This document shows positions 1 through 39,710 of a stretch of DNA of 39,710 bases, piece after piece; the first letter of the stretch is position 1, and the number at the start of each line of letters is the position of its first letter. A program made the translations under genes and the position numbers. The DNA comes from a virus: IMG/VR virus record IMGVR_UViG_3300001798_000012, positions 1 through 39,710 of that record. The stretch is one strand, 5' to 3'. The notes under the pieces are model-generated. The model saw only the letters and a list, made by a program, of their open reading frames with translations, ran no database searches and was not told the origin of the DNA.

Positions 1-65
1 AAGCTTAAAGAAAAAAACTTGGAAAAATATTGCTCTCGGGCAAGATAGCATGGGTTGAAAAAGCC

Positions 66-105
66 CTAGAAGCCTTCGCGTTTACGCGAGGGAGTTGTCA
101 CTCCC
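66..105 (+). mobile_element. IS605-like right-end relic
   Basis: A short hairpin with stem TTCGCG, loop TTTA and stem CGCGAG (75-90), followed by a GAGTTGT motif. It closely resembles the right end of the tnpB element at 4985-5014, which has the same TTTA loop and the same downstream AGTTGT. No tnpB is attached. If the molecule is circular, the solo left end at 39557-39632 lies about 150 bp upstream in the same orientation, so the two could bound one small non-autonomous element across the contig junction. That link is inference. Confidence 0.45.
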
Positions 106-187
106 CGCTTAGTTTCTTACATAAATAATATCCAGCAACCCCGAGACCAACCAAGAAAATCAGAGCTGCAATCCCTAAACCTACCAT
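98..187 (-). CDS. 29-residue single-span membrane microprotein
   Basis: Too short for routine gene calling but well formed. The ATG at 187 overlaps the stop of the upstream gene (ATGGTAG) and sits just after a GGAGG ribosome binding site. The peptide starts MVGLGIAALIFLVGLGVAG, one continuous hydrophobic helix of about 19 residues, and ends in YYLCKKLSGE, a basic tail. Tiny phage membrane peptides of this kind are often holin-like, lysis regulators or superinfection factors, but no family is recognised. Its 3' end overlaps the IS605-like right-end hairpin, so the last residues may come from that insertion. Confidence 0.55.
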   Translation of the reverse strand: MVGLGIAALIFLVGLGVAGYYLCKKLSGE

Positions 188-336
188 ACATCCTCCAAAG
201 GATCTTTTTTTGGAAACAATCTACCGCACATCATAGAGCTAAACTTTTTCCTGGGCTTTTTTTTTAGCCAATGCGCGTTAGCTTCCTTAATCACAGAGGA
301 TTCGGGCCTAGGATTTCTTCTTTCTTGCTTTTTCAC
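181..336 (-). CDS. Small basic protein, GTG start (51 aa)
   Basis: Open frame from GTG 336 to TAG 181. An in-frame TAA lies four codons upstream, so this is the only standard start. The product is strongly basic (KKQERRNPRPES near the N-terminus, WLKKKPRKKF at 23-32) and ends in PLEDVW. No family is recognised; the charge suggests nucleic-acid or membrane-surface binding. The stop overlaps the ATG of the downstream membrane microprotein, so the two are translationally coupled. The ribosome binding site is weak. Real coding is favoured by the unbroken frame, the coupling and the absence of another gene here. Confidence 0.5.
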   Translation of the reverse strand: MKKQERRNPRPESSVIKEANAHWLKKKPRKKFSSMMCGRLFPKKDPLEDVW

Positions 337-373
337 GATTTGATATCTTTACCGTAGCTCAGGGTCTTTTGCT

Positions 374-408
374 GCCCTAGAAAGACAGTCTTTCTGGGGC
401 TTTTTTTT
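374..408 (+). terminator. Intrinsic terminator, plus-strand orientation
   Basis: GCCC and AGAAAGAC pair with GTCTTTCT and GGGC to form a long hairpin, followed by eight T residues (401-408). The T-tract is on the plus side, although the flanking genes run on the minus strand. It lies in the gap between the repressor gene (ends 407) and the 51-residue gene (starts 336). Confidence 0.7.
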
Positions 409-688
409 ACTCCTGAAAAGCATCTATCTGCTTCAGCTTAATCTTATTGATCTTCTTTCCTACCTGCATCTCAAATTTCTTGATCTCGTCCAGCTCTCTT
501 TTAACCGCTACTCTCATCGTCCACCAATCCACCTCGCAATTGGTAGCCAAACATATCTTCTTAGCCAGCTGGAAAGTACATCCTTTACCCCTAATAATCT
601 GACAGATATGAGACCTTGAGACTCCAATTCTGTCTGCAAAGACGCCCTGAGGAATGTTATTTTTCACTAGCCACAACTTAAGATTCAC
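407..688 (-). CDS. XRE/Cro-like helix-turn-helix repressor (93 aa)
   Basis: Residues about 10-45 form a lambda-repressor-type HTH: VFADRIGVSRSHICQIIRGK has the usual turn and a recognition helix beginning SRSHICQI. The protein is short for a CI repressor and lacks a LexA-like peptidase domain, so it is Cro-like or a minimal repressor. It is divergent from the early operon starting at 762, and a perfect inverted repeat (715-739) lies between them as the likely operator. Downstream are a hairpin and two small genes. Its presence without any integrase suggests control of an early/late switch, or a phage that no longer integrates. Confidence 0.8.
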   Translation of the reverse strand: MNLKLWLVKNNIPQGVFADRIGVSRSHICQIIRGKGCTFQLAKKICLATNCEVDWWTMRVAVKRELDEIKKFEMQVGKKINKIKLKQIDAFQE

Positions 689-714
689 AAAAAAACCTCA
701 TTTTTATGTTTATC

Positions 715-739
715 TAAATGTACACAAACGTTACATTTA
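715..739. promoter_or_regulatory. Operator palindrome for the HTH repressor
   Basis: TAAATGTA (715-722), a 9-bp spacer, then TACATTTA (732-739): a perfect 8-bp inverted repeat in the divergent intergenic region between repressor and early operon. It is placed so that binding could silence both promoters. Promoter boxes are AT-rich and not individually assignable by eye. Confidence 0.6.
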
Positions 740-761
740 AGAAAATGAGAAAGTGGACCGC

Positions 762-971
762 ATGGACTACCAAAAGAAAGTGGATCAAATGAAATGTTTG
801 ATCATGGACTTGAAGATTGTGGAGAAGTATCTGGTAACTGACGAAGACGATGTCTCTGTAAAGATGGCTAGTGTTCGAAAGTGGATGCTGATTTGGGAAA
901 AGATCTTCGAGTCTAACGACGCAAAAGAAAAAACGAGGGAATTGGGAAATGAGAACATCAGAGAATATTAA
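762..971 (+). CDS. Hypothetical early protein (69 aa)
   Basis: First gene of the rightward early operon. I place the start at ATG 762; a GTG at 753 is in frame. The product is charged and helical (MDYQKKVDQMKCLIMDLKIVEK then acidic TDEDDVS) with no recognised domain. It overlaps the start of the ERF gene by 23 nt, implying translational coupling, so it may be a cofactor of the recombination module. No function is claimed. Confidence 0.6.
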   Translation: MDYQKKVDQMKCLIMDLKIVEKYLVTDEDDVSVKMASVRKWMLIWEKIFESNDAKEKTRELGNENIREY

Positions 972-1623
972 TGAGTTAGCTAAGGCAATGGCCGTAGCTC
1001 AAGGTGAGATGAAACCCGCTGTGGAATCTGCCAAGAATACGCACTTTAAAAAGTCGTACAGCACGATCAATGACATCATAGATTGCACTAGAGAGCCTCT
1101 CAGCAAAAACGGTCTCTCTGTTTGGCAAAACGTAACCGTTGACCAGCATGGGGTAAGTATCACAACAAGAGTTGCGCATGAAAGCGGCCAGTGGATGGAG
1201 TTTGGCCCTTTATCAATGCCATTGGCTACTCCAACCCCTCAATCAATAGGCTCTGTAATCACCTATGGCAAGCGTTATGCTCTATGCGCAGCTTTAGGAG
1301 TTTCTACCGGCGAAAAAGATGATGACGCAGAAGAAGCTGAGCAGCCTTTTAGAGCACAACAGGCGGCTAAGAGCTCTGCTAAACCTCAAGAGGAAGCTAA
1401 AGTTTTGATGATCTCTGCGATTCAGGCTAATACCCTAGAATCCATGGTCAGAAAGGATGATTCTGAATATCTAAAGAGATTGCTGATCCATTTCAAGATC
1501 CCCTCTTTTAGAGAACTGCCAGCCGATAAGTACGAATCGGCTAGGGTTGCTATCGAGAAGCATAATAGGGCTCTGGTTGAAGAAGAGATGGCTAAGAAGC
1601 CAGAAGAAGAATTGCCATTTTAA
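949..1623 (+). CDS. erf: ERF-family single-strand annealing protein (224 aa)
   Basis: Single-strand DNA annealing recombinase of the ERF superfamily (P22 Erf type). The N-terminal half carries the family signature: INELAKAMAVAQGEM, then KNTHFKKSYSTINDII, then the conserved SIGSVITYGKRYAL followed by an acidic stretch. A linker near residues 130-150 leads to a helical C-terminal domain ending in EEELPF. That tail resembles the acidic DDDIPF tip of bacterial SSB. It pairs with the YqaJ-type exonuclease in the same operon: the exonuclease resects and ERF anneals the exposed strands for repair, concatemer formation or circularisation. It overlaps the preceding gene; GAGGGA lies upstream of the ATG. 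Confidence 0.9.
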   Translation: MRTSENINELAKAMAVAQGEMKPAVESAKNTHFKKSYSTINDIIDCTREPLSKNGLSVWQNVTVDQHGVSITTRVAHESGQWMEFGPLSMPLATPTPQSIGSVITYGKRYALCAALGVSTGEKDDDAEEAEQPFRAQQAAKSSAKPQEEAKVLMISAIQANTLESMVRKDDSEYLKRLLIHFKIPSFRELPADKYESARVAIEKHNRALVEEEMAKKPEEELPF

Positions 1624-1633
1624 AGGAAGATAC

Positions 1634-1960
1634 ATGGGTAAGATCAAAAAGTGGATCAAAGTTTCTGATGAAACTCTTCCTCCTCAAGGATTGAAAGTGC
1701 TTTGTTTTAGGAAAGGAGATTGTTGGGTAGCTCAGAGATTTAATAAATATTGGATTCCTATGCCGTATACAGATTCTAAATATGCAAACGCGAATCCTCC
1801 GGAGTTTTTTAAGTATATAGATTTTCCAGGAGAATATACGGGAGAAATGAAGGTACTTAGTCAGATAGATAAAAAAATTCTATCTATGGACGAATATGAA
1901 AAAGAGAATCCGAAAGGATTTAAAGAATTGTACATGTCACTTATTAAAAACTTTGAATAG
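1634..1960 (+). CDS. DUF551-like protein (108 aa)
   Basis: Start chosen at ATG 1634 behind AAGGAAG; an earlier in-frame ATG lies inside the ERF gene. The N-terminal half fits the DUF551 pattern: WIKVSDETLPPQGLKVLCF, then WVAQRF and a WIP motif, a small beta domain of unknown function common in phages. A charged C-terminal tail (MDEYEKENPKGFKELYMSL) follows. Two more relatives lie at 38974-39186 and 39352-39669, so the genome carries at least three divergent copies. It sits between the two recombinase genes, but a role there is not established. Confidence 0.65.
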   Translation: MGKIKKWIKVSDETLPPQGLKVLCFRKGDCWVAQRFNKYWIPMPYTDSKYANANPPEFFKYIDFPGEYTGEMKVLSQIDKKILSMDEYEKENPKGFKELYMSLIKNFE

Positions 1961-1990
1961 ATTTGTATTTAAAATTAAAGGAGAAAAACA

Positions 1991-2281
1991 ATGGAAAATT
2001 TACCTTACGTGATTATTAGAACCTATTCCGCTGGCGTATTTGCTGGAAACCTGAAATCCAGAAAAGACAAAGAGGTGGAGCTTTTGAATGCTAGGAGAAT
2101 TTGGTATTGGGAGGGTGCTGCGTCTTTGAGTCAGTTGGCTCAAGAGGGGACATCTAAGCCAAACGAGTGCAAATTCCCTTGCGAGGTAGACCGCATCATA
2201 CTTACTGAGGCGGTAGAGATTATCGATTGTACCGAAAAATCTGAAAAATCTATTAAGTCGGTTCCTGTATGGAAGGCTTAA
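1991..2281 (+). CDS. DUF6948 protein (96 aa)
   Basis: A strong ribosome binding site (AAAGGAG) precedes ATG 1991. The sequence matches what I know of the DUF6948 family: YVIIRTYSAGVFAGNL, then RRIWYWEGAASLSQLAQEG, then PCEVDRIILTEAVEIIDCT and a final VPVWKA. Function unknown; it is frequent in phage early operons. As I recall, relatives often continue into a Gly/Ser/Tyr-rich tail. Here the gene stops at TAA 2279-2281 just as the NNGGCT repeat begins, and exactly such a tail is encoded one frame back (2269-2544). Either a frameshift truncated the protein or a -1 shift extends some of it. Confidence 0.8.
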   Translation: MENLPYVIIRTYSAGVFAGNLKSRKDKEVELLNARRIWYWEGAASLSQLAQEGTSKPNECKFPCEVDRIILTEAVEIIDCTEKSEKSIKSVPVWKA

Positions 2282-2544
2282 TCTCTGGCTCTGGCTCTGG
2301 CTATGGCTATGGCTATGGCTCTGGCTCTGGCTATGGCTGTGGCTCTGGCTATGGCTATGGCTATGGCTCTGGCTATGGCTCTGGCTATGGCTATGGCTAT
2401 GGCTATGGCTGTGGCTATGGCTATGGCTATGGCTGTGGATATGGCTATGGCTATGGCTATGGCGATGGCTCTGGCTCTGGCGATGGCTATGGCTATGGCT
2501 CTGGATCTGCCTATGGCTCTGGCTCTGGCTCATGCGATGGCTAA
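2269..2544 (+). CDS. Gly/Ser/Tyr-repeat frame (possible DUF6948 tail)
   Basis: Open frame, -1 relative to the DUF6948 gene, that reads the microsatellite as alternating Gly with Ser, Tyr, Asp or Cys. It has an ATG at 2269 inside the last codons of DUF6948, and its TAA (2542-2544) overlaps the exonuclease ATG at 2537 in an ATGGCTAA arrangement. That stop-over-start placement is typical of translational coupling and argues that this frame is, or recently was, translated. It may be an independent low-complexity peptide, the frameshifted C-terminal tail of DUF6948, or a decayed tail. No ribosome binding site of note precedes 2269. Confidence 0.45.
   Translation: MEGLISGSGSGYGYGYGSGSGYGCGSGYGYGYGSGYGSGYGYGYGYGCGYGYGYGCGYGYGYGYGDGSGSGDGYGYGSGSAYGSGSGSCDG
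2281..2540 (+). repeat. NNGGCT hexamer microsatellite
   Basis: About 43 imperfect hexamers, mostly CTGGCT and ATGGCT with some GTGGCT, run without interruption between the DUF6948 stop and the exonuclease start. All three forward frames stay open: Gly-Ser/Gly-Tyr, Leu-Ala/Met-Ala and Trp-Leu/Trp-Tyr. Because the unit is 6 bp, copy-number change would not shift frame. The ATG-containing units are in frame with the exonuclease, so they offer many alternative in-frame starts and N-terminal Met-Ala extensions. Confidence 0.95.
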
Positions 2545-3112
2545 GATCATCGACTTGCAGCAAAATACACCCGAGTGGCACGAATGGAGACATTACAAGA
2601 TAGGGGGTAGTGATTCTGCCTCCTGTTGCGGGATGAACAAGTTTTGCACTCCATTACAGCTCTACCACAGAACATTGGAGAAGCAAGAGAGATTGATTAC
2701 CCCAAGAATGGCTAGAGGTTCTGCTCTTGAGCAGAAAGCAAGGGAGTGGGTAGCTAAAGAAACAGGAACGGTATATGAGCCTATATGCATGGAACACGAG
2801 GAGATTGATTATATGATCGCGAGCTTAGATGGTTGGAATGCAGAAGCGCCAATCAAGATGATCGAAATCAAGTGCACTAACGAGTTTAACCACAACTTGG
2901 CTAAACAAGGTGAAGTGCCAGCCTATTATTATCCTCAATGCCAACACAATATGGTTGTCAGCGATATAGATTCCATGTTCTACGTTTCTTTCGATGGAGA
3001 GAATGGGGTCATCGTGCATGTGCATAGAGATGAAAAGTTTGTTAAGTTCATGCTCGAAGCTGAGAAAAAGTTTTACAAATGTTTAGTGGATTTGATTCCA
3101 CCTGAAGGATAG
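2537..3112 (+). CDS. YqaJ/lambda-type recombination exonuclease (191 aa)
   Basis: PD-(D/E)XK exonuclease of the YqaJ viral recombinase family. From MAKIIDLQQ (ATG 2537): the family's N-terminal EWHEWR and GGSDSASCCG motifs, RGSALEQKARE around residues 60-70, then the catalytic ASLDGW (D98) and MIEIKC (E110, K112). Length 191 is normal for the family. I choose 2537 because homology begins here; the frame is also open back through the repeat (Met-Ala-rich), which is unlikely to be needed. No ribosome binding site precedes 2537, so initiation probably depends on ribosomes ending at 2544. It would resect DNA for the ERF protein. Confidence 0.9.
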   Translation: MAKIIDLQQNTPEWHEWRHYKIGGSDSASCCGMNKFCTPLQLYHRTLEKQERLITPRMARGSALEQKAREWVAKETGTVYEPICMEHEEIDYMIASLDGWNAEAPIKMIEIKCTNEFNHNLAKQGEVPAYYYPQCQHNMVVSDIDSMFYVSFDGENGVIVHVHRDEKFVKFMLEAEKKFYKCLVDLIPPEG

Positions 3113-3114
3113 TC

Positions 3115-3417
3115 ATGTTATTAGAAGATCGACACAAATACACAATCAGTTGCACAAATCAATCCAAATGCGCTGTCACATCTTACGAGGGCAGCGTCCA
3201 TGGAGTTGTAAAACATACTAGAAGATTTGCTAGAGAATTAGGATTCACTAGTCCAACTCATAAGATCAAGATCACTCGCAGAACAGACGACATGTACGCT
3301 GTCTTTTCTTACCAAAAGATCTCAGCAAAGAACGTAGATCGCTTGATCCCTAGGAAAGGGACATTTGACTATTGCCTTAAGGAATCGACACATCACAAGA
3401 ACATGTTGAAATATTAG
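3115..3417 (+). CDS. Hypothetical early protein (100 aa)
   Basis: Starts 3 nt after the exonuclease stop, with GAAGGA just upstream, so it is cotranscribed and likely coupled. Composition is basic and mixed: KYTISCTNQSKCAVTSYEG, then HTRRFARELGF, then KIKITRRTDD. No family is recognised. The position suggests an accessory of the recombination/early module. Confidence 0.6.
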   Translation: MLLEDRHKYTISCTNQSKCAVTSYEGSVHGVVKHTRRFARELGFTSPTHKIKITRRTDDMYAVFSYQKISAKNVDRLIPRKGTFDYCLKESTHHKNMLKY

Positions 3418-3443
3418 AATATTTTCGACACAAAGAGAATCAT

Positions 3444-3662
3444 ATGCTCGAAGAGTTTCCATGTCTACAAGTGAAAACTTGTAACAAATGTGGTGAAACT
3501 AAGAATTCTACTATCTATTTCAAAGCAGGAAAGTCTAAGACTTGCAAGGATTGCTTTAGAGCAGCTAATCACAAGAGGAAGAAAATCCTTTGGCAAGATA
3601 TTCGGGATAAGTGGAATCACAGGAAGTTTTCTAATCTAAAGAGAGGCGGCAATGATAGTTAG
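3444..3662 (+). CDS. Zinc-ribbon protein (72 aa)
   Basis: CNKCGETKNSTIYF followed by CKDC gives a four-cysteine zinc ribbon (CxxC-n-CxxC) at about residues 13-37, with a basic C-terminal part (KRKKILWQDIRDKWNHRK). This layout is common in small phage proteins, some of them HNH-nuclease relatives, but no HNH histidines are evident. Last gene of the rightward early operon before the tnpB element. DNA or RNA binding is inferred from the fold only. Confidence 0.65.
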   Translation: MLEEFPCLQVKTCNKCGETKNSTIYFKAGKSKTCKDCFRAANHKRKKILWQDIRDKWNHRKFSNLKRGGNDS

Positions 3663-3728
3663 TGCAACTGCTACTAGCAATAGCACTATGAGTCTACGAC
3701 GGTACTTAGGATCGACTTCACAAGACAT
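3636..3728 (-). CDS. Possible 30-residue membrane microprotein
   Basis: ATG 3728 to TAG 3636, overlapping the end of the zinc-ribbon gene on the other strand. The peptide has a basic N-terminal segment (DPKYRRR) followed by about 18 hydrophobic residues (LIVLLLVAVALTIIAASL), a good membrane anchor. No clear ribosome binding site is seen, so it is uncertain, but it resembles the other microproteins of this genome. Confidence 0.3.
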   Translation of the reverse strand: MSCEVDPKYRRRLIVLLLVAVALTIIAASL

Positions 3729-3890
3729 ATTCTAAAACTATACAGATTAGGCAAAGAATCCAAACGATATTTCCTATCTTCTCTTCATTCATCCATTTGA
3801 CGAGGTGGAAACCCAGTCCTTTAGGGCTGGGAGGAAACCTCGCTCCTCTTTGTATTGCTTTAATTCCTTTTGTGGTGAATAGTATTCTAC

Positions 3891-4982
3891 ATGGAAACAC
3901 GAACCATATGTTGCAAGCTTCTTACAACGCCCACTATTGCAGACGCTCTTAAAGAAACAAGCGAGCGTTTTTCTGATGCGTGCAACCATATTCTTAAAAG
4001 AGCTATCGAAGAGAAAACGCACAATGCTATTAAACTGCATAAGCTTTGCTATGCAGAAGTTCGTGAATTGTTTGGCCTTTCGGCTAATCTTTCTGTCAGA
4101 GCAATCCGCCGTGTTGTCTCTTGCATGACAAAATTGAAAGGGAAGCGCAAACAGCCTAAAAAATTTAGCCCAAAAAGCATTGATTACGATGCTCGTATTT
4201 TTACTTACCAAGAACAAGACGAAACAGTTTCTTTGACTACAACGAAAGGAAGAATCCGCGTTCCTATGATTCTTGGTGAACATCAACGAAAGTCTCTCAA
4301 AGGACAAAATCCCACTTCCGCAACCGTTATTAAGAAGGGAGAGGATTGGTATATCCATATAGTTGTTGAGTTTAGTGCTGTCCCCATTGATGGAAACGGA
4401 GTAATCGGTATTGATCTTGGAATTAACAACATTGCCACTACTTCTACAGGGTTTCAGGTGGAGGGAAAAGCACGGCAAGATTTTAAAAAAAAGAGAGCTA
4501 GAGTGCGAGCCAGTTTGCAATCTAAAGGAAAGCAAAGCACTAAAAAAGTTCTTAAAAAACTTTCGGGTTACGAAAACCGAAGAATTAAACACGAAAACCA
4601 TGTTCTTTCTAGACAGCTTGTTGAGGAAGCCAAAAGGCACAATTACGGAATCATCCGCATGGAACAGCTTAAGGATATTCGAATCAAGACAAAGACATGG
4701 AACAAACATCTTAACCGCATGGTGGCAGGATGGAGTTTTTACCAGTTGCAACAATTTGTAGAATACAAGGCTGCTGCGTATGGTATTGCTGTCGAATTTG
4801 TTAATCCTGCATATACAAGTCAAACTTGTCACCATTGTTTAAAGTTAGGCTCTCGTAATGGAGAGCGTTTTAACTGTTTAACCTGTGGCGAAGAGCATGC
4901 CGATGTCAACGCATCGCATGTGATCGCCTTAGGCGGGGCTGCCTGTAAACCAGCCCGAATTAGCATCCGAAAGGATAGTTAA
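3891..4982 (+). CDS. tnpB: TnpB, RNA-guided nuclease of IS200/IS605 (363 aa)
   Basis: RuvC-like nuclease, the Cas12 ancestor family. The catalytic triad appears intact: D175 in GIDLGINNIAT, E258 in IIRMEQLKDIR, D338 in HADVNAS. A zinc finger is formed by CHHC (313-316) and CLTC (329-332). The N-terminal domain (CKLLTTP ... ERFSDACNHIL) is typical. Length is slightly short of the usual 370-410. Known family members use a guide RNA from the element's right end to cut the donor-free target and keep the element in the population. No tnpA partner is present. Confidence 0.92.
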   Translation: METRTICCKLLTTPTIADALKETSERFSDACNHILKRAIEEKTHNAIKLHKLCYAEVRELFGLSANLSVRAIRRVVSCMTKLKGKRKQPKKFSPKSIDYDARIFTYQEQDETVSLTTTKGRIRVPMILGEHQRKSLKGQNPTSATVIKKGEDWYIHIVVEFSAVPIDGNGVIGIDLGINNIATTSTGFQVEGKARQDFKKKRARVRASLQSKGKQSTKKVLKKLSGYENRRIKHENHVLSRQLVEEAKRHNYGIIRMEQLKDIRIKTKTWNKHLNRMVAGWSFYQLQQFVEYKAAAYGIAVEFVNPAYTSQTCHHCLKLGSRNGERFNCLTCGEEHADVNASHVIALGGAACKPARISIRKDS

Positions 4983-5014
4983 AAGCTTTCGCCTTTAGGC
5001 GAGAGTTGTTTACC
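4850..5014 (+). ncRNA. Candidate omega/reRNA region of TnpB
   Basis: In characterised IS605-family elements the guide RNA covers the 3' end of tnpB and the right-end hairpin, with the guide read from DNA just outside. The equivalent stretch here is the last ~130 nt of tnpB plus the hairpin at 4987-5004; the guide would begin near 5015. Placement is by analogy only; 5' end and function are not visible. Confidence 0.3.
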
Positions 5015-5020
5015 AGACAT

Positions 5021-5983
5021 CTAAAATCCAGTCTGTATCGGCTTGAATTCATAGATAGTCATATTGGTGTAAGCTGTTGATCCATACAATTGACCTCCGA
5101 TTCCGTTAATCTCTAAGGTGCTTGCAGCATTTTGGATTCCCGCTCTTAATGCATAAGTGACCGCGCTTGTTGTCCCCACCACGGCTTGATAGGATAATTC
5201 GCACGTTGAGGCAATGATGCCGCTATTGTAAGCCGTGGTTACTGCGCTAGCTCCAGCTCCTACGAAAAGCGCTAGAGCTGCTGTGTTATTAGCAACATCC
5301 GATACGTTAAAATTAGCACTAGCTTTTATGAGCAAGATGTTAGCAGCATTCCTTGCGGTATAGGAAGCGGATAAAATCTGTGTTCCTTCCGTATTTTGTG
5401 GAATGGTGTTATCTGTTGGAATCACTGTGTTAATAGCAGAATAAGCCCCCGAATCATTGTAAGATGTCATGTTTACGAGTTGTCCTAGAGCTAGATTTGA
5501 TCCATTATTCTGAATGATTGTAACTGGAGCATTAAAAGATGCAGGAAACCAATTGAAACTCGATTCGTTTTGTACGAAAGATCCTCCAAAAATAGTAACA
5601 GCGGATCCATTTCTATTACCCACATCCGCTAAAAGATAAGGAGATGTATTAGCCCCTCCATCCCAGCATAGTCTAAAATTGGTCAAAACGACTTGTTGCG
5701 ATCCGGTTCCTTGTGTATAAGAACTATTTCCTAAGATATTGAGCGTTCCACAATTCGACGCCAATTCGTTAGATGTTCCGCCTATGGATAATAAAACACA
5801 TTGAGCTCTTTGATCTCCTATGACCTGGAATTGATATAATCCTTGTACATTCAATCCTGTACCCTCAAATAGGCAAATTGTGCCGTCTGCGTTCACTGAG
5901 GTGAAATCGCCTGAAAATTGAGTAGTAATGCCTGGTGTGAAATTAGGTGCAGCTGGAGACCAGTAAGTAGTTTGTGAAGTCAT
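5021..5983 (-). CDS. Tail-fibre / receptor-binding protein (320 aa)
   Basis: Last gene of the leftward tail cassette. Beta-rich, Ser/Thr/Ala/Asn-rich, almost no Lys. The end (YALRAGIQNAASTLEINGIGGQLYG ... YEFKP) has the look of a jelly-roll tip domain often seen at phage fibre ends. Start MTSQTTYWSPAAPNF is separated from the upstream gene by 1 nt. Likely exposed on the virion and involved in host recognition; enzyme motifs are not apparent. Function is inferred from composition and context. Confidence 0.65.
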   Translation of the reverse strand: MTSQTTYWSPAAPNFTPGITTQFSGDFTSVNADGTICLFEGTGLNVQGLYQFQVIGDQRAQCVLLSIGGTSNELASNCGTLNILGNSSYTQGTGSQQVVLTNFRLCWDGGANTSPYLLADVGNRNGSAVTIFGGSFVQNESSFNWFPASFNAPVTIIQNNGSNLALGQLVNMTSYNDSGAYSAINTVIPTDNTIPQNTEGTQILSASYTARNAANILLIKASANFNVSDVANNTAALALFVGAGASAVTTAYNSGIIASTCELSYQAVVGTTSAVTYALRAGIQNAASTLEINGIGGQLYGSTAYTNMTIYEFKPIQTGF

Positions 5984-5984
5984 T

Positions 5985-6485
5985 TTACACCGCCTGGAAG
6001 TTTGAGCCTGTTGCCCAAAGAATATGCCAAGTAGTATCTACTGTAATACAAATTAAACATATTGTCGTAGAACCTAAGCAATTCAATTGACCCGTTACAC
6101 CTACTGTTGTCACTGCTCCAGTGGCGCTCATTTGAATGCTTTGCCCTGCATTTTGAGTAATTATGTATCCTCCGTTAGCATTAGTTCCACAAATAGCTAC
6201 TATATCTCCGACGTTGGCGGTAGCAGGTAAGAGTAGAGAGGTGGAACTTGCGTTTGTGGGCATGTAACCGTTATTCGTTGCCATAGAATCGCTTGTACCG
6301 CTTACAACATTCCATGTCATCCCTCCGCCGATAACGGTAATAGTTGGGTTTCCGGAAGTCCCGTCTCCATTAGAAACAGAAACACCACCTCCATTTGTGA
6401 TAGTGCGACCTGTCCATACTCCAGTGGTAGAATTAAAGTTCTGTAACCCCTGCACTTGTGCATTGAGTACGTTATTGATAACCAT
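5985..6485 (-). CDS. Tail-fibre module protein (166 aa)
   Basis: The C-terminal ~110 residues (MTWNVVSGTS ... NNGYMPTN ... LLLPATANVGDIVAI) match the C-terminal module of the proteins at 6568-8403 and 11081-11593 and, more distantly, 9649-11079: a NNGY motif, a LPA stretch, then GD, then QNAGQSI. The N-terminal 50 residues form a short attachment segment. It is a stand-alone copy of a fibre-tip module, perhaps a small head-binding or decoration fibre. Confidence 0.6.
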   Translation of the reverse strand: MVINNVLNAQVQGLQNFNSTTGVWTGRTITNGGGVSVSNGDGTSGNPTITVIGGGMTWNVVSGTSDSMATNNGYMPTNASSTSLLLPATANVGDIVAICGTNANGGYIITQNAGQSIQMSATGAVTTVGVTGQLNCLGSTTICLICITVDTTWHILWATGSNFQAV

Positions 6486-6567
6486 TTCTATACCTGCGTG
6501 TCTTGTTTTCGTGAAATGGTATCGGTAACGGTAGCTGGTTTAAACTGTTGTTAGTAACCATTTTTAC

Positions 6568-8403
6568 CTAAACAATTGTGATGTTTCCAGATTTAGCACA
6601 TGCCATCCATCTTGCATTTGCCGTCTCGCAAGTTAATTGTACCCAATCACCAGAGGCAGTAGATGCTAAAGATCCTCCAACGCCTAAAGTAGTTTCGCTA
6701 TTTCCTAATCGTATTTGGGTTCCTGCGTTAGGTTGAGTGATTGTCCAAGAAGTAGATCCATCTAGATTTACCTCTATGGTATCCCCCACTGCTGAAGTTG
6801 CAGGAAGCGCTAGACTTAAAGCACCCCCAGACGTGCACATATACCCATTATTTACGGCAAGAGTTTGTGAAGCTCCAATTACAGACCATGTAAGTCCTCC
6901 ACCAACGGAATTAACCGTGATTGATCCAGCGCCGTTGACGATTCCTATCCCCGTCCCAGCTGTCAAAGTGCTGATCTGAGGAACGTCTCCCGTCATTCCA
7001 ATGATAAGCTGTCCATCTGTATCGATAGTCGTCGTACCGCCATCAAAGGAGAGATTCCCGCTTAGAGAGGTAAGCCCCTGTTGGGATACCGTTGCATTGA
7101 CGGTAGCGGCTGATCCCCCTGCTTCAATATTGGCATAGATGAAACCACCGGCACCTATCATGAAATCTCCTCCAACAGCGGAAGAAATAAAGATCGAGCT
7201 AAGACCTACACATGAACACCCCAGACCCACATTGATACATGGCAAAGAACCGGATTGGATGGCAGCATTAAAAATAGAGACGACCGCTCCCCCTGTAATG
7301 TCGATAGAATCGAATAGGTTACAAGTTGCTATTCCTACTACTCCGCCTGAAATGGTAGAAGCTGTATCGGTGTATATAGAGATGCTAGAAAATATGGTCA
7401 CATCCCCAGCAGAGATATTTAATGTTCTGCAACCGGCAGCTGCTTCCATGGTGCCAATGGTGACATTAAGAGTCATGTTAGCACCCGTGCACTCTAGGCA
7501 AATCCCATTGACCGTGGCTTTACAATCGACAGATTGTAAATGCACATTACTAACACCTGCTCCTTGGAAAGAGAGAGCAGCTGAAGCGTTGTTGGTCGTG
7601 AACGATACGTTGGTAGCTGTAAACTGTCCTGATCCTGTATAGACCGCATTACCAATGATCTCGCAAGCAAAGACCGAGGAGTCTACCGCTCCTGCAAGAT
7701 GAACATAGGGGTAAAGAGTAACATCTTCTAAGTACTTTCCCGCTGTGATCCAAACCACTGCTGGAGTAGCTAAACTAGCCCCATCGGCTACAGCTTGATC
7801 GATTGCTGATTGTACTGTGGTAAATGCAGAAAGATTAGCATTCGACCCCACTACATAGGGAGTGATGTCTCGTAAGTTGGAAAACTGTAAAGTCGATACA
7901 CCACCATTGTAGGTCTTTATCCCTTTTAGACCATTGACATCGGGATATCCTGTGATTGCTACTGCACCTGCACCATCTGGAATAACACCAGCTCCGGAAT
8001 CTGGCGTCAAAGTGTCAATAGCAGTGGAACCACCTGTTAGACCGAATGTTATCTTGTTAGTCGCCGCATCTGAAACTATCGAGATCGCTCCATCGGTATT
8101 GGTCAGCTGAATATTGCTAGGAGGATTTGCCCCTTCGCTTGAAGGATATACAGGCGTGCCAGCTGTATCAGAAAGAGAGGCTAAAGCTCCTGCAACGCTA
8201 ATCCATGTGGCTGTAACGACTCCTAATGAAGACGTAAAAGAACTCAAATACCAAAGACTCACCTCTTCAGTATTTATCCAGAATTGACCTATCGAATATT
8301 TAATGTCTGTATTATTGGGAGAGCGCGTGTCTATTACAGGAGCTGGAATGACTCCCGTTCCTACCCCTACTCCGTAAGCTCTGACATTGATAGGGGAAAC
8401 CAT
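6568..8403 (-). CDS. Tail fibre/spike with beta-helix region (611 aa)
   Basis: N-terminus INVRAYGVGVGTGVIPAP ... FWINTEEVSLWYL resembles that of the 792-residue fibre at 11932-14310 (VYGVGVG ... QQWINSTTG), presumably the virion-attachment domain. Around residues 190-230 FTTVQSAIDQAVADGA ... VWITAGKYLEDVTL is the start of a pectin-lyase-type beta-helix. The C-terminus carries the shared module (SVIGASQTLAVNNGYMC ... LPATSAVGDTIEV ... WTITQPNAGTQI). The three-part build suggests a trimeric spike with attachment, beta-helix and tip domains. No hydrolase active site was identified. Confidence 0.75.
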   Translation of the reverse strand: MVSPINVRAYGVGVGTGVIPAPVIDTRSPNNTDIKYSIGQFWINTEEVSLWYLSSFTSSLGVVTATWISVAGALASLSDTAGTPVYPSSEGANPPSNIQLTNTDGAISIVSDAATNKITFGLTGGSTAIDTLTPDSGAGVIPDGAGAVAITGYPDVNGLKGIKTYNGGVSTLQFSNLRDITPYVVGSNANLSAFTTVQSAIDQAVADGASLATPAVVWITAGKYLEDVTLYPYVHLAGAVDSSVFACEIIGNAVYTGSGQFTATNVSFTTNNASAALSFQGAGVSNVHLQSVDCKATVNGICLECTGANMTLNVTIGTMEAAAGCRTLNISAGDVTIFSSISIYTDTASTISGGVVGIATCNLFDSIDITGGAVVSIFNAAIQSGSLPCINVGLGCSCVGLSSIFISSAVGGDFMIGAGGFIYANIEAGGSAATVNATVSQQGLTSLSGNLSFDGGTTTIDTDGQLIIGMTGDVPQISTLTAGTGIGIVNGAGSITVNSVGGGLTWSVIGASQTLAVNNGYMCTSGGALSLALPATSAVGDTIEVNLDGSTSWTITQPNAGTQIRLGNSETTLGVGGSLASTASGDWVQLTCETANARWMACAKSGNITIV

Positions 8404-8404
8404 G

Positions 8405-9652
8405 TTAAACCGCCGTAGCTTGTTGTCCTGAGATAGATGCGGAGATCACACCGCTTGTGCTAATCAATGCATAGTAATCAGCTGGTAAATAGACAGTAAC
8501 CGGAATGACATTAAGAGCCGCTAAAGTGATGCTATTGACAATCGTTTGCTGTGTAGGTGTACTTGTCGATCCTACCCCACATAGGATGCTTGCCGCTGTC
8601 GCTGAAGCTACAGCTATATATACCGTTAGAATGACATCATACCCTAAGGAGTTTTGATACGCTGATCCTAAAGAAAGAGTAGATGTGGATGAAGCCGATG
8701 GAGAGGTAGATATAGAGTTAGCAGTTACATCTCCAAGCAATAGAGAATTGTAATCTAAAACAGAGGTGCCAAATGTAATAGCATTAGCGCCTAGTTGATA
8801 TAGAGAGTTATAACTGACAGTTCCAGAGCCGGAAAACGTAGGAGTAAAATTAAATACAGAGGTAACGCCGGTATTTATAAAGCTATAAGTACATCCAGCT
8901 GTTGCGGTAAACACCGACTGCACTGAGGAATTTGTATTCCCATATACTTGAGAATTGATGAAGGATGCGGATGAAGCCGTACCCAAAGATATAGCAGTGG
9001 ATAAAGCAGAAAGAGAAGAGTCTATAAACGTTAAACTACCAGAGGAAGAAACTCCAAACCCTTGAGCTATGGAAGAATTTTTAATTACTATCTGTGTTGA
9101 CTCTATCGTTAGCGTGTTGTAGTTGAACGAGTTATTAGTCGTTACACAGTTAACAAAATAAACATACCCAGGAGCACCGCTTGTGACTAGTAAAGCACTT
9201 GCATTACTAACTAAAATTAATGAACAAGAATCCAGATATACAGAGGCGCTAGAAGAAGTATTTAAGAAGTATATGGAAATGTTATTCGTGCAATTGAACT
9301 TACAATTTAAGAAGTTGATAGATCCCGCCGAACTGCCAGTATAGGATAGACTATATGTTGTATCAGACTGAAGAGTGATATTGCTTATAGAAATATTGCC
9401 AGATCCCGAGAATGTAAATCCCCCCGTGATCGTGACATTTGAAGAAGTACTATTGCCGCTCCAAGAGGTTAAATTAATGCCAGCTTTGAGTGCGACCACT
9501 TCGCTGTACGTGCCCTCTCCAATGTAGATAGTATCTCCGCTGGAAGCTGCATTGACCGCAGCCTGTATAGTCGTGTAGTTTCCCGTGCCAACCACAGGGG
9601 AGACTACAAAATCAGAAAATCCATAGGTGTTTGCTGGTGTAATTAGCGTCAT
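8405..9652 (-). CDS. Pectin-lyase-fold tail spike (415 aa)
   Basis: Start taken at ATG 9652 (MTLITPANTYGF), 7 nt after GGAG; a longer frame exists but overlaps the upstream gene. GNYTTIQAAVNAASSGDTIYIGEGTYSE (residues ~25-52) is the classical opening of pectin-lyase-like beta-helices, followed by many Ser/Asn-rich rungs. It shares the VVSP ... GNYTTIQ opening with the protein at 9649-11079, so the two are paralogs. Possible polysaccharide binding or depolymerase role; no catalytic acids can be assigned by eye. Confidence 0.7.
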   Translation of the reverse strand: MTLITPANTYGFSDFVVSPVVGTGNYTTIQAAVNAASSGDTIYIGEGTYSEVVALKAGINLTSWSGNSTSSNVTITGGFTFSGSGNISISNITLQSDTTYSLSYTGSSAGSINFLNCKFNCTNNISIYFLNTSSSASVYLDSCSLILVSNASALLVTSGAPGYVYFVNCVTTNNSFNYNTLTIESTQIVIKNSSIAQGFGVSSSGSLTFIDSSLSALSTAISLGTASSASFINSQVYGNTNSSVQSVFTATAGCTYSFINTGVTSVFNFTPTFSGSGTVSYNSLYQLGANAITFGTSVLDYNSLLLGDVTANSISTSPSASSTSTLSLGSAYQNSLGYDVILTVYIAVASATAASILCGVGSTSTPTQQTIVNSITLAALNVIPVTVYLPADYYALISTSGVISASISGQQATAV

Positions 9653-11079
9653 GCCAAGCTCCAAGTGCCAACGAAGTTTTCTGCTACCCAAGTAGTTGTA
9701 GAGGTTCTGTATCTCAAGGAAATGGTATTCCCAACCAGAGTATTCGTCGCTGTTCCAGCAACTGAACTAGATATATTGCCCATGGTTATCAATTGACCGG
9801 CATTTGCCTGTATAATGATATTTGCAGCGGTGAAACAGATAATATTAATTACATCCCCATTAGAAGGGGACCCAGGAAGATTAACCGTAAGAGGTCCGGT
9901 ACAATAATACCCTTCATTGCTAAGAGCCGAGAAAGTGGAATTCTCCTCCGTATAACTCACGTTTACAGAAGAAGAAATCGTGATAGTTCCAGCGCCATTA
10001 GCTACAGAAACCCCCGGACCTGCTGTGATATTAGCTAAAGAAAATCCCGACCCATCGCCTATTAATATCGTTCCATTTGCTGCCGATGAGGTATCTAATC
10101 CCGTTCCCCCTGAAGCGTTGTCTAATACAGTTGTGAGAGTGAGTTCAGAAATCTTTACGTCGCCTAGAGAACATCCAAGTGCAACTACGGTAGACGAAGT
10201 GGGAGAAGAGTCGGTCACTTCATCGTTGCTTATGAAGTCATACCAGACTGTCCCAGTTCCTGCGATAGGGTTCACGTGCAGAGAGCTTAAATAACAGCTA
10301 CGTAAAACAGCTAGACCAGGCGCAGTAACAACAACGCATTGTCGTATGCCTACATCAAAAGAGCAGTCCGTGAAATAGCATCCCAATGCGCTGCTACAAG
10401 CTACGGCTGTAGAATGTATGTTGTTAAACTGACAGTTGAATGCTCTTAAAATTCCCGTCCCTGTTACAGAAGCTGGCCAAGATATGGAACTATTATAGAA
10501 AGAGACTGTGCCAGTAGAGTTAGAAGAATCTAATGAGGCAGCTCCGTACCCGTTGAAACATTCGCAGTTGAAGTATTTGACCTGAGCATTCCCTGCGATA
10601 GTATATAAAGACGTGGTGTTTACTGAGGATGGATCGGTAGTGAAATTGCATTGGTAAAAATTAACCTTAGGCGTATTTCCAGCCTCAATTTTTAAAATTG
10701 TTGCCAACGCGTTAGAAAACGTACAACCGATGAAATTGTATGTGTGATTTCCCATTAACTCTATATTAGCATCCGATCCGCCAGGAGTAGAAAAATAGAT
10801 CCCAGAGATGGAAATATCTGCATCGAGAACCACAGCACCATTAATCTGTGATACACCGCTCGTCCCATAACCTGCGGTAGTATAAGAAGTTATCTCAATA
10901 GGTCCAGCGCATGTAAATCCTGCATAGGTTCCAGGATTTAAATAGACGGTTTGAGCAACGCCTGTAAACAAGACAGCATCCACAGCATCTTGAATTGTGG
11001 TGTAGTTACCAATAGTAACATCTGGGGAAACTACATACTCTGAAATGCAAAAAGTTCCCGTGGAAAGTGCTTGTACCAT
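9649..11079 (-). CDS. Pectin-lyase-fold tail spike, paralog (476 aa)
   Basis: Start at ATG 11079 (MVQALSTGTFCISEYVVSP), which directly follows the stop of the 170-residue module gene (TAACATG). Residues ~17-50 repeat the beta-helix opening EYVVSPDVTIGNYTTIQDAVDAV. The middle is beta-helix-like and Cys-containing; the C-terminal ~130 residues (GTGLDTSSAANGTILIGDG then EGYYCTGPLTVNLPGSPSNGDVI) are a divergent form of the shared tip module. It overlaps the downstream spike start by 4 nt. Likely receptor-binding. Confidence 0.7.
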   Translation of the reverse strand: MVQALSTGTFCISEYVVSPDVTIGNYTTIQDAVDAVLFTGVAQTVYLNPGTYAGFTCAGPIEITSYTTAGYGTSGVSQINGAVVLDADISISGIYFSTPGGSDANIELMGNHTYNFIGCTFSNALATILKIEAGNTPKVNFYQCNFTTDPSSVNTTSLYTIAGNAQVKYFNCECFNGYGAASLDSSNSTGTVSFYNSSISWPASVTGTGILRAFNCQFNNIHSTAVACSSALGCYFTDCSFDVGIRQCVVVTAPGLAVLRSCYLSSLHVNPIAGTGTVWYDFISNDEVTDSSPTSSTVVALGCSLGDVKISELTLTTVLDNASGGTGLDTSSAANGTILIGDGSGFSLANITAGPGVSVANGAGTITISSSVNVSYTEENSTFSALSNEGYYCTGPLTVNLPGSPSNGDVINIICFTAANIIIQANAGQLITMGNISSSVAGTATNTLVGNTISLRYRTSTTTWVAENFVGTWSLA

Positions 11080-11080
11080 G

Positions 11081-11593
11081 TTAAACCACCGTAATGCTGC
11101 CAATCATACTTGCAACTACCCATCTAGCGTTTATTGATTCACAAATCAACTTAACTGTATCCCCCTGAGCCGACGAAGCTAAGGAGCCACCTACTCCTAA
11201 AGTAGTCTGAAAAGAAGCGATTCTTATTTGCGTTGCGGCATTGGGTTGAGTGATTGTCCAAGAAGTAGATCCATCTAACACAATTTCTATCGTATCCCCT
11301 ACAACAGACGCAGCAGGAAGAGCTAAACTTAAAGCCCCTCCACCTGTACAAAAGTATCCGTTATTCACTACTAGCGCTTGACTTGCTCCTATCACGGACC
11401 AATTTAATCCCGTTCCAGAAACAGATATCGTCAGCGTATTAGCGCCGGGGTTTCCTGTAACAGAAACGCTTCCGCTTCCTAATAGATTAAGATTGTCCGA
11501 GCCGTCCGGACCTACGGCGCCCCCAGCATTGCCAGTAACGGTATCTATAAATCCCGTTCCTGCCGCTACACTATACGAACCGCCCTGTGACAT
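11081..11593 (-). CDS. Tail-fibre module protein (170 aa)
   Basis: Residues ~60-170 are nearly the same module as the C-terminus of the 611-residue spike: LNWSVIGASQALVVNNGY, then GGALSLALPAASVVGDTIE, then STSWTITQPNA. The high identity of this block at two loci suggests recent duplication or recombination. The first ~60 residues are Gly/Ser-rich linker. It lies between the 108-residue conserved virion protein and a spike. Confidence 0.65.
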   Translation of the reverse strand: MSQGGSYSVAAGTGFIDTVTGNAGGAVGPDGSDNLNLLGSGSVSVTGNPGANTLTISVSGTGLNWSVIGASQALVVNNGYFCTGGGALSLALPAASVVGDTIEIVLDGSTSWTITQPNAATQIRIASFQTTLGVGGSLASSAQGDTVKLICESINARWVVASMIGSITVV

Positions 11594-11596
11594 GTT

Positions 11597-11923
11597 TTAC
11601 CCAAGATACCAAGTGGTTAAATTGACCTGTCCAGAACCAGGAGTTCCTTTAGCATACAATGGTGTCCCTGCTTGAAAGGAAGAATATCCAGCGGTTCCGT
11701 GATTAGTGCCTGCATCGATTAATAAAAACCCTTGCGTAGGCAACTGGAAAGTATCGTTAATTCCATCTTGAGAAAATGTAATCGTTGCATTGGTCAAGTT
11801 CTGCACGAAATACACTTGAGATGGATTAGCAGTCTCCCCCACTAAGGCATACGTTCCTGAAATGCTTCCAAAAGATAAACTCTGCATAGCCTCTTGAAGT
11901 AAACGGGTTGATTGTGTAGTCAT
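11597..11923 (-). CDS. Conserved phage virion protein (108 aa)
   Basis: Pattern LSFGSISGTYALVG ... YFVQNLTNATITFSQDG ... GFLLIDAGTN ... GTPLYAKGTPGSGQVNL is a recurring small protein of podovirus-like phages, probably a virion or tail-fibre-associated beta-sandwich. Not part of the shared module family around it. AAGGAA lies upstream of the start. Function not established. Confidence 0.6.
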   Translation of the reverse strand: MTTQSTRLLQEAMQSLSFGSISGTYALVGETANPSQVYFVQNLTNATITFSQDGINDTFQLPTQGFLLIDAGTNHGTAGYSSFQAGTPLYAKGTPGSGQVNLTTWYLG

Positions 11924-11931
11924 GAAATTCC

Positions 11932-14310
11932 TTAATTAATAAGCCACCAGTTCCAAGTACTTGTATCTGTAGCATCAGCCGAAGTAAGGGTAAAGCTGGT
12001 TCCTGCTACTATAGTGCTCACATAAACTGCTTGTGGAGCTGCAACAGTGCCTAAAGCATCTGGTATTGCGAATATCAATGAATTGGCTGTTACAGCTGTT
12101 GTGGAGACAGTGACAGCACCGGCCACCATAGCGCCCGATGTTCCGGCTGAAGCGTTAGCGCCTGTTGTAATACTAATCTTGTTACCAGCGGTTCCTAGAA
12201 CTAAGTTACCGTTTGTAGCGGTGATTGCTCCCAAAGTAGCTGTGACAGTCGTTGCAGCTGAAACAGCCCCCGCTGACGCGGTAACATTCCCTGTAGTTGC
12301 AGTAACTCCGGTACCGCCTGTAACTGTACCGCTTGCTGATACGTTTCCTGCCGAAGCTGCGATGTTCCCCGCTGTCGACGTGATATCACTTGCTATTGTA
12401 GCCGCACCGGCAGAAGTGATGCTGAGCACATTGCTTGTGCCGACGGCTGCGTTAGCTGAAAGAACAAAATTATCAGATACCGAGTTGTCGATACCCATCG
12501 AGAATACGCCAGCACCACTCACTAGAAAATTAATGTATGGATCACCAGCGCTTGCACCGCCAGTTGCTAATTGCAAGGATGCATGAGAAGCACCGTTTGT
12601 GTTGTCTGAGTTGGTGATCTGACGATTGACGTTACTTCCTGCTGAAGATACCGACTGCACTTCATCAATGGCAACTAGATTGATATTTCCAGTCCCTGCT
12701 TGGATGGTAGTGGTAGAAGTCGTCGTTGAAGAGCCGATTGTCAATGTTTTAACATTTGCGCCTGTTGCCAAAGTGACTGTCGTATCTGCTGCATCAGAAG
12801 AAATACTAATCGATCCAGTTCCTGAAGCAATGGACAAAGCTCCATTAGTTGCCGTGATATTTAAAGCGCCGCTTCCCGACTGCAAAGTAGTGGCAGAAGT
12901 GCTATTCGTTGAACCGAAAATACAAGTTTTTACGGCAGCACCTGTTCCAACTGATACTGCTGTAGCTGCTGCATCAGTAGAGATGCCTAGAGCCCCTGTA
13001 CCAGAATTAGCTGTCATAGCTCCATTGGATGACGTAAGGGTGAGAACGCCGCTTCCAGATTGTATAGCTGTAGAGCTAGTGGTATTGGTAGATCCCAATG
13101 TTACAGTTTTAACCCCAGAGCCGGTACCAACGTTCAAAGTAGTAGCTGCAGCATCGTCAGAAATTCCAAAAGCGCCAGTACCAGAAATGATATCCAACGC
13201 ACCGTTATTACTTTGAACAGCTATACCACCAGATCCAGATTGCACTGTGGTAATAGAGGTTGTATTAGTTGATCCAAGAATGACAGTCTTAACCCCAGCA
13301 CCCGTAGCGATAGACACGGCAGTGGCTGCGGCATCAGTAGAGATGCCTAGAGCTCCTGTACCTGAAGTAATAGCCACAGCACCATTAGTCGCTGCAACGC
13401 TAATTCCACCAGATCCAGATTGTAGAGTAGAAACGCTGGTTGTATTAGTGGATCCCAATATTAACGTCTTAACTCCAGCGCCAGTAGCGATAGACACGGC
13501 AGTAGCTGCGGCATCTGTGGAAATACCAATAGCCCCAGTGCCTGAATTTATAGTAATTGCGCCGTTTCCAGTGGAATAGGAGATGCCACCAGATCCAGAT
13601 TGTAAAGCTAAAGAACTGGTAGTATTCGTAGAGCCTAAGGTGACAGTTTTAGCCCCAGCGCCCGTAGCTATATTCACCGTGTTTGTTGTGGCGTCTGTGG
13701 AGATACCCATCGTTCCGGTCCCACTATTGGCCGTCAAAGCCGCGTTTGTGGCCGTCAAAGTGATGCCGCCAGATCCTGAGGTAATACCTACCGAAGTTGC
13801 CCCAGTCGCATTACCAAACGTGTTAACACTAGCTCCTGTTGTAGCAAGAGTTGTAGCTCCAACAGAGGAAAGAGTTGTGCCAGCTGATAAACCTGTAGTT
13901 GTTGCAAGAGATCCAGGAACTGTCATCGCGGCCGGTAAGGAAATGGTCAAAGTTCCAGCTGCTCCTAGAGTGGACACTTGGTTAGCCGTTCCGGCGACCT
14001 GAATGTTGCCAGCAACAGGAGTTGCTGTACCAGAATCCCCAGTCAATGTATTCACATCAGAAGAGGAACCGCCTAGAATTGACCATGTAGCTACTACTTG
14101 ACCGTTAGAGGAAGAGAGAGCAACAAGATTATAAGTGGATCCTGTAGTAGAGTTGATCCACTGTTGACCAATCTTAAAGGGTCCATTAGGTCCAATGACG
14201 TTAGAGGAAGAGGGGGCGACTGTTTGTACGACGGGGATGATGCCGAAAGAATTGGAAGATGCGGAACCTACTCCTACTCCATATACGTTGACTGCTGTGG
14301 GACTGGTCAT
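11932..14310 (-). CDS. Long tail fibre with 60-residue repeats (792 aa)
   Basis: Start at ATG 14310 (MTSPTAVNVYGVGVG) six nt after GGAG. Residues 1-90 are an attachment domain shared with the 611-residue spike. Residues 202-501 hold five 60-residue repeats and a partial sixth; each contains GISTDAAATAVS, GVKT, LGSTNTTS, QSGSGG, NGA and SGTGA. The C-terminal 200 residues are a beta-rich tip. Only a handful of Lys/Arg residues; very Thr/Ser/Ala/Gly-rich. The repeat region is likely an elongated beta-helical shaft whose length can vary by recombination. Confidence 0.8.
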   Translation of the reverse strand: MTSPTAVNVYGVGVGSASSNSFGIIPVVQTVAPSSSNVIGPNGPFKIGQQWINSTTGSTYNLVALSSSNGQVVATWSILGGSSSDVNTLTGDSGTATPVAGNIQVAGTANQVSTLGAAGTLTISLPAAMTVPGSLATTTGLSAGTTLSSVGATTLATTGASVNTFGNATGATSVGITSGSGGITLTATNAALTANSGTGTMGISTDATTNTVNIATGAGAKTVTLGSTNTTSSLALQSGSGGISYSTGNGAITINSGTGAIGISTDAAATAVSIATGAGVKTLILGSTNTTSVSTLQSGSGGISVAATNGAVAITSGTGALGISTDAAATAVSIATGAGVKTVILGSTNTTSITTVQSGSGGIAVQSNNGALDIISGTGAFGISDDAAATTLNVGTGSGVKTVTLGSTNTTSSTAIQSGSGVLTLTSSNGAMTANSGTGALGISTDAAATAVSVGTGAAVKTCIFGSTNSTSATTLQSGSGALNITATNGALSIASGTGSISISSDAADTTVTLATGANVKTLTIGSSTTTSTTTIQAGTGNINLVAIDEVQSVSSAGSNVNRQITNSDNTNGASHASLQLATGGASAGDPYINFLVSGAGVFSMGIDNSVSDNFVLSANAAVGTSNVLSITSAGAATIASDITSTAGNIAASAGNVSASGTVTGGTGVTATTGNVTASAGAVSAATTVTATLGAITATNGNLVLGTAGNKISITTGANASAGTSGAMVAGAVTVSTTAVTANSLIFAIPDALGTVAAPQAVYVSTIVAGTSFTLTSADATDTSTWNWWLIN
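12808..13707 (-). repeat. Five 180-bp tandem repeats in the tail-fibre gene
   Basis: Five in-frame units of 180 bp (60 codons), with a degenerate sixth continuing to about 12660. Units 2 and 3 are the most alike. The period is exact at protein level, so homologous exchange between units would shorten or lengthen the fibre without breaking frame. Confidence 0.9.
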
Positions 14311-14394
14311 AATGACTCCTGACGTTGTAAACAAAAATTTAGTTGACGAGGGATTTAGACGCTAGGGGAAAATCAAATAAAGATTCTGTCTGAT

Positions 14395-14470
14395 CAGAAA
14401 TTAGCGTTTTAAGAAAAGGCGGCTTGTAACCCAGTTCTGAAGAACTGGGTTTTACGCTGTCAGGGATAAA
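14395..14470 (-). mobile_element. Solo IS605-like left end (copy 1)
   Basis: A 76-bp sequence containing the hairpin CCCAGTTC / GAACTGGG, nearly identical (two differences) to the reverse complement of 39557-39632. Outer arms GGCG and CGCC flank the inner stem in the same nested way as the left end of the tnpB element at 3802-3841. No tnpA, tnpB or matching right end is attached. It lies between the tail-fibre operon promoter region and the 3' end of the P63C gene. Confidence 0.7.
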
Positions 14471-14471
14471 A

Positions 14472-15500
14472 TCAACTTATTTCCTTAAAAGGAAGATCTA
14501 ATGTTTCATCGTACCTAGGTTTAACTCTATCTAATTTTTTCATAAAACCTTGGTAATCCCCATCATCACTAAGTTTCATTACGGTCACTACAGAATCTAA
14601 GTGAGCCAATAGTTTAGGATGACCGATATTTTCTGATAGCTTTCTATGGAATTGATGTTTCTTGTTCCCTTTCTCGGTTTTTGGAGTTTGCTTCTTTAAT
14701 TCCTCCAAAACTCCAGGTGCTAATCTTTTATATATTATATCATTTGTTATATGACCAAAGTAACTTGGGTAATTTTGTCTTTTTTCTTTATCTGCAGGGA
14801 ATTCAACGCTTCTTAATCGACACAATTCTTCATAAAAATCAGAAGGAAAAGTTTTGATCCAGGGACGCAATTCTTTGGCAATGAATTGTTCTAATATCTT
14901 CGATAGAGCATCTACTGCTCTATCTTTTTGGTATCCTGTTGCTTCATCCACCAATGCAGCAATGCCGACATGAGCCAGAGCGCGCATGATTAATTTAGCT
15001 TTAGATACTACTCGTTTTTGTCTAATTCCAAGTTGACCGTGTTCATCGGTATCCAGCCATACGTCGCATATTTTTGGAACAATTTCAGCCCTAACTCCCC
15101 TAGCTAATGCTCCTTTTTCCGTTCTATAATTTACTACTATTTCCTGCAGATCGCCTAAATGTTTATCTACAAATGGCTTAAGATTTTTAAATAGCAAAAA
15201 TTGAGGAACATCTGCAGCAATATCCTCTACAGAACGATTGGCAGAAATCCAGCCACTATAATACATCCCCATTCCTTCCATGAAATCCGTTTGCGTCAAA
15301 ACCCTGCTTCCATCAGACAAAACAGAACAAGGAAATCTCATAGTGCCAATAATGAGTTCTCCAGAGTATTGCGCCTGCGGCACGTTTTTATTTTTATCCC
15401 ATCTAGCATTGGCCGCTTTTTGCGCTATCAGTTTTCTTTCAGTCTCATTAAGTTTCTCGGCTCTCGCATATCCGCCCGCAGAATTTTTAACATCTTTCAT
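14472..15500 (-). CDS. P63C-domain protein (342 aa)
   Basis: The middle and C-terminus match the P63C domain as I know it: KAKLIMRALAHVGIAALVDEATGYQ, then DALSKILEQFIAKELRPWIKTFPSDFYEELCRL, then YFGHITNDIIYKRLAPGVLEELK. The N-terminus (ETERKLIAQKAANARWDK) is basic. Start taken at ATG 15500, behind GGGG; two earlier in-frame ATGs lie inside the repeated operator sequence. P63C proteins occur in phages and mobile elements; the function is unknown. It is flanked by a solo IS end and operator-like repeats, consistent with an imported accessory gene under its own control. Confidence 0.75.
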   Translation of the reverse strand: MKDVKNSAGGYARAEKLNETERKLIAQKAANARWDKNKNVPQAQYSGELIIGTMRFPCSVLSDGSRVLTQTDFMEGMGMYYSGWISANRSVEDIAADVPQFLLFKNLKPFVDKHLGDLQEIVVNYRTEKGALARGVRAEIVPKICDVWLDTDEHGQLGIRQKRVVSKAKLIMRALAHVGIAALVDEATGYQKDRAVDALSKILEQFIAKELRPWIKTFPSDFYEELCRLRSVEFPADKEKRQNYPSYFGHITNDIIYKRLAPGVLEELKKQTPKTEKGNKKHQFHRKLSENIGHPKLLAHLDSVVTVMKLSDDGDYQGFMKKLDRVKPRYDETLDLPFKEIS

Positions 15501-15509
15501 AAATGCCCC

Positions 15510-15566
15510 ATGCTTGCATTTTTTACAGGCAAGCATATGCTTGATAAAATATTTTGCAAGCATATG
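15510..15566 (-). promoter_or_regulatory. Operator-like repeats upstream of the P63C gene
   Basis: GCAAGCATATG occurs at 15529-15539 and 15556-15566, exactly 27 bp apart; the first is inside the perfect 14-bp palindrome CAAGCATATGCTTG (15530-15543). A third, partial copy (ATGCTTGCAT) is at 15510-15519. Repeated, phased sites just before a gene suggest an autoregulatory or regulator-binding operator. TTGCAA near 15559 could serve as a -35 box. Confidence 0.5.
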
Positions 15567-15593
15567 TTTAAAAGAAAGATTCGGACTTACGCT

Positions 15594-15617
15594 AAATCAC
15601 ACCAAATGTGATAATTT
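15594..15617. promoter_or_regulatory. Operator-like palindrome before a small plus-strand gene
   Basis: ATCACA (15596-15601), 5-bp spacer, TGTGAT (15607-15612), with flanking A and T runs. It lies in the divergent gap between the P63C gene and the 77-residue gene, 26 bp before the latter's start. Confidence 0.4.
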
Positions 15618-15637
15618 AGGAAACAACGAGGTGATGT

Positions 15638-15871
15638 ATGGACAACAAAGCGATTCAAGAGAATATGTTTGAGAGATTCGAGGAGATGTTTGAGAACGAC
15701 GACGAGATGAAATTTCTCATCGTTGACAAGATCTTTGATAGAAGCACTAGTCTAAAATGTCCTAGAGCTACTTGGGAAGAATTATGCGATGCTTTTGATA
15801 AGCTTTGGGAGTGGGATGCTGAGCATCTTCATGCGGATATGAAAGGGGCTGTTAGGGCTTTTGCAGAGTAA
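15638..15871 (+). CDS. Small acidic hypothetical protein (77 aa)
   Basis: Well-formed start: GAGGTGAT then ATG 15638. Very acidic and helical (NMFERFEEMFENDDEMKFLIVDKIFD ... WEELCDAFDKLWEWDAEHL), with no recognised family. Together with the following 21-residue peptide it forms a plus-strand pair inside an otherwise leftward region. DNA-mimic or inhibitor roles are common for such acidic phage proteins, but that is speculation. Confidence 0.6.
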   Translation: MDNKAIQENMFERFEEMFENDDEMKFLIVDKIFDRSTSLKCPRATWEELCDAFDKLWEWDAEHLHADMKGAVRAFAE

Positions 15872-15886
15872 TTTAATGGAGGGATT

Positions 15887-15952
15887 ATGTTAATTTTTCT
15901 TGTGATTTGTTTTTGTGTAGGCCTAGGACTGGCGATAATCGCTAATCTTTAA
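15887..15952 (+). CDS. 21-residue membrane peptide
   Basis: An excellent GGAGGG site precedes ATG 15887. The peptide MLIFLVICFCVGLGLAIIAN is one hydrophobic span with a Gly-zipper (GLGLA) and two Cys. It overlaps the end of the convergent 461-residue gene by 4 nt. The strong ribosome binding site makes real translation likely despite the length. Function unknown; holin-like or regulatory membrane peptides fit. Confidence 0.5.
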   Translation: MLIFLVICFCVGLGLAIIANL

Positions 15953-17334
15953 TCGGACAAAAGATCTGGATCATCTTCTATAGCTTTGGATAGTTTGTTG
16001 AGATTATGATTCATAAAGGCAGAATCTCCTCTAGCAGCCCCATCCAAAACGTTCAAATAGTACTTACGCAAGGATTTATTTTTAACTATTCGGGCTCCTA
16101 ATTCTCCTACTTTTGTTCCAGCAAAAGCGATTAATGCGCCTGCACTAGTAGGGACAATAGCTCCAGGATTTGTAAAAATTTCTGTCACTATCGTCCCTAT
16201 TCCTGTTGCTCCTATAGTTTTTGCATTTCTCTCTATAAATCTAGATATTTTTTTACTTTCTTCTATAGCGCCATGGACTCCTTGAGCTTCTTGCCATTTA
16301 TTATACCATTTAGGATTTGTTGATCCGTAATCTTTAAGACCGCTTTTCACAAGATCATCTGCTTTTTCTGTCATGGCAATAGCGGTTTTTATTCCTTTTT
16401 TATCTCCAGAAAAACGTTTATACAAATCGCCTCTTTCAGTATTTATCTTTTTAGAAAACTCTTCTAGTTCGTCTACAGAGATTCTCCCTTTACCTTTACG
16501 TGTAGCTTCAATGACTTCTTTTACTTTTTCTAATGCATAGGAATGAGTGGATGCTTTTCCTCCTTTTTCTAATTCCCTCTGTAAACGGAGAGCTTTCGCA
16601 TGTAAATGCCTAGCATCAACTGTTGCATTAGAAGGTTTAAGAGATGAAGCTTCCTTATATAGTGAGGATTTATATTTTTCAGCTCCACGAAGACCATTTT
16701 GTGATAATAAACTTCCTATAACTACTGTTCCCATCTTTAAATAATTAGCTGTATCTTCGTCGACTCCAAGTCTTTTAGCTATATCTTTAACGGATTCTCC
16801 AGATGCTTCTAATCCTGTGGCAGTAGCTACTTTTTTTCCTATTTGCTTTATGATCGAAACTGTTGTTCCAGCTAGTCTAGCTGTTTTTGAAGAAGGAATT
16901 GGGATAAGAAGATCAGTGACCCCTTGCACAAATTCGCTTGCTGAAGCTTCCCCAGATGTTTTAGGCTTGGAGTATTCCGGTCTTCTAGATTCTAACTGTT
17001 GAGTCGTAGGCAATAATTCAGAAACCCAAGTCTTTTCATAATCTTGAGGAGGTTGTCCTGTGATAGCTTCGCTGATTTTTCCCGTTCCCTTGTGGATAAG
17101 AGATAGAAAATTTCCAGGAGCTCCTGTGATGACATCTTTTATATCTTCTGCGGTCCTAACAGCTCCCCTTACGCTTTTACCAATTACTCCCTCTTTTTCT
17201 TCTTCAAATTCTTCCTCCTTTTCTGGAGTAGAAATCATCTTTTTGAAGTAAGAAGAAGTTCCTTCAATTTCAGGAGATTTATTGGCTTTTTTCTCTGAAA
17301 GATTTTGCTTGTAAGATTTTAGATAAGCGCTCAT
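15949..17334 (-). CDS. Internal virion / ejection protein candidate (461 aa)
   Basis: Lys/Glu-rich helical N-terminus (SYKQNLSEKKANKSPEIEG ... EKEEEFEEEKEGVIGK), then long amphipathic helices and two Gly/Ala-rich hydrophobic stretches near residues 200-215 and 375-395 (GTIVTEIFTNPGAIVPTSAGALIAFAG). Third in a run of three helical genes downstream of the tail nozzle, the usual position of podovirus ejection proteins that enter the cell with DNA. Overlaps the upstream gene by 4 nt. No lytic transglycosylase motif is visible. Confidence 0.5.
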   Translation of the reverse strand: MSAYLKSYKQNLSEKKANKSPEIEGTSSYFKKMISTPEKEEEFEEEKEGVIGKSVRGAVRTAEDIKDVITGAPGNFLSLIHKGTGKISEAITGQPPQDYEKTWVSELLPTTQQLESRRPEYSKPKTSGEASASEFVQGVTDLLIPIPSSKTARLAGTTVSIIKQIGKKVATATGLEASGESVKDIAKRLGVDEDTANYLKMGTVVIGSLLSQNGLRGAEKYKSSLYKEASSLKPSNATVDARHLHAKALRLQRELEKGGKASTHSYALEKVKEVIEATRKGKGRISVDELEEFSKKINTERGDLYKRFSGDKKGIKTAIAMTEKADDLVKSGLKDYGSTNPKWYNKWQEAQGVHGAIEESKKISRFIERNAKTIGATGIGTIVTEIFTNPGAIVPTSAGALIAFAGTKVGELGARIVKNKSLRKYYLNVLDGAARGDSAFMNHNLNKLSKAIEDDPDLLSD

Positions 17335-18479
17335 TCAATACCTAATATGCTAGGATCAACGATCTTGTACCCTGCTTTTTTAGCCATTTCCAAAGCTTTA
17401 GCGTCTCTTTCCTCTTCTGTATTACCTTTAGCTTTGTGATAAAAAACTTTGTACTTTCCTTCAGTCAAGGGCGTGCCTGGATATACTTTTTGTAGTGTAT
17501 TGTAGAATTCTGGATTTTGAGACATTTCTCTGGATTCTTGGAGATCATAAGCTAATTTTTCCATTCTCTTTTCTGTGTAAGGCTTCATCTGTGTTCTTAC
17601 TAAGGAATCTATATTAGCTGGTACATATCCAAGATCTTTTCTATATTGATCTGATAAAATTTGCGCTATTTCCAATTCTTTTTTATCTAAATCTAGAACC
17701 GTTTTAGCTATATTCAATTTAGCCATTTGGGATTCTTTGGTTTCTCCAACTTGAGCAAAAGCGCTAGAAATTTGTTTTTCTATGAATTGGTTAGGACGCG
17801 CTCCTACTTTGTCCAAAGCTCCGATTAAATTTACTTTAGCTGCTGCTTGTAATGTTGCTCCAGATTGGTCCCTAAGAGATGGAATATTTAATATATCAGC
17901 CCAAAAACTACCTCCCAAAGGAGACAATTGACCAGAATTCACCGCAGCAATAGAAGAATCAATTCCTATTTCTCGTTCTCTTATTCCAGAAGTAGATTTT
18001 CCTAATTCATCAAGATATTTGTCCGATCTAGCAGAGTTATATGCTCTATCGGATTCGAATTCTTTTCTTCTTAGCTTTCTTTGTTCTGTTTTCTGTTTGC
18101 CCAGACCAGGATAAATTAATTCTAATGCCGTTTCTTCTTGCTCGGATTGTTCCGTTGTTGGCTCTTCTTTTTGCCTGGGATTTAATATTTGATTGGAAAA
18201 ATCTTGCCTTGAAGTTTCAGGAATTTCTTTAGATAAATCAGATTTTCCTTTTGATTCTTGCGTGCTTACTCCTGTTAATCTAGCTGCTACATCTTCACTT
18301 ATCAGACCGGTGGCAAGAGCTAAAGCTATCCTATTCTTTTGTTTTGCGGCTTCTTTCGCATCAATTAAAGCAAGCTCATGCTTTTTTTGTTGTCCTTGCA
18401 AGAATCCCGATGCTAATCCCCCACCTAATCCTTTAGCTATAGAAGAAAATGGACTTGTGCCTTCAATGATTTGTACCAT
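17331..18479 (-). CDS. Internal virion / ejection protein candidate (382 aa)
   Basis: Begins with a Gly-rich segment (IAKGLGGGLASGFLQGQQ) and continues as a long charged, mostly helical protein (KEAAKQKNRIALALATGL ... EQEETALELIYPGLGKQKTEQRKLRRKEFESDRA). No recognised domain. Overlaps the downstream gene by 4 nt and is 2 nt from the upstream one, so the three are one translational unit. Ejection-type protein by context and composition. Confidence 0.5.
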   Translation of the reverse strand: MVQIIEGTSPFSSIAKGLGGGLASGFLQGQQKKHELALIDAKEAAKQKNRIALALATGLISEDVAARLTGVSTQESKGKSDLSKEIPETSRQDFSNQILNPRQKEEPTTEQSEQEETALELIYPGLGKQKTEQRKLRRKEFESDRAYNSARSDKYLDELGKSTSGIREREIGIDSSIAAVNSGQLSPLGGSFWADILNIPSLRDQSGATLQAAAKVNLIGALDKVGARPNQFIEKQISSAFAQVGETKESQMAKLNIAKTVLDLDKKELEIAQILSDQYRKDLGYVPANIDSLVRTQMKPYTEKRMEKLAYDLQESREMSQNPEFYNTLQKVYPGTPLTEGKYKVFYHKAKGNTEEERDAKALEMAKKAGYKIVDPSILGIE

Positions 18480-18481
18480 AA

Positions 18482-19012
18482 TTACATCCCCATTTTACCA
18501 CTTGCAAAAGAACCAAGGCCTTGACCTATTCCACCTGCTAAAGATTCGCCAAAAGAAAGCCAAGGTGATTTAACCAGTAGATTTTCTCTTGAGTCCCTTC
18601 CCAATAATTGCTGGCTGATCCCTAAAAGCTGATCGATCGCACTCTGTTGTAATCCAAGCCTATTAGCCTGCAATCTCTCAGCTAAACTAGATGCTTCAGC
18701 GCCCATCGCATTTTGGAATCCGCTTGATTTACGAGCACCAAAGCTCCCAGCTCCAGAAAAACGAGAGGCTAGATTCCCTTGCAGTTGGCTGAATTGTCGT
18801 AATGCAGGAGATTCAAGCTCGGCAAATTTAGACTGATCCCCAGAAGCTAAAGAAGATAGGTGTCCTAGACCAGATCCTATCCCTCCCATAGATCCCTGAT
18901 AGAGTTGATCGAATAGAGATTGTTGCTGAGGACTTAATCTATTGAGAGAAGCAACATCGTAACCACCGACTCTTTTTGGATTCTTCATCCCCGTAGCCAT
19001 TCCTATAGTCAT
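18482..19012 (-). CDS. Small virion protein, ejection-cluster member (176 aa)
   Basis: Gln/Ser/Gly-rich helical protein: LSPQQQSLFDQLYQGSMGGIGSGLGHLSSLAS, then LQGNLASRFSGAGSFGARKSSGFQNAMGAEASSLAERLQANRLGLQQ. This style of sequence recurs upstream of ejection proteins in podovirus-like genomes. GGAG precedes the start. No enzymatic motif. Confidence 0.5.
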   Translation of the reverse strand: MTIGMATGMKNPKRVGGYDVASLNRLSPQQQSLFDQLYQGSMGGIGSGLGHLSSLASGDQSKFAELESPALRQFSQLQGNLASRFSGAGSFGARKSSGFQNAMGAEASSLAERLQANRLGLQQSAIDQLLGISQQLLGRDSRENLLVKSPWLSFGESLAGGIGQGLGSFASGKMGM

Positions 19013-19070
19013 AAAAACTCCAGTGAAATTTTAGTGTAGCATTCAAGGAATTTCTGTACTCAAGAAAAGC

Positions 19071-19541
19071 TCAAGGCTTGGCAATCCATTCTAAAACAAT
19101 CGTTCCTGAAACAATTGCCGGCGAGCCGCCACCAGCTACAATCACAATATTTGTTCCTGTGATGTAAAATGTCACCTGTCCGGCAATCGCTGTGCTTCCT
19201 GCATACACCGCACCGTACCAATTAGTCCCGTCTGTGAATGAGCCGAAACATCGAACAAAGCCAGATATCTGAGAAAGATTTCTTCCATGTGCCACGTTAC
19301 CGGCTCCGGTAAAGGCATACACTTGCCTAAAACCGTTCTGCCTTTGATTGCTAGAGACAAACCAAGTCTCTCCATTTTGAGCACTTCTATTCGTTGGGAA
19401 TATGGATATGATTCTGTTGTTTACCGCATTGGCCGTATCGATGTAAGCCCGATTAACTTCTACGGTAAGCTGCCTTAGATCCTCGGGGAATTCCCTAGAG
19501 GTTCTAAGAAACGCTACTTGATTGACAATGTTAGTACTCAT
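19071..19541 (-). CDS. Conserved tail/virion protein (156 aa)
   Basis: Pattern FLRTSREFPEDLRQLTVEVNRAYIDTANAVNNR with a beta-rich C-terminus (AFTGAGNVAHGRNL ... GTNWYGAVYAG ... ITGTNIVIVAGGGSPAI ... VLEWI). I recognise this as a recurrent virion protein next to the nozzle gene in podovirus-like phages, without a set function. Its ATG overlaps the nozzle gene stop by 4 nt. Confidence 0.55.
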   Translation of the reverse strand: MSTNIVNQVAFLRTSREFPEDLRQLTVEVNRAYIDTANAVNNRIISIFPTNRSAQNGETWFVSSNQRQNGFRQVYAFTGAGNVAHGRNLSQISGFVRCFGSFTDGTNWYGAVYAGSTAIAGQVTFYITGTNIVIVAGGGSPAIVSGTIVLEWIAKP

Positions 19542-22342
19542 ACGAGCAACTGACTTGGTGTGACTGCGATAATCATCCCGTGCAACTCGATCTCAGCAAA
19601 TTGGTTATTGAAGTTAGTATCTCTCATCTGCGCGTCAGAAAGGGTAAATCCCAATTGTACTGTATCTCCTATTAAGCTCGTATTCTGCCTATGCCATATC
19701 TGCGATTGTTGAGAAGCTGTAGGAGTTTGCAGATTGATGTTAGCAGGAGTTAGACCCAGATTTATCGATTCAGGGCATGTGTAAAGAATAGAGCTGTATA
19801 TCAACCCATCATTAAGAGTATTTACATTAGGAATTAGAGGCCCATTGTTGTATGGAGCATAGGCATTTTGGCTCAAGTAAATCTGTAAAGTGATTTGTCC
19901 ATTTGCTGTCTTAGATAAAAGATACTGTTGAACGCCTATCCTAGTCTTTCTGCCCATTCCCCAAGCCAAAGGAAATTGCTTAGTCTGAATTAATGGTATG
20001 TACATCCTCTTGATCAATCCACCTCCTAAATAGGTCCCCGATGGAACGATCGAATTGGGACCGCCCAATATGGTAAAGGTGTCGATGTCTACTACAGTGA
20101 CGCTATAGATGTTTCCATTAATGTTGGAAACTCCTAAGCATCCAGAGATGATAATGTAATCACCTGTATTCAGGCAGTGATTTGGGCAAGTGATGGTGAC
20201 GCCTGATACGTTCTTTATGGATAAAGAATTCGATTCATTGGTTCCCGTGTCTCTAACAACCACAAATCCTTGTTGATTTCCAGCAATCACCGCAGGCTGG
20301 AATAGAGTAGAATCTCCAGCATTCCAAGGTTGGTTCCAGCTTCCCCATGTAGGGAATGTTTCACCTACAGTTCCCCACGTGAATCCGCTTTGTTTCCTGA
20401 ATGTTCCATAAGTGGTATAGCACTCATCGAAAATAGCCCAAGACTGATCTCTATAGTTATATAGTAAGGTTTGAGTAGGGAAAGTATAGATGCCAGAATT
20501 GCTCTGATTGCTTAAGTAAGTAAAGTAGATCCACTCGTTGATGAAGTCCCTTTGTGCTGTAACCCTCTCCGTTCCATTGTTGGTAAGAGCCACTTGGAAT
20601 ACTTGGTCAGGAATCGATAGATCTATTCTAGCTGCTTCAGTCTGTCCAGAGATGACAAAGCCTCTACTGCCTTTAGTAATCACCCCTTTATCCATGTTGA
20701 TTGCTGAAAAGGTGCTCGTAGATCCTAATTCAGAGTTGGTGATAAAAAAGTTGAAAGGAACCGCGTCATTTCCCGTATAGACCATTCTCACCTGGGCTGT
20801 ATTTAACCCTAAGATAAGAACATCCTCGTTAGCAGAAACAGTGTTTATTGGCTGATCTACTCCTAACTGTATAAATCCCCCGAAACCTACTTGATCTTCC
20901 CAAAAAGCATTGGCAGAAGAAGTCTGATTAGTAGGAAGGAGAATAGGATTGAACACAGTAGTTGCAAGGCCTGCGTCGCCAGTGAATGAACAAGTGTAAT
21001 AAGGTGTTCCATTTTGGCTATAGATAACCGTGTCTTGAAGATATTTTGGTGTTCCAGAAGAAGTTTGTACCACAGGACCGAAAAATAACAGCCTATCCTT
21101 GAAAGGAACTATGATTCTAGCTCCTACCAAATAATACTGCCCTACTGGCAAATCAGATATGATAAAAGTATTGGTTGCTTGAGATAAAAGAGGAGGCGCA
21201 AAATTTACCCATCCCATGCCTTGAGAAAACACAGGCGGAAGAGTTCCGTTGACAGGAGCCCCATCATACCATCGAAGACAGTCTTTAGTAGTATCTGATC
21301 GATTCGTTAGGTATTGAGCTATACCTGTTGCAACGGCTCCTCCAGCTCCTCCCAATGTAGCATTAGGAAATTCCACATCTACATGAGTAACATCGGGAAC
21401 GTTTGTAACATAACAAGTCTGGAAATTGATTCCTGTGACTGTAGCTGTCGGGAATTCATTGAGAAATAAGAAATCTCCAACGACTAGACCGTGGGCTGCA
21501 ATGGTTAATCTGGCAGTAGCTGGCGGACCTGGCACTATCATGGTCACTTCAGTCACTAGATTAAATTGCATACCAATGTTCGTACCAGAAAAAGGAACAT
21601 TGATTCCATTTGTCGCCCACAAGGCACCCTGGTAATTGGTAGTCCAAAACTGTTGGTAGTCTTGACCATTCCATGTGGTAGGAGTCCATGTAGTCTTTGG
21701 AGTATAACTAGGTAGAGAACCTGAAGAAGCGGGATTCTTGTAGAAGCTGACATCGAAACTAGAGTATGGATAGGCTGTATTTACCTGATAAGAATAACTA
21801 TCATCAAAAGCAATGGTCCCTGGAAATGCTGAGGAAGCCATGACGAAATCCTCTAGTCCAAGAACCGGTAGCGTTGGGTAGTAATTAAACTGGGCAGAAA
21901 CTGCATTCCCCGCTTGCGCAGCGATAACGATAGCTCCTGTCGCGTAGTTAATCGTCCCAGAGGGGCTAAGAGTCCCATCCATAGAGGGATCAGTATAGAG
22001 AGTGGGGCCTGGGGCTGTGATAGTGACCGACCCTGGAATAATCGATGCATTAGGAGCTAATGTAGTTACTGAGGAAGTAGAGAATCCGCTAAGGATGTTT
22101 CCGGCTCCTATCCCGCCACCGCTTAAAGTAAGTGTTGCTGTTGAAGAATATGCAGTCGAAGCAGAGTTGAAAAAACGTTTAATCCTATTGAGAAGAGCTG
22201 TTCCTCTTTTCCTCTTTATTCTGCCTCTCCATTGATAAGCGTTGATAAGAACAGGAAAAGCGTCGTTATCGATATTAAATGGGAGACGATCTGTTGTAAG
22301 ACCCTTAGAAATGTCACCGACAGTGATATACTGGGTAGACAT
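19538..22342 (-). CDS. Tail nozzle / tail tubular protein B-like (934 aa)
   Basis: Large beta-rich protein beginning YITVGDISKGLTTDRLPFNIDNDAFPVLINAYQWRGRIKRKRGT, the usual opening of podovirus nozzle proteins in which a short strand precedes an RxGR/KRKRG basic patch. It contains TFSAINMDKGVITKGSRGFVISG and Ig/propeller-like segments. Length (934) is in the range of P22 gp10/T7 gp12-like proteins with insertions. It would form the distal tail tube through which DNA leaves. Assignment is by context and N-terminal pattern. Confidence 0.6.
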   Translation of the reverse strand: MSTQYITVGDISKGLTTDRLPFNIDNDAFPVLINAYQWRGRIKRKRGTALLNRIKRFFNSASTAYSSTATLTLSGGGIGAGNILSGFSTSSVTTLAPNASIIPGSVTITAPGPTLYTDPSMDGTLSPSGTINYATGAIVIAAQAGNAVSAQFNYYPTLPVLGLEDFVMASSAFPGTIAFDDSYSYQVNTAYPYSSFDVSFYKNPASSGSLPSYTPKTTWTPTTWNGQDYQQFWTTNYQGALWATNGINVPFSGTNIGMQFNLVTEVTMIVPGPPATARLTIAAHGLVVGDFLFLNEFPTATVTGINFQTCYVTNVPDVTHVDVEFPNATLGGAGGAVATGIAQYLTNRSDTTKDCLRWYDGAPVNGTLPPVFSQGMGWVNFAPPLLSQATNTFIISDLPVGQYYLVGARIIVPFKDRLLFFGPVVQTSSGTPKYLQDTVIYSQNGTPYYTCSFTGDAGLATTVFNPILLPTNQTSSANAFWEDQVGFGGFIQLGVDQPINTVSANEDVLILGLNTAQVRMVYTGNDAVPFNFFITNSELGSTSTFSAINMDKGVITKGSRGFVISGQTEAARIDLSIPDQVFQVALTNNGTERVTAQRDFINEWIYFTYLSNQSNSGIYTFPTQTLLYNYRDQSWAIFDECYTTYGTFRKQSGFTWGTVGETFPTWGSWNQPWNAGDSTLFQPAVIAGNQQGFVVVRDTGTNESNSLSIKNVSGVTITCPNHCLNTGDYIIISGCLGVSNINGNIYSVTVVDIDTFTILGGPNSIVPSGTYLGGGLIKRMYIPLIQTKQFPLAWGMGRKTRIGVQQYLLSKTANGQITLQIYLSQNAYAPYNNGPLIPNVNTLNDGLIYSSILYTCPESINLGLTPANINLQTPTASQQSQIWHRQNTSLIGDTVQLGFTLSDAQMRDTNFNNQFAEIELHGMIIAVTPSQLLV

Positions 22343-22914
22343 CAGTACCCTATAGCTAAATAGTAGAACCCAAAACCAGCTGTGGAAAGAATGCCTGTAA
22401 ATCCTGTTGTGGAAGGACCAGGAGAAGCTCTAACACTTAATTGAGAGCCTGAGGCGCTGTTAGAGGAAAGAGTCATAAATACAGCAAGTACAGATGTTGA
22501 AAAAGCTGTGGAAAAAGTAATCGCGTTTGAAGTGGCTGCCCCCGCGTTGAATCCAAAATTAAGAATCAATCCCCATGGGGTCGTAATGCTGTAGTTTGTG
22601 CCTGAAGTGGTCAAAGCAAGGTTGGTCAACTGTTTGGTAGAGGTTCCATTTTGGAAGAAAAGAGAAGATACCGTTCCTAATAATCCCGCTACACTATTGA
22701 CAAACTCTACACCTACTGCACTTCCTACCCCAGGAGCTGCTTGGTTAGAAACGTAGTGTACCTGCTTATGCAATCCCCCTGTAGCATTTCCAAAACTCAC
22801 ATGATCTACTGCAATCAGATCATCGATAGAATTGGTGTTTTCCTTCATGTTTGGCTGATCTGAAGACGGATTGTTGTTAGTAGCTGGGATATCTCTAGTA
22901 TAAGTAAAGCTCAT
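22342..22914 (-). CDS. Tail fibre with gp53-like C-terminal domain (190 aa)
   Basis: N-terminal MSFTYTRDIPATNNNPSSDQPNMKENTNSIDDLIAVDHVSFG is an attachment segment. The C-terminal ~75 residues (TPWGLILNFGF ... ITFSTAFSTSVLAVFMTLS ... GFYYLAIGY) fit the tail-fibre gp53-like C-terminal fold, with a G-W-I-G-type core strand and a final aromatic-Ala-Ile-Gly-Tyr end. A short fibre located between connector and nozzle genes, away from the main fibre bank. Confidence 0.65.
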   Translation of the reverse strand: MSFTYTRDIPATNNNPSSDQPNMKENTNSIDDLIAVDHVSFGNATGGLHKQVHYVSNQAAPGVGSAVGVEFVNSVAGLLGTVSSLFFQNGTSTKQLTNLALTTSGTNYSITTPWGLILNFGFNAGAATSNAITFSTAFSTSVLAVFMTLSSNSASGSQLSVRASPGPSTTGFTGILSTAGFGFYYLAIGY

Positions 22915-24056
22915 ACGCTTCCTGAAGCTCCATAAAATGTAGATTGACCCATTGGCTGACTATAGATTGTTTCTGCCTTAGTGCTCGTGAATTGCCTTTG
23001 GCTTCTTTTCCAAACAAGCATCTCTTGCTCTCTAAACAAAGGCTCGTAAAAGTTGAATTGCTCGACATCTCCTGTATCACTGAGGATCTTTCGAGCGGCT
23101 CCCCTAGCGATATACTCGCTCATGTAGGCAAAAGGAATCGCCGTAGAGGAAGTTAAGAATGCAGCTGGGGTGAGATAGGCATCCATCTCGATATAGTAAG
23201 AAATATCAGGAGGAGGACGAATCGTGATGATGTTGTTGTAGAACAAGATCCCTCTAGGTATGCCTTGCTGGTAGAAATAGCACTGCACGTTGATAGGGGT
23301 TTGATCTGGAATCGTAGTGCTGAACGTCACATAGATAACGCCAGTGTCGTAGTTCACAACGTTTGTCGTAGCACCCCAAGAATTGGTTGTGTTACCTGTC
23401 AAAAGTCCAAGATTGACATCGGTTGTCAAGAATTGTCCAGAATCGTTCACAACGATCGTACGTCCTGTGGAATCTACTGTTGTGATGAATACAGCCGGAA
23501 ATACGCTGGTTTTAGGCACAGAAGTGTTAAGAGTAGACACATATAGAGGGTCAGCTGTACCGCTAGGAGCATTGGCAGCGATGATGCCTGTGTTATCTAC
23601 GTGTCCTCGTAAAGCAGGGAAAGAGGGGAGATTAAGAGTATATGTAGCAGTTCCATCCCCTAGACCTGATTGATTTAGTGGCTGCATATACTTAGAGAAG
23701 TTGCTGAAGAATGGCCCTCTTTGCGTATAAAAAGGCACCTTTCTGCCATTAGCATACGCCGGCGCTAAAAACCCTTGATAGACAGGATAGTAAGAGATTG
23801 CTGTTGTGGGATCTGATCCTTCTACTTGCGCCGGATAGGAGTTGATGCCATAAAGAGGCATGTTGTATTGATCTATGCCAGGAGATGTCTGGAAACCATA
23901 CTCAGTCTTGAGATCGAATAGCTGCACTCTAGCATCGACATCCATCAACCAGAAACGGTTTATATAGTCGATGATAAGGTTGTCGGACAAAGAGGTATTG
24001 GAGGGTGTTTTGACTATCCTTCGGACGTAAGTAATTACATCGCCTAACAAGTTCAT
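22911..24056 (-). CDS. Head-tail connector / adaptor protein candidate (381 aa)
   Basis: Opening NLLGDVITYVRRIVKTPSNTSLSDNLIIDYINRFWLMDVDARVQLFDLKTEYGF resembles podovirus adaptor (tail tubular A-like) proteins: a helical N-terminus, then beta domains, and a helical C-terminus (MSEYIARGAARKILSDTGD). It overlaps the upstream and downstream genes by 4 nt each. Its location between capsid and nozzle genes supports an adaptor under the portal. Confidence 0.55.
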   Translation of the reverse strand: MNLLGDVITYVRRIVKTPSNTSLSDNLIIDYINRFWLMDVDARVQLFDLKTEYGFQTSPGIDQYNMPLYGINSYPAQVEGSDPTTAISYYPVYQGFLAPAYANGRKVPFYTQRGPFFSNFSKYMQPLNQSGLGDGTATYTLNLPSFPALRGHVDNTGIIAANAPSGTADPLYVSTLNTSVPKTSVFPAVFITTVDSTGRTIVVNDSGQFLTTDVNLGLLTGNTTNSWGATTNVVNYDTGVIYVTFSTTIPDQTPINVQCYFYQQGIPRGILFYNNIITIRPPPDISYYIEMDAYLTPAAFLTSSTAIPFAYMSEYIARGAARKILSDTGDVEQFNFYEPLFREQEMLVWKRSQRQFTSTKAETIYSQPMGQSTFYGASGSV

Positions 24057-24640
24057 TGGAATGCGCTCTTAAATCCACCAACAGTTACGACATCTGGACA
24101 AGGTTCCGCAGTTAGACGAGCTTTTTTGTCTTTGTAAGCCATCTGTCCGTAGAAATCTACACCTTGCTCATGCCCTATGTGACCATCTTCTTTCATTTTA
24201 AGACGATCATAGACCTTACCTCTAATCTGCTCGGCCAAATGTCTTGGACCCCATACCGCCTTGCCTACAGGAACATCCCAAAGTTCCGCTGGTATTCCAC
24301 CATAAGGACGAGTCCAAATATCTCGAATCCATTCCCCTTCGGCTTCTTTGTTTTCAACGATGAAACGGACGATTTGTTTTCTGTATTCCCATTCTGCACG
24401 GAAATCTTCATTGAATTTCTGCCCAGGAGCAAACATCGTTCGTTTAGGCTTCAAGTAGATGTCTTGAGAGTTTCTGATCTCTCTAGAGCTAAGTTTTGTA
24501 GAAGGTTCTTGTTCTGCTAACGGAAGATTAGACGTATCAGTCTTAGCCAATTCTCTTAAATTTTCTTCGAAGGCATTGAAATTCTCTTGAGCCTTGTCTA
24601 GCTCTTTTTGGCTCTCACTGTTTACTCTAGGTTTGGTCAT
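24053..24640 (-). CDS. Conserved phage structural-cluster protein (195 aa)
   Basis: Charged helical N-terminus (QKELDKAQENFNAFEENLREL), then a conserved core with RAEWEYRKQIVRFIVENKEAEG ... WTRPYGGIPAELWDVPVGKAVWGPRHLAEQI ... HEQGVDFYGQM. The VPVGK-VWGPR-LAEQI block recurs in related phages as I recall. Function unknown. It is coupled to the connector gene by a 4-nt overlap. Confidence 0.55.
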   Translation of the reverse strand: MTKPRVNSESQKELDKAQENFNAFEENLRELAKTDTSNLPLAEQEPSTKLSSREIRNSQDIYLKPKRTMFAPGQKFNEDFRAEWEYRKQIVRFIVENKEAEGEWIRDIWTRPYGGIPAELWDVPVGKAVWGPRHLAEQIRGKVYDRLKMKEDGHIGHEQGVDFYGQMAYKDKKARLTAEPCPDVVTVGGFKSAFQ

Positions 24641-24646
24641 GGTTCC

Positions 24647-25066
24647 TCAACTAATATTTATAAAAGATCCTGGTATATTCAAATTTATATTGCTAGGAGA
24701 AATATTGGTCTGACCGCTGTTTACGTCACCAATGGCGCAAATCTGAGGGGGCGTAGGGCCGTAGGCAGGAGAAGGGATGAATGTATCGTAGGCTCTAGAA
24801 TCTAGGTTGATGACAACCTGATTCGAAGCTGGAATGCTAGTTACGTAGTTCTCTTGGCCATTGAGTTGAAATGTTCCGTAGAACGATGGGATCCATGTTC
24901 TAACGAGCTGTCCTACAACATAGTCATGATCAGAGCTCGTTGTGATCGTAGTAGAGAGTCCTAAGCTTATATTGGAAATCGTGAACTTTCTAGGAGCGTA
25001 ATACTCGGGGTGAATAGGAGGATTTCTGTAGGGGGCTATAGGAGGCTGATTAAACGGGTTTGACAT
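24647..25066 (-). CDS. Small paralog of the downstream-of-capsid protein (139 aa)
   Basis: Start at ATG 25066 (MSNPFNQPPIAPYRN) after AAGGTG; an earlier in-frame ATG lies inside the terminator hairpin. The core HDYVVGQLVRTWIPSFYGTFQLNGQENYVTSI ... GPTPPQICAIGDVNSG matches HNYVVGQEIAFRIPSLWGTTQLN ... FPQVVAVGDINSG in the 372-residue protein just upstream. A one-domain copy probably made by tandem duplication. Likely a capsid decoration or connector-proximal virion protein. Confidence 0.6.
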   Translation of the reverse strand: MSNPFNQPPIAPYRNPPIHPEYYAPRKFTISNISLGLSTTITTSSDHDYVVGQLVRTWIPSFYGTFQLNGQENYVTSIPASNQVVINLDSRAYDTFIPSPAYGPTPPQICAIGDVNSGQTNISPSNINLNIPGSFINIS

Positions 25067-25074
25067 AGGCACCT

Positions 25075-25103
25075 TAAAAGAAACCGGCCCCATATAGAGG
25101 CCG
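25075..25103 (-). terminator. Intrinsic terminator after the capsid operon
   Basis: On the minus strand CCGGCC, 9-nt loop, GGCCGG (25083-25103), followed by TTTCTTTT. It ends the scaffold-capsid-decoration transcript and partly separates it from the connector/tail genes. Confidence 0.75.
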
Positions 25104-25128
25104 GAATCGGGGTTTTTACTTCCAATTT

Positions 25129-26247
25129 TTAACTATTGGCAAAATCCGGAATCCAAGCTTCCCAAAATATCGTATTTCCGTTTGCACCAACGAGTACAGA
25201 AGAGGTGAATGAAACACCTGCCCCTGCTCCGATGATCAAACCTTGACGTGTATTATTGGCAAACGCTCCACTAATTCCAGGACCGCCTACGATGGAAACT
25301 CCACCGGAGGAAGTTGGGAACTGAGGAGATGGATACAGGACACTGCCGCTATACGCTGGACCACCGCTATTGATATCGCCCACAGCCACAACTTGAGGGA
25401 AATTCAGGCCAGGAACACTTGCAACCGTCTGGTTGCTGTTAAAGGCTGTATATCCTGTCGAGTTAATGCTGCATACGAATATCGTGTTGCTAGTCACAGA
25501 AGTTACATATCCATAGATCGGAGATCCAGGGATCGTTGTGTTAGGAAGCGAATTCAATTGGGTTGTACCCCAAAGAGACGGAATCCTAAATGCAATTTCT
25601 TGACCAACTACGTAGTTGTGGTTAGCTGTTGTTGTAACAGTAGTTGTCGTACCTGTTGTAATAGCGCTGATGTAATTCACACCAGGCTCGTACAGATCAG
25701 GATACAACACCTTTTTCACGTAAGCACCAGATGGAGATGCACTCAAAGCAGTATAATTGCTTTGGTTGGTATTCCAAATGATCGTGAATGTGGTAGCGCC
25801 TGTCACAGTAATCACAAAAGGAATTGTACAAATCTGAGGCATACCAGTTGTTGAAGACTGATATAGCCCTTGGAAAATGACAGTATCCCCTGTGGAATAG
25901 CCGTGATTAGACGCTGTTGTGACAACAGCCGGACTTGCTTTTGTAATCCCAGATATCTGAATTTGCGCACCATACTGCAAGGCAAGCCCTGCACTAAATG
26001 TGCTAAATCCAGCTGAGGTCACTATATCCGTAGACAAGACAGGAGTTGCATTGAACACTTGTTGCACTGCATATCCTTGCCCCATCGAGACATCCCAATA
26101 AGCAAAAGGCACACCATTCTGCGCAGGAGTGCCAGCGGCTGTATAGTTTGTCAATCTAGCGTTTGTAGGCTGGAATGGCAAATACAGCGACTTAGCAGCG
26201 CCTGTTGAAGTAAAACTTCCCTTAGCAAATCTTGAATACTCAGCCAT
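25129..26247 (-). CDS. Virion protein downstream of capsid (372 aa)
   Basis: Ser/Thr/Gly-rich beta protein with two similar domains: ASNHGYSTGDTVIFQGLYQ ... TFTIIWNTNQSNYTAL and ANHNYVVGQEIAFRIPSLWG ... FVCSINSTGYTAF. The NHGY/NHNY-x-GD/GQ motif marks each. The C-terminus is GGPGISGAFANNTRQGLIIGAGAGVSF. The position immediately after the major capsid gene and the strong expression context suggest a head decoration or fibre protein. Its ATG overlaps the capsid stop by 1 nt. Confidence 0.6.
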   Translation of the reverse strand: MAEYSRFAKGSFTSTGAAKSLYLPFQPTNARLTNYTAAGTPAQNGVPFAYWDVSMGQGYAVQQVFNATPVLSTDIVTSAGFSTFSAGLALQYGAQIQISGITKASPAVVTTASNHGYSTGDTVIFQGLYQSSTTGMPQICTIPFVITVTGATTFTIIWNTNQSNYTALSASPSGAYVKKVLYPDLYEPGVNYISAITTGTTTTVTTTANHNYVVGQEIAFRIPSLWGTTQLNSLPNTTIPGSPIYGYVTSVTSNTIFVCSINSTGYTAFNSNQTVASVPGLNFPQVVAVGDINSGGPAYSGSVLYPSPQFPTSSGGVSIVGGPGISGAFANNTRQGLIIGAGAGVSFTSSVLVGANGNTIFWEAWIPDFANS

Positions 26248-28168
26248 TATACACCTCCATTATTACCAGCTCTTGTGCAGAGCAGGTTTCGGATAGCTGT
26301 ATCTTGAGTAATCAATTGGCTCTGGGGGAACCGTACCGCAAGCGTAGCATTTTGCATCAGCATGCCTGAATACTCAGGGCCTCTATACAGAAGCTGCATA
26401 GAATCCCCATCTTGACTGATATGCGTTACAGCCTGTTTACCGCAAACAGTGTTGTAATACACATCTCGGCTAGCTGCTGATGCACTTCTAGCCACTGGCG
26501 CTTCAGAGCTTGTCAAGATACGTGTGTTAAACACATTTCCGTACTCAGAATATAGAGCACTAATAGTGCTACTATAATTCATGACTGACAAGAATCCTGC
26601 GCCTGTTAGTCCATCAAAATCAGGCTGTAGCTCTGTAGAGCTAAGCATGAAATAGGATGGGCGTATTGGGCCTGTACCGAACTTCAACGAGCCTTCTTCA
26701 CCTGCGATAAATTTCATCGCATTATTAGTGTCAAGGGTCGATGCCACCAACGAGAAGTCAGAGACTCCTAGGTTGCTTGGATTGTCGCCATTGTTCCCAC
26801 CGCCTGCATAGATATCCGAACTAGCGGATACTACGTAGTCGCGGAGGATAAGCATTCTGTTACCCCACCTTTCGGCGTGGATAGGTCATTTCTGCCTACC
26901 TCTCGGATTTCATCTATAGTCCGAGTTCAGAGCACCGCATCTCCTTTTACAGAGTCCAACCGCTTGCTGCGTTCAGGCTGCACACTTTCGCTGCTTGCCC
27001 CTTGTTGCCCCATCGGGTTTCCAAGTTAAAAATTAAATACGCCCATGACTATAATAATTGTCTTCAATTTTATACATCATAGAACTGCACATATATGGCT
27101 TCACAAGATAAATGAAGTTTTTTTTAGATTCTTTTTTACTTATGCAAACAGTAGGTCCCTTTCTATCATATATTCTAGCTTCTACACCATAAACCAAAAG
27201 CTTTTCTAATAACAAAGAAAGACTTTCTTTGTCAAAGTCATTGGTAGAGATACAAAATTGATGAATATACGGATGTACTTCATAATAGATAATACCTGAT
27301 TTAAGCTTCATTTTGTCTTTTTTTATAACGGCTTTATGACCGTCATCTTGAAACAAAAATGCAATGGTTCTTTCATCAAATAATTCTATTAATTCTGGGC
27401 AAAGTGTTTTTTTTCCATTTTTATAAAGCACTTCTCTTACTCTTTTTATTTCTGAGCTTCTTCCTGTCATTGCATAACAAACATGAAATCCCTTATCTAT
27501 CCTTTCCCTAAAAATACATTCAATTCCATTTTCCCTTAAGTAATTCATCTTAAAATGAACATACTCTTTTTGTTTTATAGAATGATGCATTCTTAATAAA
27601 CAATTTGCATTCTCGGTTTTTGGTTTTGATATATACCCGTCACCCAAACTTAAATCTAGGATAGCTTTATTTAACATTCATATATCTTACCTTATATGGG
27701 CTTTTAATTCCATCAGGTTAGATTTATCGAGGACATTATCTCTATCCTCGGCTTGGCGCATCGACATGGCAAGTCTTTCACTCACCCATGCTAACACCAT
27801 TTGCGCCAAACTAAGAGGGCGTGTTATGCTGATATTTTTGACGTAAGTCCTTTACCCTCTTGATCTTGTAAAAGTACCTGCCAGTTAATTATACATCCTG
27901 TACCAAACCAAGCCATTTCAGCGTCAAGTATATCACGCTGAGGAACTTGCGCCGGAGGATCTATGCCACTGTTACCTAATTGCACAGTCGGGGGCTGCAA
28001 CGCTCTTGGACGCATAAAGCGACAAGTCGTACCACCACCCACTGGCATATTTACCGTATCAGCAATGAGGCGATAATTCATCGTTGGTGTCGGCGTATAT
28101 AGATACGCAGGCGCCAGCGATTGTAGAATCATCGGTCCTAGATTGCTTGTTGTTGTAATGCCTGACAT
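26247..28168 (-). CDS. Major capsid protein, N4-gp56 family, three exons (324 aa)
   Basis: Exon 1a 28168-27854 (105 codons, MSGITTTSNLGPM ... NWQVLLQDQEG), exon 1b 27797-27744 (18 codons, VLAWVSERLAMSMRQAED), exon 2 26852-26250 (201 codons, LILRDYVVSASSDIYAGGG ... RNLLCTRAGNNGGV) with stop to 26247. Joined they give one in-frame HK97-fold capsid protein of the N4-gp56 family: TPTPTMNYRLIADT, GNSGIDPPAQ, the QDQxxVLA ... MR-x-x-ED-x-x-LRD block, NNGDNPSN, GTGPIRPSYF, EYGNVF, and CGKQAVTHISQDG all fit. Unspliced RNA would give only a 114-residue fragment ending at TAA inside the first insertion. The scaffold gene precedes it. Confidence 0.9.
26853..27743 (-). ncRNA. Group I intron in the capsid gene (intron B)
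   Basis: The 5' splice site follows U in CGAGGAU (exon, 27750-27744); the internal guide GUCCUCG (27734-27728) pairs with it over 7 bp ending in the required U.G wobble. The adjacent GAUAA (27740-27736) pairs with UUAUC of exon 2 (P10). The intron ends ...AACAGAAUG with a terminal G, as group I introns do. GCCCAU and AUGGGC flank the endonuclease gene and can pair, placing it in a peripheral loop. The region 26853-27032 is GC-rich and structured, but I did not resolve P3-P8. Excision makes the frame continuous. Confidence 0.85.
27033..27677 (-). CDS. LAGLIDADG homing endonuclease in intron B (214 aa)
   Basis: Two LAGLIDADG-type motifs: ILDLSLGDGYI (residues 6-16, D13) and TIAFLFQDDGHKA (104-116, D111/D112), giving a monomeric two-motif enzyme of the LAGLIDADG DNA endonuclease family. 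Basic, Lys-rich and more AT-rich than neighbouring late genes, as expected for a free-moving intron gene. Wholly inside the capsid-gene intron; it has its own ATG. It would cut intronless capsid alleles at the exon 1b/exon 2 junction and spread the intron. It could also act as a maturase. Confidence 0.9.
   Translation of the reverse strand: MLNKAILDLSLGDGYISKPKTENANCLLRMHHSIKQKEYVHFKMNYLRENGIECIFRERIDKGFHVCYAMTGRSSEIKRVREVLYKNGKKTLCPELIELFDERTIAFLFQDDGHKAVIKKDKMKLKSGIIYYEVHPYIHQFCISTNDFDKESLSLLLEKLLVYGVEARIYDRKGPTVCISKKESKKNFIYLVKPYMCSSMMYKIEDNYYSHGRI
27798..27853 (-). other. 56-nt core-less group I-like insertion (intron A)
   Basis: Splits the capsid frame between QDQEG and VLAW and brings an in-frame stop. 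Its ends obey group I rules: exon ends in U, insertion ends in G (CAAAUG, compare CAGAAUG of intron B). GCCCUCUU (27820-27813) pairs with exon AAGAGGGU over 8 bp ending in U.G (P1). UAACAC (27826-27821), directly 5' of it, pairs perfectly with GUGUUA, the first six bases of exon 1b (P10). Only 15 nt follow the guide, so no catalytic core is present. It is probably an intron remnant; a core would have to act in trans. Confidence 0.75.
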
Positions 28169-28170
28169 GA

Positions 28171-28245
28171 TTAACCTGTGTTAACCATTAATCCCTTGAA
28201 TCTAGAGTCTGCCGTAACGCCGGCTGCGATAGACACCAAACTCAA
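28171..28245 (-). CDS. Possible small leader peptide before the capsid gene (24 aa)
   Basis: TTG 28245 preceded by GAGGG, reading SLVSIAAGVTADSRFKGLMV and ending TAA three nt before the capsid ATG. The same frame is open further back (RIRPFAEGRTY) to a TGA, without a standard start. The sequence looks protein-like and its stop abuts the capsid start, so it may be a leader whose translation feeds the capsid gene, which otherwise has a poor ribosome binding site. Confidence 0.35.
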   Translation of the reverse strand: MSLVSIAAGVTADSRFKGLMVNTG

Positions 28246-28255
28246 GTATGTTCTA

Positions 28256-28345
28256 CCCTCTGCGAAAGGGCGAATACGTCAGTAGTGACGAGCTACAATA
28301 CGTCATGGCTTGACGAGAGCCGATACGTCAGTCCTTAACGTGGAC
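28256..28345 (-). repeat. Four-hairpin array upstream of the capsid gene
   Basis: In mRNA sense: GUCC-ACGUUAA-GGAC (28345-28331), GGCU-CUCGUCA-AGCC (28321-28307), GUAG-CUCGUCA-CUAC (28296-28282), CCCU-UUCGCAG-AGGG (28270-28256). Each is a 4-bp stem with a 7-nt loop; starts are 24, 25 and 26 nt apart. UGACGUAU follows each of the first three. The stems differ while pairing is kept, and two loops are identical, so structure rather than sequence seems conserved. Loop CGUCA is complementary to linker UGACG. Located between the scaffold stop and capsid start. Confidence 0.75.
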
Positions 28346-28359
28346 AATCCGCTAGATCT

Positions 28360-29025
28360 TTACGTTCTTCTACCTTTTATCAAAGACTGCATCTTTTCCC
28401 AAGCAGCTTTTTGCCCAGCTGGAGAGAAGTCCCCTTTTTGTCCTTGATAAGCCGGAGTGCTAAAGGAGGAAGGCTGAAAAGGAGTTTGTCTATTTCTATC
28501 GATCGTCTCTTGGATGGATGAGCCTTTAGGTTCTTCTTTCCTGCCTATACCCATCTCTTTCATTGTTTGATATAGGAGCTTTTGACGACCGAATCCCTCA
28601 GGTACGTTTTCCAAAATGTTTTCCGCGATGCCAGGATATTTCTCAGCGAATTTTTGGATGTTTTCTGCCGACATGACATTGTTAAAATCGGAATTGGACT
28701 TGAAGAAAGTGCTCTGTCTCTCTTGTTCTATCATAGCACGGGCACGAGCTTCCGCTTTCTGATCGATCTTCTTTTCTAGATTCGCCTCGAATTTAGATAG
28801 AGTCTTAGAGAGCACTCTTTTATCAATGTATGACTGATCATCGTCGTCCTCTTCTTCCTCGGGAGCTTTGGACTTCTCATAGGCAGCAGCTCTTTGTTCA
28901 GCTTGCAATCTCGCATTTCTCTCAGCTTCCAAGTCGCGTTCGTATTTTGCTTGCATAGCTCTGAAGTTAAGCTCTTTTTCGCTGATTTGTGGTTGATTTT
29001 CTGCATTTTGAGCTGGTACTGTCAT
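28360..29025 (-). CDS. Scaffold protein (221 aa)
   Basis: Start at ATG 29025 (MTVPAQNAENQPQ) after GGGAT; the longer frame would have no ribosome binding site. Typical scaffold composition: Glu/Gln/Ala-rich coiled coil (RDLEAERNARLQAEQRAAAYEK), an acidic run EEEEDDDD near residues 55-63, a second coiled coil, then a Gly/Pro/Gln-rich, basic C-terminus (KAAWEKMQSLIKGRR) that would bind the coat. Directly upstream of the capsid gene, as in P22- and N4-like phages. No protease motif. Confidence 0.8.
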   Translation of the reverse strand: MTVPAQNAENQPQISEKELNFRAMQAKYERDLEAERNARLQAEQRAAAYEKSKAPEEEEDDDDQSYIDKRVLSKTLSKFEANLEKKIDQKAEARARAMIEQERQSTFFKSNSDFNNVMSAENIQKFAEKYPGIAENILENVPEGFGRQKLLYQTMKEMGIGRKEEPKGSSIQETIDRNRQTPFQPSSFSTPAYQGQKGDFSPAGQKAAWEKMQSLIKGRRT

Positions 29026-29081
29026 GAGATCCCTGGGGTTGAAAACTATATTTAAACTAAATAATTTAATAACGGTCAAGC

Positions 29082-29675
29082 ATGAAAGATATAAAAGGCA
29101 TAGCCTTAAAAAAACTCAACAAACTAGAAACTCACGATCGCAAGATATGCTTCCAGAAACACCAAACTGATGTTGGAGCATTTCTACAAGATATCATAGA
29201 TAACAAACCTTTCGGAAATAGACCCTGCTATTTACATATCATACACAAAAGATCAGTGGGAGAAGATGAGAGGGTTGCTTTAGTACGCCAGGGAGAATAC
29301 GACAATATAGAGGATACCCCTGTAGCTTGTATGTGGATGCAAGCACGACTCTCTAAACCAGAAGCTACTCCCAATACCACGTTGATTAAAATCACCCCTG
29401 GAGCCGAAGAGGTGAGAATCATCTGGTCGTTGCCCGAAGAACATCTCTGGAATCTGTTTCAAACCAGCATGTTTAGAGACGATCTCACCAGCAGAAGCAT
29501 CAACATGTACAAAATGAACAAAAGAGGGTTAGAAGCTCTGGAAGAAGATGACCCCAAGACTAAAGATGAGTTCACCGGATTGATGAATCAATTTGCCAAG
29601 ACGCCAGCACAACGAAAAAAACTAGTGAGGCGCATACCTATCTATGCACCTCGTGAGACTGCTATTCCGGACTAA
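29082..29675 (+). CDS. Plus-strand gene inside the late operon (197 aa)
   Basis: Runs opposite to all neighbouring structural genes; divergent from scaffold across a ~55-bp AT-rich gap and overlapping the convergent 74-residue gene by 4 nt. The core ARLSKPEATPNTTLIKITPGAEEVRIIWSLPEEHLWNLFQ resembles an uncharacterised phage family in which such a protein also lies near the capsid genes, as I recall. The C-terminus is charged (KTKDEFTGLMNQF ... RKKLVRRIPIY). The ribosome binding site is weak. A regulatory or early function is suggested by orientation only. Confidence 0.6.
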   Translation: MKDIKGIALKKLNKLETHDRKICFQKHQTDVGAFLQDIIDNKPFGNRPCYLHIIHKRSVGEDERVALVRQGEYDNIEDTPVACMWMQARLSKPEATPNTTLIKITPGAEEVRIIWSLPEEHLWNLFQTSMFRDDLTSRSINMYKMNKRGLEALEEDDPKTKDEFTGLMNQFAKTPAQRKKLVRRIPIYAPRETAIPD

Positions 29676-29896
29676 GCTAAGGATTTAGGAGGTATCTTCA
29701 TCGATCCCTTAGGAACAGGACTAGACGAGGAACCTTCAGTTGTTCCCATTTTTGCTTTAATCCCAGTCCCGTATGAATCGCCCATTCCATATCCCGTACC
29801 CGCAGCCATTTTAATTTGATCGCCTGTTGGCGCTGCAAACTCATAAGGCATTTTCTTTTGCTTATCGGAAATACGATCTTTAAATGGGGTTTTCAT
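29672..29896 (-). CDS. Small late protein (74 aa)
   Basis: Gly/Lys/Pro-rich and unstructured-looking: MKTPFKDRISDKQKKMPYEF, then AAGTGYGMGDSYGTGIKAKMG and SSSSPVPKGSM. Starts on the stop of the upstream gene (TAATG). No family; likely a minor virion or assembly factor in the portal-scaffold interval. Confidence 0.5.
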   Translation of the reverse strand: MKTPFKDRISDKQKKMPYEFAAPTGDQIKMAAGTGYGMGDSYGTGIKAKMGTTEGSSSSPVPKGSMKIPPKSLA

Positions 29897-30120
29897 TATT
29901 TGTACCTGAATCCATCTTTTTGGGAATGTTTCTTGGTAGTACGAGCTGCACCATCTTGGTCAGATCTTACTTTTTCGTACGTATCAGGATATTCCGTCCC
30001 GACACGACCAGCGCCATCAGCCGCCGGATAAACCTTTTCGTGCGCTCCCTTAGGAAACGGGCTACTTTGGTTCCCGCTGCCAAACATAAAAGAGTGATCA
30101 TCTAATCTCTTACCTGACAT
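29896..30120 (-). CDS. Small late protein (74 aa)
   Basis: Polar, Gly/Asp/Lys-rich: GKRLDDHSFMFGSGNQSSPFPKGAHEKVYPAADGAGRVGTEYPD. No recognised domain. Lies directly downstream of portal and is coupled to the next gene. Small disordered proteins in this position occur in many podovirus-like genomes. Confidence 0.5.
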   Translation of the reverse strand: MSGKRLDDHSFMFGSGNQSSPFPKGAHEKVYPAADGAGRVGTEYPDTYEKVRSDQDGAARTTKKHSQKDGFRYK

Positions 30121-30184
30121 AAATACCTCGAGGTTATGTCTACAAGTTTTATTATAAGTTTAAAAAAATCTCTTGCAAGCTATT

Positions 30185-32293
30185 TCACATTGCCTGGGAT
30201 TGCGCAGGCAACCCTGCTAGCATTTGAGCTACAAAATCATTAGCCATAGATTCCCTTTGCGCATCAATTTTAGCTCTCTCCTCTTCCATGTCTTGTTGCA
30301 CACCTAGAGACTGAATCTTATTCATCGCAAGATGCGCCTCTATCTGACCATACTTTTCGATGGTTTCAACTAGCTTAGCCATCGCATCGGCTTTGTGTTT
30401 AAGAGATAGAGAGTTATTCTGTGCAATTTCCGAAATACGCTCTTCGTAGAGGCCAAGATCTGATTGCGCCCTTCCATGCCTTTCTCTTGCAGAAGCCACG
30501 TTAGCTACAGCTTTACTATAGAGCTCTTTGAGTTTAGCCTCTTCGAAAGCATGAGAAATCGTTTGCGCTTCTTGAGCTACCGCTTGTTGCTGCTCTTCTT
30601 GTTGTTTTAGGAATTGTAGTGCTTCACCCTTGCCTGATAGGTTCATGTCTTTAATGATCATGCTTGGAGGAAATACCTCTCTGCCAAAGATCTGATTAAT
30701 CTCAAGCAGCTGACTTGCCTGCATGTTCTTTTGGGTAGCTGTGTTCAATCCCTCTTCGACGATCACTTGATACTTAGCAAAGATGCGAGAATAAAAGTGT
30801 TCGCTTGGCTCTTCGCCTAGAATGAGGCCCACTTTAGCTGCATTCCAATTGTTTAAGATGATCTTAAGCTCTAAGGATCCTATCAGCTTAAGAGCATAGT
30901 CCCACTGATCGAAGTACTTTTGCAAGACCATGAGATTGGCGGCTTGCTTGATCAGAGTAGTAAGAGTAGATGCTTTTGGATCTTCTTGAGCCGACCAGTT
31001 TTCTAGATTCACTCCTGAAGTAGAAAAGATGAGAGAGGACATACGATCAGCTAGAGCAAAGTCAGATTCCGGAACGGTAGTAGGCTCTATACGCTGAATA
31101 TCTTGGCCTATGATCTTGCCATCATTAAGGACAATATCGTAGCCATTCAGTCCTTTCTTAAGATTATCCTCGTTAGCCACCGCGTCAATGGTCCTGATCC
31201 AGCCAGAATTGATCGTGGTCTCTTTCTGCTCGTGAGAGATAATGATCTGGCGATTCATTAGGAATTGAGGCGATCGCATCGTACGAGCTAAAGAGCGCAC
31301 GTAGAGATTAGGATCACCAATGTGTGGATCGTACTCCCAGAAAATCGGCACCATTGGGCATTCATCGAAGCCCAGGGGATTGACCCCTTGCCACATCAAT
31401 TGATCGTTGAGAATGACAGCCAATTTCCAGGTAGGAGTATCTACTTCAACCACCTCGAAATCGGGGATATTGTATAGGATGGCATCTAGTTGCTCCTCTC
31501 CACCGCCAAAGTCGAAGAATTGATTGCGAGAAGGGCTATATAGACGCTTCTTTTTGCGTTTCCAACGATACCAAACATACGAAACAATCATTAGATCTGT
31601 ACGCGTGAGATTGTAATTTTCAGGCAAGAAATAGAAGTTACCATAGCGTTGAGGAGCTCCATTAAATGGGACAGCAGTGATTTGTTTTCCAGTGAATCTC
31701 TCTTGCGCTTCTTTGCGTGAGATATATTCCTGCGTCCATATGAGGTTCGCGTCGCTAAAATCAGCGTTGCGAGCATAACCATCCGTTACAAAACTATTGT
31801 ACTCCCAAATCTTTAGGCGCATGTTGCCTTGCGCAGGATCATCGCCGGTAAAATCTAGATAAGGTTGTGCTAAGCAAAGACCCGAGATAGCAGCAAGCTC
31901 GCACCCTTTAGAGTACTGCTCGTTGATTCCTTCCGCGTTGTTAACATGGGTGACTATGCGCGTGTATTGATCAGTAGTGTTGGGGTCAGCTCCTTCAGAC
32001 GGGATGTAGAAAATAGACTTGCGATGTTCTCTCTGATAGCCCGTTACCATGTTTATGGGCTGTTGCATCAAGTTGAAGTGATAGTCAAAGGAGTTAAAGC
32101 CAGGAGCGAAGTTGAATGTCTGGTTGATTGTCTTTTGGCAACCGGCTTTAAAAAGCGTATCAATGTGCGACTGATTCCACCGAGGTTGTTCTCGCGTGGA
32201 GAGTTTCATAAACGTGCCCGTCAACCATTGACTGACGTTTGTGTTAGAGGGTTCTGTTTCTTGAAGCTGCCAAGGAGGGGTGAAAATAGACAC
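30185..32293 (-). CDS. Portal protein (702 aa)
   Basis: Podovirus portal: residues ~55-190 contain FNFAPGFNSFDYHFNLMQQPINMVTGYQREHRKS and the IWEYNSFVTDGYARNADFSDANLIWTQEYISRKEA block; residues ~320-420 carry LGFDECPMVPIFWEYDPHIGDPNLYVRSLARTMRSPQFLMNRQ; the C-terminal third is long Gln/Glu/Ala-rich helices (barrel). Length about 700 matches P22-like portals. Start is GTG 32293, eight nt after GGAG. Twelve copies would form the DNA entry channel that docks terminase. Confidence 0.85.
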   Translation of the reverse strand: MSIFTPPWQLQETEPSNTNVSQWLTGTFMKLSTREQPRWNQSHIDTLFKAGCQKTINQTFNFAPGFNSFDYHFNLMQQPINMVTGYQREHRKSIFYIPSEGADPNTTDQYTRIVTHVNNAEGINEQYSKGCELAAISGLCLAQPYLDFTGDDPAQGNMRLKIWEYNSFVTDGYARNADFSDANLIWTQEYISRKEAQERFTGKQITAVPFNGAPQRYGNFYFLPENYNLTRTDLMIVSYVWYRWKRKKKRLYSPSRNQFFDFGGGEEQLDAILYNIPDFEVVEVDTPTWKLAVILNDQLMWQGVNPLGFDECPMVPIFWEYDPHIGDPNLYVRSLARTMRSPQFLMNRQIIISHEQKETTINSGWIRTIDAVANEDNLKKGLNGYDIVLNDGKIIGQDIQRIEPTTVPESDFALADRMSSLIFSTSGVNLENWSAQEDPKASTLTTLIKQAANLMVLQKYFDQWDYALKLIGSLELKIILNNWNAAKVGLILGEEPSEHFYSRIFAKYQVIVEEGLNTATQKNMQASQLLEINQIFGREVFPPSMIIKDMNLSGKGEALQFLKQQEEQQQAVAQEAQTISHAFEEAKLKELYSKAVANVASARERHGRAQSDLGLYEERISEIAQNNSLSLKHKADAMAKLVETIEKYGQIEAHLAMNKIQSLGVQQDMEEERAKIDAQRESMANDFVAQMLAGLPAQSQAM

Positions 32294-32340
32294 GGAGAAA
32301 CTCCACAGTTGATAATTTCATACTATTTAAATATTTGTTA

Positions 32341-32724
32341 TCAATCCACAACAGCTTTTTTCTTTCCTTTCTTAGGGACGATTCCCATCTCCTCCAAATG
32401 CTTCTTGATCTCCTCTTTAATATAATCTGGCATCGCCCTTGGTTGCATCTTGTCTACCTCTAGTTTAGCTAACAAAGACGTAATGCTAGATTTCAGTGAA
32501 AACTCCAGCGCCCTATTGTCTTGGCGATGCTTTTGGATTTGATCGAGCAATACCTTTAGCAGATTAATCACATAATCGTGGTCTATCGTGTCAGATAATG
32601 GGAGTAGATCAGAGGTTTCGCCCACTTTACGGCGAACAGAAGCCATCACATCTTGCTCACGCGCTTGGATCCTTTCTTTCGTGCTCTCAGCTAGAGATTT
32701 CATCCCTATTGTTTCGTATTCCAT
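32341..32724 (-). CDS. Hypothetical packaging-cluster protein (127 aa)
   Basis: Helical and charged: MKSLAESTKERIQAREQDVMASVRRKVGE, then DHDYVINLLKVLLDQIQKHRQDN, with a basic end (KKGKKKAVVD). Lies between terminase and portal genes and overlaps the upstream gene by 38 nt. No family recognised; possible chaperone or packaging accessory by position. Confidence 0.55.
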   Translation of the reverse strand: MEYETIGMKSLAESTKERIQAREQDVMASVRRKVGETSDLLPLSDTIDHDYVINLLKVLLDQIQKHRQDNRALEFSLKSSITSLLAKLEVDKMQPRAMPDYIKEEIKKHLEEMGIVPKKGKKKAVVD

Positions 32725-32938
32725 TTTGTAATTCCTCTTTGTGTCGTCTGCACATATCCCAAAGCATGTACTCTCTCCATTTTAGGAAATCTACATTTTC
32801 TTCAACTGTGTGTTCTGAACATTTGTTAAATGTCTTCCAGCAATATGCAGAAAATACCTCCCAGTGATTTTTTAATTCATAAGCCCAGGTTCCTGGCACT
32901 TTTTCGAAATCCTCACCTAATATTTCTTCGTCATCCAT
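32687..32938 (-). CDS. Hypothetical packaging-cluster protein (83 aa)
   Basis: Acidic N-terminus, aromatic-rich core (TWAYELKNHWEVFSAYCWKTFNK ... WREYMLWDMCRRHKEE). Its ATG overlaps the large terminase stop (TAATG). No recognised domain. Coupling suggests a packaging-related role. Confidence 0.5.
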   Translation of the reverse strand: MDDEEILGEDFEKVPGTWAYELKNHWEVFSAYCWKTFNKCSEHTVEENVDFLKWREYMLWDMCRRHKEELQNGIRNNRDEISS

Positions 32939-34257
32939 TAAAACGGACTCCTTTTTGGCATGAATGGAGAGTTGTTATTCTGTGATCCTAGAGTTTTACC
33001 AAAGTCATTGGAGGAATTGGGAGGCGAGATAGTCTTTTTATTTCCCACGAAAGTTTTAATCACGTACCTAAGACAATCCAAGAGGTGATCGTTTTTCTTA
33101 ATCGGAGCATCCTCTCCCTTCTCAGACTTTTTACTATCCCAGCAATATCCCTCTATCTCTCTGATTAAGTTAGTACAGGACTGACACACTGACAGGGATC
33201 CATCTTTCATCAAATTAGTCATTAGTTGGATGCCGTTGAATACGTCATTATCAGCATCGGAAAAGTGGAAATTGCTAGATCTCATCTCAGCTTTAAATGA
33301 TGCGGCACTAGGATCGATGTAGAAATGTTTGATGGGATATGCCTCAAAAAACACTTCCAAATCTCTTTTAAATTCAGAGTTAGTTTTTTGCCTATTCGTG
33401 GCTTTAGGATCCCAATAATACTCTTTTTCCACCCACATCACAGCGCCAGTTTGCGTAGATTTTCCTGAATTATATCCCACGATAAGAGCCGCGAAAGGGT
33501 TGGATGCTCCATAATCGACAGCTGCCAGGTAGAATTCAGCTGCTCGAGGAGGGCGAGCAACTGTGTGATATTTTCGCTCGAAGAAGTCAAAGATAGCTCC
33601 TTCGGCTAAACACCATTCTCCCAAATAGTATCTTCTATAAAACAGGCCGGATAACGAATTCTGGAGAAGTTTTATGTAGTTAGTCTCTAAATAAGGATTA
33701 TCCTCTATCTTAAAATGTAATTGATAATACAATTCAGGCTCTTTCTCAGACGAATCAATCATCTCTTTGCATTTATGGGACGGCTCTACAGGGTTCATCG
33801 TGCCGAAGAGTTGAGAGCCAGGGGGTCTAATCCTTGTAGTGATCATATCTAGCACGACGGGAGGATATAGAGTCATCTCGTCGCATAAAGCTAGATCTAT
33901 TGAGGCTCCTTGTATGATACCCAATGCTCCCTGATCTCCAGCCCCTATACATTGGATCTCTCTGCCCTTATATATGAGACGATTACTATTGCCAGTGCGC
34001 CATGTACAAAAGTAGCGAAAAAATCCTAGTTGCTGATTATTTCTGTCAAACAGTTGAGAAATGACGTTGCGATAGATGGTCCCTTGAGAGTATCCGATAA
34101 TCCAAATAGAGTTACCCTCGCACACCTCGACCGCTTGCATAAACCTAAATAGAGACGCAACCGTCTTGCCCGACGAAACTGCGCCATGAGCTAAGTTGAA
34201 TTTAGAATTGGAATGATCGATGAATTCGTTTTGTCGATGGGAAAAAAGAGGGGTCAT
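32938..34257 (-). CDS. terL: Terminase large subunit (439 aa)
   Basis: PBSX-type large terminase. Walker A GAVSSGKT at residues 25-32, Walker B plus catalytic acid in IDLALCDEMTL (120-130), coupling motif near FGTMNP. The C-terminal RNase H-like nuclease begins with YLAAVDYGASNPFAALIVG and continues with HFYIDPSAASF. Length is normal. It starts 1 nt after the small terminase stop. It would power headful-type or cos packaging through the portal; the mode cannot be told from sequence alone. Confidence 0.92.
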   Translation of the reverse strand: MTPLFSHRQNEFIDHSNSKFNLAHGAVSSGKTVASLFRFMQAVEVCEGNSIWIIGYSQGTIYRNVISQLFDRNNQQLGFFRYFCTWRTGNSNRLIYKGREIQCIGAGDQGALGIIQGASIDLALCDEMTLYPPVVLDMITTRIRPPGSQLFGTMNPVEPSHKCKEMIDSSEKEPELYYQLHFKIEDNPYLETNYIKLLQNSLSGLFYRRYYLGEWCLAEGAIFDFFERKYHTVARPPRAAEFYLAAVDYGASNPFAALIVGYNSGKSTQTGAVMWVEKEYYWDPKATNRQKTNSEFKRDLEVFFEAYPIKHFYIDPSAASFKAEMRSSNFHFSDADNDVFNGIQLMTNLMKDGSLSVCQSCTNLIREIEGYCWDSKKSEKGEDAPIKKNDHLLDCLRYVIKTFVGNKKTISPPNSSNDFGKTLGSQNNNSPFMPKRSPF

Positions 34258-34689
34258 TTACGAAATGTTTTTTCTTTCCAATAATTTAGATAAAACAGAA
34301 AAGACTTCTTCGCTCACCATTTCTTTAATCTCTTCTTTCTGGCCAAGCCACTGTTTACCAAGCCAGATGCCCATCGTCGCATTACTTTCAGATAGTTTAA
34401 ATTGATTCTGTCTTAATTTAAGTTTAGCATCTCCACAAACCTTTTCTTTTAATTCCGCAAATCCGAGGTTAGTAACTTCTTTTAATCTTCTATCTAAAGT
34501 ATCAACAGAAACATGAAAAGATCCGGCTATTTCTTCGGCCGTGCCGCCAAGGTCCATCCAATACATAACTTGCTCTAATATAATAGGACGAGGAGGCAAT
34601 TTTCCCTCCAAATCTCCAATAGACTCTGTTATAATTGGTATTTTAGGACGACCGCCACCTCGACTACCGTTTTTAGGTTTTTTATCCAT
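34258..34689 (-). CDS. terS: Terminase small subunit (143 aa)
   Basis: Gly/Lys-rich N-terminus, then an HTH: EQVMYWMDLGGTAEEIAGSFHVSVDTLDRRLKEV (about 40-72), followed by the helical oligomerisation region LKLRQNQFKLSESNATMGIWLGKQWLGQKEE, typical of phage TerS proteins. Immediately before terL. Recognises the packaging site. Confidence 0.85.
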   Translation of the reverse strand: MDKKPKNGSRGGGRPKIPIITESIGDLEGKLPPRPIILEQVMYWMDLGGTAEEIAGSFHVSVDTLDRRLKEVTNLGFAELKEKVCGDAKLKLRQNQFKLSESNATMGIWLGKQWLGQKEEIKEMVSEEVFSVLSKLLERKNIS

Positions 34690-34781
34690 GGAAAATAAAC
34701 TCTATGTTTTAGTTAGAATAATTGAATCAATCTCTCAATTACCAGATTATGAGCAACACGCTCCTGTAACCCAGTACGATC

Positions 34782-35045
34782 TCAAGATTGTACTTGAGGC
34801 TCTGTATCAGATACTGCGCTCTGATCTTCCTCATGATCCACTATAGAGATAAATTTAATACTTGCAATAGGCAGCAAGATAAAACGAGTATTGAGTTGGT
34901 TTATCTCTAAACTTAATGTCCTGCCGTATTCGGGATGTTGGATGGCATTTTTGATGTTATTCAATGACAACTCTTTTTTTTCTGCATCCACAAAGTATGG
35001 GATATAACTTGTTGCATCGACGTAAAATCTAATTTCCGATTTCAT
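34782..35045 (-). CDS. Hypothetical protein (87 aa)
   Basis: Start at ATG 35045, directly after the upstream gene's TAG; GTG 35054 is an in-frame alternative. Beta-rich core EIRFYVDATSYIPYFVDAEKKELSL ... LEINQLNTRFILLPIASIKFISIVDHEED with an acidic end. No family recognised. First of a row of small genes ahead of the terminases. Confidence 0.5.
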   Translation of the reverse strand: MKSEIRFYVDATSYIPYFVDAEKKELSLNNIKNAIQHPEYGRTLSLEINQLNTRFILLPIASIKFISIVDHEEDQSAVSDTEPQVQS

Positions 35046-35047
35046 TT

Positions 35048-35245
35048 CTACCACTCTGTTTTTGTTTTAACCGTAACAGATTCAACATTTCCTTTGAAAG
35101 CCCCTATTACCATATCTACCATATCTTTGACTTTGGGGTCGTCATGAGAGATTGCGATCACGTCGTAGCACAAAAAATGTTGGGTGAGAGTCCTATCATC
35201 ACCCGACACTTTTACGATGATCTCTGTAACTCCATTTTTACTCAT
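35048..35245 (-). CDS. Hypothetical protein (65 aa)
   Basis: Start chosen at ATG 35245, which overlaps the upstream stop (ATGAGTAA) and has GAGAGG 4 nt before it; a longer frame exists inside the upstream gene. Sequence MSKNGVTEIIVKVSGDDRTLTQHFLCYDVIAIS ... VIGAFKGNVESVTVKTKTEW is beta-rich and unassigned. Confidence 0.5.
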   Translation of the reverse strand: MSKNGVTEIIVKVSGDDRTLTQHFLCYDVIAISHDDPKVKDMVDMVIGAFKGNVESVTVKTKTEW

Positions 35246-35546
35246 CAGGCCTCTCCCTATATTTTGGATAACATCGCCAATGCTCGATATACTCATCATC
35301 GGCAAATTCGTACTTTAGCAGATGGATAATTTCAGCTTTACTATCTTCGTAGAGAGTCTCAAAAAAAGAACATCTAGAATCCTCAGAAAACTCGATAAAA
35401 ATGTCTAAAGCATCCTCTATCTCCCAATCCTGCTTTTCTACGAGACTCCAAAACTCTTTGCAATGGTAATCGTAGATGTATTGGCAAAACGATCGCGCTA
35501 TTTCCTTGCGTGCTAAGTACGATAAGGCTATCTTTGACTTGTTCAT
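35238..35546 (-). CDS. Hypothetical protein (102 aa)
   Basis: Start at ATG 35546 after GAGGGA; a longer frame would read through the hairpin at 35571-35596. Acidic and aromatic: YLARKEIARSFCQYIYDYHCKEFWSLVEKQDWEIEDALDIFIEFSED, with three Cys. No recognised family. Confidence 0.55.
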   Translation of the reverse strand: MNKSKIALSYLARKEIARSFCQYIYDYHCKEFWSLVEKQDWEIEDALDIFIEFSEDSRCSFFETLYEDSKAEIIHLLKYEFADDEYIEHWRCYPKYRERPDE

Positions 35547-35570
35547 ATGTATTTTTCCCTCGTTAGTTTT

Positions 35571-35596
35571 ACCCCTAGCACCCACTAGGGGTTTTT
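35571..35596 (+). terminator. Intrinsic terminator, plus-strand orientation
   Basis: ACCCCTAG, loop CACCCA, CTAGGGGT (8-bp perfect stem) followed by TTTTT on the plus strand. It lies between two minus-strand genes; no plus-strand gene is apparent just upstream. Confidence 0.65.
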
Positions 35597-35598
35597 TG

Positions 35599-35826
35599 TT
35601 AATCTTCTGATTCTTCTTGCTTAATGCAAAAAGCTAAGAATTCTTCGATAAATTGTCTCGCTGCTTTGTAACTCGACATGTGCTCATATACCAATTGCAC
35701 GCCCACGCTTATTAACACTCCGGAGACTTCCGCTGGGCTCCAGGTTGGTTTCATCGAATCAATCCATTGATCAAGTTTTTGATAACCCTCTGAAGTAGAT
35801 TCCAACTTTTTCTGATCTTTTTCCAT
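35599..35826 (-). CDS. Hypothetical protein (75 aa)
   Basis: GAGGA precedes ATG 35826. Sequence EGYQKLDQWIDSMKPTWSPAEVSGVLISVGVQLVYEHMSSYKAARQFIEEFLAFCIKQEE is helical and acidic. Unassigned. Likely first gene of a small transcription unit (see palindrome at 35859-35876). Confidence 0.5.
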   Translation of the reverse strand: MEKDQKKLESTSEGYQKLDQWIDSMKPTWSPAEVSGVLISVGVQLVYEHMSSYKAARQFIEEFLAFCIKQEESED

Positions 35827-35858
35827 TTGTCCTCGTTATTCGGATATACCAAATAATT

Positions 35859-35876
35859 ACACATGTGTGTATTTTA
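35859..35876 (-). promoter_or_regulatory. Palindrome and possible -10 box
   Basis: Perfect palindrome ACACATGTGT (35859-35868) next to TAAAAT (minus strand, 35876-35871), about 35 bp before the 75-residue gene. No good -35 box is visible. Could be a promoter with an overlapping operator. Confidence 0.3.
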
Positions 35877-35887
35877 TGCAAACACTT

Positions 35888-35924
35888 AATGCAAAAAAAA
35901 GAGAAATGACAGGGGTTTACCCTG
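35888..35924 (-). terminator. Weak terminator after the 61-residue gene
   Basis: Minus strand: CAGGG, loop TAAAC, CCCTG (35924-35910), then a run of eight T after a 9-nt gap. The spacing is long for a classical terminator. Confidence 0.35.
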
Positions 35925-35926
35925 GA

Positions 35927-36112
35927 CTATTTCTTACGAAATCCCTTAAGGGTTTCGGCCAATCTAGCCTCTTTGCCAAGCTTTCCTTTAGCATGAGATG
36001 CTTTCTCTAGCTTCTTCGCTGGGATCTTCTCCCCCTCAGGCACCCCAAGCTTATTGTGGAGCTTGCCTTTGCTTGAAGGGACAAGAGCTTCCTGAATCCA
36101 CTTCTTGCCCAT
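35927..36112 (-). CDS. Small basic conserved protein (61 aa)
   Basis: Start at ATG 36112 fused to the upstream stop (TAATG). Sequence MGKKWIQEALVPSSKGKLHNKLGVPEGEKIPAKKLEKASHAKGKLGKEARLAETLKGFRKK. The KLGVPEGEKIPAKKL and RLAETLKGF pattern recurs in small basic proteins of many phages as I recall. Function unknown; nucleic-acid binding is plausible given the charge. Confidence 0.6.
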   Translation of the reverse strand: MGKKWIQEALVPSSKGKLHNKLGVPEGEKIPAKKLEKASHAKGKLGKEARLAETLKGFRKK

Positions 36113-36243
36113 TACTTGCATCCCTTCATTTTCTTAGACATCGCCACGTCTTGTTTCTCTATCTTTTTAAGGTCTTTAAATTCTTTTTTTTCTTCGGCAA
36201 TGTGTTTAGACATCATCTTTTTGACGGGTGCTTTTTTAGCCAT
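36112..36243 (-). CDS. Small Lys-rich protein (43 aa)
   Basis: ATG 36243 to TAA 36112; the stop overlaps the next start. MAKKAPVKKMMSKHIAEEKKEF ... KIEKQDVAMSKKMKGCK is a highly charged helix with about one third Lys. Paired with the similarly basic 61-residue product downstream. AGGAT upstream is a usable ribosome binding site. Confidence 0.55.
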   Translation of the reverse strand: MAKKAPVKKMMSKHIAEEKKEFKDLKKIEKQDVAMSKKMKGCK

Positions 36244-36309
36244 GATAGATCCTATTCGGTTTTTGGATAGCATGAGGCATTTATGGGGTTAGAAATATTT
36301 TTTACACAA

Positions 36310-36438
36310 CTACTTTCTTCGATTGGCTAGATAGACGGCCAGAGGCAGGATTAAAGATCCTAAAAGCATGGAGATTCCCGACAGGAACTGGCCCAAGTTT
36401 CTAGATTCTTCGCTAAGAGCAAATTCCCAAAGTTGCAT
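36310..36438 (-). CDS. 42-residue membrane microprotein
   Basis: Start at ATG 36438, immediately after the DUF1064 stop, with AAGGGGG upstream; the longer in-frame start lies inside the nuclease gene and is unlikely. MQLWEFALSEESRNLGQFLS is followed by one hydrophobic span (ISMLLGSLILPLAVYLA) and a basic NRRK end, so N-out/C-in. Candidate lysis, holin-like or exclusion peptide. Confidence 0.55.
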   Translation of the reverse strand: MQLWEFALSEESRNLGQFLSGISMLLGSLILPLAVYLANRRK

Positions 36439-36439
36439 T

Positions 36440-36799
36440 TCAAAAATCCCCCTTTTTAACTTCGCTGATCTTAATCCCGTACAAATCCTCAACCATCTTT
36501 TTTTTCAACTTGTACACATCGGTTGGGCGCCCTTTAACATCCACAATGTCGATCAAAAAAGAGCCATCTACGGTCTTCATGAATACCATGTAATCGGCAA
36601 CATAGCGGACATTTCCGGGCAAGTGGAAAGGGACTTGGCGAAGAAACATGTGGATCTTACCCTCTTGCTTCATACGCACGAGGAGGTCGTAGTAGGATCG
36701 TTCGAGCTTGCTGGCGAATTTAGCTTCCCCTCGTTCGCAACGGACGTTCTTAAACTTGGACTTTTTCTTTTTCTCCATGAACTCATCAAAGGTAATCAT
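36440..36799 (-). CDS. DUF1064 endonuclease-like protein (119 aa)
   Basis: PD-(D/E)XK fold of the DUF1064 group: E33 in KLERSYYDLL, D69 in RYVADYMVF, and D87-V-K89 in IDIVDVKGRPTDVYKLKKKMVEDLYGIKI. All expected catalytic positions are present. Likely acts on branched DNA or as a resolvase during phage replication/recombination. It lies in the replication-side gene cluster. Confidence 0.8.
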   Translation of the reverse strand: MITFDEFMEKKKKSKFKNVRCERGEAKFASKLERSYYDLLVRMKQEGKIHMFLRQVPFHLPGNVRYVADYMVFMKTVDGSFLIDIVDVKGRPTDVYKLKKKMVEDLYGIKISEVKKGDF

Positions 36800-36842
36800 T
36801 TTTGCTTCCTAGTGGCAGAAAATCCTCGCTTTTTGGCGGTTT

Positions 36843-36932
36843 CTATTTTTTGTTAATTTCCATGCATATCGTTAACACGACAACTAAAACTATGATGACC
36901 GCGAGGACTGCGAATATGGGTGTATCACTCAT
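36843..36932 (-). CDS. 29-residue membrane microprotein
   Basis: ATG 36932 overlaps the upstream stop (ATGAGTGA). MSDTPIFAVLAVIIVLVVVLTICMEINKK is a single strongly hydrophobic span with a short acidic N-terminus and basic C-terminus. Second of two membrane peptides flanking the DUF1064 gene. Confidence 0.5.
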   Translation of the reverse strand: MSDTPIFAVLAVIIVLVVVLTICMEINKK

Positions 36933-37119
36933 AGGTTACATCCAATGCAATTCTCTCATAACCCCTTTTATCTGCCACAGGCTCGAATTCTTTAGAGCAT
37001 TGCTGGCACAGTACCAGTATGTCAAATAAACCCGAAGGAAGTAGCCTTTGAAAGAGAAATGCGGGGTGTCCTGCACACGCATCACAGCCATCAAAGTGAG
37101 TCTTAGGTTGATCTGGCAT
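36925..37119 (-). CDS. Small Cys-pair protein (64 aa)
   Basis: Contains CDACAGH near residue 12 and LCQQC near residue 38, a plausible zinc site (CxxC-n-CxxC). The end (DKRGYERIALDVTYE) is charged. It overlaps the upstream 52-residue gene by 17 nt and the downstream membrane peptide by 8 nt. Unassigned. Confidence 0.55.
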   Translation of the reverse strand: MPDQPKTHFDGCDACAGHPAFLFQRLLPSGLFDILVLCQQCSKEFEPVADKRGYERIALDVTYE

Positions 37120-37261
37120 CTTTGTACTCCCTAAGTGCTTTCATAAACTCCTTAATCGTTTCATCTAGCCTTCTGGTTGGATCTTTGGGCTCGATGACTC
37201 GGTTGTACTCTGACCACCACGCCCAATAGGCTGCTAAGAGGTTTTCGTAAGAGTGATTCAA
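37103..37261 (-). CDS. Hypothetical protein, TTG start (52 aa)
   Basis: Fills the gap after the helicase loader. TTG 37261 overlaps the loader's TGA (TTGA), a standard coupling arrangement. NHSYENLLAAYWAWWSEYNRV, then PKDPTRRLDETIKEFMKALREYKD is a compact helical protein with three Trp. The only ATG in frame would leave 13 residues, so the non-ATG start is favoured. Unassigned; possibly a loader partner. Confidence 0.55.
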   Translation of the reverse strand: MNHSYENLLAAYWAWWSEYNRVIEPKDPTRRLDETIKEFMKALREYKDARST

Positions 37262-37791
37262 TTTAATCGCCTATCTTTCCCTGAAATTTCTAAAATAGTG
37301 TTTTCCTTGTCGAACAATCTACTAAAAACACGAGGTTCAAAATTTTCTTTGAAGTCATTCCTTGAAAGATTGCTGGTGAACATAGTGGGTTTCATTGATT
37401 CATATCTAAAATCTATGAGGGCAAAAAGCACTTCTTTTCTCCAATCCGTGAGTCCGCAGCTTCCTAAATCATCTATTATTATTAAATCATCATCGCAAAG
37501 ATATTTAAGATTTTCTATGTAATCTCCCCTATCGTCCATTCCCGATCTTAAGCGAGCTAGCAAATCCGCTTCCTTCCAGTAACGTTTATGATTAATTCCT
37601 TTAGTATAATCCTTCAAAACAGCTCTGGACAAATGGGTTTTTCCAATTCCAGGATTACCCAGATAGACTAAAAAATTTTTGTTTCCTGTCATCCAATCTA
37701 ACACTTGCTCGCAACTTTCTTCGGGAAGCCATAAATCCGCTAGAGTCGCTTCAGCAAATCTATTGAAGGAGGAATGGGAGCTGTAGGACAT
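37258..37791 (-). CDS. DnaC-like helicase loader (177 aa)
   Basis: AAA+ ATPase of the DnaC/IstB type: Walker A GNPGIGKT (45-52), Walker B LIIIDDLG (103-110), sensor 1 in MFTSNLS, arginine-finger region RVFSRLF. Short for the family because the N-terminal helicase-binding domain is minimal. Overlaps the initiator gene by 52 nt. It would load the host DnaB helicase at the phage origin, as no phage helicase or polymerase is encoded. Confidence 0.85.
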   Translation of the reverse strand: MSYSSHSSFNRFAEATLADLWLPEESCEQVLDWMTGNKNFLVYLGNPGIGKTHLSRAVLKDYTKGINHKRYWKEADLLARLRSGMDDRGDYIENLKYLCDDDLIIIDDLGSCGLTDWRKEVLFALIDFRYESMKPTMFTSNLSRNDFKENFEPRVFSRLFDKENTILEISGKDRRLN

Positions 37792-38489
37792 TCTTTTATT
37801 CCTTTGTGTTGTGGTTTTTTTGATTTTTTTTCTGATTCTTTTAACTGTTCATGTTTTTGAGTGGTTTTTCTGGTTTTTGTAATAATTCCTTCGAAATATT
37901 TAAACCAATTATTTAAAGGCTCCTGACTTTCCAGAAAACATTTCCAGGACTCTTTGACTTCTTGAGGAGTCCAATCTTTATTTTGTTGTATAGAAAATCT
38001 ATATACATCATCCAATTTGACCTCAAAAGCTTCCCCTCTTAAATTTTTCTTTTGAACGGAAGGAGGGAATTCCTCCAAAACAGCACAAACAGTTTCTTTC
38101 CGTACTTGGTTAACATCAGTACTTGTTAGTGGGGGATTACCCACGTCTGGATTACCCACGTCTGGGTTTTCTGGTTGTGGTAATGAATTTTTTACTATAG
38201 GAGTCTCATAGAACACATACTCAAAACCAAGGATTTTTCCCTTTTCGTCCCTGATTTGCTGCTTATGGCAATATCCAGCATCTTGGAGCTCTTTTATAGC
38301 TGAATAGATAGCCGTCTCTTTATCTTGGGATATAGTAGCTAGGTGGCTAATATGAAAAGTCCATCCATCAGGACGTGACATGGCATACGTCCAAACTCCT
38401 TTGGCTTTAAAGGATAATCGGACGTCTGAAAGTATAGTATTATTGATAACAGAATAATTTTTGCTGTGTTGGCAACGAATGATTGTCAT
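37740..38489 (-). CDS. Replication initiator-like HTH protein (249 aa)
   Basis: Residues 1-100 are a winged-helix domain (LSDVRLSFKAKGVWTYAMSRPDGWTFHISHLATISQDKETAIYSAIKELQDAGY ... EYVFYE) typical of phage/plasmid initiators. A linker with NPDVGNPDVGNPP follows, and the C-terminal part (WTPQEVKESWKCFLESQEPLNNWFKYFEGIITKT) is DnaT/DnaD-like. GAGGAA lies before ATG 38489. Coupled to the helicase loader. It probably binds an origin near its own gene; the large palindromic element at 38510-38655 is the obvious candidate. Confidence 0.75.
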   Translation of the reverse strand: MTIIRCQHSKNYSVINNTILSDVRLSFKAKGVWTYAMSRPDGWTFHISHLATISQDKETAIYSAIKELQDAGYCHKQQIRDEKGKILGFEYVFYETPIVKNSLPQPENPDVGNPDVGNPPLTSTDVNQVRKETVCAVLEEFPPSVQKKNLRGEAFEVKLDDVYRFSIQQNKDWTPQEVKESWKCFLESQEPLNNWFKYFEGIITKTRKTTQKHEQLKESEKKSKKPQHKGIKECPTAPIPPSIDLLKRL

Positions 38490-38509
38490 AAAGAATTCCT
38501 CTTGGTTGG

Positions 38510-38655
38510 AGGAAAACCTCTAGCCGCTGGCCCCTGGTAAGAATTTACTTAGTGTTGCGATTAATTCAACATCTAGTAGAATCGTAGACGATCTGTCATA
38601 GTAAATAGATCGTTTTCCGATCCAGGGGCCTCTAGTTCTAGCTAGAGGTTTTCCT
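38510..38655. other. 146-bp multi-branched palindromic element
   Basis: Outer 15-bp arms AGGAAAACCTCTAGC (38510-38524) and its exact complement (38641-38655); second 9-bp arms GGCCCCTGG (38529-38537) and CCAGGGGCC (38622-38630). Inside lie three hairpins: TAAG/CTTA (538-551 of this kilobase), GTGTTG/CAACAT (552-572) and ACGATCT/AGATCGT (588-613). On the plus strand six T residues follow. CCTCTAG (629-635) can alternatively pair with CTAGAGG (642-648) as a short terminator hairpin. It lies in the leader of the replication initiator gene. Origin, attenuator or structured RNA are all possible. Confidence 0.75.
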
Positions 38656-38741
38656 TTTTTAGGCCTACTGTAGACCCTTATCGAACTTAATTTCAACCAG
38701 AAACGGAATGTCCAGTTTTGTCCCATTTCTTGGCTAGTTTT

Positions 38742-38906
38742 TCAATTACCCATCATTCTCGAAAATAGCCCACCCAGCACAAGCAAAAAAAGAAACAGCG
38801 GCAAATCTCTTCTGTTTAGAGATTTGTTTTCCCTGAAAAAAATCAGCAATACGAGTCCAAAAAGTTGACTACAAAAGTAAATTAAAAATTCAGTATCATC
38901 ACTCAC
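38742..38906 (-). CDS. Two-span membrane protein, holin candidate (54 aa)
   Basis: GTG 38906 is preceded by GTAGGAA. MSDDTEFLIYFCSQLFGLVLLIFFRENKS, then NRRDLPLFLFLLVLGGLFSRMMGN: two hydrophobic helices joined by a basic loop, N- and C-termini on the same side, the layout of small class II holins. No endolysin neighbour is recognised, so the holin label is tentative. Confidence 0.55.
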   Translation of the reverse strand: MSDDTEFLIYFCSQLFGLVLLIFFRENKSLNRRDLPLFLFLLVLGGLFSRMMGN

Positions 38907-38925
38907 AAATTCCTACCTATCTTTA

Positions 38926-38957
38926 TGTGGCGCAATAATTAAAATCGCGCCACTTTT
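38926..38957 (+). terminator. Intrinsic terminator, plus-strand orientation
   Basis: GTGGCGC (38926-38932), 13-nt loop, GCGCCAC (38946-38952), then TTTTT on the plus strand. It lies between two minus-strand genes and abuts the 28-bp repeat at 38957-38984. Confidence 0.6.
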
Positions 38958-38984
38958 TGATGAATTGCGCCACTTACTTACCCT
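38957..38984 (-). repeat. 28-bp direct repeat (partner at 39224-39251)
   Basis: AGGGTAAGNAAGTGGCGCAA continuing TTCATCAA in minus sense is present at 38984-38957 and 39251-39224 with a single difference (N). In the upstream copy the codon is CAA (Gln) inside the 53-residue gene; here it is TAA and ends the DUF551 gene. The duplicated block therefore supplies the stop codon of this gene. Confidence 0.85.
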
Positions 38985-39186
38985 CAAACAACGGTGGAAT
39001 ATACATCCAATGAGTTACATTTTCTATGTTTGAAGTTTCAAACTTTTCCGTCCAAAATCCTGATTTCTGAACCCTATTTTCCCCTACATAGTATCCAATA
39101 TTGATTGTTCTGTCATTTTTACTGCCAATCAGCACTGTTTCATAATCCTGGGGCAATGCATCTTCAATCCTAATCCACTCACCCAT
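38974..39186 (-). CDS. DUF551-like protein (70 aa)
   Basis: WIRIEDALPQDYETVLIGSKND ... INIGYYVG ... GFWTEKF ... VTHWMYIPP follows the DUF551 layout (N-terminal WI-x-x-x-x-x-LP and C-terminal HWM-x-x-P). ATG 39186 directly follows the upstream TAG. The C-terminal EGK and stop fall in a duplicated 28-bp block. Function unknown. Confidence 0.65.
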   Translation of the reverse strand: MGEWIRIEDALPQDYETVLIGSKNDRTINIGYYVGENRVQKSGFWTEKFETSNIENVTHWMYIPPLFEGK

Positions 39187-39348
39187 CTAAATACTCAATC
39201 GTGAAAAATGATTTAAATTCCACTTGATGAATTGCGCCACTTGCTTACCCTGCTTTAATTTCTCTACCTCTTCTAAATCCATCTGCATTCCCAATCGTTC
39301 GAAATGTTTTAAATTCCACAAGAAAAAAGATCCACCCAATGAGGACAT
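39187..39348 (-). CDS. Small protein with an internal duplication (53 aa)
   Basis: ATG 39348 to TAG 39187, between two DUF551 genes with 3-nt and 0-nt spacing. The protein contains LWNLKHFERLG near residue 11 and KWNLNHFSRLS at the C-terminus, separated by an acidic/basic helix (MDLEEVEKLKQGKQVAQFI). The repeat is also visible in DNA (TGGAATTTAAA both times). Not an assigned family; the unbroken frame and junctions support coding. Confidence 0.5.
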   Translation of the reverse strand: MSSLGGSFFLWNLKHFERLGMQMDLEEVEKLKQGKQVAQFIKWNLNHFSRLSI

Positions 39349-39351
39349 GTT

Positions 39352-39669
39352 TTAGGGATTTCCATTTTCCACCCCTGTCACGGCCACCCAATGTGACCCT
39401 CTTGTCCAAGGAAACCCGGTAGGAGCACCTATAACACATTTTTTTTGTGTGCTATATTTTCCTGAAAATTTAATTATAATATCTCCATCGGTACGATAGA
39501 CGATAAGTTGACCATCCTCCGGTTCTCGCTCCTTGAATGCAATCCATTCCTCTGGATTTATCCCTGACGGCGTAAAACCCAGTTCTTCAGAACTGGGATA
39601 CAAGCCGCCTTTTCTTAAAACGCTAATTTCTGTACACTCTTTCCAAAATAGCATCGCTAGACGATGCAC
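39352..39669 (-). CDS. DUF551-like protein with IS-derived N-terminus (105 aa)
   Basis: The DUF551-like core starts at EEWIAFKEREPEDGQLIVYRTDG and ends SHWVAVTGVENGNP. Upstream of it, residues ~13-38 (TEISVLRKGGLYPSSEELGFTPSG) are translated from the solo IS605-like end at 39557-39632. The frame stays open to GTG 39669. No start codon exists between the element and the core, so the insertion seems to have replaced the original 5' end and formed a fusion, or the gene is no longer translated. Confidence 0.45.
   Translation of the reverse strand: MHRLAMLFWKECTEISVLRKGGLYPSSEELGFTPSGINPEEWIAFKEREPEDGQLIVYRTDGDIIIKFSGKYSTQKKCVIGAPTGFPWTRGSHWVAVTGVENGNP
39557..39632 (+). mobile_element. Solo IS605-like left end (copy 2)
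   Basis: Inverted copy of the 76-bp element at 14395-14470, with two differences. Hairpin CCCAGTTC-TTCA-GAACTGGG inside outer arms GGCG/CGCC. In this orientation a right-end-like hairpin occurs at 66-105 if the contig is circular. Inserted at the 5' end of a DUF551-like gene. Confidence 0.7.
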
Positions 39670-39710
39670 GCTATCTTAACGTGTGCTCATGGTTACTTAG
39701 CAAAACCCTC

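Follow-up and report, generated by a model that had tools for sequence, protein, structure and literature searches.

An embedded start codon and a hexanucleotide repeat define a candidate second gene downstream of phage DUF6948

Does a glycine-rich reading frame that begins inside one phage gene and ends over the start of the next represent a gene of its own, or is it the broken tail of its upstream neighbor? The question is raised by a viral stretch of 39,710 nt (IMG/VR record IMGVR_UViG_3300001798_000012), here called the window. Since portal and terminase genes are also present, we assign the window to a tailed phage; a search of a phage collection for a close relative of the whole stretch gave none beyond 16% coverage. 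The upstream gene (1991-2281, plus strand, 96 aa) is preceded by the strong Shine-Dalgarno sequence AAAGGAG and encodes a member of DUF6948 (Pfam PF22253, E 5.3e-33, 113.5 bits against a cut-off of 27). Its product ends with VPVWKA, followed by the TAA stop codon at 2279-2281. Just 3' of this stop, at 2286-2543 on the same strand, lies a tandem array of the hexanucleotide GGCTNT, identified with TRF and by codon tally (period 6, 43 copies, 85% matches, score 346); its TRF score is the second highest in the window, behind a 180-bp array.

Through the array runs a frame of 91 aa (2269-2544, plus strand) that overlaps DUF6948 by 13 nt, is in the -1 frame relative to it, and reads MEGLISGSGSGYGYG...SCDG*. 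We refer to it as Gly-X. Its ATG (2269-2271) consists of the wobble base of a GTA valine codon and the TG of a conserved TGG tryptophan codon, whereas its TAA (2542-2544) overlaps the ATG (2537-2539) of an exonuclease gene. The overlap sequence ATGGCTAA (2537-2544, plus strand) corresponds to a spacing of -8 nt. An earlier note had described the DUF6948 stop, the Gly-Ser/Tyr frame and the overlap with the exonuclease ATG correctly, and had considered a lost or shifted DUF6948 tail, frameshifting and an internal start at 2269. The GGCTNT repeat is free of stops in all three forward frames, which read Gly-X, Met/Leu-Ala and Leu-Trp, so the open -1 frame by itself proves nothing.

The exonuclease (2537-3112, plus strand, 191 aa) is a recombination enzyme of the YqaJ/lambda-exonuclease family, matching PF09588 (E 1.8e-23, 83.9 bits against a cut-off of 22), phrog_434 (E 1.9e-43) and TIGR03033 (E 2.5e-36, 125.1 bits against a cut-off of 68). 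The N-terminus was placed at 2537, since alignments with Bacillus phage homologs begin at the first residue of that start. The longer ORF of 269 aa from 2303, with its spurious N-terminal extension MAMAMALALA... (2303-2536, plus strand), is an artefact of a repeat that has no stops in any forward frame. The exonuclease and DUF6948 share one reading frame; neither this nor the openness of the repeat in three frames had been remarked on in the earlier note. Two genes upstream of the DUF6948/Gly-X region, in the same early recombination block, lies a gene for an ERF single-strand annealing protein (949-1623, plus strand, PF04404, E 8.5e-25). Directly 3' of the early block, at 3891-4982, the window contains a TnpB/OrfB-like transposase of the IS605 family with a Cas12f1-like TNB domain.

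To compare the locus with its relatives, homologs were recruited by DUF6948 homology alone, which yielded 157 distinct junctions whose downstream sequence was long enough for analysis. In 146 of them DUF6948 is followed directly by a Gly-X ORF, a layout far beyond chance. Relative to DUF6948, 139 of these ORFs were in the -1 frame, six in +1 and one in frame. At least two of the 11 junctions that lack a scored Gly-X ORF (L202 and L285) show the repeat by eye. These counts derive from contigs that are not fully independent, and they hold at lower identity cut-offs. The reverse search was a DNA scan with the repeat pattern only. Of 63 testable arrays, 48 had DUF6948 as their immediate upstream neighbor; the other 15 were mostly monotonous GS, GA or GD repeats, or were located near a more distant DUF6948 match. 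The agreement of the DUF6948-first and repeat-first searches argues for an old, conserved two-gene arrangement and not for a recent frameshift. As judged from these homologs, DUF6948 together with a low-complexity Gly-(Ser/Tyr/Asp) protein encoded by a hexanucleotide repeat is a conserved phage two-gene module.

Among 232 genomes of the host phylum, DUF6948 was found only in the window's own assembly, which fits a phage gene. The pair is annotated as two overlapping coding sequences in MW202898 and in Pectobacterium phage Sabo. Annotation can also miss the Gly-X gene, which is present and unannotated in Iodobacter phage PhiPLPE (L325), or call the wrong frame, as in Chlorobiaceae phage CV-1-33 (L326), where gene25 is annotated in the MAMALA frame. 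In the open-access literature that was searched, no paper named DUF6948 and nothing relevant on glycine-rich or repeat proteins of phages was found. Many viral contigs (e.g., L246, L249 and L292) end within a few hundred bases 3' of DUF6948, a pattern that assembly breaks at the repeat would produce. A single PHROG profile, phrog_18306, matches DUF6948 over 156-239 and the Gly-X stretch over 57-135, which hints that fusions in the opposite order may exist.

The start of Gly-X was examined across the same junctions. An ATG or GTG could be assigned for 143 of the 146 ORFs, nearly always at most 16 nt from the DUF6948 stop. The start was at -10 relative to this stop in 117 cases and otherwise at -16, -14, -13, -8, -5, -1 or +4, later positions being rare. 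Coupled overlapping pairs require a conserved start of the second gene at or near the stop of the first, and this is what we find for DUF6948 and Gly-X. The -10 start has the form N+TG+G, in which N is supplied by the wobble base 5' of the conserved C-terminal tryptophan codon. This base is A in 153 of 177 loci, against 60 expected from codon usage (z 15.9), and lowering the identity cut-off leaves the bias in place. When isoleucine precedes the last tryptophan its codon is ATA in 40 of 42 cases, while isoleucine 5' of an internal control tryptophan (RIW) is encoded by ATA in only 13 of 72. For the small number of loci with a pyrimidine at the wobble position, the start was found elsewhere (L015, L016, L035, L321), the Gly-X ORF was undetected (L006, L228, L258, L288), or the ORF was found and no ATG or GTG start was assigned (L197, L316). 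A single wobble base decides whether the Gly-X start codon exists, which makes these junctions a natural system for testing embedded starts.

Selection was also apparent from a Shine-Dalgarno signal hidden in the DUF6948 codons just 5' of the start: their anti-SD energy was -4.64 kcal/mol, whereas synonymous resamples gave -2.88 kcal/mol (n = 148, combined Z -10.2). The window's own signal for Gly-X is weak (-2.5 kcal/mol), which suggests that in this phage ribosomes more likely re-initiate after DUF6948. Two points count against the embedded start: this weak signal and the reported loss of coupling as overlaps grow longer (PMC12548453). The conserved embedded start, together with the selection on start codon and Shine-Dalgarno sequence, supports the internal start at 2269. 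We conclude, with a probability of about 0.88, that 2269-2544 is an independently initiated gene whose start is embedded in DUF6948, and not a broken tail.

Could the repeat instead be a selfish or neutral microsatellite, tolerated for its lack of stops, with a Gly-X frame that encodes no protein of consequence? Its openness in all three forward frames agrees with this, as does the variation in copy number: relatives with 90-96% flank identity differ in repeat length by 30 to 132 nt, always in multiples of 6, although contig assembly may misstate the length of a repeat. On the other hand, the composition of the repeat indicates constraint. Most units in the 176 loci compared have Ser, Tyr or Asp at X, and variation is concentrated at positions 1 and 2 of the X codon (0.44 and 0.50), the wobble positions contributing only 0.10 each. 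Codons with T or G followed by A or C specify Tyr, Ser, Asp and Ala, and independence of the two positions would on this basis give 479 alanines; only 41 were observed (permutation sd 13). Avoidance of an amino acid that is accessible in one step points to constraint at the amino-acid level. The Gly-X frame therefore appears to be translated in the homologs, as the earlier note had supposed for the window.

Further evidence against a neutral repeat comes from members in Bacteroidales and Clostridia bins, where the Gly-X stretch runs on in the same frame into a conserved C-terminal domain, WHHxLTGSCxxGR (L118:3278-3748 on the minus strand, L034:2139-2615, and 16 others in alignment A2). This domain is predicted to be folded (pLDDT 93.5); no Pfam family matched it above cut-off, and no PDB fold matched better than E 0.36. 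With the selected start codon and Shine-Dalgarno signal and an association with DUF6948 that holds in both search directions, a neutral microsatellite is improbable. In locus L165, on the minus strand, a Gly-X ORF is fused to a different C-terminal domain (AWTAYHYVRR...LHASLSPEDARKY), which suggests that the C-terminal part of Gly-X proteins is exchangeable. Several tandem Gly-X ORFs follow DUF6948 in L002, L005, L007 and L009, each beginning with a copy of the junction motif (MES, VES, MEN or MDR), as if the start region had been duplicated with the repeat.

A second alternative assigns the repeat mainly to the exonuclease, as a translational delivery track whose copy number tunes the yield of the enzyme. 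The exonuclease indeed has no Shine-Dalgarno signal (anti-SD duplex -1.5 kcal/mol), in agreement with the earlier note, and the -8 nt overlap with the Gly-X stop is one of three spacings enriched among overlapping prokaryotic gene pairs (PMC12548453). Similar overlaps with other genes occur elsewhere: in L295 the Gly-X stop and the start of a DUF669 gene share the same ATGGCTAA, and L089 has a comparable overlap, ATGGATAA. In view of the -8 nt spacing, the missing Shine-Dalgarno signal and these similar overlaps, exonuclease translation is plausibly coupled to the Gly-X gene in the window phage, and that part of the earlier proposal stands.

A conserved partnership of the module with the exonuclease was considered and rejected, since a scan of 67 downstream genes detected YqaJ 3' of the module in the window alone; the adjacency on which the earlier proposal built is not conserved. 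The genes at this position vary (RecT, AAA, integrase, SSB, DUF669, sliding clamp and others), often have their own start and Shine-Dalgarno signal, and include recombination and replication genes; early genes of both kinds are also numerous in the wider neighborhood. Moreover, copy-number changes in multiples of 6 nt leave both junctions untouched, which speaks against a tuning of exonuclease yield by the repeat. A role mainly as delivery track is, in our judgement, slightly less probable still than a neutral repeat.

Under programmed -1 ribosomal frameshifting, ribosomes would slip near the DUF6948 stop and make a DUF6948 protein with a Gly/Ser/Tyr tail. The preponderance of the -1 frame among the Gly-X ORFs (139 of 146) is compatible with such a mechanism, as is a -1 frame that already lies open upstream of the DUF6948 stop. 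However, programmed frameshifting needs a constant frame relation, whereas the homologs use several frames, including +1 at six unique junctions, and several start positions, some of them 3' of the stop (L015, +4). A slippery heptamer XXXYYYZ is present in the permitted stretch of only 14 of the 174 loci with the -1 frame, and the window's own permitted stretch, TCGGTTCCTGTATGGAAGGCT, contains none. Codon choice in DUF6948 builds an ATG and a Shine-Dalgarno signal, neither of which frameshifting requires, and a pyrimidine at the wobble position is accompanied by a displaced start or an undetected ORF in the loci listed above. These observations argue for initiation at the embedded start, and frameshifting is very unlikely. 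Least credible, and close to negligible, is a recent frameshift mutation that severed an ancestral in-frame Gly-rich tail: the window stop does precede a long out-of-frame Gly-rich stretch, but the same layout is shared by homologs from very diverse host bins, no single ORF in the fetched loci joins a DUF6948 domain to a Gly-X run, and even the two same-frame cases of the full set (L152, L233) are separate ORFs 3' of the DUF6948 stop.

With an independently initiated Gly-X gene as the preferred reading, the nature of its partner becomes relevant. An AlphaFold model of DUF6948 (pLDDT 96.4) was compared with known structures. In a structural second look the best 50 rows were all Sm/LSm chains, with Z values of 6.3-7.2, all below 8 and in a range where common arrangements also score; the best Foldseek E value was 2.9e-3. 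Among solved structures no sequence relative of DUF6948 was found, and two of the best 50 viral matches are named Sm-like. The predicted fold is suggestive, though not proof, of an Sm-like protein with its bent barrel of five strands.

We propose that both proteins are read from one mRNA, because the Gly-X start, with a Shine-Dalgarno-like stretch in most members, sits inside the last DUF6948 codons. Ribosomes would either terminate at the DUF6948 stop and then re-initiate on Gly-X, or start directly at the embedded site, and in the window phage those leaving the Gly-X stop may re-initiate at the overlapping exonuclease ATG. The two proteins may act together: a ring-forming Sm-like protein and a disordered or sheet-forming glycine-repeat partner could build a nucleic-acid-associated assembly early in infection. 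This functional model is tentative, and we would sooner expect it to need revision than to hold as it stands. Equally speculative is its extension to a widespread, undescribed system of phage early regions, in which an Sm-like ring protein is obligately paired, via the embedded start, with a Gly-(Ser/Tyr/Asp) protein of variable length; during recombination and replication this partner would give rise to a nucleic-acid-associated assembly or condensate. The seemingly broken gene tail proves to be a second gene, conserved in diverse phage sequences that number well over a hundred. It draws attention to an unstudied partnership between an Sm-like protein and a low-complexity protein that a microsatellite encodes, and the cultured carriers, Pectobacterium phage Sabo, Iodobacter phage PhiPLPE and Chlorobiaceae phage CV-1-33, make the pair testable.

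The module can be compared to several known systems. The upstream gene of the window is a clear member of PF22253, an uncharacterized family for whose consistent Gly-X partner the open-access literature searched offered no description to compare. The Sm/LSm proteins, including 3by7, an Sm-like protein from an uncultured source, resemble DUF6948 in predicted fold; unlike them, DUF6948 has no detectable sequence relation to the group, and the likeness is that of a predicted model at Z of about 7. Silk fibroin is an alternating-glycine low-complexity protein with GAGAGS and GAGAGY blocks. It shares with Gly-X a glycine at every second residue and small, aromatic or polar residues in between, whereas the phage proteins are short, have Ser, Tyr or Asp at X and strongly avoid Ala. 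Finally, among gene pairs translated by termination-reinitiation (Huber et al., 2023, PMC10666635; Brown and Wade, 2025, PMC12548453), overlaps are usually 1, 4 or 8 nt, while that of DUF6948 and Gly-X is mostly 13 nt and its start uses a conserved Trp codon. The likeness, drawn here from sequence, lies in stop and start codons that overlap on the same strand, the Gly-X/exonuclease overlap being of the enriched -8 nt type, and such short-overlap pairs often encode subunits of one complex (PMC10666635; PMC12548453).

Follow-up and report, generated by a model that had tools for sequence, protein, structure and literature searches.

The 56-nt insert that interrupts the major capsid gene of this phage is very probably a non-autonomous intron, here called mini-intron A, which would be removed from the capsid mRNA by the catalytic core of the next intron, intron B, through group I chemistry. 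We base this proposal on comparison of the window, a 39,710-nt stretch of IMG/VR virus record IMGVR_UViG_3300001798_000012, with the capsid genes of related phages. Insert ends that are exact to the base, helices P1, P10 and X supported by covariation, the lack of a core in the insert and a core-bearing intron behind every insert of its kind all emerge from that comparison; catalysis by the core of intron B, its action in cis and the order of removal, A before B, are what we infer from it.

The capsid gene lies on the minus strand of the window, behind a non-coding leader of about 190 nt (28169–28360) in which three copies of a TGACGTAT motif were seen. Exon 1 (27854–28168) holds 105 codons, matches uninterrupted relatives (~77–85% identity) up to 27854, and closes there with the residues QDQEG and the nucleotides …GATCAAGAGGGT. 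The reading frame is intact to …CAAGATCAAGAGGGT (27854) and is then broken for 56 nt by mini-intron A (27798–27853), whose last base, at 27798, is G. Micro-exon 2 (27744–27797; 54 nt, VLAWVSERLAMSMRQAED) begins with GTGTTAGCATGG at 27797, and at its end intron B, a group I intron of 891 nt that ends …GGUAACAGAAUG, breaks the frame again. Exon 3 (26247–26852) starts LILRDY and belongs to PHROG 1357, major head protein. A preliminary description of this DNA had placed intron B 54 nt downstream; intron B does follow exon 2, the 54 nt being the length of that exon and intron B itself occupying 27743–26853.

When exon 3 and the whole capsid protein were used as queries, a large family of related phages was recovered in IMG/VR, together with a few contigs from bacterial MAGs, and the annotated phage records searched yielded no protein match. 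At least 70 relatives have an uninterrupted capsid gene that reads straight from QDQEG into VLAW at the site of mini-intron A. In these intronless genes the QDQEG-VLAW and QAED-LILRDY joins fall at exactly the splice bases of the window, which makes the 56 nt an insertion with exact ends. The frame break after QDQEG, the resumption at VLAW 56 nt later and the stop between them had been reported from the window's own letters, and agree to the base with the intronless relatives; none of the relatives carries the extra residues that translation of the 56 nt in frame would add. Read-through from exon 1 into mini-intron A gives KGLTSKISA followed by a stop at 27826–27824. The possibility that a one-base frameshift explains the insert (KGLTSKI/SITRPLSLAQM) was ruled out, since no relative has these residues.

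Mini-intron A contains an internal guide at 27813–27826 (minus strand). Its first part, UAACAC (27826–27821), pairs with the start of exon 2 to form P10 (GUGUUA/UAACAC, 6 bp), and its second part, GCCCUCUU (27820–27813), pairs with the last 8 nt of exon 1, AAGAGGGU (27861–27854), to form P1 (AAGAGGGU/GCCCUCUU, 8 bp) with a terminal U.G. The guide, both helices and the final G are all present as they had been described. Between the guide and the 3′ splice site lies a further strand, GUUUGGCGCA (27802–27811), which pairs with UGCGCCAAGC near the end of micro-exon 2 (27760–27751) to give helix X; this helix has 10 bp in the window and joins mini-intron A to intron B, since the exon strand of intron B's P1, CGAGGAU, follows directly. 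The minimum free energy fold of the RNA from 27870 to 27744 (minus strand) contains P1 and the 10-bp helix X, with z = −2.7 and none of 200 shuffles as stable.

To map such inserts in the related genes, we wrote a splice aligner that fits an intronless protein to genomic DNA and allows introns in any phase. Capsid genes of this phage family contain up to six inserts, which fall into two size classes, minis of 32–75 nt and full introns from about 190 nt upwards; virtually all have U before the 5′ end and G as the last base. The minis occur at four capsid sites, codons 89.0, 92.2 (within the codon), 105.0 (the site in the window) and 115.0, and gapped DNA pattern scans added at least about ten further mini-bearing genes. 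At site 105 other relatives carry minis of 33–56 nt, an element of 325 nt or elements of 946–987 nt, both of the longer forms bearing an ORF. In the 946–987-nt elements (L025 and others) the loop of P1 holds a LAGLIDADG ORF; in the 325-nt element of L022 it holds an ORF of 74 aa. The product of this last ORF (L022, 5426–5650) has a hydrophobic N-terminal stretch followed by a charged part, is without a Pfam match, and stands in place of a homing endonuclease. For the ORF-bearing inserts the guide was chosen by the joint score of P1 and P10, not by P1 alone. Two long inserts were dropped as candidates for the class, one of 1505 nt at site 105 in L028, which has its own core by the model described below, and one of 1262 nt at site 91 in L572, which has core-like 3′ sequence.

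All 51 tabulated minis have the U.G at the 5′ splice site, and each has its own guide. With the pairing register fixed relative to the splice sites, changes in the exons, mostly synonymous, are matched in the guide. At site 89, position +3 of P10 occurs as UA (9), GC (3), AU (4) and CG (2), that is, as all four Watson–Crick types, and position −4 of P1 as CG (13) and UA (5). Position −2 of P1 at site 92 is AU in 11 cases and GC in 2. At site 105, P10 position +3 is GC (11) or AU (6) and position +4 is UA (16) or CG (1), and P10 among the relatives takes the forms GUGUUA/UAACAC, GUAUUA/UAAUAC and GUACUU/GAGUAC; at site 115, P1 position −7 is UA, AU and GC in three sequences. If guides are exchanged between phages at the same site, pairing drops wherever the exons vary. 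The architecture thus recurs in about 50 distinct mini-introns at four capsid sites with compensatory changes, which excludes chance, and on these alignments mini-intron A is a member of a class of mini-introns and not a single oddity. All cases are capsid genes of one phage family, so the lineages are not fully independent.

Cores were sought with a covariance model, R1, built from an alignment of the cores of 26 short full introns of relatives. In this alignment pairing reaches 97.7% over P3, P4, P5, P6, P8 and the pseudoknotted P7, double changes occur at 23 of the 29 pairs, and 0 of 500 shuffles were comparable. R1 finds the core of intron B (P4–P8 with P7; 26925–27039, minus strand) at 62.8 bits (E = 7e-14), the 5′ strand of P3 lying upstream of an inserted ORF; this is the only match in the window and its phage contig, and in the 1.95-Mb assembly. 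Neither an R1 match nor core motifs were found in the 56 nt of mini-intron A, in agreement with the earlier remark that no catalytic core fits there. Over 54 other loci R1 likewise had no match in any mini, nor in 11 scanned ORF-bearing elements of the mini-intron A type (up to 987 nt), and no P7-like element was seen in minis down to 32 nt.

Intron B has the features of a group I intron, namely P1 (exon strand CGAGGAU, 27750–27744, with guide GUCCUCG, 27734–27728, minus strand), a P3–P8 core with P7, and omega-G at its end, while P10 was not evident for it in the window. The ORF inserted between its P3 and P4 (27033–27677, minus strand) encodes a LAGLIDADG homing endonuclease (Pfam PF03161, E = 8e-16). 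In the interval 27033–27720 (minus strand) this ORF is flanked by the complementary sequences AAUUAAAAGCCC and GGGCGUAUUUAAUU, which may serve to keep the core intact. Introns at the site of intron B, codon 123, are common in the relatives and include versions of 204–205 nt that have no ORF. A search with Rfam of the window and ten intron-bearing loci gave nothing at the gathering threshold except two tRNAs, and in the stretches tried Intron_gpI was absent even when E = 10 was allowed, though the core is canonical. Phages of this kind probably have group I introns that are under-annotated. Matches to tRNA near the capsid region were seen in L030 (2739–2813) and L024 (3151–3247).

Every mini whose downstream sequence is known is followed within 100 nt by a full intron (87/87; 89 minis were mapped without deduplication, and two at contig ends were set aside). 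The association covers eleven pairs of sites: minis at 89 precede cores at 97, 99, 102 or 121, those at 92 precede cores at 99, 121 or 123, those at 105 precede cores at 117, 121 or 123, and those at 115 precede cores at 123. Genes with two minis (L024, L045, L518, L534 and L539) have two cores, mini and core alternating; the two pairs of L534 are short, at 35/274 and 33/204 nt. Among 51 distinct downstream introns, both halves of the core were recognised by motif in 44, R1 matches were obtained for 6 of the other 7, and in L325 the motifs were found by eye; R1 misses some introns that are split by an ORF, so that the cores there rest on sequence motifs. Full introns also occur in genes without any mini (L524 and L567 at 121.0, L572 at 123.0), and their presence at sites that are usually coupled suggests that the core intron can live alone.

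It is helix X that ties each mini to the core behind it. The tail of each mini, from the guide to the 3′ splice site, complements the last bases of the micro-exon that follows, as far as the P1 of the next intron. Helix X was located by best pairing, with shuffles, swaps and permutations as controls. For 51 distinct minis the summed score of helix X was 992.5, against 502.8 ± 16.1 for shuffled tails, and in 46 of the 51 it exceeded the mini's own 95th percentile. Mini tails scored 19.5 against the matched exon and 10.0 against exons that belong to different downstream sites. When the comparison was confined to one downstream site, so that the register is the same, 365 of 405 positions were paired in matched strands (0.901), compared with 0.828 ± 0.009 when strands were exchanged. 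The synonymous exon position −13 upstream of the site-123 core appears in helix X as CG, AU, UA and GC, and the minis at codon 92 differ in their X strand with the position of the next core (99, 121 or 123). In 36 of 51 minis 0–1 nt separates helix X from the P1 of the next intron, and in most the link to the P1 of the mini is 1–4 nt. The helix is weak in a few minis (5 bp in L329 and L539), and in L003, L514 and L508 free choice gave an X that was off register, a shorter helix near the 5′ site being present as well.

These arrangements suggest how one core might serve two introns. Mini-intron A would carry only the parts that address a core, which are the guide (P1 with its U.G, and P10), the omega-G and the tail that forms X. 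In the full introns of the family the guide leads through a short UAAA joiner to P3, without a P2; helix X, stacked directly on the P1 of intron B, may take the place of P2 and set the P1 of mini-intron A within 1–4 nt of what would be the P1/P2 junction. The P1 of mini-intron A would then dock in the core in place of that of intron B, the two P1 helices taking turns in one active site. Guanosine would attack at the 5′ site of mini-intron A, after exon 1, and exon 1 would in turn attack behind the omega-G of mini-intron A, held by P10, whereupon mini-intron A would leave. Its removal would destroy helix X, the P1 of intron B could dock, and the same core would splice itself out. Since X uses exon 2 sequence beside the P1 of intron B, removal of mini-intron A must precede the splicing of intron B on this scheme; the reverse order would strand mini-intron A, because the core leaves with intron B. 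The possibility raised in the preliminary description, that a core outside the small piece, for instance intron B's, removes it, is one that the alignments support, in that a core intron follows every mini and X ties the mini to it.

The core most likely acts within its own transcript, in cis through the tether helix, to judge from these pairings, rather than as a free ribozyme. Removal in trans by free, already excised intron RNA, from intron B or another intron, is improbable. P1 and P10 lie wholly on the mini and its exons, so that a core could act in trans, and engineered spliceozymes do as much for introns of about 100 nt (PMC6155759). However, action in trans needs no neighbouring core intron, whereas one lies directly downstream of 87 of 87 minis, nor does it need a helix that pairs with the exon beside the P1 of the next intron and whose identity depends on that intron.

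A second alternative would join exon 1 straight to exon 3, using the guide of mini-intron A and the 3′ site of intron B, so that exon 2 is skipped and mini-intron A belongs to an alternative 5′ splice site from which a single long intron starts. Helix X would then be a P2-like stem closing off exon 2. This is very unlikely, as P10, in which the guide pairs with the first bases of exon 2, shows covariation at each of the four sites, which places the 3′ site of the minis under selection, and as the 18 residues encoded by exon 2 hardly vary among intronless capsids. The covariation of P10 with exon 2 argues instead that mini-intron A's own 3′ site is used and that exon 2 is kept.

Equally little probability attaches to the mini being an autonomous minimal ribozyme whose active site is completed by 3′ exon sequence, as has been proposed for the small rDNA introns of Phialophora. 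These PaSSU introns, of 63–75 nt, have P1, P10 and an intron-to-3′-exon helix, PM, are reported to end in omega-U and are claimed to have a P7; splicing in vitro is reported with long exon sequence, and was inefficient or failed without it, and other parts of the locus may help (PMC3160393). They are the nearest natural parallel to the phage minis, being tiny, with P1, P10 and a pairing of the middle of the intron with the 3′ exon, but they lie in fungal rRNA, have one origin and mainly one site, and no linked core intron has been reported for them. The phage minis lie in capsid genes at four sites, end in omega-G and always adjoin a core intron; the helix that they form with the exon reaches to, or close to, the P1 of that core-bearing intron in every case, and no P7 is evident in minis down to 32 nt. 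The small fungal introns deserve re-examination for linked cores.

Ribosomal bypass of the 56 nt, as in phage T4 gene 60 or the mitochondrial byp elements, can hardly be credited: the 50-nt size class, the in-frame stop and the hairpin would suit it, but the take-off codon GGU does not match the codon before landing (AUG/UUG), the inserts at site 92.2 split a codon (AU before the insert, A after it) that only RNA joining rebuilds, P10 and X covary across the splice sites, and the inserts reach 987 nt with an internal ORF. Decay of an intron in a dead capsid gene, which the preliminary description had entertained, or a sequencing or assembly error in a continuous frame, has scarcely any likelihood either; a single frame change does open read-through across the insert, but no relative translates extra residues, the rest of the capsid protein is intact, and the same kind of coreless insert, ORF-bearing versions included, is conserved in dozens of contigs from different metagenomes at several sites with covarying P1, P10 and X.

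A further property of these introns concerns the protein made when splicing fails. The first stop in the exon-frame read-through is preceded by AA, mostly (L)AA, in 47 of 53 minis; of 63 full introns located past codon 40 for which no upstream mini was recorded, 55 have AA before the stop. The corresponding counts are 0 of 23 for introns near the N-terminus, 1 of 380 for reads in other frames, and 5 of 51 for full introns that come immediately after a mini, where translation has already been ended by the mini. The AA tails are encoded by twelve different synonymous codon pairs, and the preceding residue is mostly Leu. They occur in L037, L030, L572, L513 and other mapped loci. The tail of mini-intron A itself, …ISA, departs from the strict (L)AA ending that marks the class, and its sister in L513, which has the same start as the window, reads KGLTSKMAA and so ends in MAA. 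The phage tails match ssrA tags (…ALAA) in their …LAA ending and recur in most introns of the capsid gene; a tmRNA in the same assembly encodes VNEQEDNLLMAA, and may not belong to the host of the phage. The tails are likely to serve the removal of truncated capsid made from unspliced RNA, and they suggest that an intron can deal with failures of its own splicing through the protein that results. In yeast HAC1 an intron-encoded C-terminal tail likewise marks the product of the unspliced message for destruction (PMC5114014), although the HAC1 intron is not a group I intron and the phage tails are ssrA-like.

A self-splicing intron is generally expected to bring its own catalyst, and coreless introns whose core is supplied elsewhere are represented by group III introns and by group II fragments that act in trans, with group II chemistry and in organelles. 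To our knowledge, no natural group I core has been shown to excise a second, separate intron, an arrangement known only from engineered ribozymes. That several introns came to share one catalytic core has been proposed as a step in the origin of the spliceosome, but for group I we know of no such case in nature. Our search of the open-licence literature found no report of a natural group I core removing a separate intron, consistent with the earlier suggestion that a mini-intron excised in trans in nature would be new. Autonomous group I introns, such as those of phage capsid genes, share with the minis the U.G, the guide, P1, P10, omega-G and homing-endonuclease ORFs, but possess a P3–P9 core, whereas mini-intron A is without P3–P8 and adds the conserved helix X; intron B is an ordinary member of the group. 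As mini-intron A has no core of its own, it is not filed as an autonomous group I intron, and would work like one with a borrowed core. In engineered trans-excision ribozymes and spliceozymes, a group I core takes out a separate segment and ligates the sequences on either side of it (PMC6155759); there the guide is in the ribozyme, whereas in the phage minis it is in the segment to be excised, with a tether helix to the core. Twin-ribozyme introns (PMC4167309) resemble the phage locus in having two linked group I-type elements in one gene, but place two ribozymes in one intron, where the phage locus has one core and two introns.

In conclusion, phages probably possess a natural class of non-autonomous group I introns: coreless minis, some with their own homing endonuclease, for which a conserved tether lets the ribozyme of the following intron carry out excision, one core serving two introns in order. 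To this the introns would add ssrA-like tails by which truncated capsid is cleared. Metagenomic capsid genes may accordingly look broken though they are intact, and ribozymes meant to cut out chosen segments have in the minis a template from nature. If the proposal is correct, these introns would have kept only an address (P1, P10, omega-G and tether) while sharing the catalyst of a neighbour; they would show a core becoming common property, would be the counterpart in nature of laboratory spliceozymes, and would mark a step in the direction of a spliceosome-like division of labour.

Follow-up and report, generated by a model that had tools for sequence, protein, structure and literature searches.

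A core-less 56-nt insert in a phage capsid gene as a candidate satellite of the group I intron downstream

The major capsid gene studied here appears to hold two intervening sequences that share one ribozyme: an 891-nt group I intron and, 54 nt upstream of it, a 56-nt insert that may be its satellite. We consider this reading, in which an Ala-Ala-stop tag typical of the intron family has decayed in this phage, to be quite likely from sequence comparison. Coordinates refer to the window, that is, the whole 39,710-nt stretch analysed (IMGVR_UViG_3300001798_000012). The capsid gene, which adjoins P22-type portal and terminase genes, encodes a contiguous 324-aa protein only once both inserts (56 nt and 891 nt) are taken out, and is laid out as follows:

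27854-28168, minus strand: exon A, capsid residues 1-105 (spliced alignment to intronless relatives)
27798-27853, minus strand: small core-less insert, 56 nt, which breaks the reading frame; the exon ends in U and the insert in G (spliced alignment)
27744-27797, minus strand: exon B, 54 nt, VLAWVSERLAMSMRQAED (spliced alignment)
26853-27743, minus strand: full group I intron with an endonuclease gene, 891 nt (spliced alignment and covariance model)
26247-26852, minus strand: exon C (PHROG 1357, major head protein, E = 1e-12)

The protein encoded by exon C is 76-77% identical to its closest relatives. Elsewhere, the phage contig also holds a Gly-Tyr/Ser-rich low-complexity repeat ORF (2269-2544) and a TnpB-like transposon ORF (3891-4982).

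A first-pass annotation of the sequence had proposed that a LAGLIDADG-encoding group I intron divides the major capsid gene at 26853-27743, and our analysis confirms this. The elements of the intron are:

27728-27734, minus strand: internal guide sequence GUCCUCG, paired with exon CGAGGAU (27744-27750)
27716-27722, minus strand: 5' strand of P3, UCUAACC, paired with GGUUGGA at 26955-26961 (sequence and family covariation)
27033-27677, minus strand: LAGLIDADG homing endonuclease ORF, 214 aa, between P3 and P4 (Pfam PF03161, PHROG 11023)
about 26965-26970 and 26930-26934, minus strand: the two strands of P7
26853-27032, minus strand: catalytic core from P4 to P9, through the terminal G (model R1, 110 bits)

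The borders read CGAGGAU/ and G/CUUAUC, and the predicted guide pairing, with its U.G at the 5' splice site, and the terminal G at 26853 were both found as described. The P10 pairing with exon 2 is likewise present, as 5 bp (UUAUC with GAUAA) following a mismatch at the first exon nucleotide. The endonuclease ORF matches LAGLIDADG_2 (E = 8e-16; 58.8 bits against a cut-off of 25) and PHROG 11023 (E = 2e-11); its identity to proteins of named phages is only 26-34% and had no close relatives among the viral contigs searched.

The Rfam Intron_gpI search proposed alongside that annotation does not detect the intron: RF00028 gave no match in the window even at E = 10 and none in scans of 16 related loci, where it also missed close relatives of the full intron. 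As Rfam returned no Intron_gpI matches, we built a family covariance model from related introns (26 rows: 25 short related introns and one 54-nt fragment of the window), and this model does find the core, at 110 bits and E = 4.4e-32. It also finds P1-P3 (26.9 bits, E = 4e-7), which score apart from the core owing to the endonuclease gene. In the family alignment, P1, P3, P4, P5, P6, P7, P8 and P9 follow one another in the canonical order, and P3 and P7 form the expected pseudoknot; P7, as part of that pseudoknot, falls outside the covariance model and was counted separately. Paired cells make up 98.7% of the alignment's helices, 35 of the 42 pairs show double (compensatory) changes, none of 500 shuffles was as good and slid controls reached about 38%. 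Across 32 loci of about 12 kb each, model matches were confined to split capsid genes, with none in intronless ones, and in the genome bin that holds the window the full intron is the only match. The RF00028 miss reflects the limited reach of that model, a match to which does not define a group I intron, and the stretch 26853-27743 is, by its comparatively established structure, a complete group I intron that would be expected to splice.

The earlier claim that splicing restores the reading frame holds only in part. The capsid frame does run across the full-intron junction (QAED/LILRD), but the upstream capsid ORF ends at 27824, ahead of the 891-nt intron, because of the 56-nt insert at 27798-27853. 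A sequencing frameshift was considered as the source of this upstream stop and rejected; what was found instead is an insert with same-site counterparts in relatives. Its elements are:

27854-27861, minus strand: last 8 nt of exon A, AAGAGGGU, forming the 5' strand of the insert's P1
27821-27826, minus strand: P10 strand UAACAC, paired with GUGUUA, the 6 nt that open exon B
27813-27820, minus strand: guide strand GCCCUCUU, 8 bp with exon A and U.G at the splice site (shuffle p = 0.0002)
27802-27811, minus strand: segment X, GUUUGGCGCA, 10 bp with X' in exon B
27751-27760, minus strand: X', UGCGCCAAGC, adjoining the exon strand of the full intron's P1

The insert therefore has the P1 with U.G, the P10 and the terminal G of a group I intron, and its P10 strand contains an in-frame UAA stop; it is too short for a P3-P9 core and has none of its own. 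The X:X' pairing is the best available, with no better position among 926 in the coding sequence. These pairings stand out statistically, whereas the splicing of the insert, the order of events and the use of a shared core are what we infer from them. One could argue that function is limited to the 891-nt intron and that the capsid gene is dead, its 56-nt insert being an assembly error or a remnant that shifts the frame, as the early end of the upstream ORF and the want of a core in same-site inserts might suggest. We regard this as very unlikely: same-site inserts with identical guide and P10 pairings recur in independent assemblies, P1, P10 and X:X' are all intact in the window, and the exon-encoded capsid protein is well conserved on either side of the insert.

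The arrangement extends well beyond the window. A search with exon C retrieved 33 viral contigs, in some of which the capsid ORF is uninterrupted and in others of which it lies in pieces; when the split genes were compared, by spliced alignment, with the capsid protein of an intronless relative, one to six inserts per gene came to light. Very distant relatives (L419) were left out of the counts because their spliced alignment is unreliable, as were inserts with unreliable boundaries (L003 at residue 7, L025, L131 and L148 at site 69, and L026 at residue 34). Nearly all inserts begin exactly after U and end in G, and this is true at all four small sites. They fall into two classes. Full inserts of about 200-1500 nt form one family; many of those in L027, L030, L031, L032, L026 and L034 have short ORFs, often cysteine-rich, that continue through the conserved core (QPERLNP...RCDSLN), and the residue-184 intron of L030 (5460-6000) has a seemingly tRNA-like sequence near its 3' end, with a GGAGUUCGAAUCUCC arm and matching acceptor ends. 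Small inserts occur at capsid residues 88, 91, 104 and 114 and are mostly 32-93 nt long (30 nt in the held-out locus L296), although some at site 104 reach 325-987 nt, several with a LAGLIDADG ORF in the P1 loop. A model search with filters off found no core in two of these ORF-bearing site-104 inserts (950-987 nt). In this phage group the capsid gene is a hotspot for introns, with up to six inserts, a feature missed earlier together with the core-less second insert of the window and its pairing to the exon upstream of the full intron.

In all 25 non-redundant small inserts P1 comprises 6 bp or more and has the U.G, and a P10 of 4 bp or more lies directly beside it; for each of the 25 this combination exceeds shuffles at p ≤ 0.005. 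By comparison, a P10 of at least 4 bp is present in only 3 of 27 partner introns. A full intron lies 21-85 nt downstream of every small insert. There are eight site combinations: site 88 is partnered by 96 or 101; 91 by 98 or 120; 104 by 116, 120 or 122; and 114 by 122. Because same-site inserts share descent, the 25 cases are not 25 independent events. It might be supposed that the small inserts stay in the RNA and are skipped in translation, by programmed bypassing as in T4 gene 60; their length range and hairpins do resemble bypass elements, and many of their lengths are not multiples of three. We rejected this, and consider it extremely unlikely, because take-off and landing codons are mismatched: GGT against ATG or TTG at site 104 (GGT against ATG in the window), GGT against AAG or GCG at site 88, with mismatches at the other small sites as well. 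Bypassing would also leave unexplained the U.G, the P10 beside P1, the terminal G and the obligatory partner intron, and some versions, bearing a homing endonuclease gene, are about 950 nt long.

What ties each small insert to its partner is segment X, which lies between the guide and the 3' splice site and pairs with X' in exon B, directly upstream of the partner's P1, such that the helix ends 7-10 nt before the partner's 5' splice site. For 21 of the 25 small inserts, the partner position is the best match for X in the whole coding sequence, and when a single case is taken for each of the eight distinct site pairs the combined p is 6e-16. At small site 104, X differs by partner: AGGCUAGA with 116, GCUUGGCG with 122 and GCAUAGCUA with 120. 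In L119 and L131 the pairing is weak, with 23 and 9 better positions respectively, and in L003 the script's best run lies elsewhere, yet an AAUAACU-AGUUAUU pairing at the partner position is also present. Three held-out loci, drawn from loose DNA pattern scans for sites 91 and 88 (120 rows each, mostly unrelated), fit as well, with 0, 3 and 0 better positions in L253, L198 and L296; the pairing still agrees in one held-out locus whose capsid protein is only 43% identical. Engineered group I ribozymes can act in trans (spliceozymes, PMC4094466), so the core-less inserts might instead be cut in trans by excised introns or other cores, with X:X' merely preventing the misfolding of exon B. This is rather improbable, as no small insert lacks a full intron immediately downstream, and X is fitted to the exon position beside that intron's splice site.

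We therefore return to the satellite reading, in which the 56-nt insert would be a non-autonomous intron that supplies its own P1 and P10 together with the X pairing to exon B. The composite fold would run P1 (small insert), P2 (X:X'), P2.1 (the full intron's own P1) and P3 to P9, with the 3' splice site of the small insert lying in the P2 loop and held by P10. The pairing order P1-P2-P2.1-P3 occurs in other group I introns, such as that of Tetrahymena. The core would excise the small insert first, joining exons A and B, and would then excise itself, joining exons B and C. A close precedent is the engineered group I spliceozyme, which uses guide pairing to take out an intron of 64-100 nt that lacks a core, with P10 as a proposed helper (PMC4094466). 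Both arrangements have one group I core taking out a core-less intron; unlike the one proposed here, which is natural, apparently acts in cis and uses P10 and X:X', spliceozymes work in trans and define the 3' site through P9.2. Our literature search found no natural core-less group I intron that uses a neighbour's core, within a body of papers from which subscription journals were mostly missing, so that absence is unproven.

A second feature of the family, also missed earlier, concerns the protein that would be made when an intron is still present. Of 99 non-redundant inserts, 54 give a product that ends in Ala-Ala-stop when translation runs in from the exon, against 0 of 99 in each of the other frames (54/99 versus 0/198; Fisher p = 4e-32). 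The ends use 18 codon triplets and all three stop codons, and occur in all three intron phases. With the exon residue counted, they are found in 21 of 25 small inserts and 2 of 27 partner introns; among lone full introns they are found in 33 of the 37 located at residue 60 or later and in none of the 10 located before residue 60. The in-frame enrichment suggests an ssrA-like degron on unspliced products. Unspliced or half-spliced mRNA would be read from the exon into the insert, usually to an in-frame Ala-Ala-stop, and the resulting truncated capsid protein could become a substrate of ClpXP-type proteases, for which a terminal Ala-Ala is the main determinant (PMC7652416). The likeness to the ssrA/tmRNA degron (PMC7652416) lies in the C-terminal Ala-Ala, often Leu-Ala-Ala, and the tmRNA tag of the genome bin holding the window ends in LMAA; the difference is that the tag here is encoded by the intron in the exon frame, whereas tmRNA adds the ssrA tag. 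Two introns proven by RT-PCR show the same ending, the LittleE capsid intron (WNSVATAAA-stop) and the BAKA tail intron (LSDDLAAAAA-stop), and readthrough of the T4 td and nrdB introns lacks it. In the window, the two readthrough products end KGLTSKISA-stop and ...KAHIR-stop, without Ala-Ala, so the tag has apparently lapsed there. The distant relative L296 keeps its small insert and X:X', with readthrough ending VIV-stop, PVT-stop and VIN-stop rather than in Ala-Ala; the tag and the satellite arrangement are therefore separable.

The Ala-Ala ends might also be by-products of RNA structure, arising from hairpin loops with UAR and the UAA of a P10 strand, with no degron involved. In many full introns the codons do fall in a core hairpin, and the UAA of site 104 does belong to the P10 strand. 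We find this explanation unlikely, given that the third positions of the alanine codons vary in unrelated contexts, three stop codons are used, the frame is kept at three phases, other frames lack the ending, and it also appears in the LittleE and BAKA introns. Our literature search found no intron-encoded Ala-Ala tag either, with the same thin coverage of subscription papers and its absence equally unproven. Taken across the family, we think it likely, if with some reserve, that these genes hold a two-for-one unit, in which core-less satellites of 30-93 nt, some of whose P1 loops hold a homing endonuclease gene, make use of the adjacent ribozyme by means of P1, P10 and a helix that bridges the exon and is specific to the partner, and in which both intron kinds encode an in-frame Ala-Ala degron that may ease the cost to the phage.

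Single capsid-gene introns, one of them with an endonuclease gene, are already known from phages (PMC3706429), and the earlier description of this location, with a LAGLIDADG enzyme, as unusual was overstated; the first-pass interpretation of the intron is partly supported overall. Mycobacteriophage LittleE has a capsid-gene intron proven by RT-PCR; the ORF on the reverse strand of this intron was likened by the authors to a LAGLIDADG enzyme and is listed as HNH in the record (PMC3706429). Lactococcal phage Tuc2009 has a capsid-gene group I intron, as cited in that paper. These resemble the window in that a phage capsid gene carries an intron of group I type and, for LittleE, in the homing endonuclease ORF and the Ala-Ala-stop readthrough. 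They differ in having, as far as those accounts report, a single intron per gene and no core-less companion, in belonging to a different phage group and, for LittleE, in the opposite strand of the endonuclease ORF. Multiple group I introns in one phage gene also have precedents, in Twort orf142, with three introns and exon skipping (Landthaler and Shub 1999, as cited in PMC11878797), and in Bastillevirinae genes with two or three introns (PMC11878797). Those are not capsid genes and, in the accounts available to us, are reported without a core-less companion, whereas here there are up to six inserts.

The window lies on a 40-kb contig within a 1.9-Mb genome bin that belongs to the same order as bin G032. 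Five of the 232 genomes of that order contain the intron family (bins G000, G032, G149, G101 and G123; L419-L421), and the order of these five appears to fall within Chlamydiota. Since phage contigs of foreign origin may end up in a bin, the host assignment is only suggestive; were the binning correct, tailed phages that infect chlamydiae would be a notable finding. Contig C6 of the host bin (L001, 8707-8954) has a separate group I intron that passes the Rfam cut-off, in an apparent tRNA gene beside a recombinase gene, where ARAGORN calls no tRNA.

Our findings describe a family of group I introns that is invisible to Rfam. If the proposed arrangement is correct, non-autonomous satellites exist for group I introns just as they do for transposons, and a single ribozyme core can remove first one intron and then another from a gene whose product is an abundant structural protein. 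It would be a natural counterpart to the engineered spliceozymes and a model for how ribozymes acting in cis could begin to work on other introns, as has been invoked to account for the spliceosome's origin. The Ala-Ala ends, in turn, would represent quality control at the protein level that is written into the introns themselves.

Follow-up and report, generated by a model that had tools for sequence, protein, structure and literature searches.

A modular structured leader predicted before the major capsid gene of uncultured tailed phages

Introduction

Why would the major capsid gene of a phage be preceded by a row of near-identical hairpins, and do these act as RNA or as DNA? The question is raised by a 39,710-nt stretch of viral DNA (IMG/VR record IMGVR_UViG_3300001798_000012, positions 1 to 39,710; hereafter the window), a contig of a tailed phage that has been assigned to a genome bin of 1.95 Mb. 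Its minus strand holds the genes for terminase and a P22-like portal, a scaffold-like ORF and the major capsid gene, and a first-pass annotation, made from the letters alone, had singled out four small hairpins before the capsid start. Here we follow this array through two clades of relatives and weigh what it may do.

Results

The capsid locus

In the sense direction of the capsid gene, that is, on the minus strand, the array occupies the gap between the scaffold-like ORF (28360–29079, minus) and the first capsid exon (27824–28168, minus), in the leader of the intron-containing gene to which it had been assigned. Its 3′ edge (28256) is directly upstream of the capsid ATG (28168). The first-exon ORF is 79–85% identical to the capsids of relatives, and the second exon (26247–26855, minus) belongs to the N4-gp56/phrog_1357 head protein type. 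Between them an intron-like insertion, which contains an ORF for a LAGLIDADG endonuclease, interrupts the gene (26247–28168, minus), and none of the Rfam intron models matched the window; in the phage group such insertions occur at many different sites of the capsid gene (L013, L014, L018, L022, L028, L033, L035 and L044).

The scaffold-like ORF fills the portal–capsid interval and has homologues in the same place in relatives; domain and family searches found neither a family match nor an RNA-binding domain for it. A plus-strand ORF (29082–29675) between portal and scaffold is opposed to the morphogenesis genes and has homologues in nearly all relatives, with no family match. A DNA-similarity search of annotated phages returned no match to the window.

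The phage and its relatives may be tailed phages of environmental chlamydiae; misbinning is possible, as the bins that hold other relatives carry the labels of very different phyla. Chlam_OMP, a chlamydial outer-membrane protein family, scores over the cut-off in the window's own bin (G000) and is missing from 14 control genomes. A capsid gene with this array is also found in L638, a bin of the same order, and L170 belongs with these two.

Anatomy of the array

Read from 28345 to 28256 on the minus strand, the array runs GUCC-ACGUUAA-GGAC, UGACGUAU, C-GGCU-CUCGUCA-AGCC, A-UGACGUAU-U, GUAG-CUCGUCA-CUAC, UGACGUAU-UCG, CCCU-UUCGCAG-AGGG. The four hairpins that had been described are thus confirmed on this strand, with 4-bp stems (GUCC/GGAC, GGCU/AGCC, GUAG/CUAC and CCCU/AGGG), 7-nt loops (ACGUUAA, CUCGUCA, CUCGUCA and UUCGCAG) and starts at 28345, 28321, 28296 and 28270, spaced by 24, 25 and 26 nt. 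The linker UGACGUAU occurs three times in the array and once more elsewhere in the window, and its UGACG is, as had been noticed, perfectly complementary to the CGUCA that both identical loops contain. Each linker is able to pair with the next hairpin's loop, and every repeat can therefore form a small H-type pseudoknot. The first-pass annotation had considered a translational switch in which loops and linkers kiss; a conserved structured leader with loop–linker pairing stands, but the partner of the linker is the following hairpin's own loop, making the predicted interaction a local H-type pseudoknot and not distant kissing.

The order of strands in units 2 (28307–28330) and 3 (28282–28305) is that of an H-type pseudoknot: A5′ (UGACG), UAUC or UAUU, B5′ (GGCU or GUAG), CU, A3′ (CGUCA) and B3′ (AGCC or CUAC). 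The gap from A3′ to B3′ is 0–1 nt in the window; A3′ touches B3′, and therefore not all A pairs can form together with B in standard geometry. Either the A stem is shortened to 3–4 pairs in these units, or the A and B hairpins alternate. Unit 3 has a compensated counterpart in L137, GGCGUAA-GUAG-CU-CGCC-A-CUAC.

The flanking units are weaker. In unit 1 (28331–28352) a possible pseudoknot stem joins GCG (28352–28350) to CGU in the loop of GUCC-ACGUUAA-GGAC with one G-U pair; its counterpart in relatives is CGC-n-GUCC-U-GCGUUAU-GGAC, with covarying CGC/GCG. Unit 4 (28256–28281), UGACGUAUUCG-CCCU-UUCGCAG-AGGG, has a reduced pseudoknot stem with an A × C mismatch (ACG × CGC) and resembles ACGUAUUUGUCCUUUCGUAGAGGUCAAAAC of L099, in which the ACG/CGU pairing is intact.

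Two downstream elements had been absent from the first-pass annotation. A 3′ domain (28195–28246, minus) consists of a helix, CUUGA/UCAAG plus GUCU/AGAC, around a further unit, CGC-A-GCC-G-GCG-UUAC-GGC (28228–28211), and corresponds in position to the P1 and pseudoknot domain of clade-1 relatives (alignment A1). A predicted hairpin at the start codon (28167–28188, minus), AUGGUUAAC-ACAG-GUUAAUCAU, joins 28188–28180 to 28175–28167 in both the minimum-free-energy (MFE) and the centroid fold; it pairs the AU of the capsid start codon, and the Shine-Dalgarno AGG lies at 28177–28175.

The arrangement is far from random, as had been supposed: dinucleotide-shuffled versions of the leader contained a chain of at least four such hairpins in 2 of 20,000 cases and an 8-mer in three copies in 0.02%. 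Under nested folding the whole leader is unusually stable (z −2.90; 0 of 200 shuffles as good). The array alone is not (z −0.81), because nested folding can neither form nor score pseudoknots. The MFE structure mixes A-type with B-type hairpins.

Conservation in the window's own clade

The clade-1 sample comprised eighty contigs with 56–65% identical portals and eighty with 79–85% identical first capsid exons; the nearest relatives of the window are L186 (portal 64%) and L099. By pattern, a conserved element is present in 93 of the 102 distinct clade-1 capsid leaders. It consists of the units CGC-n-GUCC-U-GCGUUAU-GGAC and GCGUAA-GGG-n-UCGCA-CCC, followed by the domain GAUAUGAUCGAGAAC-GACGUAA-n-GG-CUCGUC-UA-CC-GAUCAUCAUAUC. 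Across 77 aligned domains the outer helix P1 is 98% paired and has double changes in all six of its pairs, and the pseudoknot stem has them in four of five. Covariation reaches 0.247 against 0.137 in shuffled alignments, and none of 500 shuffles attains any of the measures. Non-Watson-Crick cells on the capsid-sense strand are G-U in 37 cases and A-C in 9, an excess that points to RNA of that strand. A permutation test with a greedy hairpin finder confuses A and B hairpins in this clade, where A stems are 3 bp.

R1, a 109-position covariance model of the canonical clade-1 form, matches capsid leaders once per phage, with no other match below E 0.02 in 1.04 Mb. It has no match in the window, that is, the canonical P1 domain is not recognized there; the window is a divergent member with a divergent 3′ domain.

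A more distant clade recognizes the window

Clade-2 capsids are about 43% identical to that of the window. The 74 distinct leaders sampled hold 2.47 modules each on average, against 0.67 in shuffles, and at least 4 bp of linker–loop complementarity is found in 45% of their hairpins, compared with 17% after permutation of the loops (0 of 300 permutations). The A stems take the forms GACG/CGUC, AGCG/CGCU, GGCG/CGCC, AACG/CGUU, GGUG/CACC and GACC/GGUC. In a two-unit alignment, chosen regardless of complementarity at that site, the variable A pair 2–20 is GC in 10 cases, AU in 8 and mismatched in none. A module of about 24 nt emerges: A5′, a short U/A-rich linker, B5′, about 2 nt, A3′ pairing with A5′, 0–2 nt, and B3′ pairing with B5′.

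R2, a covariance model of 18 clade-2 arrays from which the window was left out, has a single match in the window, 28329–28280 (minus), at 32.5 bits and E 6.5e-7. This match spans at least two tandem modules, takes in units 2 and 3 and is the only one in the whole 1.95-Mb bin. In a control of 0.64 Mb of other phages the best score was 16.8 bits (E 0.1). On clade-2 loci mostly outside the training set R2 gives repeated matches, for the most part no more than about 130 nt from the capsid start; matches in two other genomes (L639 and L641) lie inside coding regions and are put down to chance. We define the tandem-pseudoknot capsid leader family here by R2/A4.

Searches blind to the capsid gene

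IMG/VR was scanned, blind to capsid genes, with the window's unit TGACGTAT-N4-8-CTCGTCA, a compensated form (TGGCGTAT/CTCGCCA) and a mismatched form (TGACGTAT/CTCGCCA). Among the distinct matches listed, a complementary B hairpin accompanied 7 of 92 with the window's own form, 6 of 102 with the compensated form and 0 of 84 with the mismatched form; displaced controls gave 1, 0 and 1, and the two forms with complementary A strands differed from the mismatched form (Fisher p 0.008). Of the 13 B-hairpin matches listed, nine are tandem arrays with two to four units each, every one of them immediately ahead of an N4-gp56-type major capsid gene; the array of L210 ends just inside that gene. The other four are not arrays: the matches in L329 and L344 fall within genes and are attributed to chance, and L309 and L327 hold single units directly before a scaffold gene next to the capsid gene (L309:11609; L327, minus strand, about 1267–1286). 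A scan with the scaffold as query found one locus only, L311, in another gene context, and a generic two-module scan was dropped as a census because GC-rich phages yielded too many false positives.

The search for the same pattern before the capsid genes of relatives, which the first-pass annotation had proposed, thus found it in both clades and in the capsid-blind arrays. That annotation had also named relatives lacking covariation or the array as evidence against it; in the uncultured clades the outcome went in its favour. The capsid-leader array is shared across a large group of uncultured bacterial viruses. In cultured phages whose N4-gp56 capsids are distant, the space between the upstream gene and the capsid gene is 11–90 nt or holds a homing endonuclease gene, and there appears to be no room for the element.

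No Rfam 15 family reaches its gathering score over the array, with only chance matches in the window, and the arrays of 13 relatives are likewise unmatched apart from an unrelated DUF3800-VIII insertion in L160. This RNA (RF03075; L160:2326–2390, plus; 43 bits, above the gathering score) is inserted between two capsid-leader units. A different tandem repeat, CGTAAATATTGCAAAATGTTACGATTTGA, with module-like hairpins, occurs away from the capsid gene at 9394–9450 of the reverse complement of L006, and also in L007. Judged by sequence, the small repeated folds that would open the capsid message seem to form an undescribed family, which may have been listed before, unnamed, among candidate RNAs.

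Promoter and ribosome-binding site

In many clade-1 relatives a TTGACA-n17-TATAAT-like promoter stands just upstream of the array, and in clade 2 the first unit usually begins 5–10 nt past a TATACT-like −10 box. Clear −10 boxes precede the array in many relatives; the window has only a weak match, TAAAGA (28362–28357), in a putative σ70-like promoter (28356–28384, minus) read by analogy with them, with TTTGAT (28384–28379) 16 nt upstream. Because the array follows directly on these boxes in relatives, it is predicted to form the 5′ end of the capsid transcript. In relatives it begins at the predicted transcription start or shortly past it, and it stops some tens of nucleotides short of the capsid start codon.

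In clade 2, B3′ of the last unit and the letters that follow can pair with the Shine-Dalgarno region, as CUUGAAGU can with ACUUCAAG in L562; the mean run of this helix is 4.75, against 4.00 with permuted partners (0 of 1000). Since that B3′ is also part of the helix, formation of the last unit would compete with it. In clade 1, which includes the window, covariation of an anti-Shine-Dalgarno or Shine-Dalgarno hairpin is not significant, and conservation of the start-codon hairpin is unsupported.

Discussion

The array is probably a modular cis-acting structured leader that controls translation and/or stability of the capsid mRNA. The modules, their conservation, their placement before the capsid gene, the covariation of both A and B stems and the sense strand are established as features of sequence. 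We posit that each module forms a small pseudoknot or switches between its A and B hairpins, and that this folding would determine how well the capsid message is translated and/or how long it lasts; with 0–1 nt separating A3′ from B3′, a standard H-type pseudoknot may be unable to accommodate both stems at full length. In one clade, in which B3′ of the last module takes part in a helix over the Shine-Dalgarno site, module formation would uncover the ribosome site. The array would most naturally be acted on by one of the phage's structural proteins, as part of an autoregulatory loop.

Several known RNAs share parts of this design. Mu-gpT-DE RNA (RF03012) is a candidate structured RNA reported to lie upstream of a phage major head gene, but no Rfam model matches the window's array or, apart from the insertion in L160, those of the 13 relatives. 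Tobamovirus RNAs carry a tandem pseudoknot domain, small H-type pseudoknots stacked in a row, upstream of their tRNA-like 3′ end; the consecutive pseudoknots predicted here resemble it but would occupy a 5′ leader in bacteria rather than the 3′ end of plant RNA virus genomes, and no homology is claimed. By analogy, the nearest known mechanism is that of the T4 gene 32 leader. In T4, T2 and RB69 the translational operator bound by gp32 is an H-type pseudoknot that covers about 28 nt ahead of the start codon (PMC535899, PMC3014915); a 2010 review considered it to be possibly still the only viral example of a pseudoknot in autoregulation of translation (PMC3014915). Here, too, a predicted H-type pseudoknot would precede the start codon within the 5′ leader of a phage mRNA; both stems covary in relatives and may form either together or in turn. 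Gene 32 of T4-like phages has one pseudoknot and encodes an ssDNA-binding protein, whereas two to four tandem modules precede the capsid gene of phages with N4-gp56 capsids. The predicted fold type and the position are shared but gene, repeat number and known ligand are not, and therefore we claim no membership in the gene 32 group.

How such a leader would act can be read in several ways. The array could be an autoregulatory operator at which capsid, scaffold or another phage RNA-binding protein binds single modules and represses or activates capsid translation, with module copy number setting sensitivity. T4 gene 32 provides the precedent (PMC535899, PMC3014915), the modules, among the matches listed, are confined to capsid-gene leaders and, twice, to the scaffold gene just before, and repeated modules keep the unpaired letters CGUA or CGUUA beyond the needs of pairing; the scaffold-like ORF, however, has no detected RNA-binding domain, and we hold this reading only tentatively, as rather unlikely in itself. 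A little more doubtful is a switch in which A and B stems are mutually exclusive: each linker can also pair with the preceding loop (CGUCA-nnnn-UGACG), so that the array would flip as a chain, for example with temperature or ribosome load. The abutting A3′ and B3′ strands in the window, the mixture of hairpin types in the MFE structure and the overlap of the last B3′ with the anti-Shine-Dalgarno in clade 2 are consistent with it, but type I units of relatives have 4-nt loops, which fit a true pseudoknot, and relatives mostly do not preserve pairing between a loop and its following linker.

Alternatively, a structured 5′ terminus could block 5′-end-dependent decay and keep the message of the capsid, the product required in largest amount, long-lived. 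The first module lies 5–10 nt past predicted −10 boxes, and 5′-terminal pairing is known to stabilize bacterial mRNA, with the stem-loops of ompA and papA as examples (PMC3997798). Those, too, sit at the extreme 5′ end of an abundant mRNA (here a predicted end) but are simple hairpins, neither modular nor covarying pseudoknots; a single stem-loop would be enough, two to four modules with conserved unpaired letters would not be needed, and the anti-Shine-Dalgarno covariation of clade 2 is left unexplained, all of which makes stabilization an unlikely account of the array. A DNA-level operator, which the first-pass annotation had also entertained, would have a repressor or activator of the capsid promoter bind the repeats. 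Direct repeats with an ACGT core at 24–26 bp adjoining a promoter invite this view, but both stems carry compensated changes, even from GACG/CGUC to GACC/GGUC, G-U pairs are tolerated on one strand only (the capsid-sense strand), and the repeats lie downstream of the predicted start with a spacing that varies freely in relatives; we regard it as highly improbable.

Returning to the structured RNA leader, we can imagine an elaboration, speculative and unlikely, in which capsid or scaffold protein binds module by module in an array of variable copy number and access to the ribosome site depends on the last module, which opens or closes it. If this were true, the phage would meter capsid synthesis against assembly, and a modular RNA feedback device would be common to a wide group of tailed phages. 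What precedes the gene of the most needed virion protein is, by its sequence pattern, a widespread modular RNA that stayed conserved even as capsid identity fell to about 43%. With natural compensatory variants to hand, control of capsid dosage at the RNA level is now directly testable.
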